DNA from: a virus
DNA: 29,760 nucleotides
Virus record (IMG/VR): IMGVR_UViG_3300006789_000103
Location: 1-29,760 of that record
Reading direction: 5' to 3' (one strand)
This document shows positions 1 through 29,760 of the stretch, piece after piece. The translations under genes were made by a program, and so were the position numbers. The notes under the pieces were generated by a model. That model saw only the letters and a list, made by a program, of their open reading frames with translations. It was not told the origin of the DNA and ran no database searches. The stretch's first letter is position 1; each line of letters begins with the position of its first letter.

Positions 1-11
1 AGGTTACACAC
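1..11. repeat. Terminal direct repeat, left copy (candidate cos end)
   Basis: The first 11 bases, AGGTTACACAC, are identical to the last 11 bases of the window. When the ends are joined, this repeat lies about 80 bp upstream of the small terminase gene, the usual place of a cohesive-end packaging site. An 11-base repeat fits a filled-in single-stranded cos overhang. It could also be a small assembly overlap of a circular contig, although assemblers usually leave longer ones. Confidence 0.6.
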
Positions 12-24
12 GTCGGGGTATAAA

Positions 25-56
25 ACGGCCCAAACACACGCGTTTAGGCTGTTTTT
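25..56. terminator. Bidirectional rho-independent terminator
   Basis: Positions 28-35 (GCCCAAAC) pair with 42-49 (GTTTAGGC) with one internal C-A mismatch and a six-base loop. On the plus strand the stem is followed by a five-T run (52-56). On the minus strand it is followed by TTTT (25-22). It lies downstream of the leftward replication operon that ends at 357, so its likely job is to stop that operon before the late genes. The stem is modest. Confidence 0.5.
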
Positions 57-60
57 CCTT

Positions 61-356
61 GTGGACTTGGAGCCCTGAACCTTTCCCGGGTCCACTGTAA
101 CACACCAAGGACAGAATCTGTCCGCAAATCAACCCGGACGATGAGGACAGAACCTGTCCGCTCGGTTCGGACTGGGTGAGCTGTCCCGACTGTCCTGTCC
201 CGGCCCTACCTACTTCCCCACCTTCTCTAAGAGAATAGCAATTCAATCCTAACTCTTTACTACTACTAGGTAGGGACAGTAGGGACAGTAGGCAGTAAGG
301 GAGGAGCCAAGGCGGGAATCGCTGGCCCGACCAACCTCTTGCTGTCCCGGGACAGG
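61..356. other. Non-coding repeat-rich region, candidate replication origin
   Basis: This stretch holds no convincing gene. It contains eleven GGACAG/CTGTCC hexamers: forward at 109, 145, 274, 283 and 350, reverse at 118, 154, 181, 190, 195 and 342. Some form near-perfect palindromes at 109-123 and 145-159, 36 bp apart. A perfect 14-bp palindrome lies at 342-355. A tandem 9-bp repeat, TAGGGACAG, occupies 271-288. An A+T-richer patch lies at 222-270, including a short inverted repeat at 223-235. Its position next to the helicase and primase genes suggests an iteron-type origin. A regulatory-protein binding cluster is the alternative. Confidence 0.5.
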
Positions 357-1706
357 TTATGACCGCGGCCCATGTTGTTGGACTATTTGCATCTTGGGGC
401 TCAGCCATCGCCACTGCCGGACGGATCCAGGTTGGGACGTAGGGACAACAGGCCCCGAGGTTGGGCCATCAGACCACCGCCGTCGGGACTTGGTGCAGCC
501 CAACTCGGAGAGGATGGAGGCCACCCTCATCTGTGCGCCGCGGCCCTGTTGGGAGCTCGGTAGCTCGAGGACCAAGTGGAGCACATCGCGGGACGTGAAC
601 GCTTCGAGATCCGGGTTGCACTCGACCCGAGGGCCAGCACCATCGAGGAGCCAGGCGGAGATCGGTGCCTCCCATGCGTCGATCTGGCTGAATGCTGAGC
701 TTGAATCAATGAGTTCAAGCTCTTGATCACCCTCGAGCCACCAGGTCTCGCCCGACTTGAACGCGGCCACAGCCTCGGCCCATAGTTGATCGCGGTCGGC
801 CTTCACTTCATCAAGGGCAATGGTCCCCACTTCCACGGGCCAGAACCGGCGGGATCCTGTGCGGTCGGCAAGGAATTCGTCTTCATTGGTCGTACCCACG
901 ATCACGCATTGGCGTTTACTTTGGACGAATGCGCGACCATATGGCGGACGGTAGCTGTCCACCTGGGAGCTTAGGAAGGCTTTGGTCGTCGTGGACTCAC
1001 GCGGCCGGATGCTATCGAGCTCAGCAAACTCATAGATCCAAACGCCTTGCAGGGCCTGAAGTGCGTCCTTGTTGCGAAGGTCGATCGGCGTGTCCTTGAA
1101 CCATGCGCCGTCGTTGCACAGAGCCGCAAAGAATGTCGACTTGAGGGAGCCTTGAGGGCCCTTGAGGATGAGGGTCTGGTCGACCTTGCACCCTGGATCA
1201 AGGGCACGGGCCACGGCGGAGACCATCCACTTCCGACCCATTGCCCGGTAAAGACTACTATCGGCGGCCCCGAGGTAGTCCACCAGTAGGCCGTCGATCC
1301 TGGTCTCACCGTCCCACTTGAGGCCCTCGAGGTACCGGCGGACGGGATGATAGGCCCGTTCCCCAGCTATGTTGGCGATGATGTCGTGGGTCTGATTGTT
1401 TGAGGCGCGGCACAAATAGACCTGGTCGAGCCAAAGGGCCACGCTCACCACGTCCGCATCAGTCACGGGCTCACCATCAAGCTCGGCCTGTCCTGTCAGC
1501 TCATTGAATGCGAACCGATCAACCCAGACCCGATCGCGGGTGAGGATGGTGTGGATATTGGAAAGGCACGCCATGGCAGAGCCCTCCACCTCGATCTCAC
1601 CTGTCTTGGGGTCTCGCTTGTCAGGTCGGACCTTCAGGCACTTCCAGACGGCCGGATCCTTTTGATGGGCTCGGAGCTGCACGAGGTTGGATAGGTCGAG
1701 CTTCAT
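357..1706 (-). CDS. VapE-family SF3-type replicative helicase
   Basis: This 449-residue protein should unwind phage DNA during replication. A Walker A motif, GPQGSLKST, lies at residues 183-191. The Walker B segment WIYEFAELD is at 223-231. The GTTN sensor (271-274) is followed by DRTGSRRFWPV, which supplies the arginine finger. This set is the signature of the virulence-associated E (VapE) P-loop ATPases, related to superfamily 3 helicases. The ATG at 1706 was chosen because it overlaps the primase stop codon (ATGA); an in-frame upstream extension lies inside the primase gene and looks non-coding. It is the last gene of the early leftward operon. The adjacent repeat cluster at 61-356 is its likely site of action (inference). 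Confidence 0.9.
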   Translation of the reverse strand: MKLDLSNLVQLRAHQKDPAVWKCLKVRPDKRDPKTGEIEVEGSAMACLSNIHTILTRDRVWVDRFAFNELTGQAELDGEPVTDADVVSVALWLDQVYLCRASNNQTHDIIANIAGERAYHPVRRYLEGLKWDGETRIDGLLVDYLGAADSSLYRAMGRKWMVSAVARALDPGCKVDQTLILKGPQGSLKSTFFAALCNDGAWFKDTPIDLRNKDALQALQGVWIYEFAELDSIRPRESTTTKAFLSSQVDSYRPPYGRAFVQSKRQCVIVGTTNEDEFLADRTGSRRFWPVEVGTIALDEVKADRDQLWAEAVAAFKSGETWWLEGDQELELIDSSSAFSQIDAWEAPISAWLLDGAGPRVECNPDLEAFTSRDVLHLVLELPSSQQGRGAQMRVASILSELGCTKSRRRWSDGPTSGPVVPTSQPGSVRQWRWLSPKMQIVQQHGPRS

Positions 1707-2572
1707 GGCAGGGCGCCTCCGTGGGCTGTGAAGAGGTCGAACAGGTCCCCGTACCAACCACACGATCCCTTGTGGTTGCACTCGGCAGTGTGCCGGCGGT
1801 CGGGATGGATGGGGAACCAGACGGCGGCCCGCTTGCACTGTGGGCAGGCCACCCGCCGGGCCAGGGGAGGCTCACCGTCAACGCGGGCCCCGAGCTGCTT
1901 GGCGAGCTCAAGGCGTGCATAAGGATCGGTCTTGAGCATGGCGGCAAGGGCATAGGCCCTTCGCTTTGGCGTCGTGACATAGAGAGTCGGCCGGGGCACG
2001 GGCTTTGGCTTTGGCCTGGCGAGATCCTCGAGGTGGATGGCCCAAGGGACATCGGTGCCCAGGAATCCACCCGGCGGCCTCCAGCTCTGAGCGTGCCACG
2101 GCGAGGTCGGCGAGCGGATGGCGGGGAGGAAGTACAGGCGCGCGGCGTCCTTGCACTTTCCATCCACGGCCCCGCCCGCGTGTTCGTTTGCCCAGGCCCA
2201 CACGGCGGGCCATTCCCTCGCCTTGATGGGCTCGGCCAAGGGTAGGACGACCCGAAACTTCGGGGTCGCCTCGGTGTGGCTGATCGATGTGTGGAGCATG
2301 CCCGGCCACTCGGACCACCTGAACAGGGCCTCCTCGACGGTGGTGCCTTCGTCATAGTCGAGGACCAGACAACTCACCGCCTCGACGCCAGCCTGGCCTC
2401 GGGTCGTTCCCTCCCGGTAGATCGTGGGACTCCATGCGGCGAGGTCGGGCTTGGGCTTGTCACCTACCACCGTCGGCGTCGTGAGCGTGGCCTCGAGCCT
2501 GTCCCATGACGGCGCACGGGCGTGTGGCTCCCGGGCCCTTGCCGAGGGCCAGATGGACACGGGCCACACCAT
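1703..2572 (-). CDS. Archaeo-eukaryotic-type (AEP) DNA primase
   Basis: This 289-residue protein has the three AEP polymerase motifs: LDYDEG (D72 and D74, metal binding), SISHTEATPKFRVVLPL (residues 96-112, H99 and R107, nucleotide contact) and KDAARLYFLP (D142, third metal ligand). A C-terminal zinc-ribbon-like segment has cysteines at 243, 246, 265 and 271. It should make primers, and possibly extend them, for the helicase encoded directly downstream. The two genes overlap as ATGA. Its start overlaps the methyltransferase stop as TGATG. No family-A, -B or -C DNA polymerase gene was found in the window. Phages often split AEP primase and helicase into two genes like this. The first ~20 residues are low complexity, so a later start is possible. 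Confidence 0.8.
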   Translation of the reverse strand: MVWPVSIWPSARAREPHARAPSWDRLEATLTTPTVVGDKPKPDLAAWSPTIYREGTTRGQAGVEAVSCLVLDYDEGTTVEEALFRWSEWPGMLHTSISHTEATPKFRVVLPLAEPIKAREWPAVWAWANEHAGGAVDGKCKDAARLYFLPAIRSPTSPWHAQSWRPPGGFLGTDVPWAIHLEDLARPKPKPVPRPTLYVTTPKRRAYALAAMLKTDPYARLELAKQLGARVDGEPPLARRVACPQCKRAAVWFPIHPDRRHTAECNHKGSCGWYGDLFDLFTAHGGALP

Positions 2573-3780
2573 CAGACAGCCCGCGTCCTGTTGAACAGGG
2601 GTGCGTCCTCTTCTATTCGGGCACGGGCGATCTCGAGGTAGCGGGCTTCACGCTCGATCCCGATGAAGTCGAACCCCTGGCGGATGGCGGCGATCCCGGT
2701 GGTGCCTGAGCCCATGAAGGGGTCGAGGACCACCCCACCCGGAGGCGTGACCAGGCGGCATAGCCAGGCCATGATCTGGATCGGCTTCACCGTCGGGTGG
2801 ATGTTGTGGATGCCGTTGGGGTTCGGCAGGTGGGCACATCCGGCCTCACGTTCCGAGCGTGACGGCTTGGCGCACTGGTAGATGTTGGCGGGCCACCTTC
2901 CGAGGTGTGACATGGCGACGGACTCGGTGGGCTTCCCGGCGCTTGGGCTGTACTGAACGGGACCACCACACCGGCCACCGCGGCGGATCTCGCCGTGTTC
3001 CTCCTGCGGACCAGGCCACGCGGGATCACCGTAGGCCATGCGGCACCCGTCGATGTTGAGGCCACCCGTGCCCCACTTGAGGACGTTGGCCGCCACTGTG
3101 CCCTCGGGGGGCTTGCGTGCCAGGATGGCGGGCTCCTGGGCGGGCTTGAGAGCCGTGCCCCACCCGTTCCACGTCTTAGCCTCATCTGTGGCTGGGGCTG
3201 TGATCTTCATCACGCCGCCATGGTCAGGGCTGCCACCATAGATCGATCCAGTGTGGGATCCGTAGCTGTCGATCTTCGATATTTCGCCCACCACTTCACG
3301 TTCGGCACCTACGGCCTTGTCGATGCCCTTGGCCACGTCAAAGCTCTTGGGGAAGCCCGACCAATAGAGCCAAGAGATCGTGTCTCGGATGTCAAAGCCT
3401 GCATCCTCGATGCCGGTGGCCATCCGGTGAGCTGTCCGGGTGCTCGAGAAGGACACAAGGTGTCCGCCTGGCTTCAGTATGCGGAAGGCTTCCACCGCCC
3501 AGGACTGGCACCACACGCCAAAGGCTCGGTTGGCTCGGTGGCTTCGGTCGTAGTATCCGGCGCACATCGAAGGGGAGGGCGAGCCATCACCACCCCGGGC
3601 CGCCCCTCGGCCTCGACCGGTCTGGGCCAGAGTTTGGCCGCCCTCGGTGAAGGTGTCCCACGCCTTGCCCATGAAGCCCAGCCCATAGGGCGGGTCACAT
3701 ACAACGGCGTCCACGCTACACGCGGGGAGCTCGGCCATAGCCTCGAGGCAGTCCCCGAGGATGAGGTGGTGGCGCCCCAC
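2572..3780 (-). CDS. Orphan beta-class DNA amino-methyltransferase
   Basis: This 402-residue protein is a site-specific N6-adenine or N4-cytosine methylase. The catalytic DPPY motif (residues 29-32, followed by GLGFMGKAWD) comes first, and the AdoMet-binding DPFMGSGTTG (353-362) lies near the C-terminus. That order defines the beta group. A target-recognition region of about 200 residues lies between them. The start is GTG at 3780, only 3 bp after the preceding stop. No restriction endonuclease lies nearby, so it is probably a solitary phage methylase that protects DNA from host restriction or marks replicating DNA. The recognition sequence cannot be read from the sequence. Confidence 0.9.
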   Translation of the reverse strand: MGRHHLILGDCLEAMAELPACSVDAVVCDPPYGLGFMGKAWDTFTEGGQTLAQTGRGRGAARGGDGSPSPSMCAGYYDRSHRANRAFGVWCQSWAVEAFRILKPGGHLVSFSSTRTAHRMATGIEDAGFDIRDTISWLYWSGFPKSFDVAKGIDKAVGAEREVVGEISKIDSYGSHTGSIYGGSPDHGGVMKITAPATDEAKTWNGWGTALKPAQEPAILARKPPEGTVAANVLKWGTGGLNIDGCRMAYGDPAWPGPQEEHGEIRRGGRCGGPVQYSPSAGKPTESVAMSHLGRWPANIYQCAKPSRSEREAGCAHLPNPNGIHNIHPTVKPIQIMAWLCRLVTPPGGVVLDPFMGSGTTGIAAIRQGFDFIGIEREARYLEIARARIEEDAPLFNRTRAV

Positions 3781-3783
3781 GGA

Positions 3784-4083
3784 TCAGGATGCGACGGCGG
3801 TGGCGACCTGGTGGCCGTGCCAGTGTGGCGGATAGAGCCCGAGGGTGGCGCGGGCCATGTCATAGACCACATTGGGAGACGTGCCCACATACATCAAGAC
3901 CATTGCCCCGACGTTGGCGGCGTTGCTGTCTTGGCTGTGGGCCATTGCCCTCGCTTCGGTCCTCGCCTTGTCGACCAGGCTGGCGGCCGTGGAGCATGGC
4001 CGGGCCTCATGGACTTCCCACAGAAATCGCTCGAGCTCAATGAGGTCGGCGGTCTTTTGATGGGTGCGGCGGGTGTCGGACAT
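3784..4083 (-). CDS. Small protein of unknown function
   Basis: This 99-residue protein was not recognised. It starts at an ATG at 4083, with a CTCCTCGGAG stretch at SD distance. The open frame extends further upstream, but that part is proline-rich and looks non-coding. The protein is largely helical in character, with an acidic first half (ELERFLWEVHEARP), a middle rich in alanine, and a C-terminus with PPHWHGH. It has no membrane segment or clear motif. It sits between the RuvC-like nuclease and the methyltransferase in the early operon. The 127-bp gap before it holds purine-rich G runs and no gene. Confidence 0.6.
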   Translation of the reverse strand: MSDTRRTHQKTADLIELERFLWEVHEARPCSTAASLVDKARTEARAMAHSQDSNAANVGAMVLMYVGTSPNVVYDMARATLGLYPPHWHGHQVATAVAS

Positions 4084-4210
4084 GGCGGGACTCCGAGGAG
4101 CGTGGGTTGGCTGGGGAAAGATGAACCCACCCGGGCGGCAAGTTGGGAAGATCGCAGGCCCCGAGAAGGGGGGGGAAAGGGGATTGGGAATCCGCCCGGA
4201 TGGGAAAGGG

Positions 4211-4735
4211 TCAGGCGTGCCGGTCGGCGCGTTGCTTGATTGCGTAGAGGGCGAGACACCCCGCATCGGCGAGACCGTCGTGGGGCTTGCGTCGGCGGCC
4301 CCATGTCAGCTCGAGAGCCGGGAGCCTTGAGAGGCTGGTCTCAACGGCCCGCGCTTTTCGATCTGTGCCCTTGGGCATGCTGCCGAAGATCGCCCGGGTC
4401 CATGTGGCCGGGGGCACCAACACAAAAGGAATACCGAGCGCGGAAAGGGCTCCCTCCCAGAGGCCCTGACCACGCCCGGTGGTGAGGATCGAGCTGCGGC
4501 CCTCCATGGGGCGGGCCTGTTGCTTCTCGAGCACGGCGAGAGCGATCCCTCCGCGCGTGTCCTTCACCTCCCGAAGCCAGTCGGCCATCCGGGTCGGCCA
4601 ATAGACGCCCCCGTTGGCATACCCTTCGTCGGGGTGGTTTGCGGCCACCCAATCCACGGGGATCCCGCGGTCATCGAGGGCGACGGCGGCCCCGGTCTTT
4701 CCTGGGTCGATGCCCACGAAGTTGTCGAAACTCAT
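4211..4735 (-). CDS. RuvC-like Holliday-junction/branch nuclease
   Basis: This 174-residue protein has an RNase H-like fold signature. An N-terminal FVGIDPGKTGAAVAL gives the first catalytic Asp (D10). LEKQQARP gives the second acid (E70). KPHDGLADAGCLALY (D153 and D157) gives the last pair. This is the RuvC-type arrangement, and the length matches RuvC (about 170 residues). It probably resolves branched recombination and replication intermediates before packaging. Its ATG overlaps the stop of the XRE gene upstream (ATGA), so it belongs to the first part of the early leftward operon. Confidence 0.8.
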   Translation of the reverse strand: MSFDNFVGIDPGKTGAAVALDDRGIPVDWVAANHPDEGYANGGVYWPTRMADWLREVKDTRGGIALAVLEKQQARPMEGRSSILTTGRGQGLWEGALSALGIPFVLVPPATWTRAIFGSMPKGTDRKARAVETSLSRLPALELTWGRRRKPHDGLADAGCLALYAIKQRADRHA

Positions 4736-4995
4736 TGGCCGGCGCCGGCGTTGAGCTGGACGATGTATCCCGCGGCCATGTAAATCTGTGTCCGTTCTGA
4801 CAGGTCGAGATCCCAGGCTGTGCCGAGCGCATCAAGCGCGACCCGTGGCGGTTTGGTCGCTCCCTGCTCCCAGTTGTGAACGGATGTGCGCGACATCGTT
4901 ACCCCGGCCTCATGGAGCCGCGCGGCCGTCTGGGCCAGGCTGAGCCCGGATTTTGCGCGCAGGCTTTTGAGTAGGTCTGGCAGGGCTGTCGACAT
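4732..4995 (-). CDS. Cro-like XRE-family DNA-binding protein
   Basis: This 87-residue protein is almost entirely an XRE helix-turn-helix domain: LLKSLRAKSGLSLAQTAARLHEAGVTMSRTSVHNWEQGATKPP at about residues 8-50, with the typical SVHNWEQG recognition region. It is the first gene of the early leftward operon and is divergent from a second XRE gene. That position matches Cro in lambdoid switches. A good SD (AAGGAG) precedes the ATG at 4995. The role as a lytic regulator is inferred from size and position. Confidence 0.82.
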   Translation of the reverse strand: MSTALPDLLKSLRAKSGLSLAQTAARLHEAGVTMSRTSVHNWEQGATKPPRVALDALGTAWDLDLSERTQIYMAAGYIVQLNAGAGQ

Positions 4996-5013
4996 GGAAA
5001 CTCCTTGCCCCCA

Positions 5014-5043
5014 TGTCTACCGGCTGCGATCCCATTCTGTCAA
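5014..5043 (-). promoter_or_regulatory. Candidate early leftward promoter
   Basis: On the minus strand, a consensus -35 TTGACA (5043-5038) lies 18 bp before TAGACA (5019-5014), a weak -10. Transcription would start near 5007, leaving a very short leader before the SD at about 5005-5000. The -35 is part of the 19-bp element repeated at 6495-6513. This would drive the Cro-like, nuclease and replication genes. Confidence 0.5.
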
Positions 5044-5056
5044 CTATATCTCTACA
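5038..5056. promoter_or_regulatory. Candidate operator, copy A (19-bp shared element)
   Basis: TGTCAACTATATCTCTACA occurs here and, in inverted orientation, at 6495-6513 with no mismatch. Chance recurrence of 19 bases in 30 kb is negligible. Both copies lie in the two divergent control regions of the switch. On one strand the element contains the TTGACA of an early promoter. On the other it contains TATATC, which could act as a -10 towards the CI-like gene with a poor -35, as in repressor-maintenance promoters. Nearby TGTCAAC (5106) and TTGGACA (5058 and 5141) repeats may be further half-sites. Confidence 0.65.
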
Positions 5057-5178
5057 ATTGGACAAAGAGCCCGACGGGTAGCCTTGCAGCTTGTCGCCGT
5101 TTGCTTGTCAACACTTACGGATCGGGGCTGTAAAGAAACATTGGACAGACTGTGGGCGTTGCGGTAGCTTTCTTAGGC

Positions 5179-5571
5179 ATGTCCGAGGTTCATCCCATCA
5201 TTGTCGAGCTTGTCGCGGCGCGGAAACGGGCGGGCATTGCCGCGGCCGAGGTCGCCCGGTGCCTGGGCGTGTCACGTCAGCATGTGTACAACTGGGAGGC
5301 GGGGCGCAACCGGCCCACCCTTGAGACCATGGGCAAATATGCCGAGGTCGTGGGGTGCGTTGTGGTCATGCAGGTCGTCGAAGGTGAGCACGCCCAGACG
5401 ATCGCCGATCTCACACCTGAGAGTTGGGGTCGTGTCCTACGCTATGCGCGGGCTGTGCAGGTACTCGAGCCGGCCGAGCTGCGGGTGGTTGATCTGACTC
5501 TCGCCAGCCTTGTCGACGCATCCGGCACCGGAAAGAAAAACGGCAACGGCAACGGCAACGGCCACAGCTAA
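5179..5571 (+). CDS. CI-like XRE-family repressor (no peptidase domain)
   Basis: This 130-residue protein has an N-terminal XRE helix-turn-helix (VELVAARKRAGIAAAEVARCLGVSRQHVYNWEAGRNRP, about residues 8-41). An unassigned region of about 70 residues follows, then a Gly-Asn tail (GNGNGNGHS). It is transcribed divergently from the Cro-like gene and is the best candidate for the lysogeny repressor. It lacks the LexA/S24 Ser-Lys peptidase domain, so it should not be self-cleaved in an SOS response. An in-frame GTG at 5152 is an alternative start; neither start has a strong SD. The last 4 bp overlap the end of the convergent gene at 5568-5966. Confidence 0.75.
   Translation: MSEVHPIIVELVAARKRAGIAAAEVARCLGVSRQHVYNWEAGRNRPTLETMGKYAEVVGCVVVMQVVEGEHAQTIADLTPESWGRVLRYARAVQVLEPAELRVVDLTLASLVDASGTGKKNGNGNGNGHS
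5539..5562 (+). repeat. Hexanucleotide tandem repeat (AACGGC x4)
   Basis: Four perfect copies of AACGGC lie at the 3' end of the CI-like gene and encode the Asn-Gly run of its tail. Slipped-strand copying could change the tail length in steps of two residues without shifting the frame. Confidence 0.9.
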
Positions 5572-5966
5572 ACGAGACGCATGCCACCCGCGTCGAAGAC
5601 AATCTCAAGGCCAAGGTCTTCCTTGCAGGCCCGCTCAAGCTCGAGGCCCTCGGTCGTCTCCTGGTCCAAGACCTCGAGCATCCCAGCCAGTAGGCCCACC
5701 GCGTCGTCTGTTTCGGTGTGGGGGAATTTCACCTTCTCACCCGCGACCCACCGGGTGGCCGCTTCGGCCACGTCACGGAATCGGGACAGGTCCCCGCGGC
5801 CGGCCAGGTAGTTCTCAAGGTCCACGAGTTCCTCGGGTGAAGCTGTGATAATCCAGGTCGCGAGCTCAGCCCGGCGAGCCACGGAACACTCGAGCACCTC
5901 GACATCGTTGGGCGCGTCGGGAACGTGTGGCACCACGGCCACACCGGGGAATTTGGGCTTCGTCAT
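5568..5966 (-). CDS. Acidic unknown protein, second gene of the prophage-type module
   Basis: This 132-residue protein was not recognised. It starts at an ATG at 5966 that overlaps the stop of the STAS/SEC14-like gene (ATGA), so the two are translationally coupled. It is acidic (runs such as SPEELVDLENYLAGRGDLSRF and LEVLDQETTEGLELERACKEDL) and probably mostly helical, with no membrane segment. Its 3' end overlaps the CI-like gene by 4 bp in convergent orientation. The pair is separated from the lytic genes by a control region of its own. A partner role with the upstream gene product is inferred only from coupling. Confidence 0.65.
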   Translation of the reverse strand: MTKPKFPGVAVVPHVPDAPNDVEVLECSVARRAELATWIITASPEELVDLENYLAGRGDLSRFRDVAEAATRWVAGEKVKFPHTETDDAVGLLAGMLEVLDQETTEGLELERACKEDLGLEIVFDAGGMRLV

Positions 5967-6481
5967 TTTGTCTCCCGGCAAATATTTAACCACGCCACCG
6001 CCAGCTCCGCCGATGAGAACACCCGCACCGGGTACGCGAAGCGCGTTCTACGCATCCAGATCGACGCGCCAATTCGGTGCAGAGGCTTACGAATGATGAT
6101 CGCCATGGCGGTTAGATCGTAGACCTGCTCCACCCGGCGAGTTTCGGCCGTGTCTTTTACGACCCGTTGTGCGTCGACCAAGAGGAGCCGGGGCTTGGCC
6201 GTGGCGGTCAGGGCTTCCTTAACCAGGCCCTGCGCTTGTCGGACATCCCCAAGGGTGAGCGGTGTGCCCTCAATGTGTTTTTGCCCACCCGGCAAAGAAA
6301 CAACGATCCGATCTGATCGCACGTAAACCGACCCGCACGAATTGTGGGCCTCATCGACCAAGCTCACGGGCGCGCCGTCTGGGCCTGGCGTCCGCGCCAC
6401 ATGATCGTCCGCCAGTTCTGCATGTTGGCCACCCTGGACCACTCTGAAATCTGAGCGCGGGCCGCCTGTATCGTCGGACAT
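5963..6481 (-). CDS. STAS/SEC14-like (DUF7793-type) domain protein
   Basis: This 172-residue protein starts at an ATG at 6481 with a clear SD (GGGAGG). The second half resembles small STAS/SEC14-like proteins known from bacterial chromosomes: a beta strand PRLLLVDAQRVV, a helix with TRRVEQVYDLTAMAIIIRKPLHRIGASIW, then FAYPVRVFSSAELAVAWLN. The 'hRhFssxxeAhaWL' ending is the recognisable part. The biochemical role of that family is not established. The first ~60 residues are low in order. It heads a two-gene unit whose promoter region contains an inverted copy of the CI operator-like element only 13 bp before the start codon. This suggests expression from the prophage. The family assignment is from pattern memory and should be tested by profile search. 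Confidence 0.65.
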   Translation of the reverse strand: MSDDTGGPRSDFRVVQGGQHAELADDHVARTPGPDGAPVSLVDEAHNSCGSVYVRSDRIVVSLPGGQKHIEGTPLTLGDVRQAQGLVKEALTATAKPRLLLVDAQRVVKDTAETRRVEQVYDLTAMAIIIRKPLHRIGASIWMRRTRFAYPVRVFSSAELAVAWLNICRETK

Positions 6482-6494
6482 TGTCTGTCCTCCC

Positions 6495-6513
6495 TGTAGA
6501 GATATAGTTGACA
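6495..6513. promoter_or_regulatory. Candidate operator, copy B (19-bp shared element)
   Basis: TGTAGAGATATAGTTGACA is the exact reverse complement of the element at 5038-5056. It lies between the divergent two-gene unit (start 6481) and the recombination operon (start 6605). Next to it, GGACATTGTCTGTCC (6477-6491) is an inverted repeat of GGACA. The same word recurs near copy A and in the 61-356 cluster. Confidence 0.65.
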
Positions 6514-6536
6514 TCCGCACCTCGCACCTGTAAAAA
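6508..6536 (+). promoter_or_regulatory. Candidate early rightward promoter
   Basis: A consensus -35 TTGACA (6508-6513) is followed after 17 bp by TAAAAA (6531-6536), a four-of-six -10. It points to the Rad52-type gene at 6605. The -35 is part of the shared 19-bp element, so a protein bound there would block it directly. Confidence 0.55.
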
Positions 6537-6604
6537 CAAAACTCGACAAGGATGTCATAGCACATCTGTACACCAAAGATGGACAAAACAAATTGGGCAG
6601 CCCG

Positions 6605-7342
6605 ATGAAGCCAAGCGACCGCCAAGATCAAACCCGACCCGATCCCATCAGGTGGGGCGCTTTGGCCGCTCCCTTTGATCCTTTCGATCTCCAATGGAGG
6701 GTCGGCCACAAGACCAAGGACGGCACCCGCGTCCAGCTCCTGGCCTATGTGACGAACCGGGCCGTGATGGATCGTTTCGATCAGGTGGTCGGGCCCGGAC
6801 GGTGGGGCAATGAATTCCGGCCCAATCCTTTGGGTGGTTTGCTGTGCGGCATCTGGGTCGAGGTAAATGGCCGCCAGGTCTGGAAGTGGGACGGGGCCGA
6901 GGCGACCAAGGTTGAGCCCGTCAAGGGTGGGCTGTCCGACTCCATGAAGAGGGCCGCCGTCCAATGGGGGATCGGTCGCTACCTCTACAAGCTCGACACC
7001 CCATGGGTCGAGCTCCGCGAAGGGTACGGGCGCGGCCGGTCTGTCAACGTCAAGACAATGAACGGCATGACCCACGCCATCCCGCCGACTTTGCCCGCCT
7101 GGGCGATTCCCGGGGCGGAGGCTGCCGGCCCATTCGTGCCGCCGACTCCCGAAGCTTTCCGCCTCGAGCTGGCCGGACAACTCCGACAAGAGGCTTGGAC
7201 CACCAACCAGATCCACGCCCTCCTCGCCTCGCACGGCGTGAAGAGGGCGATCGAATTGGACGCGGCCAAACGGGCGCACGCCATGACCACGATCACAACC
7301 ACCAACGGCGCGGCATGGACCGCGAACCAGGGAGCAACATGA
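6605..7342 (+). CDS. Rad52/Rad22-type single-strand annealing protein
   Basis: This 245-residue recombinase should anneal complementary single strands during phage recombination. The N-terminal half carries the Rad52/22 pattern: FDLQWRVGHKTKDGTRVQLLAYVTNRAVMDRFDQVVGPGRWGNEF, then WKWDGAEATKVEPVKGGLSDSMKRAAVQWGIGRYLY. The latter is a strong signature of phage Rad52-like annealases. The C-terminal ~90 residues are a linker plus a small helical tail. The ATG at 6605 is preferred over an in-frame TTG at 6593; SD signals are weak for both. The gene for its usual partner, SSB, follows with an ATGA overlap. It is the first gene of the rightward operon. Confidence 0.88.
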   Translation: MKPSDRQDQTRPDPIRWGALAAPFDPFDLQWRVGHKTKDGTRVQLLAYVTNRAVMDRFDQVVGPGRWGNEFRPNPLGGLLCGIWVEVNGRQVWKWDGAEATKVEPVKGGLSDSMKRAAVQWGIGRYLYKLDTPWVELREGYGRGRSVNVKTMNGMTHAIPPTLPAWAIPGAEAAGPFVPPTPEAFRLELAGQLRQEAWTTNQIHALLASHGVKRAIELDAAKRAHAMTTITTTNGAAWTANQGAT

Positions 7343-7764
7343 GCATTACCGCCACCATCTTCGGACGCATGGGCGCCGACCCAGAGACCCGCGACGCGGG
7401 ATCGTCCACCGTCACCTCGATCCGAGTCGCGAGCGATCACGGGTTCGGGGATCGGAAGACGACCACATGGGTCTCCGTCTCCATCTGGGGCAAGCGCGGC
7501 CAGTGGATCTCGGACAACATGAGGAAAGGGGAGAGGGTCGTGGCATCTGGAATGCTGCACCAACGCACCTGGACCAAGAAGGACGGGACCGAGGGGTTGA
7601 GCCTTGAGCTCAACGCCACCCAAGTCGATCGGGTCGACTGGCCCGAGAAGGGTGCAACGGCATCCAGCCCCAGCCCCGCCGGCCGTGCCTACACGCCACA
7701 GCCCACGCCCGCGGCGGCCCCAAACTTCATCGATCCCAATGACCCAAACGCGATGCCCTTTTGA
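7339..7764 (+). CDS. ssb: Single-stranded DNA-binding protein
   Basis: This 141-residue protein has an N-terminal OB fold (residues 1-100): MSITATIFGRMGADPETRD, a WVSVSIWGKRGQWISDNMRKGERVVASGML core and LELNATQVD. A proline- and alanine-rich linker follows. It ends in DPNDPNAMPF, a degenerate form of the acidic DDDIPF tip that recruits partner proteins. The SD is the recurring CCAGGGAGCA word (7327-7336), located in the end of the annealase gene. The gene start overlaps that gene as ATGA. It protects single strands and probably loads or modulates the annealase. Confidence 0.93.
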   Translation: MSITATIFGRMGADPETRDAGSSTVTSIRVASDHGFGDRKTTTWVSVSIWGKRGQWISDNMRKGERVVASGMLHQRTWTKKDGTEGLSLELNATQVDRVDWPEKGATASSPSPAGRAYTPQPTPAAAPNFIDPNDPNAMPF

Positions 7765-7773
7765 GGTGATGAC

Positions 7774-8292
7774 ATGACGATCCATAACCCCACCACCTTT
7801 GAGCTAATCCAGGCCGCGGCGGTCTTGGTCCAGGCCCTCACCGAGGACCACGGCGAGCTGGACGAACGATCGGAACACCTCCTTGAGATCTTCATGGAGC
7901 GGTGCCCCGACAAGCTCGGAGCCCTCAAGGCTGTCGTCGATCGGTCGGCCGCGGATGCGGACTTCTTGAAGGCCGAGGCCAAGCGCCTCGATGAGCGCCG
8001 CGGCGGGCTGCTCAAGATTCGGGAGCGGTGCCGGCTCATGGCTCGCGAGTTGCTCGAGGCACACCAGGATCTCACGGGCGAGACCAAGATCAAGACGCCC
8101 ACATATACGGCATACCTGTCCACGCGGCACAGCGTGGCCGGGCCGTCGGACCCCGAGGAATGGCCCGAGCTGTACCGGGAAGAGGTGACCACGATCAAGC
8201 CCAACAAGAAGGCGGCCCTTGCCGCCCTCAAGGGGGGGGCCGTTGTTCCTGGTCTCGAGTTGGCCTCAAGCGTGTCGGTGGCTTTCCGATGA
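7774..8292 (+). CDS. Siphovirus Gp157-family protein
   Basis: This 172-residue protein matches the Gp157 pattern found in many temperate siphophages. The N-terminal half is a long helical, coiled-coil-like segment (DADFLKAEAKRLDERRGGLLKIRERCRLMARELLEAHQ). The C-terminal half is a beta-like KIKTPTYTAYLSTRHSV followed by LPE/WP-type text (EEWPELYREEVTTIKPNKKAALAALKGG and PGLELASSVSVAFR). This arrangement is typical of the family. Gp157 was named for a phage-resistance association in Streptococcus phages; its mechanism is not established. The SD is a good GAGGTGAT. It is co-transcribed with the recombination genes, which suggests a DNA-linked role. Confidence 0.8.
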   Translation: MTIHNPTTFELIQAAAVLVQALTEDHGELDERSEHLLEIFMERCPDKLGALKAVVDRSAADADFLKAEAKRLDERRGGLLKIRERCRLMARELLEAHQDLTGETKIKTPTYTAYLSTRHSVAGPSDPEEWPELYREEVTTIKPNKKAALAALKGGAVVPGLELASSVSVAFR

Positions 8293-8531
8293 TCGCGCCC
8301 TCACTGTATTTGGCAGCCTGGGGCGACGCCGATGATCTCCGGGCCAATGTCGAGGCGTCCACCGGTGGCCGCGTTCGGTGGCTGGCTGGGCTCGGCCTGT
8401 TGCAGCTTCGCATCGAGGGCACCCCGGTCCTCACTTGGCCATGCACCGACGACCCGGCGACGGACATTGTCCAGCTCTGGGCGGCCTGGTCCCAACGCAT
8501 CCGCCAACACTCGCGCGGGGTGTCGGCATGA
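8289..8531 (+). CDS. Small unknown protein
   Basis: This 80-residue protein starts at an ATG that overlaps the Gp157-like stop as ATGA, and its own stop overlaps the next start the same way. That coupling on both sides is the main support. The sequence (YLAAWGDADDLRANVEASTGGRVRWLAGLGLLQLRIEGTPVLTWPCTDDPATDIVQLWAAWSQRI) is soluble-looking and mixed alpha/beta, with no motif I recognise. Confidence 0.65.
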   Translation: MIAPSLYLAAWGDADDLRANVEASTGGRVRWLAGLGLLQLRIEGTPVLTWPCTDDPATDIVQLWAAWSQRIRQHSRGVSA

Positions 8532-8617
8532 GATCGATGCTCTTTGAACTGGCCGCGGCCGGTGGTGCGGTCCTTCTTGTGGCCCTTCTTTTCACAGTCC
8601 ATCAAGCCAAGAGGTGA
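8528..8617 (+). CDS. 29-residue single-pass membrane microprotein
   Basis: The ORF starts with an ATGA overlap on the previous gene and ends just before a strong SD for the next small ORF. The product is 29 residues: a short N-terminus (MRSMLFEL), one hydrophobic helix (AAAGGAVLLVALLFTV) and a basic end (HQAKR). Tight coupling and the clear transmembrane pattern support it despite its size. The function is unknown. Confidence 0.55.
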   Translation: MRSMLFELAAAGGAVLLVALLFTVHQAKR

Positions 8618-8619
8618 TC

Positions 8620-8691
8620 ATGACCATCCAAGAAAAGCGGACAATCATCTATGGGTTGTGCGTCTTCGTCTTCGTCTTCTTCTGCATCTGA
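8620..8691 (+). CDS. 23-residue hydrophobic microprotein
   Basis: An ATG at 8620 is preceded by GAGGTGATC, which matches the extended complement of the usual 16S rRNA 3' end. The product is 23 residues: MTIQEKRT followed by a hydrophobic IIYGLCVFVFVFFCI segment encoded partly by a TCT/CGT-rich microrepeat. It ends in TGA 9 bp before the next gene. The strong SD and position between two real genes support translation. A leader peptide for the HTH gene downstream is an alternative. Confidence 0.5.
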   Translation: MTIQEKRTIIYGLCVFVFVFFCI

Positions 8692-8700
8692 GGTGATCCA

Positions 8701-8949
8701 ATGGCCCTATTAAAAGAACGCCCCATTGGCCTCGGTCCTTGTGATCTGCTCAGCATGTCCGAGGTCGCCAAGGTCCTCCGCATCCGAGAGCCCGACGCGC
8801 GCCGGTTCTGTAAGGAGCACGGCATCATTCGGTACTTTGCCGGGCGCCCGCGCGTGGCCGCTGGCGAGCTCCTCGAGGCTGGGCGGCACCACAAAGTGGC
8901 AAAGCCTAAGCCCGTCGCGGTAGATGATGGGGAGTGGCTCGACCTATGA
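8701..8949 (+). CDS. Excisionase-like helix-turn-helix protein
   Basis: This 82-residue protein has an N-terminal MerR/excisionase-type winged helix pattern: LSMSEVAKVLRIREPDARRFCKEHGIIRYFAGRPRVAAGELLEA (about residues 17-60), in which SEVAKVL and the wing RPRV are the key elements. It lies 19 bp before the integrase gene in the same direction, the usual place for a recombination directionality factor. It has a good SD (GAGGTGAT). A plain transcription regulator is the alternative. Sequence alone does not prove excisionase activity. Confidence 0.65.
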   Translation: MALLKERPIGLGPCDLLSMSEVAKVLRIREPDARRFCKEHGIIRYFAGRPRVAAGELLEAGRHHKVAKPKPVAVDDGEWLDL

Positions 8950-8968
8950 CCGAGCCACGGGAGCACAC

Positions 8969-10078
8969 ATGACCAAGAAGCCGACCCTTCGGGTGGGGGA
9001 CGTGCGCCTGCGCGCCACCGCCGGGCCCGACATGGACGGGCGCTATCGCTGGCGTGCCGAATGGTATGAGGAGAAGACATCTAAGCAAAGGACCCGAGCC
9101 CTGGGGTGGGCCACGTCCCGCGACGCCCTCGACAAGGCCGAGCGGTTCACCCGCGACGCGCCGATGGGTCCCGCAACGGGCCAAGAGGTGGTCACCCTCC
9201 GCGATCTGTTGTCTCGACACATGGGCGCCTATCAAAAACGCGCGGACCTGTCGCCGGTCACCCGGCGGAATCGGGTGTGCAACGCGCGCCGCCTGGCCCG
9301 GGAGCTCGGTGCCGTCCGGGTTGAGCGGTTCAACATCGGCGTTCTCGAGGACTACCGGGATCGGATGCTCCGGGCTGGCCTGTCGACGGGCACCGTCCTC
9401 CTCGACAAGAAGGTCTTGGGGGAGGCTTGGGAGTATGGCCGCCGGATGGGGTGGACACCAGATCGCCCGATGCCCAAGCTCAAGCTCAAGCACAAGGCGG
9501 TGCGCGAGAAGTACACGCCCACCCCGGCCGAGGTGCGGGCGATGGCCTCATATATGGAAGAGCCACACCGCACCGGCTTTGTTCTTCTCGCCTCCACCGG
9601 GTGCCGGATCGGGGAGGTGGTGGGCTTGACCTGGGACCGCGTGGATCTCGAGGGCGGGTGGCTGGTGGTCCAGGGGAAGACCGGCCGCCGGGATGTCCCG
9701 ATCATGGGCGGCCTTGGCTATGTCCTCGAGGAGCACCACCGTAAGGTCGGATCGCCGGTAGCCGGGCACATCTTCGGCAAGCCCGTGAACGCGGACAAGG
9801 CGATCAGGCTCGCCATCACCCGGGCATGCAAGAAGCTCGGAATCACCCACTTCTCGCCCAATGGGCTCCGACGCTACGCCGTCGATGAGATGGCCCGCGC
9901 GGGTGTCGACCCGTACAACGCTGCCGCCTTCACTGGACACAGCCCGTCCGTGATGATGCGCTACTACCGCCAAGCCACCCGGGAGGACCTGCGCAGCGTG
10001 GCGAAGTCGGCCGGGCTGGGCCTGTTGACCGGGAGCACCCAGGTCCTCAAGCTGCCCGACCGACGCGGCAAGGGGTAG
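8969..10078 (+). CDS. int: Tyrosine-family site-specific integrase
   Basis: This 369-residue recombinase should insert and excise the prophage. An N-terminal arm-binding region is followed by a SAM-like core-binding domain (about 75-165) and the catalytic domain (185-355). Catalytic residues are R213 (STGCRIGEVVGL), K237 (GKTG), R301 (NGLRRYAVDEM), H324 (FTGHS) and the nucleophile Y332 or Y333 (MMRYYRQAT). The usual first histidine of HxLR is Asn298 here. The ATG at 8969 has a GGGAG SD. In-frame ATGs at 8924 and 8927 lie inside the preceding gene and were not chosen. The candidate attP follows directly. Confidence 0.93.
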   Translation: MTKKPTLRVGDVRLRATAGPDMDGRYRWRAEWYEEKTSKQRTRALGWATSRDALDKAERFTRDAPMGPATGQEVVTLRDLLSRHMGAYQKRADLSPVTRRNRVCNARRLARELGAVRVERFNIGVLEDYRDRMLRAGLSTGTVLLDKKVLGEAWEYGRRMGWTPDRPMPKLKLKHKAVREKYTPTPAEVRAMASYMEEPHRTGFVLLASTGCRIGEVVGLTWDRVDLEGGWLVVQGKTGRRDVPIMGGLGYVLEEHHRKVGSPVAGHIFGKPVNADKAIRLAITRACKKLGITHFSPNGLRRYAVDEMARAGVDPYNAAAFTGHSPSVMMRYYRQATREDLRSVAKSAGLGLLTGSTQVLKLPDRRGKG

Positions 10079-10311
10079 GCAAATGCACCACGCTATGACC
10101 CGCGGCTACCTTACTACCTTACCGTCGCCACCTTACCGCGTGCGGCAAGTGATTAGAATCATTAGTAAATGGTACTCCCAACGGTGTCTTCGGGGAGTAA
10201 ATAAGCGCTGTCTTTACAGGCACTTAGGTGTTGGGCACCCTTACCGACAAGGCCCAAAAGGGGCCAGTTGCGGCCGCTACCTTACCGGATCGGCCATCCT
10301 CGAGGCTCACC
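10079..10311. other. Candidate phage attachment site (attP) region
   Basis: This 233-bp gap next to int has no credible gene. Five direct repeats near TACCTTACC lie at 10107-10115, 10115-10123, 10129-10137, 10237-10245 and 10278-10286. Three are on one side and two on the other side of an A+T-richer centre, as integrase arm-type sites flank a core. The centre contains a palindrome at 10150-10161 and a perfect 7-bp inverted repeat, TACTCCC (10173-10179) with GGGAGTA (10193-10199). An open frame crossing the region has no coding character. Confidence 0.6.
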
Positions 10312-10614
10312 ATGCCCCGAGGTAAAGCCAAACATCGCCACTCACCCGGGGCTCGGTTCCTTTGGCCCGACGGCCGCCCGGCCGCGGTGATCACCTACTT
10401 GATGAGCGATCCCGAGGAGACGGCCCAGACCATCGCCGACGACCTGGGCACCACCGAAAACAAGATCAAGGTCGCGCTCGACTCACTGCACAGCCGTGGC
10501 TTTATTCGGAAGGTGCTGCACAGCCCCGGCCACTACATGGTCACCAAACGCGGGATCATGGCGGTCCACCGAATGATGGAGACCCACAAGGTGGACCGTC
10601 GTGCCAGTCTATGA
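10312..10614 (+). CDS. Winged-helix DNA-binding protein
   Basis: This 100-residue protein has a basic N-terminus (PRGKAKHRHSPG) and a winged helix-turn-helix of the MarR/ArsR style: AVITYLMSDPEETAQTIADDLGTTENKIKVALDSLHSRGFIRKVLHSPGHYMVTKRG, about residues 24-80. The ETAQTIADDLG and KVALDSLHSRGFI helices and the HYMVT wing are visible. The ATG at 10312 was chosen for its GAGG SD. The frame is open further upstream into the attP region but looks non-coding there. It overlaps the FmdB gene by 14 bp. It may regulate integration or late genes; no target is known. Confidence 0.7.
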   Translation: MPRGKAKHRHSPGARFLWPDGRPAAVITYLMSDPEETAQTIADDLGTTENKIKVALDSLHSRGFIRKVLHSPGHYMVTKRGIMAVHRMMETHKVDRRASL

Positions 10615-10789
10615 ATACAGGTGCCCCGATTGCGGGGAGCTCAATGAGGATTTGCGGAAGGTAGCAGAACGCGACGACCCGATGCGGTGCCCATGTGGTG
10701 GCGAGGGCGTGCGGCAAATCTCGGCCACATCCTTCCAGCTCAAGGGCGGCGGGTGGTATGCGGACGGCTACCAGAAGGGGAAGGGCTGA
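10601..10789 (+). CDS. FmdB-family zinc-ribbon protein
   Basis: This 62-residue protein is a compact zinc ribbon. VYEYRCPDCGELNEDL gives the first CxxC and MRCPCGGEG gives the second pair (CPC). The ending TSFQLKGGGWYADGY is characteristic of FmdB-family regulatory proteins. The start is GTG at 10601, inside the end of the winged-helix gene in another frame, with AAGGTGG as SD. Short FmdB-like ribbons are common in phages, but their role is not established. A regulator or nucleic-acid-binding cofactor is likely. The stop lies 3 bp from the end of the convergent late operon, with a small GC inverted repeat (10782-10794) across it. Confidence 0.85.
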   Translation: MPVYEYRCPDCGELNEDLRKVAERDDPMRCPCGGEGVRQISATSFQLKGGGWYADGYQKGKG

Positions 10790-10792
10790 GCC

Positions 10793-11074
10793 CTACCGGC
10801 AACGGGCTCCGGTGGCGTGACAGATAGCCCCAAGGTTGGCAGCCATGTCGCGCTGCTCCTTCGTCAGCTCGGCCACGTCGACCTCAAGGGAATCGAGCCG
10901 CTCAAGGGCCACGGGGTGGGCGGTCTCTGCCATGTGGGCATGGATCTCCGCGTGGCTTTCTGTGACCTCTTCAGACATGGCACGGACCTCCCAGTAAACC
11001 CCGCCCGCGGCGAAGATGACCGGGACGAAGGTGGCAAAGGACCGGATCAGGTCGGCGCGTTGGGTCTTGTTCAT
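10793..11074 (-). CDS. Small membrane protein with coiled coil, lysis cassette
   Basis: This 93-residue protein has a hydrophobic segment near the N-terminus (FATFVPVIFAAGGVYWEV, about residues 12-29). A helical heptad-rich stretch follows (LERLDSLEVDVAELTKEQRDMAANLG), and the end carries two cysteines. That topology suits a holin-associated or spanin-like protein, but no family is certain. It is the last gene of the late operon and its ATG overlaps the preceding stop (ATGA). It lies four genes after the amidase, so a part in host lysis is inferred from position. Confidence 0.6.
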   Translation of the reverse strand: MNKTQRADLIRSFATFVPVIFAAGGVYWEVRAMSEEVTESHAEIHAHMAETAHPVALERLDSLEVDVAELTKEQRDMAANLGAICHATGARCR

Positions 11075-11487
11075 TTGGTCACCTGGGAGAAGGCCCACGC
11101 GGAGGCAAGGAGGATAGCGGCACCGGATGCGAGGCCGGTTGCATAGTGGGTGGAGGGGCGTTGCAGGTAGGGCACGGGCTCATTGAGCCGCGCGATCTCG
11201 GACCTATACCAGTCGACCTGGTATTGGAGCTCCCCGGTATCGATCTCATATCGCGTCGCCACATGGTCCGCCCATGCGGAAAGGGCGAGTAGGTCGGCAT
11301 AGTCGGAGAGGGGAACGGCGATAAAAGAGCATCGCCCGGTGAGGCCGTCGCGGATCGCGTCGGGAATCATTTGGCCCTCATCAATGCCCAACGTCTCGAG
11401 GCACTGGGTCCCATGGGGCTCGGCCAGGGATGGCCGCCCGGGTGGTTCGGCCCCAAGAGCTGCACCGATGGCGAGAAGGGCGATCAC
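11071..11487 (-). CDS. Exported membrane-anchored protein, possible spanin
   Basis: This 138-residue protein begins with a signal-peptide-like stretch (MIALLAIGAALGAEPP). There is no lipobox cysteine. A central helical region with WYRSEIARLNEP is followed by a C-terminal hydrophobic helix (ATGLASGAAILLASAWAF) and a short polar end. A secreted start plus C-terminal anchor next to other lysis genes is compatible with a unimolecular-spanin-like role, but the fit is only topological. The start is GTG, overlapping the preceding stop as GTGA. Confidence 0.55.
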   Translation of the reverse strand: MIALLAIGAALGAEPPGRPSLAEPHGTQCLETLGIDEGQMIPDAIRDGLTGRCSFIAVPLSDYADLLALSAWADHVATRYEIDTGELQYQVDWYRSEIARLNEPVPYLQRPSTHYATGLASGAAILLASAWAFSQVTK

Positions 11488-11741
11488 TTCCGGCGCCTCC
11501 CAAGGGCAGCCAGGTCGGCGGCCGGGGTTGAGCTCGCCAATGCTTCGTCGATGTCCTCGAGCTCACGGGCTGCCTGGGCCTCGGCCATGCCCCGCGCGAT
11601 GTCGGCGGCACCACTGTCGGGCGGTGGTGTTGGCGCCCACCGCTTGGCGCGGCGGCGCTTCTTGGTCCGTGCGAAGTCGGCCAAGCCCAACACGAGGGCA
11701 AGCGTGCCCCCGATAGCCAGGGCGATCTCGGCCACTCCCAT
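11484..11741 (-). CDS. Small single-pass membrane protein, lysis cassette
   Basis: This 85-residue protein has one N-terminal transmembrane helix (VAEIALAIGGTLALVLGLADF). A strongly basic patch (ARTKKRRRAKRW), a proline linker and an acidic helical tail (GMAEAQAARELEDIDEALASS) follow. The positive-inside rule puts the tail in the cytoplasm. The start at 11741 overlaps the preceding stop (TGATG). A longer upstream reading of this frame is antisense-like text and was rejected. A holin or antiholin partner is possible by position; no family was recognised. Confidence 0.6.
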   Translation of the reverse strand: MGVAEIALAIGGTLALVLGLADFARTKKRRRAKRWAPTPPPDSGAADIARGMAEAQAARELEDIDEALASSTPAADLAALGRRRK

Positions 11742-11941
11742 CAAGTGGATCCACCTTTGAGCGCGCCCAGCATCTTCGGGGCGGCCTCGCCGGCGATGAA
11801 AGCCAGGCTCAGGTAGAGCCAGATCTCGGCATCGACGCGGCCCACCAAGAGGAGACCGGTGCCAGTCGCCCAGCATAGGAGCCGGCGATAGCTGATCCGT
11901 GATGTGGCAGAAAAGAAGGTGTCGAAGGCTTTGACAATCAT
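11741..11941 (-). CDS. Putative holin (two membrane segments)
   Basis: This 66-residue protein has an amphipathic N-terminus (MIVKAFDTFFSATSRISYRR) and two hydrophobic segments (LLCWATGTGLLLVG and IWLYLSLAFIAGEAAP) separated by a short acidic turn. The protein ends in a basic GALKGGST. Size, two helices and its position directly after the amidase fit a class II-type holin that lets the endolysin reach the cell wall. The ATG overlaps the amidase stop (ATGA). The assignment rests on topology and context, not on a family motif. Confidence 0.6.
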   Translation of the reverse strand: MIVKAFDTFFSATSRISYRRLLCWATGTGLLLVGRVDAEIWLYLSLAFIAGEAAPKMLGALKGGST

Positions 11942-12552
11942 GGCGTCTCCGCAATGGCCCAGCCACACAGCCCACCGGCGAGGGCATAGCCCACAGCCTG
12001 CAAGCCATCTGGGGTGAGCCATTTGTGATGTTTGGGTTGGTCAAGGAACAGGGGTTCAAAAAGCATCGCGCACACATTTGCGGGCCCGGTGTAGACATGG
12101 CGGACACAGCCCCACGCACGCGGCCAGGAGCCACCCGGGGCAGTCGCACCGACCACGACCTTCGACATCCCATCAAAGGCAAAGGCCCGGAGGGACGTGG
12201 CCACGCAATGCGCAAGCCTCGATCCCATTGAGCTCCGGTGATCGTGGATGGTGAGACCATAGGACCCACCGCCCGCGTTTAGATGGCACGCGACATAGGC
12301 CACGGGCCCCGCCTGGTCTCGAGCAAGGGCACACGCGGCCTCTTGTCGCTCCCGATAGGTGCCCTTTTCAATGATGATCACCTCGTGCCCTTTGGACTCG
12401 AGGTAGTCCCGGGCGGCGTTGATGTACAGGGGCGTTAGCTCGGCTTCACGCTCATGCACCTCCACCAGTCCGTCGCCATCGAGGTCGGCCCCGGCGCCCA
12501 AATCATGGCGCCCAGGCTTGCCGATGTGCGCCCGCTCGAGGATGACCAACAC
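11938..12552 (-). CDS. Endolysin, N-acetylmuramoyl-L-alanine amidase (Amidase_3)
   Basis: This 204-residue enzyme should cut the bond between muramic acid and L-alanine in peptidoglycan. The zinc ligands of the Amidase_3 fold are visible: H9 (ERAHIGKPGRHDLGA), an acid in HEREAELT (about E36-E38), H90 (ACHLNAGGG) and the catalytic E166 (AMLFEPLFL). A DLDGDGLVEVHE stretch at 23-34 resembles a calcium-binding loop. There is no separate wall-binding domain and no signal peptide, so release depends on a holin. The start is GTG at 12552, 3 bp after the preceding gene. Confidence 0.88.
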   Translation of the reverse strand: MLVILERAHIGKPGRHDLGAGADLDGDGLVEVHEREAELTPLYINAARDYLESKGHEVIIIEKGTYRERQEAACALARDQAGPVAYVACHLNAGGGSYGLTIHDHRSSMGSRLAHCVATSLRAFAFDGMSKVVVGATAPGGSWPRAWGCVRHVYTGPANVCAMLFEPLFLDQPKHHKWLTPDGLQAVGYALAGGLCGWAIAETP

Positions 12553-12555
12553 CGA

Positions 12556-12780
12556 TCAACCCGCGGGCGGGGTCCAACCCGCAGCCGTGGCAAGCTCGGC
12601 CACAGTCAGACTTTCGATCACCTGGTCAGATTGCACCCCATGCGCCGCCCTTCGATCAGGCGTCTCCACGGTGAAACCACCGCCCTCTTCAACGGTGACC
12701 ACCGCAAAATGCGGCCCGTCTTCGTCTTCACACATGGCCACGGTGGCAGCCATAAAGGTAAGTGCTTGTGATTCAGTCAT
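12556..12780 (-). CDS. Small acidic unknown protein
   Basis: This 74-residue protein begins at an ATG at 12780, one base after the stop of the fibre-like gene. The text EDEDGPHFAVVTVEEGGGFTVETPDRRAAHG looks like a small beta-rich unit between helices (MTESQALTFMAATVAMC and SDQVIESLTVAELATAAGW). It was not recognised. It sits between virion and lysis genes, 3 bp before the amidase. Confidence 0.6.
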   Translation of the reverse strand: MTESQALTFMAATVAMCEDEDGPHFAVVTVEEGGGFTVETPDRRAAHGVQSDQVIESLTVAELATAAGWTPPAG

Positions 12781-12781
12781 G

Positions 12782-13627
12782 TCAGATCCCCCAATCCGTT
12801 TCGATCTTTTCAGTACTCGCGAGGTATGACGGCGCAAAGGTTACGGTTGTCGCGGTTGAGCTGTTGCCCGTGCGTCCCACCTGCACGAACATCTTTAGAT
12901 CGCCGTTGATTATTTGGTAATTGCTGTCCGCGTAGGACACGGCCTCTAGGCGAGCGCCCCCTATGGGGTTGGGCCTATAGATCGTTGTTTGCGTGGTGAG
13001 GAGTCGATCCCCATGGCGCACGATCTCTACGATCGCCGTCGATGGGGAACCATCGGCACCGCTCAACATGGCGCTTACGTTGTAGGCATTGCCTCCGGAC
13101 TTCAAGGCATGCCGGATGTCAGGTTGCAAGGAGCCGTTGGCATGGCGCACGCTGTCGTTCGAGAAGCCGCCAGCAGCTACCCAGCTTGAACTGTCGTGCA
13201 TGTCGGTGCCGTTAGGAATCTGGGCCAGACCCGCGACCACCATGCAATTCTTGTTGTCCACGGAGAAGAAGCTTCCCTTGAGCTCAAGCTTCAGGATGAT
13301 CTTGTTGGTGCTGTCCCAGTCCAGGTCATCTGGGTTGCCCAGATCCCAGAACCAGTAGCTCCCCCACCCGATGATTCCGGTGTCCTTGGCAGCCCCGCCC
13401 ACGGTGGGCTTGGTTGCGTATTTGTCCGCGTGGATCTCAACAGCCCACTCGGAACCATTGTCGGACGATGAGACAACCTTGTTGTAGGGATTTCCGCCCC
13501 CATCATAGTGAACAGCGGGGACATAGGTGGCCGATCCCATGTCGAGGTATTGCCACCCACGGGCGAAGCCTTGATCACCACCGCCACCGCCACCGCCTCC
13601 CGGCGTGTATTGAGCTCGGTACTTCAT
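12782..13627 (-). CDS. Putative tail fibre/receptor-binding protein
   Basis: This 281-residue protein opens with a short anchor and a run of eight glycines (residues 10-17, encoded by GGC/GGT repeats), a typical flexible linker. A beta-rich domain of about 250 residues follows, with many aromatic, Asn and Gly residues (GWGSYWFWDLGNPDDLDWDSTNKIILKLELKGSFFSV). No family is recognised. Location at the end of the tail genes, just before lysis, and the linker-plus-beta layout suggest a distal fibre or receptor-binding protein. The start ATG overlaps the preceding stop (TGATG). Confidence 0.6.
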   Translation of the reverse strand: MKYRAQYTPGGGGGGGGDQGFARGWQYLDMGSATYVPAVHYDGGGNPYNKVVSSSDNGSEWAVEIHADKYATKPTVGGAAKDTGIIGWGSYWFWDLGNPDDLDWDSTNKIILKLELKGSFFSVDNKNCMVVAGLAQIPNGTDMHDSSSWVAAGGFSNDSVRHANGSLQPDIRHALKSGGNAYNVSAMLSGADGSPSTAIVEIVRHGDRLLTTQTTIYRPNPIGGARLEAVSYADSNYQIINGDLKMFVQVGRTGNSSTATTVTFAPSYLASTEKIETDWGI

Positions 13628-13950
13628 CAGCCCACCTCTTCAAGAAGGAGCTCAAAAGTAGTCCCAGCCTGATCGGCAGACAGGAAGATCTGAGTATGTG
13701 CTTGCCCGGTGGCCCGGCCGTGCATCTGTACTGACATCCAGGTCCCCGCGGGGATGGTGGCAAATTGGCTGTCAATCGTCGCGCCATCGGTGCCGGTAAA
13801 GGCGATCGCGCCATTGTTGACCAGAAAGTGAAAGCTCACAATCTCAACCCCGGGCGGAAGGTCGACGCGGGTGGCATCGCCAGCCACCCCGGCAAGGGTC
13901 GCCCGGTAAATGTATGGGAAAGCGTTGGTAGCGGATAGGTTTATGGCCAT
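13627..13950 (-). CDS. Small beta-rich virion protein, unknown
   Basis: This 107-residue protein starts at an ATG at 13950 with a GAGGATCC SD; the ORF extends upstream, but without a ribosome site. The sequence is beta-rich (YIYRATLAGVAGDATRVDLPPGVEIVSFHFLVNNGAIAFTGTDGATIDSQFATIPAGTWMSVQMHGRATGQAHTQIFLSADQAGTTFELLL), like small decoration or fibre-knob modules. It lies between the hub-like and fibre-like genes, so a tail-tip accessory protein is the likely role (inference). Confidence 0.6.
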   Translation of the reverse strand: MAINLSATNAFPYIYRATLAGVAGDATRVDLPPGVEIVSFHFLVNNGAIAFTGTDGATIDSQFATIPAGTWMSVQMHGRATGQAHTQIFLSADQAGTTFELLLEEVG

Positions 13951-13963
13951 GGGTGGATCCTCT

Positions 13964-15604
13964 TCAGGTGGCCCGGTTGTCCCGGGGTAGGTCGTCGTCA
14001 ATCAAAAGGGTGAAGGCCCAACCAGTCGACGCCCATGCCTTCTCGAGCACGGTGGCGACTTGGTCGGAGAGGTGGAGGGTGGCGTCGGTGAGCGCCACGG
14101 TGTCGCCCACGGAAAGCCAACCCCAATGCGTGGCGGCCATGTACGGCACGGACTCGGGGGAAAAGGTCTTCTCTCGACTCCACCACTCAAGGACCAGGGA
14201 CGCCGTCCCGGGGTCATACACCACGTCGGTCTCAACCACCTCGGCCGCTTCGCCAAATCGGGAAGCCGATGCCTTGACATAGAGGTTTGATGTGGCCTGT
14301 GGATCGTCCGTTGCTGGCTGCGGTGAGAGCTCGGAATAGCGCACAAAGTCGTCGCCGACCCCATCCTTGGCATATTCGAGGGTCAAGTGGTTCACCACGT
14401 CGGCCGGGTGGCGCTCGGATGTGACCGGGCCGGATCGCTGAAAATCCGGGCCAGCCTCGACGGGGTGGGCGTGTAGGGTGCGCGCGTCACGGTCATAAAT
14501 GACCGGCCAAAGCCCGTCGGGACCAGGCACCACCGACATCGGGATCAGGGGGAGGACGTTGTCCTCAAGCCATTCCCATGGCCCGGTGTCTGGGTCGTTG
14601 AGGTACGTGTCGATCAGGAAGCCATTGAGGGCCCCGGCGGCGGCGGCCCATCGGCCATGGTCGACGGCCAGGGTGGACATCCCGAGGACGTAGCGGCACA
14701 CATCCCCGGCACCTCGGAGAGCCGTGCCCGGATGGTAGGGCGAGGGCATGCCTCCGCCTTCATGCCAAGCCACCCAAAACTCATCAGAATAGCGATCGAT
14801 CACCCCACCGGCCGCGGACACATCCACGGTCGACACTGGGCGCTCATTCACGTCCTGCTCGGTGACGACCGTACCCACCACCGACGCGCCCTCTTGATCG
14901 ATGATCGTGACGTAGTTGGCCTCCACGGGGTGGCCTGCAATGAGGAGCTTGTCGGCCCCAAGGCCAGACCCGAGAAGGGGGGTGTAGTCGAGGACATAGG
15001 CAGGGGAGCCGGCCGTCGTTTGGGCCGCTCCGTCGGTGTCGTGGTATTTCCCCGGGTTGCCGATGACGAGGGGGTACACCTTGCCCTCAGAGTCGGATCG
15101 ATATGTGGCCCAGGTGGATCCAGAGATACGCGCGGCGGCATCAAAGATCCGGCCCGCATCGTTGTATGGCGCCTCCTCAAGGGTGAAAGCCGCCCACCCC
15201 GTGGGTTTGTTTGGTGCGCCATATTGGGGTTGAGTCACCCGACCCGAGATCAGCCTGAAGCGGTTCTCCCAGGTCTGGTCGATCTCTCCATTGGCCTCAA
15301 GCACCATGGAGACCTCGCCAGTCGCGGCGGACAGATCGTGTCCTTGCCGGCGAAGCTCCGCCACATTCACGGGGAAGATCACCTCCATCGAGGAAGCCTG
15401 GGCGCTTGGGGATGTGGAAAGCCGATCGAACCCTTCCGAGAATTCGACTTGGTCCAGGCCCCCATCAAAGGGCAGGGCCCCGACCGTGGAGCTCAAACTC
15501 ACCGGGTGGGAGCTGAACCGAAACACACGGCCCGCCCAGGTCACCTCGAGGAGCCAGACCGGACGCCGGCCGATGAGTTGGGAGCGGTTCAAGGCCAAGG
15601 ACAT
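13964..15604 (-). CDS. Tail-tip/hub-like structural protein
   Basis: This 546-residue protein lies after the large tail protein in the late operon. It has repeated beta-rich segments and no enzyme motif I can name. The N-terminus (RRPVWLLEVTWAGRVFRFSSHPVSL) and the C-terminal part (WWSREKTFSPESVPYMAATHWGWLSVGDTVALTDATLHLSDQVATVLEKAWASTGWAFTLLIDD) resemble hub-type domains of siphophage tail tips. The 'sVGDtValtd' stretch recalls baseplate-hub proteins. Assignment is by order and general character. The start overlaps the preceding stop (TGATG). Confidence 0.6.
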   Translation of the reverse strand: MSLALNRSQLIGRRPVWLLEVTWAGRVFRFSSHPVSLSSTVGALPFDGGLDQVEFSEGFDRLSTSPSAQASSMEVIFPVNVAELRRQGHDLSAATGEVSMVLEANGEIDQTWENRFRLISGRVTQPQYGAPNKPTGWAAFTLEEAPYNDAGRIFDAAARISGSTWATYRSDSEGKVYPLVIGNPGKYHDTDGAAQTTAGSPAYVLDYTPLLGSGLGADKLLIAGHPVEANYVTIIDQEGASVVGTVVTEQDVNERPVSTVDVSAAGGVIDRYSDEFWVAWHEGGGMPSPYHPGTALRGAGDVCRYVLGMSTLAVDHGRWAAAAGALNGFLIDTYLNDPDTGPWEWLEDNVLPLIPMSVVPGPDGLWPVIYDRDARTLHAHPVEAGPDFQRSGPVTSERHPADVVNHLTLEYAKDGVGDDFVRYSELSPQPATDDPQATSNLYVKASASRFGEAAEVVETDVVYDPGTASLVLEWWSREKTFSPESVPYMAATHWGWLSVGDTVALTDATLHLSDQVATVLEKAWASTGWAFTLLIDDDLPRDNRAT

Positions 15605-18600
15605 CAGACCAGCTCCTCGAGAGTGAGGGTGGCCACCCTGACGACCTCACCCGAGGTGGGATCATCTTCGTCCCCGTGGATGGACTCAACCCGGACAGGG
15701 GAGGCCAGGCGGCCCGCCATGAATTGGTGCCGGCGGTTGAGCTGGATCACATCGGGGGCACCGCGGTCCACCCGTGGCAGGTAGACCACCGGACGGTGTG
15801 GCCCGTCGAGTTGACGAAGCAAGCCATCCATGAGGAACGGCACATCCTTGTCGGTGCCCACGGCCTGGGCGGAGGGGCTCCCGGTCGCGGTGAAGTAGTC
15901 GGGATCCGGGTCTGTTCCAGAGATCCCCGTGATGTCGATGCCATCCGTCCAACCAAAGTCGACCCGGCGAGAGGCAGGCCCAAGGACCCGGGTCCAGGTC
16001 GTTCCATCTTGGCGGGTGTCCGTGGCCACGTTTACGGTCGTTTCTACCGTTCGGCCCCATGAGTATTGGGTCCCGAAGTAGGCGACCGGCCCGACGACCA
16101 TGGCCCCGATCTTTTGGTAGCCCTCGAGGGTGGGCCCGGCATTGAGTCGGATCCGGTATCCGCTGTAGATCTTGGTCAATAGATTCGCGACCACAACCAG
16201 ATCCGAGGGTCGGATCGCGCCGGTGCCCGTGGCTGGCTCGGTGCCGTCGACATCCTCGAGAATGAGGCCCGCCTTCTTGGCGTTGGCCGCGTTGGTCCAC
16301 TTGCCCGGGATTGTGGACTTGACCCGGCGAAGGACGCCACCACCGAGGTCGAAGGTGGCCCCGTCGAATTCTCCAGCGTGGATATATGGAGCACTCGCGC
16401 CGGTGCCGCCGGGGAATATCGAATTGCCGAAGCGTGCCCAAGGGAGGCCACCGAGGCCCGTGGCAAAATCGAGGTTTGCAAGGGTCAGCCAGGTCGAGGT
16501 CGCGGCGTCGTAGCCTTCCCACACGCCGGTCGCCCAGTTGCATCCAAGGAGGGTGAGCGCCACGGTGTCGGACCCCATGGCATGGGGTGCCGTCCCAAGG
16601 AGGGTCGTGTCGAGTGTGAGCGCGATACTCTCCGCGGCGGTGCCTGTTGATCTCCAGGCCGCCCGCGGGGTCGGTGAATGGCTCGGGAATACCCGGGCGA
16701 GTTCATACCGATAGTCGGTGTCGACGTGCCAGGTGTCACCGATCCGGGCGGGGCCATCGGTCGCGGTGATCTTTGTTCCGCCGTCGACCCATTGGTGGAA
16801 GCCATAGCCGGCAAAGGTCCGGGCCTGGATGTCGTCGGGGTTGGTTTGGCCACCGGCGAGACCGAGGCCAGTGTGAGCTCCGGCGGAATAGTTGAGGGCG
16901 CGCCATTTGGTCTCGGATGCGCTTGCCACATGGTGGCCCCACTGAATGGCCGAGGCTCCACCGCCTCCCGAATTCGTGAGGGTGTTGGTCGTTGGGCCGG
17001 CGGTCCACACTCGGTCGCCATCCGTTGAGCTCGAGCGCCACCAAATGGCCGCGTTGGCATCTTGCAGAGCCACCACCACGTCGATCGGGGTGGTCCAGTC
17101 CACGATCATGTCGGTCCCAATCTGGGCACCTGAGACCCCATCAAGAAGACGAAGGCGGGGCGGGAATGTCTGGGCGCGGATCTTGACCTCGATCCCGTTG
17201 GTGCCACCGTCGTCGAGGTGGGCGCGGATCGCGACTTGGTCGTTCACCAGGCTGCCACCGCTCACCATCTGAACGGTCGCATGGACGATCGCACCGCTGG
17301 CCGGGGTGGGACTTCCTGGCGGTGTGACTTGGTAGTGCTTGAAGTTGGCGGCCGTCGTGATGCCGAGAGACCCCACATCGAGACCCTCGGACCCGACACC
17401 GGTGGCGGTCCATCCCGTGTCGCCGGGGAGCTCAATGGGGATCCAGTTGCGGATCCAACCACTTTGCGTCGCCTGGTTGCGGTAGTCCCGAAGGCCCGGC
17501 ATGGTCATCGTCGAATAGCCGCCCAGGTAGAACGCCCCGAGGCTGTTGTCTTCATTGCCCACCGCGGCGATCCAGTTGTGAAACAGGACCACTCGGCCGC
17601 CTTGCCAGGTGGCGGCGTAGTTGACGGGGTAGGCGTTGGCGTCGTGGCCGCTCCACCATTGGCTCACCCCGGCGCCATTCGTGCCGACGCCCACCGTCTT
17701 CCAGGTCACCCCGGTGTCGAGGGACATATGGACCATTCCCTCATGGATGTCGCCCGCGTCGGCGTCGCGCGCATATGCCCACATGGTGCCGGAATCATCG
17801 AGGACAAGGGCACAGTCGCCCGCGTCGGTGAAGATCGAGGAGGGGACCCCGGTGAGGCAGTAGTCGACCGCGGCGTGGATCACGGCCTCGGGGACAGACG
17901 TGAGGCGTTCATAGGCGCTCGAGATTGTCCGCATCACCAAGTCGTCGCCACCGCTTGCCCCGCCACAAAACAGGACATGGAACCGGCCGGCATTGGCGAC
18001 GATGTCGAGGGATCCCATGTAGATCCCCGAGGTGGTTGGGTTGTCCGCCAGGTCGAAGCGCGCACCCAGTGAAGTCGACGCCCACTGGAACCACAGTTCA
18101 CGAGAGACCAAGGCGGTGTCGTTGGACTGTGCCTGGCCGATGAGGAGCACTTGGCCACCGGCGTATGCCGCCCGAAGGCGGCCGGGGATCCAGCCTGTCG
18201 TCGCGCTCGAGGTGTCGACGGCATCCTTGAGCACCCCAGTCGATCCGACTGCCCAGGTGGCCCCGCCGTCGGTGGTGCTGTGCATCCTGATCTGTGCTTC
18301 GTCGTGGGCCGTGTCTTCGACCCAATGGAAAAGCAACACCGAGCCGTCGGGGAGGACGGTGAGGCATGGCGAGTAATCGACCGAAGGGGCGCCTCCGGTC
18401 TTTTGGTAGACCATGACCGCCGATCCCCATGCGTGGGTCGCCGGGTCCCGGCGTTGGGTCACCACCCGGTGAAGAGTGCTTGTCGCGTCCTGGTAGCAGA
18501 CCAAGATCGTGCCATCGTCGAGCGTGACAGCGTGCGCGCCTTTGGTGGACTTCACGAAGGCAGGGGCCCCACCATCCGTCCATACAACATGTTCCCACCC

Positions 18601-18900
18601 CACGGCCACCGCGGGACCGTCATGCCCTCGCCATGTGGGATCGCCGTCCTTCCTCCAAATGTACCCACCGCCACCGGGCTCGGGGTGTCCGCCTTCGATC
18701 GCTTGGATGCGGAGGGCATCGCCCGCGGCCTGGGTGCCTGTGGCCTTCAACACGAGGTCATAGGAACCCTGTGCCTTGGGGACGCCAGGCTGGGGCCCGG
18801 CCTGCGTGAAGCTCGACTCACTGGCCCAGGTGTCGGTCCCAATGCGGGCATCCATGAGAGCCAAACCGCGGAGTTGGCTGGGTTGCGTGTCGCTTGCCAT
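15604..18900 (-). CDS. Large tail protein with sialidase-like beta-propeller
   Basis: This 1098-residue protein is the largest gene product here. Residues about 95-480 look like a sialidase-type beta-propeller. Asp-box motifs occur at 208-216 (STTDGGATW) and 393-400 (SLDTGVTW), and propeller blades such as HAVTLDDGTILVCYQDAT and CLTVLPDGSVLLFHWVED are visible. The later part is beta-rich and resembles a carbohydrate-binding or concanavalin-like domain. It probably binds or trims host surface glycans from the tail tip. Whether it is catalytic is unclear, since a full sialidase arginine triad was not verified. The ATG at 18900 overlaps the tape-measure stop (TGATG). Confidence 0.7.
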   Translation of the reverse strand: MASDTQPSQLRGLALMDARIGTDTWASESSFTQAGPQPGVPKAQGSYDLVLKATGTQAAGDALRIQAIEGGHPEPGGGGYIWRKDGDPTWRGHDGPAVAVGWEHVVWTDGGAPAFVKSTKGAHAVTLDDGTILVCYQDATSTLHRVVTQRRDPATHAWGSAVMVYQKTGGAPSVDYSPCLTVLPDGSVLLFHWVEDTAHDEAQIRMHSTTDGGATWAVGSTGVLKDAVDTSSATTGWIPGRLRAAYAGGQVLLIGQAQSNDTALVSRELWFQWASTSLGARFDLADNPTTSGIYMGSLDIVANAGRFHVLFCGGASGGDDLVMRTISSAYERLTSVPEAVIHAAVDYCLTGVPSSIFTDAGDCALVLDDSGTMWAYARDADAGDIHEGMVHMSLDTGVTWKTVGVGTNGAGVSQWWSGHDANAYPVNYAATWQGGRVVLFHNWIAAVGNEDNSLGAFYLGGYSTMTMPGLRDYRNQATQSGWIRNWIPIELPGDTGWTATGVGSEGLDVGSLGITTAANFKHYQVTPPGSPTPASGAIVHATVQMVSGGSLVNDQVAIRAHLDDGGTNGIEVKIRAQTFPPRLRLLDGVSGAQIGTDMIVDWTTPIDVVVALQDANAAIWWRSSSTDGDRVWTAGPTTNTLTNSGGGGASAIQWGHHVASASETKWRALNYSAGAHTGLGLAGGQTNPDDIQARTFAGYGFHQWVDGGTKITATDGPARIGDTWHVDTDYRYELARVFPSHSPTPRAAWRSTGTAAESIALTLDTTLLGTAPHAMGSDTVALTLLGCNWATGVWEGYDAATSTWLTLANLDFATGLGGLPWARFGNSIFPGGTGASAPYIHAGEFDGATFDLGGGVLRRVKSTIPGKWTNAANAKKAGLILEDVDGTEPATGTGAIRPSDLVVVANLLTKIYSGYRIRLNAGPTLEGYQKIGAMVVGPVAYFGTQYSWGRTVETTVNVATDTRQDGTTWTRVLGPASRRVDFGWTDGIDITGISGTDPDPDYFTATGSPSAQAVGTDKDVPFLMDGLLRQLDGPHRPVVYLPRVDRGAPDVIQLNRRHQFMAGRLASPVRVESIHGDEDDPTSGEVVRVATLTLEELV

Positions 18901-20846
18901 CAATATCCTCGCTGTCCGACGCGGCGCTTGCCCTTGATGGCGCGGCGCAACTCACCAGGGCGCCGCACCTCGTCACGGGCGAACCGGTCAAAATGCTTGT
19001 AAACAGGGAGCGCCACGACCTGGGCGGTGGGTGTCTGGCCTCGGTTGAGGGCGGCGACACCGGACGCACCGAGGTTGGCGGTGGCTTGGCGGGTGAGCAC
19101 GGACTCACCGGCGAGGGCGTTGATCTGCACGGAATCCGACGCGGGGCGGCCAATGATTCCGCCCGCGTGGAAGGTGGGCGCCGTCTGTTGGTCAACCTTG
19201 GCCAAGGCCACCCCGGCCGAGGCCGCGGCCATGAGGGTCAAGACGCCCGCCTTTATCGGGCTTCCGGCATTCTTTGCCAAGATGTCCGAGACGGCGAGGG
19301 CCCCATTCATAATGATCTGGGTCCTGGCCAATTTCTTCTGAAAGGCAAACAGGCGTTGTCCTTGGTCGCCTTGGGCCTCGGCTTGCATGCCCACGATCTC
19401 GGACAAGATGCCGCCGACCTCATCGACCGCCGTGCCCGCTGCGGACAACATGGCATCACGGCGATCCTGGATCTCGATGATCTCCGCGTCGTGGGCCTCT
19501 TTGGCTTGGGTGCGGATCGTCGCGATGGACTCCGCCCGGAGCTCGGTGAGCTCCTTGGTCCTGGTGGCCATTGCCTTGTCGCGTTCGGCATCGGCGTCGA
19601 AGTCGGCAAGCTTGGCCGCCTTGATCTCGTCAATGATCGCGAGCCTTTCAGTGAGGCCAGCATTGATGAGATCGACACCCGTGAGCTCGACCTCATCCTG
19701 GTCCTCGATCAGAGCAAGGAGATCCCGGCGGCGCTTCTTTTCAAGCTCGGCACTGGCGGCCTTGACCTCGTCAGTCTCGCCCAAGGCCCTCTTCACTTCA
19801 TCGAGGGCCGCGACCTCCTTGGCGTGGCTGGCGAGCACCTTGGCCGCGGCGTTGAGTTGGTCGCCCGTTGTGCGCTCCATGATCGCGGCAAGGGACCGAC
19901 GCGCCGATTCCCTTTTGGCGTCTGTTTTGGCGCCAGCCACCCCGGCCGCGGTGGAGGCTTTGGTCGACTTCCGTTGCTTGTCCCTTGCTTCGAGGAGCTG
20001 ATCCTCAACGGCGATCACCTTTCGGATCCCCGCGGCCATGCCGGAACGCTGGGACTCGAGGGCCGCAAGTTGTGATCGGGCTTGGATGAGTGCTTTCGAT
20101 TGCCCGCTATACGATTTGATCACCTTGCCGCTTACGCCCACAGTACCGGCCGCCCGTTGCTTTTCCCTGGCCTCGAGCTTCCTGAGGTGGCCCATCTGGG
20201 CGGTGATCTGGGTCGTGATCTCCTTCATCTGTGGCGATGCTTCAAGCATGGCCTGTCGTCGGACGCGGATGAGGTCCCGCTCCATTTCCGTCAGCTCACC
20301 AGTCGCCACCTTGAGATCAAGGGTGCGATCGTAGAGCTTGGCCGACATGTCGAGAAGGCGGCGTTGGGTCTCAATGCCCACTTCTTGGAGGGCGGTGAGC
20401 CTGTCTTGTTCATCGCTCCAGATCTTATAGGCGGCCCCGATGGCGGCGGCGACGATGGCGAGGGGGCCGAGCACCTTGGACCCAAGGCGGATGGTACGGA
20501 TCAATCCTTCGATACCGCCACCGAGCTCCCCGACCACATTGAGCACGCGGCCCGCTTCGGGATGCACCAGCTCGAGCGCACCGGCGACACCCTTGAGGGC
20601 GCTATCTGCATCGCCGGCGGCGTCGCTCGTTTCTTTGAGACTCGTGTTGGTCTTCTTGAAGGCGTCGGCGTTGGTCTTGGCGGCCTTCTTGGCGGCCTTC
20701 TCGGCCTTGACCAATTGCTTCTCGAGGGCCTTGGCCATGAGCTTCGCTTCTTTTTCCGTGATCCCGGGGACCTTGGAAAGCTCGCTCTTGAGCTGGCTTA
20801 TGTCGGCCTTATAGGCCAGGCGCACCTCGCGGGATGATCCAGCCAT
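18900..20846 (-). CDS. Tail tape-measure protein
   Basis: This 648-residue protein sets tail length during assembly. The N-terminal half is Lys/Ala-rich coiled coil (ITEKEAKLMAKALEKQLVKAEKAAKKAAK). A hydrophobic segment lies at about 125-141 (VLGPLAIVAAAIGAAY). A second long coiled-coil region follows, then a hydrophobic stretch (VLTLMAAASAGVALAKV). The C-terminal FHAGGIIG...DSVQINALAGESVLTRQA text is characteristic of tape-measure proteins. At about 0.15 nm per residue, the tail would be near 95-100 nm (inference). The start overlaps the preceding stop (TGATG). Confidence 0.9.
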   Translation of the reverse strand: MAGSSREVRLAYKADISQLKSELSKVPGITEKEAKLMAKALEKQLVKAEKAAKKAAKTNADAFKKTNTSLKETSDAAGDADSALKGVAGALELVHPEAGRVLNVVGELGGGIEGLIRTIRLGSKVLGPLAIVAAAIGAAYKIWSDEQDRLTALQEVGIETQRRLLDMSAKLYDRTLDLKVATGELTEMERDLIRVRRQAMLEASPQMKEITTQITAQMGHLRKLEAREKQRAAGTVGVSGKVIKSYSGQSKALIQARSQLAALESQRSGMAAGIRKVIAVEDQLLEARDKQRKSTKASTAAGVAGAKTDAKRESARRSLAAIMERTTGDQLNAAAKVLASHAKEVAALDEVKRALGETDEVKAASAELEKKRRRDLLALIEDQDEVELTGVDLINAGLTERLAIIDEIKAAKLADFDADAERDKAMATRTKELTELRAESIATIRTQAKEAHDAEIIEIQDRRDAMLSAAGTAVDEVGGILSEIVGMQAEAQGDQGQRLFAFQKKLARTQIIMNGALAVSDILAKNAGSPIKAGVLTLMAAASAGVALAKVDQQTAPTFHAGGIIGRPASDSVQINALAGESVLTRQATANLGASGVAALNRGQTPTAQVVALPVYKHFDRFARDEVRRPGELRRAIKGKRRVGQRGY

Positions 20847-21406
20847 CAGGCGCTCCGCTCGATCTTCTCAAGCTCTTCGGCCATCTGGTCCGCCATCTTG
20901 TCGATGAGCTTGGCCTTCGTTCCCGGCTTGAGGATGAGGTCTTGGGCCGCGTTCTTCACGGCCTTAGGTGGCTTCACGATCTCCTCGTATGGCCACAATG
21001 GCTTGATGTAATAGGCATAGGGCGCGGTGTTCCGCACAAAGGCCACCAGGTCGGTCTTCGTCACCCGGATCCCGCGCTCGAGCTTGGAGCGTGATGCCTC
21101 CGCGCTGTCCTTCCGGCGGTTGTATTCCTGGGCGGCGGATCGTCTCACTTTGTCGGTGTAGGCACGGCCCGATCTATTCCCAGCCAGGGCAAACACATTG
21201 CCGCGCGTGCCGGCGCTGATCACTTGAACCGGCCAGTATCGTTGCGCCGTCTTGAACAGGTCGCGGGTAGTCCGCTCCATGATGTGGGCGGTCCTTGGGA
21301 TCGTGTTTTCAATGAGAGCCTCAAGGGCCAACATGAAAGGCTGGTCGACCTCGATCTCAGCGCGGCCCTTGCCGTACACAACACGGCCCCGGAAGATCTT
21401 GGCCAT
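20846..21406 (-). CDS. Minor tail protein, unknown, upstream of tape measure
   Basis: This 186-residue basic, mostly helical protein lies between the tail chaperone genes and the tape-measure gene. It contains LENTIPRTAHIMERTTRDLFKTAQRYWPVQV and a basic VRRSAAQEYNRRKDSAEASRSKLERG region. An aromatic stretch NTAPYAYYIKPLWPYEEIV is also visible. The layout (helical N-terminus, then 'p.a..v..Gt..m' style contact region) loosely recalls HK97 gp10-like tail-completion proteins. That is only a suggestion. Its stop and the next ATG overlap as TGATG. Confidence 0.55.
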   Translation of the reverse strand: MAKIFRGRVVYGKGRAEIEVDQPFMLALEALIENTIPRTAHIMERTTRDLFKTAQRYWPVQVISAGTRGNVFALAGNRSGRAYTDKVRRSAAQEYNRRKDSAEASRSKLERGIRVTKTDLVAFVRNTAPYAYYIKPLWPYEEIVKPPKAVKNAAQDLILKPGTKAKLIDKMADQMAEELEKIERSA

Positions 21407-21595
21407 TTACTCACCCAGCCAAAAGTCGCGCGCCGACCCGTCGACCTTCACAGACTCTCGGAGGCGTGGGGCCTTGGTCTTTGCGGGTTGGGTTCGGATC
21501 CGGTGGTAGGCAATCACGTCGATCTGGTCCTGGCGGGTGAGAGTGTGGAACCACCCCGGGCCGTCTCCGTAGAGAATGCCGAGGTGGGTGGCCAT
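21407..21595 (-). CDS. Putative tail-assembly chaperone, small subunit
   Basis: This 62-residue protein starts at an ATG at 21595 that overlaps the stop of the larger chaperone-like gene (TGATG). The text GPGWFHTLTRQDQIDVIAYHRIRTQP resembles the short tail-assembly chaperones of gene-transfer-agent and siphophage type, which have W...LT...hi..h followed by a basic end. Many siphophages make this product by ribosomal frameshifting. Here a separate start codon does the job and no clear slippery heptamer is visible near 21600-21640. Confidence 0.5.
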   Translation of the reverse strand: MATHLGILYGDGPGWFHTLTRQDQIDVIAYHRIRTQPAKTKAPRLRESVKVDGSARDFWLGE

Positions 21596-21987
21596 CAGGT
21601 CGGCGCCACCCCGGCGCCCTCGGTAAAACCTTCGACCGTCGAGACCTCAGTTTCTCGAGGGAACAGGGTGGTGCACACGATCTCGATGACCTGGACCGCG
21701 GCGGTCATTAGCTCCTCGCGATCGTGACCAAGGGGGAGGAGGTGGTTGTAAACCTGGCGACCGTAGGTGATGGGGTCGAAGCCCGTGGCGTGGAAGGCCG
21801 TGGCACCTGGGGCGCCAAGGCCCGGGACGGAAAGCCCAAGGCCAGCCATGAGGGCCCAGGTCTGGCGCCGGCTTTCACCGTTGGCGCTTTGCCAGGCCAC
21901 GACCACATCCTCCCGCTCGGCAAAGCCGGGCAGTTGGACGGGGTAGCGTTGGCCCTTCAATTCCACCGTATGGTGTCCGTTATCCAT
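21595..21987 (-). CDS. Putative tail-assembly chaperone, large subunit
   Basis: This 130-residue protein has an N-terminal beta segment (HTVELKGQRYPVQLPGFAEREDVV) and a helical C-terminal half. It lies directly after the tail tube gene and before the tape-measure gene, apart from two small genes; that is the conserved place of the gpG-like chaperone that coats the tape measure. The SD is the recurring CCAGGGAGCA word (22001-21992), 4 bases before the ATG. The call is by position and size; the sequence itself is not diagnostic. Confidence 0.55.
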   Translation of the reverse strand: MDNGHHTVELKGQRYPVQLPGFAEREDVVVAWQSANGESRRQTWALMAGLGLSVPGLGAPGATAFHATGFDPITYGRQVYNHLLPLGHDREELMTAAVQVIEIVCTTLFPRETEVSTVEGFTEGAGVAPT

Positions 21988-22014
21988 AGTTTGCTCCCTG
22001 GATGCGGTGACGGT

Positions 22015-22509
22015 TTAGGACATGGTGATCGCGCCATAGACCACGAAGGACGCACTCAAGGAGGATGGATCCCCGTCCGAGTAGTCGAGAGTCACATGGC
22101 AGTCGTCGAGGGTGATCTGGTGGTCGCCGGCGGTGTCGCCGTGATCGGTTCCCTCAATGTCGAGTTGGATCTTCACACAGTAGACCTCACCCGGGAGGGT
22201 GGAGACGTTTCCGCCGTAGCTTCCGCCCTTCAGGAGAAAGTCGGTCATGGTCTGGTCGGATCCGTCGCTCAGATCCGCGAAGTGACAGGTCCACGACCCG
22301 GTCGGGAAGGTGCGGTTGGTCTTTCGCAGTGTCGCCAGCTCACCGCGGTCCAAGTATGGCGTCACCTCATGGAGGGTCGAGCTCAAGCCAGACAGTGAGA
22401 AGTCGCCGGCCTCAAGCGTGACCTCGAGTTGGGCGGGGGTGGGAGTCGCTCCGTCGAACAACCGGATGGTCGAGTCGCGGAAGTTTTTGATCACAGTTGA
22501 GGCGGCCAT
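22015..22509 (-). CDS. Major tail (tube) protein
   Basis: This 164-residue beta-rich protein has the length and pattern of siphophage tail-tube subunits. It contains MAASTVIKNFRDSTIRLFDGATPTPAQLEVTLEAGDFSLSGL, then TGSWTCHFADLSDGSDQTMTDFLLKGG and VYCVKIQLDIEGTDHGDTAGDHQITLDDCHVTLDYSDGDPSSLSASFVVYG. The duplicate-free layout, a 'T..ft' style insertion and a closing beta hairpin suit a single tube domain. It follows the tail terminator and precedes the chaperones, as expected. Confidence 0.75.
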   Translation of the reverse strand: MAASTVIKNFRDSTIRLFDGATPTPAQLEVTLEAGDFSLSGLSSTLHEVTPYLDRGELATLRKTNRTFPTGSWTCHFADLSDGSDQTMTDFLLKGGSYGGNVSTLPGEVYCVKIQLDIEGTDHGDTAGDHQITLDDCHVTLDYSDGDPSSLSASFVVYGAITMS

Positions 22510-22512
22510 GGT

Positions 22513-22722
22513 TTAGCCCTCGCTTTTGGTGGCCTTGGCCTTCGGCTTTCGCTTTGGCTTTGGCGGTGGTTCTGGGTGATGGTTGAGGAAGTGCAGGGCA
22601 GCCAGGCAGGCCACCCGGTGTCGGGGGTTCGTGCTTCGCTTGATCTCGAGAACCGGCGCGGCGGCATCAGCCCAACCGGCGGCATGGGTGTCGAGGAGCT
22701 CACGGGCTTCGGCGTGGGTCAT
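22513..22722 (-). CDS. Small unknown protein in the tail operon
   Basis: This 69-residue protein overlaps the stop of the tail-terminator-like gene (ATGA). It ends 3 bp before the tube gene. The first half is helical and acidic (MTHAEARELLDTHAAGWADAAAPVLEIKR). The second is His/Pro-rich and ends in a strongly basic tail (HHPEPPPKPKRKPKAKATKSEG). Family not recognised. A nucleic-acid or chaperone contact through the basic tail is possible but unproven. Confidence 0.6.
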   Translation of the reverse strand: MTHAEARELLDTHAAGWADAAAPVLEIKRSTNPRHRVACLAALHFLNHHPEPPPKPKRKPKAKATKSEG

Positions 22723-23156
22723 TGGAGAGCCATCCTGTGCATACAGGTGAAGTGAACCTCACCAAGGAACCACTCACCCGCGTCGTCGACTTCCCGAATT
22801 GGGACCTCCGAAAAGAGCACCTGGAGATCGGCCCGGATCGTCTCATCCATGCAGGCTTTCACCAGGTCATGCTCGGCATCCAGCGCCAGGTCGTAGTCGG
22901 TGATCTGGTCTTTTGGGCGGAGACGGTAGAGGAAGCGAACGGCCGCGGTAGTCTTGACAGTCGTACCTTCGGCCACCCGTTGGCGGTCACCCACTGGTCG
23001 GGTTTGAATGACGCCCACCGAATAGCCAAGGTGTGCCACGCTGGCGGGGTCTCGGCCAAAGCTCGAATATGGGGATCGGCTTTCCTTCCACCCAGACAGG
23101 CCACTCACCGCGGTCGCGATTCGGGAGCGGACCGAGGCGACGGATAGGGCACTCAT
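22719..23156 (-). CDS. Putative tail-terminator protein
   Basis: This 145-residue protein starts at an ATG at 23156, overlapping the preceding stop (TGATG). A helical N-terminus (SALSVASVRSRIATAVSGLSGW) is followed by alternating beta strands (VKTTAAVRFLYRLRPKDQ and WFLGEVHFTCMHRM) around a helix (DYDLALDAEHDLVKACMDE). This is the usual arrangement of the gpU-like terminator, which caps the tail tube. Its place just before the tube gene agrees. No sequence motif is decisive. Confidence 0.6.
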   Translation of the reverse strand: MSALSVASVRSRIATAVSGLSGWKESRSPYSSFGRDPASVAHLGYSVGVIQTRPVGDRQRVAEGTTVKTTAAVRFLYRLRPKDQITDYDLALDAEHDLVKACMDETIRADLQVLFSEVPIREVDDAGEWFLGEVHFTCMHRMALQ

Positions 23157-23893
23157 CAGGAGCCCCGGCCGGAGAGCCACACGGTGGAGATCACCGATCG
23201 TCGGCTGTCCTTGCTATCTGCAAACCCGTCGTCGTCGGTGTCGTATGACATGGCGACCCGGTGCCATCCGATCCCGTAGAGCTTCCCATATTGGTTCGCG
23301 AGCTCGAGCCATTTGCCGTCGCCCGCCGACATATGGAAGTCGGTGAAGATGAGTTCCAGGGTCTTGAACAGGTGAACCTCGCGGAAGGCGTGCGGGTTGA
23401 CCACCAAGTAGGGCCTGTTCCCTTCACCGATCAAGCGGTTCTCAATCTCGGCCCAGGCTTCGTCAATGTAATCTTGGTAGCTGGTCAACCCGGACGGCCG
23501 GAGGCTGGTGAGGTCGGTGTGGCGTCGGGTGAGGTCGGCGTCGGTGACCACGGGGTAAAGGCGGCGACGGACCAGGCCACCGTCGGTGCGGAAAGTGTGC
23601 GTCACGCCGTCGGGCATGGTGAGCTGCCACTCGAGGAGCCACCCAGCCCCAAGGATCTCGGTGGCCAATGTGCCAGATGTGATCGTGTATTGGGCGACCG
23701 ATCCAGAGATCGAGACGGCGGCGGAGGCCACAACCTCGAGGTTGGACGCATTGAAGACGGACACCGCACCCGAGATCGGGGCGACAAGGGCCCCGTCTCG
23801 GTAGACCGGGCACTTGGCCAGGTTGTCGCGCCCACGCTCGAGCCACTCGGGCGTCAAGAAGCGGGCGCTATACAGGGTGTCGGTCGAGCTCAT
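23156..23893 (-). CDS. Putative head-tail connector/adaptor protein
   Basis: This 245-residue protein has a beta-rich N-terminal half (GAVSVFNASNLEVVASAAVSISGSVAQYTITSGTLATEILGAGWLLEWQLTMPDG) resembling an immunoglobulin-like or viral baseplate domain. A helical C-terminal half follows (LTRRHTDLTSLRPSGLTSYQDYIDEAWAEIENRLI and FREVHLFKTLELIFTDFHMS), which resembles gp6-like connector adaptors. It ends with a DTDDDGFADSKD loop like a calcium site. Order (after capsid, before tail terminator) supports a neck role. The fusion-like two-part build is unusual. Confidence 0.55.
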   Translation of the reverse strand: MSSTDTLYSARFLTPEWLERGRDNLAKCPVYRDGALVAPISGAVSVFNASNLEVVASAAVSISGSVAQYTITSGTLATEILGAGWLLEWQLTMPDGVTHTFRTDGGLVRRRLYPVVTDADLTRRHTDLTSLRPSGLTSYQDYIDEAWAEIENRLIGEGNRPYLVVNPHAFREVHLFKTLELIFTDFHMSAGDGKWLELANQYGKLYGIGWHRVAMSYDTDDDGFADSKDSRRSVISTVWLSGRGS

Positions 23894-23896
23894 GGG

Positions 23897-24043
23897 CTAT
23901 CGGCCCTCGTTTCGGTCGCGGCGCTTGGCGGCCTCGGTGGCCTTCTTCTTCATGGCCGCGGCCTGGGCTTGCCCTCCAGACTCATAGGCCCGGCGGGTCA
24001 TTTCCTGGATCGCCTCCCGGCCTGTGCGCTTTTGGTCACCCAT
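23897..24043 (-). CDS. 48-residue basic helical protein in the head-neck region
   Basis: The gene fills most of the gap between two neighbours. ATG at 24043 overlaps the end of the preceding gene by 8 bp, and TAG at 23899 ends it 3 bp before the next ATG. The product, MGDQKRTGREAIQEMTRRAY then ESGGQAQAAAMKKKATEAAK and RRDRNEGR, is basic and helical. It was not recognised. Tight packing on both sides is the main evidence. Confidence 0.6.
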   Translation of the reverse strand: MGDQKRTGREAIQEMTRRAYESGGQAQAAAMKKKATEAAKRRDRNEGR

Positions 24044-24665
24044 TTGAGGCCGCCTTCTTGGTCGTCTTGGCCTTTCGCTTCCGCGCGGGCTTCTTCATGG
24101 TCTCGAGCTTTTCGGTGTCCTTCTTGGCGCGGGCCTTTGACACCTTGTCTTCCTTGCCCGAGTTGCGCGTGATGCGTGCCTCTTGTTGGGCGACGATCGC
24201 GGCCTGGATGTCCTCATCAAGGGGGGCAACGTGGCCGCCATCAATGAGTCGGTGAAGGAAGGCGAGATAGCCGTCAAGATCCGGCTTGAGGATGACCCGG
24301 CCGCCGACCTGTTTGATCTCGACCCAGGGCTCCATGTGAACGGCGCCATTCACGCCGTCATACACTACACAATAGTCCTCGCCGATCGTGTCGGGGTCCA
24401 AGATGGTCCACCCGACTTGCCGGGCGTTCTCTCGAGCTCCGCCCTCGGACATGTTGGCACCGATGCCACCCACGCCGGGATCGAGCTTCATCTTGGAAAG
24501 AATGGGGGCCCATTGGCCGTTGATGACACCCCACCGGGTCGGGTGGTACTTGAACACGAACGCCGGCGTAGCCGGAAGGTTGAGCCGCTTGGATCGCCCT
24601 TTGGTTCGGGTGACGGGACGGCCCTGTAGGGTGCCGGCCTCGGTGTCGCTTGGGTTGAATGCCAT
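24036..24665 (-). CDS. Unknown protein following the major capsid gene
   Basis: This 209-residue protein has a mixed N-terminal domain (residues 20-150; FVFKYHPTRWGVINGQWAPILSKMKLDPGVGGIG, then GWTILDPDTIGEDYCVVYDGVNGAVHMEPWVEIKQVGGRVILKPD). A long basic C-terminal tail (KKDTEKLETMKKPARKRKAKTTKKAASNG) could bind DNA or the inner capsid. I do not recognise the family. Its SD (CCAGGGAGCA, 24679-24670) can pair with an upstream copy in the same leader. Head-maturation or decoration is possible from position. Confidence 0.6.
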   Translation of the reverse strand: MAFNPSDTEAGTLQGRPVTRTKGRSKRLNLPATPAFVFKYHPTRWGVINGQWAPILSKMKLDPGVGGIGANMSEGGARENARQVGWTILDPDTIGEDYCVVYDGVNGAVHMEPWVEIKQVGGRVILKPDLDGYLAFLHRLIDGGHVAPLDEDIQAAIVAQQEARITRNSGKEDKVSKARAKKDTEKLETMKKPARKRKAKTTKKAASNG

Positions 24666-24759
24666 GGTCTGCTCCCTGGCTTGGTTGGTGGAAAAGGAAA
24701 GGGCAAACCCGGGGCAGACCCAGGGAGCAAAAAAGCCACCCCGGGCCGCCCCGAGAAAA
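24666..24759 (-). promoter_or_regulatory. Inverted repeat that can mask the downstream SD
   Basis: On the minus-strand transcript, TGCTCCCTGG (24729-24720) is the perfect complement of the CCAGGGAGCA SD at 24679-24670, with a loop of 40 bases. A second 7-base match, GGTCTGC (24718-24712) with GCAGACC (24672-24666), would compete for part of the same SD. A six-T run on the minus strand (24734-24729) follows only a weak hairpin, so an efficient terminator here is doubtful. Confidence 0.45.
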
Positions 24760-25680
24760 TCACGCGTCGGTGATGATGCTCACACCGCGGGAGTCTTCGA
24801 CGATGGCCACGCCACAGAAGAGGTTACCCGTGATGATCGTCTGGCCCGCCGATGCGTTCCGGCTAAACTCGGCCACGATCTGGGCCCCGGCTGGGACCAC
24901 GATCTCACCGCCCGAGTAAATCGCGGACTGCATGCCGGTCGCGTAGCCAACGGCGCCCGCTCCAAACATGCCGCCGGCACGATCCGCCCCGGCGTTGGCC
25001 GTTGGGACTTGCTGGCTCGAGAACACGTCCACTCCACCGAATTGTCCGGCGTAGCCTTGTCCCTTGATCGCGATCGCTTCAGCGCTTGCAGGCTGCCAAG
25101 ACAACACGCCGGTCTCGGCTCTGAGAGAACCTTGCCAGTCCGTTAGCTGTACTGGGTGGAGAATCGCCAGGTATGGCCCGGGGACGCCGGCTTGGGTGAG
25201 GGCAAACTGGGCGTCAAACCAATCGTCGACGCTCATGTTGGTCCCGCTGGTCCCCGCGGTGGCGGTGAAGTCGTCGGTGACTTCGCAAACCATCTGGGTA
25301 AACCGCATGTCGGCAGATCCGACCATCGACTGAGCCAGGCGGGGAGCCACCAGGCCGATCGAATCGGACAAGCTCATCAAGTCGGTGATCTCGTACTGCA
25401 AAGCCTGGCGAGCGATCGTGATGTTCACGCTGGCATCGGTGAGCGCAGTGTTTGCGACGCTTGCACCTTCAGCCACTGAGGCCATCTTGTCGTAGCCGTC
25501 AAGGCCAGCCTGTCCGACTTGGAGCACGGTGGAACCGCGGCCAGACATGTCGCCATAGTTGACGAGGGCGGAGTGACCCATCAAGCTCGCGCGATCGGCG
25601 AGCAAGGTGGCGAGCTCCTGGTGGAGGATGGCGGCGGCGCGAATGTCGCCACCCAATGCATAGGTAATTTCGTTAGCCAT
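24760..25680 (-). CDS. Major capsid protein
   Basis: This 306-residue protein has the order and look of an HK97-fold capsid subunit: a helical N-terminus (ANEITYALGGDIRAAAILHQELATLLADRAS), a spine-like region with many helices and strands, and a closing GGEIVVPAGAQIVAEFSRNASAGQTIITGNLFCGVAIVEDSRGVSIITDA. It follows the scaffold gene. Two starts are possible. ATG at 25680 has the more usual N-terminus but no SD. GTG at 25716 has AAAAGGG a few bases upstream and would add 12 residues. I prefer 25680 with moderate certainty. It has its own candidate promoter. Confidence 0.8.
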   Translation of the reverse strand: MANEITYALGGDIRAAAILHQELATLLADRASLMGHSALVNYGDMSGRGSTVLQVGQAGLDGYDKMASVAEGASVANTALTDASVNITIARQALQYEITDLMSLSDSIGLVAPRLAQSMVGSADMRFTQMVCEVTDDFTATAGTSGTNMSVDDWFDAQFALTQAGVPGPYLAILHPVQLTDWQGSLRAETGVLSWQPASAEAIAIKGQGYAGQFGGVDVFSSQQVPTANAGADRAGGMFGAGAVGYATGMQSAIYSGGEIVVPAGAQIVAEFSRNASAGQTIITGNLFCGVAIVEDSRGVSIITDA

Positions 25681-25778
25681 GGGGGCACCGGGGGTGTGGG
25701 TGTGGATTGATTCCACTCACCCTTTTCCGCGGTTCCGGGTGCGACCCGAGGCGAGTTGTCTATGGGGATGTCGCGCCC

Positions 25779-25808
25779 AGTGTACCGCGTGGCACCTTGG
25801 CGCGTCAA
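25779..25808 (-). promoter_or_regulatory. Sigma-70-like promoter for the capsid gene
   Basis: On the minus strand, TTGACG (25808-25803) and TACACT (25784-25779) are separated by 18 bp. The expected start lies near 25772, roughly 90 bases before the capsid ATG. It sits in the gap after the scaffold gene, the largest gap inside the late head genes, and would give extra capsid transcript. Confidence 0.6.
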
Positions 25809-25812
25809 GTAT

Positions 25813-26418
25813 TTAGCGACTCTCACCCGCAAGGATGGCCGCCCGTTTCTCTCGGTATTCCGCGACGGACATCTTTGATATCGCCTGTGCGCTGAATGTT
25901 CCGGGGGCCGCGGTGTGTGGAACGGCGCCCGCATCGGCCGGCGGGGCTGGGGTTCCATTTGTCGTGTGGTTCTGTACTTCAGCCGGGGCGGCGGCCACGG
26001 TCTCGGTCGGTGTTGGTGTTGTGGCTGTGGGTGTGGAGCTTGCGAGCAAAGCCGCTGCCGACCTGGGCAGGCTGTCACGCTCAGAGAGCCAGTCGGACAA
26101 GCTCACGCCCTCCGGGGCACGCCGATCGAAGATGGCCAGGAGATCGGCCACGTCCTCGGGATCGGTGACACCGGCGCCCATTGCAGCGACCGCCCGACTG
26201 TGGGCCGAGCTTTGGCTGGTGAGTTGGCCCTCGAGCTCAGCGACTCGGGCGGTGAGTTCTTCGGCATTCGTGGCCGTGGCGCTCGCGGCCTCGATCGACT
26301 TTTTTGCCTCTGCAAGATCGGCCTTGAGTGTGCGGCGCTCGCCATAAATCTCATCAAATCGAGACTTTGGCACGGCGTCGGGGTTGTCTTTCTCACAGTG
26401 TGGGCAGGTAAAGGCCAT
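25813..26418 (-). CDS. Capsid scaffolding protein
   Basis: This 201-residue protein has a long coiled coil (GERRTLKADLAEAKKSIEAASATATNAEELTARVAELEGQLTSQS, about residues 26-70), an alanine/threonine/proline-rich middle and a basic helical end (SKMSVAEYREKRAAILAGES). It lies between portal and capsid, the standard place for scaffolds, which direct shell assembly and then leave. The N-terminus carries CPHCEKDNPD, a CxxC pair without an obvious second pair. SD CCAGGGAGCA lies 4 bases before the ATG. No protease gene is seen nearby. Confidence 0.75.
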   Translation of the reverse strand: MAFTCPHCEKDNPDAVPKSRFDEIYGERRTLKADLAEAKKSIEAASATATNAEELTARVAELEGQLTSQSSAHSRAVAAMGAGVTDPEDVADLLAIFDRRAPEGVSLSDWLSERDSLPRSAAALLASSTPTATTPTPTETVAAAPAEVQNHTTNGTPAPPADAGAVPHTAAPGTFSAQAISKMSVAEYREKRAAILAGESR

Positions 26419-26433
26419 AGGGTGCTCCCTGGT

Positions 26434-27894
26434 CTATTGGGTGGATCGGTTGAGGGTGGGAAGTGCTTGGGCCGTGATGGCCCCGAGGTCGGCCTTGGCC
26501 TGGGTCTCGGTGAGCCCGGGGTTGAGTGTGCGGTATGCGGCCACCCGATCGAGAAGGCCAGCCTCAAGGAGCTCGAGCACATGCTTCCGCCGGCCGTCGA
26601 GCTCCTGGGCGGACAGTGGGATCTCTTGGTAGATCACGGCATAGCCATCCTCGGGGAGGTCGGTGCCATTGTGCCGATTGAGGAGGATCGCGGCGAGTCG
26701 GATGAGTTGAGCATCGGACGCCATGAATTGGGGAGCGTAGCGGCGTTGGGCTTGGCGCTTGCCTTCATTGGTGAGGGCGATCGCGTAGCCGCTCCGCGAG
26801 CTATTGAGCCGCTGAATGTCCGAAGGTGGAACGCCCGCGTCTTGGGTGAGCCTGGCGGCAAAGGCGGAGATCGCCCGCTCGAGACTCTCGATGTCGGCGG
26901 CCTGGCTCCATTGCCCGACCATGGGTTGGCCTGTTTCGGCCGCGCTGTCCGCATTGGACTCAAGGATCAAGACCGAAGCCGGATCGGTGATGACCTCGGC
27001 CCGGCGGCCACCGTCGGCGTCTTGGATGGACAGGCCCGCGGGGATCAAGTTGGCCAAATACCTCTGTGGCCAACTCGCGTCGCGGAGGCAGTGGAACCAG
27101 AACGACCAGGCGACCGCCAGATTGAGCGATCCCTCGACAACCTCGACGCCCTCCCAAGCATCCCAGAGCCGATCGCCGGATCGCTGTGCATGGTAAAGGA
27201 CATAGGGGATCACCGGTGTCCCATCGGCCTTGCGATACGGGTAGGTCTCGCCCTCATAGGTGGCGCCCAGTACGGTGAGCGTGAGATCCACGCCCTCCTC
27301 AATGGGGCCGCGCGTGCCGGCCTTTAAGACTCGATAGAGCGGATACCCTGGATCGCGGATGTCGAGGACATCCCAACACCAGACCAGCTCACCCTCAACA
27401 TCGCGGAGGCGGAGCTCACGGATCGAGTCGGGGATATCTGGCCGGTCGGGCCTCGAGGTGGCTACCACCTTGTCGGGTGGGACGGGTCGGAACCGGACGC
27501 CCTCATCGTCGACCGTCACCCTCATTAGGTACTCGCGGCACCCAATCACCCGGGCCTGGAACCATTGGGCTTGGGCCCACAACCCGGAGGCCGTGAGGGC
27601 ACCGGACGCACCGAGGAAGGTGGCCACATCCTCGCGCTCTTCGTCGTCGTGCCGAATGTGCGGGGTCTTGTCATAGAGGACGGACAACTCACGCGAGATC
27701 ACCCGGAACGGGTTGGCCGATAGGTCAAGCTCACCGTGTGCGGCCGATCGGGTGGTGCCCATGTGGCGGCGGTATCTCTCGGCCAGGTCTCCGCCCCAGT
27801 TGCCCTCGAGAAGGCGGCGGCGGAGTCGGGTGTGGTCCCAGCGTTGGGACTCGGCCGAGTCGGGTGGGGCTGGCATGTGTGGGATCTTGTGCAT
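26434..27894 (-). CDS. Portal protein
   Basis: This 486-residue protein forms the dodecameric DNA gate at the capsid vertex. It starts at an ATG at 27894 with AGAGGC as SD; the frame is open upstream through the terminase gene and must be trimmed. The sequence has typical portal features: an N-terminal helical part (HTRLRRRLLEGNWGGDLAERYRRHM), a central wing/stem with PYRKADGTPVIPYVLYHAQ and WEGVEVVEGSLNLAVAWSFWFHCL, and a C-terminal helix-rich region (SGYAIALTNEGKRQAQRRYAP). It lies between large terminase and scaffold as expected. An SPP1 gp6-like group is likely, not proven. Confidence 0.82.
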   Translation of the reverse strand: MHKIPHMPAPPDSAESQRWDHTRLRRRLLEGNWGGDLAERYRRHMGTTRSAAHGELDLSANPFRVISRELSVLYDKTPHIRHDDEEREDVATFLGASGALTASGLWAQAQWFQARVIGCREYLMRVTVDDEGVRFRPVPPDKVVATSRPDRPDIPDSIRELRLRDVEGELVWCWDVLDIRDPGYPLYRVLKAGTRGPIEEGVDLTLTVLGATYEGETYPYRKADGTPVIPYVLYHAQRSGDRLWDAWEGVEVVEGSLNLAVAWSFWFHCLRDASWPQRYLANLIPAGLSIQDADGGRRAEVITDPASVLILESNADSAAETGQPMVGQWSQAADIESLERAISAFAARLTQDAGVPPSDIQRLNSSRSGYAIALTNEGKRQAQRRYAPQFMASDAQLIRLAAILLNRHNGTDLPEDGYAVIYQEIPLSAQELDGRRKHVLELLEAGLLDRVAAYRTLNPGLTETQAKADLGAITAQALPTLNRSTQ

Positions 27895-27905
27895 GGTGAA
27901 AGCCT

Positions 27906-29312
27906 CTACTTGTAGAGCTTGATGTGAATGGGGGCCTTGAATTTCGGCGAGATCAAACTGACACCGCCGTACCGGAGTGCATCGATCGCGTGTTTGTGTT
28001 CGTCGTCTTTGAATTGCCAGTGCTTCAGGCTGCGGATCGTTTGCTTGCAGCGTGACCGGATCTGGAAGTTGTCGCGCTCCATGCATTCGTGGAGGACGTT
28101 GGATCCGTAGTAGACCGACCACCGGGGCTTGTGAGCTGTGCGGATGCGGAAGGCCGGGCGGCCTGGCTTCATGCCGAGGACCGTGGAAAAGCCTTGCATG
28201 AGTCGATGGTTGGACATCTTCCCACCGCTCCGCTTTCCGCCATAGGCCCGATCGCCCACCCATTTGTCGACATGGTTGTGGCTCATGCCGTTCCGCTGGA
28301 GCATCTTGATCATGCCGCGGGCGTGGGTCTCCGGGCTTGCCGCCCCGGCTATGTACTCATCGAGGACAAAGATCTTCGACGCTCCATCTGACTTGTCGAC
28401 CGCGACCAGGACCGCGACCTGGCTGCCGACATCGGCGCCATGATCGATCCCGATCCCGATCTTGTATGCGTGGCCATTTGCCACGGCCTCGGCCGGGAGG
28501 TCTGGCAAGGGTCCATCAACGATCATTTCTTCGTTGAAAGCCTCAAAGACTCTGCCCTCGGTTGAGCCTTCCCAGGCGCCCTCGAGGCGTTGAGCTCGGT
28601 CGATCGGGAGGTAGGCTTGGGCAATGCGATCGATCTGCTCCTGGGTGATCAAGGGGCGGCCACCGATCGGCGTCGTGTTCTCGATGGTGAGGGCGGCCTG
28701 GTGGTCGGCCACCACTCCCTCCTCTACAAGCTTCCGAAGCCACCCCACCGGAGCGCCGACCGGCGTGAGCGAGATCCCAATGACCCCGCCTTTCCGAAGA
28801 ACCCGAGCTTGAAGCTCTCCCCAGATTTGGGGCGGGGGGGGTTCGTCAATGAAAACACCGTGAACGGTGGCGGAGGCCAGGCCGAGGCTTCCCTGGTTGG
28901 TCGTCTTGATGCGGACGATGGATCCATTCTTAAAGATGACGACCGGAACCTTGCCCCGGTAGCCACGGCCCGGGATGTAGACCGTCTCCGGGTGCAGCTC
29001 ATCCTTGGGCGCGAGTTCGTGAAACTTTTGCTGCACGCTCTTCGACTGTTCCCAGCTATGGCAAATGATCCACAGCTCGACCGGAGGGATGTGGGTGTCA
29101 AGGTATGGGTGGGTGCCCGTTGCTCGCCAGATCACCTCGGCACATGTGGCCATGGTCTTTCCGATCTGATTGCCGCCCCTTAGAAGCTTGACCGGTGAGG
29201 CGTCCGAGAGCCATGTGAGCTGCGGCGGGGTCGGTCGCCAAAACTCGAGGGGCCTGGTCTCCGCTTTGATCCGAAGCTCACTAGCTGCTCGGGCAAGGGT
29301 GGCCAGGCTCAC
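27906..29312 (-). CDS. terL: Terminase large subunit
   Basis: This 468-residue packaging motor has an N-terminal ATPase and a C-terminal nuclease. Walker A is GGNQIGKT (46-53). Walker B is VFIDE, with D156 and E157. The nuclease is RNase H-like, with acids at D290 (IGIDHGADVG), D354 (WVGDRAYGG) and D444 (HKHAIDALRY). It moves DNA into the procapsid and cuts concatemers. The start is GTG, overlapping the small terminase stop (GTGA). Length fits the family. Confidence 0.93.
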   Translation of the reverse strand: MSLATLARAASELRIKAETRPLEFWRPTPPQLTWLSDASPVKLLRGGNQIGKTMATCAEVIWRATGTHPYLDTHIPPVELWIICHSWEQSKSVQQKFHELAPKDELHPETVYIPGRGYRGKVPVVIFKNGSIVRIKTTNQGSLGLASATVHGVFIDEPPPPQIWGELQARVLRKGGVIGISLTPVGAPVGWLRKLVEEGVVADHQAALTIENTTPIGGRPLITQEQIDRIAQAYLPIDRAQRLEGAWEGSTEGRVFEAFNEEMIVDGPLPDLPAEAVANGHAYKIGIGIDHGADVGSQVAVLVAVDKSDGASKIFVLDEYIAGAASPETHARGMIKMLQRNGMSHNHVDKWVGDRAYGGKRSGGKMSNHRLMQGFSTVLGMKPGRPAFRIRTAHKPRWSVYYGSNVLHECMERDNFQIRSRCKQTIRSLKHWQFKDDEHKHAIDALRYGGVSLISPKFKAPIHIKLYK

Positions 29313-29671
29313 TTGGTGCCGCCCTTCTTGGTGGGCATCTTCACAACCTGGCCCGCGGATAGTGAGGCCAAGGTTGCCCGAAGCTCATCCTGTAGGACGG
29401 CCGGCAATTGCACGACCGCATCTGTAATCACTCCCATCAGCTCGGTCGGGTCCATCACCTCAAGGCGGTCCAGTTCATCGACCGGCGCCTTCTCCTTGAG
29501 CTCGACCTCCAGGCGATGAAGGACGGCGATGGCCGTCGACTTCCCGGCCGCCCGGCAGTCCACCAAGTCGTCGCGGACTTCGGCGAGCTTGATCGCGTAG
29601 TACTCACGATCCTCCAGCTCGAGAAACTCGAGGCCCCGCTTGAGCTGCTTGGAATAGCGCCGAATGCTCAC
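29309..29671 (-). CDS. Putative terminase small subunit
   Basis: This 120-residue protein is helical and charged (RRYSKQLKRGLEFLELEDREYYAIKLAEVRDDLVDCRAAGKSTAIAVLHRLEVELKEKAP). The basic N-terminus is suited to DNA binding, and the later helices are suited to ring formation. It is directly upstream of and overlapping terL, and about 80 bp from the genome end, which is where terS recognises the packaging site. A canonical helix-turn-helix is not obvious, so the call rests mostly on position. GTG start at 29671 with a GGGGG-type SD. Confidence 0.65.
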   Translation of the reverse strand: MSIRRYSKQLKRGLEFLELEDREYYAIKLAEVRDDLVDCRAAGKSTAIAVLHRLEVELKEKAPVDELDRLEVMDPTELMGVITDAVVQLPAVLQDELRATLASLSAGQVVKMPTKKGGTK

Positions 29672-29749
29672 AGAATCGCCCCCAAATTGGGAACCACTGA
29701 ACGACCGGGGGGGGTCGTTTTCTGAATCGGAGCGAGAGAAAAAGTCGAG
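29672..29749. promoter_or_regulatory. terS leader with hairpin, candidate cos region
   Basis: No gene is present. AACGACC (29700-29706) pairs perfectly with GGTCGTT (29713-29719) around a loop of six G, and TT follows on the plus strand, so it could be a weak plus-strand terminator. An inverted repeat CCCAA-A-TTGGG lies at 29681-29691. With the terminal repeat, these short symmetric elements could be binding sites for terminase. No late promoter could be called with confidence. Confidence 0.4.
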
Positions 29750-29760
29750 AGGTTACACAC
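29750..29760. repeat. Terminal direct repeat, right copy (candidate cos end)
   Basis: AGGTTACACAC, identical to positions 1-11. The terS gene begins 79 bp away on the minus strand. See the left copy for interpretation. Confidence 0.6.

Follow-up and report, generated by a model that had tools for sequence, protein, structure and literature searches.

A pair of overlapping genes in the immunity region of a temperate phage appears to couple a protein of the DUF7793 family to a small acidic protein that probably carries a divergent HAMP-like segment lying below the detection limit of Pfam. We tentatively take this pair, at somewhat less than an even chance, to derive from a DUF7793-histidine-kinase operon, to be carried by the phage without the kinase and possibly to modulate a host kinase under the lysogeny switch. 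This reading is proposed because family, kinase context and layout agree: the first gene encodes a DUF7793 protein, the two genes overlap by 4 nt, and the second product probably starts in a HAMP-like manner and is without PAS and kinase domains.

The window analyzed here (29,760 nt) is one whole IMG/VR record, IMGVR_UViG_3300006789_000103. Family searches identified integrase, terminase and capsid genes, indicating a temperate tailed phage, with a RuvC-methylase-primase-helicase operon on the minus strand and an Erf-SSB-Gp157-integrase operon on the plus strand. The immunity region consists of two divergent promoter gaps between which the gene pair and a regulator gene, X3, face each other. 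Gene 1 (5963-6481, minus strand, 172 amino acids) and gene 2 (5568-5966, minus strand, 132 amino acids) are joined by an ATGA overlap (5963-5966, minus strand) between the stop codon of gene 1 and the start codon of gene 2. Gene 2 is convergent with X3 (5179-5571, plus strand), which encodes a CI-like regulator of the XRE family (HTH_3, E 1e-10). The 3' ends of the two genes share 4 bp, and a search for a terminator-like site at this junction found none. The pair diverges from the recombination operon of Erf, SSB and Gp157, the first gene of which encodes an Erf-like annealing protein (6605-7342, plus strand; phrog_1097, E 1e-54). On the other side of X3, a small XRE-family protein in a Cro-like position, X2 (4732-4995, minus strand; HTH_31, E 2e-10), heads the RuvC/methylase/primase/helicase operon. 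An earlier note made from the sequence had described two minus-strand genes coupled by ATGA, converging on a CI-like gene, diverging from the recombination operon and located at the lysogeny switch, and each part of this description was borne out, the pair lying inside the immunity region among shared operator sites. The C terminus of X3 (5530-5571) is a Gly-Asn repeat tail, NGNGNGNGHS, which reads NGNGS in the homolog from a second phage.

This second phage, represented by contig L005, has the block in the same gene order (Gp157, SSB, Erf, gene 1, gene 2, X3, X2, RuvC, primase, helicase), so that the location near the repressor is conserved. Its terminase shares 76% identity with that of the window, Erf 72 to 73%, X2 57%, X3 50%, gene 2 50% and gene 1 42%. 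The ATGA junction (L005 2704-2707) and the convergence on X3 are both kept. Because the two proteins are conserved at these levels while the third codon positions of the pair are only 36 to 39% identical (i.e., synonymous sites are saturated), the comparison indicates that both reading frames are real and under selection and that the pair is a selected unit. The DNA methyltransferase gene of the window (2572-3780) is missing from the syntenic position in L005.

The regulatory sites around the pair were examined next to those of L005. The 19-mer TGTAGAGATATAGTTGACA occurs exactly twice in the window, at 5038-5056 (minus strand; O_X2) and 6495-6513 (plus strand; O_erf), where shuffled sequences give an expectation of 0, and it ends in TTGACA, which is usable as the -35 box of outward promoters for X2 and erf. 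At O_X2 this hexamer is followed by N18 and TAGACA, and at O_erf, 13 to 31 nt upstream of the gene 1 ATG, by N17 and TAAAAA in the direction of erf. L005 carries diverged copies of the element at the corresponding positions, 3521-3539, with the same N18 and TAGACA, and 2169-2187, followed by TAGATG. As predicted from both phages, the element is the operator/-35 box of outward early promoters. A matrix built from four L005 sites was scanned over the 29.8-kb window, and its four best sites (5129, 6495, 5038 and 6567, with the next different site 5 bits lower) all fall within the gaps on either side of the block of X3 and the pair. The top site is the operator-like sequence TGTAAAGAAACATTGGACA (O_X3; 5129-5147, plus strand), followed by N17 and TAGCTT, and the fourth best genome-wide is TGTACACCAAAGATGGACA (O4; 6567-6585), located between gene 1 and erf at a spacing from O_erf of 72 bp in the window and 69 bp in L005. 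Taken alone, the matrix is not overwhelming, as one site scoring as well as the fourth appeared in 29 of 200 shuffles; its weight derives from the fact that in both phages the sites cluster in two intergenic gaps. The L005 sites were initially chosen by eye, so the test is not fully independent. In the reverse direction, a matrix of the window sites ranked the L005 sites second to fifth, with an unrelated site first.

The earlier note had placed the 19-bp element in front of the repressor, with an inverted copy in the promoter region of the pair. The inverted copy is exact; the first copy, which is flanked by the two XRE genes, is the promoter/operator of X2 rather than of the CI-like X3, which has its own diverged copy at O_X3. 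The predicted -10 box of X3 (TAGCTT) ends 8 nt before the ATG, and the equivalent place in L005 (3466-3484) reads TTGACA-N16-TAGGAT, so transcription may start at or beside the ATG (window 5165-5179) and the X3 message may be leaderless in both phages.

A weak maintenance-type promoter for the pair had also been proposed on the strand opposite to the element. No sigma-70-like site was found there, and such a promoter is not conserved, because the homologous erf element of L005, itself the predicted -35/operator of an outward erf promoter, overlaps or follows the gene 1 start codon. A search for a sigma-70 promoter of the gene pair recognized none. The 20-nt sequence TGTACAGATGTGCTATGACA was considered as an operator of gene 1 and was dropped, as the matrix preferred 6567-6585; neither yields a convincing gene 1 promoter. 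From these positions, in both phages a regulator bound at O_erf would cover the leader or the start of gene 1.

This arrangement bears on a different explanation, in which the two genes are themselves part of the switch and form an early, anti-immunity operon whose antisense transcript into X3, or whose proteins, or both, antagonize X3. The terminator-free convergent overlap of 4 bp is kept in both phages, the immunity genes diverge together, and with O_erf on the gene 1 leader the pair would be off when erf is off, all of which would suit such a role. However, the search gave no promoter from which the transcript could originate, and nothing about DUF7793 suggests binding to a repressor; we consider this explanation unlikely.

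The immunity-region position also invites comparison with superinfection exclusion, a type of function that the earlier note had raised. In lambda, rexAB sits within the immunity region, and the pair could by analogy be a prophage-expressed, functionally RexAB-like exclusion system. Like lambda RexAB and the RexAB-type systems that have been described (PMC12894663), it consists of two small genes beside the repressor in the immunity region. However, it shows no sequence match to RexAB, and PADLOC matches neither the gene 1 nor the gene 2 protein. No membrane partner was seen, in that neither protein has a long hydrophobic stretch like that of the membrane effector RexB. The pair is convergent with X3 instead of lying downstream in the repressor operon, and would not be cotranscribed with the repressor. 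No positive evidence for exclusion was found, the context points to host histidine-kinase signaling, and we regard an exclusion function as highly doubtful. Another accessory immunity-region product is Hex of phage 434, which is translated from the PRM transcript, protects the repressor from RecA and affects lysogen stability (PMC3564112). The pair differs from Hex in being without a PRM-transcript arrangement and without homology.

Profile searches, which had been suggested for both proteins, gave a family for the first and weak HAMP signal only for the second. By homology, gene 1 is a DUF7793 protein with a STAS-like (SpoIIAA-like) fold, in agreement with the STAS-like character claimed for it from sequence inspection. 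It matches DUF7793 (PF25056) at 31.5 bits, above the gathering cutoff of 26 (33.4 bits for the L005 homolog), matches a hidden Markov model (HMM) of 30 Myxococcota DUF7793 members at E 8e-20 and is aligned to the family by hhalign at 99%. Its N terminus is a phage-specific extension of about 50 to 70 amino acids. With a profile in which cellular DUF7793 members predominate, the solved protein 3BL4 was matched at E 1e-25, and STAS domains of RsbR gave weak matches. As to the phosphorylatable Ser/Thr that SpoIIAA-type anti-sigma antagonists have after the second core strand, inspection by eye showed no DSSG-like motif; T111 is common to both phage proteins and is not fixed in cellular DUF7793. 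DUF7793 was named in no paper of the literature searched.

The STAS-type fold, known here by homology, and the RsbR matches could be taken to mean that the pair is an accessory element (a moron) tuning lysogen physiology through a role of STAS proteins outside kinase signaling, such as anti-sigma partner switching or lipid binding, the latter recalling the CRAL-TRIO-like structures reported for SpoIIAA-like proteins (PMC2954212). The match of gene 1 to the SpoIIAA-like family (PF11964) is, however, below the cutoff (17.6 bits against 25), and the kinase-operon context of the family points elsewhere, making this role quite improbable.

That context was seen in the Myxococcota, where DUF7793 is present in 38 of 379 genomes. 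Among the 30 best loci, a DUF7793 gene lies directly upstream of a same-strand histidine-kinase gene in 15, although some loci are mutually related and these couplings are not 15 independent events; the other half of the 30 DUF7793 genes are without an adjacent kinase. A start codon is available exactly at a 4-nt overlap in 7 of the 15 junctions, and in most of the remainder possible start codons lie only a few bases away. Across 20 nine-kilobase DUF7793 loci, all 12 of the kinases found abut the DUF7793 gene. Pfam confirmed HisKA, HATPase, PAS and receiver domains in the coupled kinases, and at one locus (L109) DUF7793 is fused to the N terminus of a PAS-HATPase kinase. The best BLAST match of gene 1 (L077) is itself a DUF7793 gene directly preceding a kinase. 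Most of the coupled kinases begin with ...LASGDF.ARxP...DD.DAL..GLNMLAEEL..., and with a HAMP profile 9 of 15 kinase N-terminal segments outscored every one of their 200 shuffles. Quite apart from the phage, this tight association of Myxococcota DUF7793 genes with histidine kinases that start in a HAMP-like manner offers a usable clue to the function of the family. Tandem DUF7793 genes occur at some of the kinase-coupled loci.

Gene 2 had been called an acidic unknown, which proved apt: inspected by eye, it is acidic, mostly helical and without a long hydrophobic stretch, and profile searches returned no family match. The Pfam HAMP model (PF00672) did not match gene 2 or its L005 homolog at E <= 10. 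A two-sequence profile of the two proteins searched against the PDB gave as its best match the HAMP domain of AF1503 (E 0.011), and most of the weak matches were HAMPs. Applied to 19 DUF7793-associated kinases, this profile placed the L084 kinase first, by its N-terminal segment, and the L092 kinase second, by its HAMP. On a pooled set of 18 HAMP domains and 15 kinase segments, its scores exceeded those of shuffles (p 8e-7). Roughly half of the 18 HAMPs share one register in their alignment to gene 2 residues of about 61 to 104. Of 60 column-permuted gene 2 profiles, none reached the real mean or maximum. Run in the opposite direction, with a HAMP profile searched against gene 2, the test was not significant for the window protein, and the L005 partner scored above its own shuffles, a result that is only suggestive; a profile of the kinase N-terminal segments did not recognize gene 2. 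Taken from these sequence comparisons, residues of about 61 to 104 of gene 2 are probably a divergent HAMP-like segment. AlphaFold models from the two-sequence alignments were poor, and their Foldseek matches were meaningless.

The phage pair and the cellular DUF7793-kinase operons share the DUF7793 gene in first place, coupling of the ATGA/GTGA type and a next product with a HAMP-like segment. They differ in that the phage pair is without PAS, HisKA and HATPase domains, its DUF7793 protein has the N-terminal extension, and it sits in a phage immunity region. We hypothesize that gene 2, a small protein with a HAMP-like stretch, fills the kinase slot of a DUF7793 operon; that DUF7793 and the HAMP-like helices would bind each other; and that the phage proteins would then act on a host DUF7793-type histidine kinase, modulating it or serving as a decoy. 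As the pair lies between the lysogeny-switch operators, the same XRE regulator could control synthesis of this modulator, and the purpose might be to tune host signaling, or the signaling state of the host might bear on the outcome of lysis versus lysogeny. Soluble HAMP proteins are found in the same bacterial group: FrzCD of Myxococcus (PMC12077210), like gene 2, has a HAMP module or modules without a membrane anchor, whereas gene 2 is without a chemoreceptor signaling domain. The kinase-less-operon reading can be extended to a phage that gates or informs its lysis-lysogeny decision through host two-component signaling, by means of a captured DUF7793 protein that docks on host histidine kinases together with its stand-alone HAMP-like partner; this would also be the first functional assignment of DUF7793, as a kinase-operon partner. 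This larger claim is speculative, and we rate it as improbable; if true, phage lysogeny control would be joined to bacterial two-component signaling through a family without an assigned function.

The pair is rare in the collections searched. When gene 1, RuvC and gene 2 were used as queries in alignment scans, L005 was the sole contig returned, and beyond the window phage and L005 the pair was found neither in IMG/VR by these scans nor in 50,697 phage records. Scans for close relatives with gene 1 alone and gene 2 alone gave no matches, nor did Erf and the exact 19-mer as queries against viral contigs, gene 1 against a plasmid collection or a cellular DUF7793 protein against phage records. 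A recurrence of the pair near repressors, which the earlier note had proposed looking for, was thus seen in one second phage with the whole block and nowhere else in these collections. Its suggestion that the system is undescribed stands as far as the collections and literature searched show, as searches of families, PADLOC, phages and plasmids gave no match that describes it. Gene 2 matches in Myxococcota chromosomes were rejected as out-of-frame noise.

Relatives of the window terminase were found in 28 viral contigs and in two contigs of bacterial metagenome-assembled genomes (MAGs), both of which assign to Myxococcota. Because of these two MAG contigs, the basis for the assignment, the host phylum is likely to be Myxococcota. 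One of them, L042, has a related integrase (3-1319) in addition to its terminase relative, and the small HTH gene in front of this integrase is the one found in the window (8701-10078). The early region of L042 is unlike that of the window. Early regions also differ from the window's in the more distant terminase relatives, in which methylase genes lie immediately upstream of the terminase. The window phage is apparently present in a second metagenome, as an 11.6-kb contig (IMGVR_UViG_3300025103_003681; L003) encodes structural proteins that are 100% identical to those of the window, along with an identical terminase.
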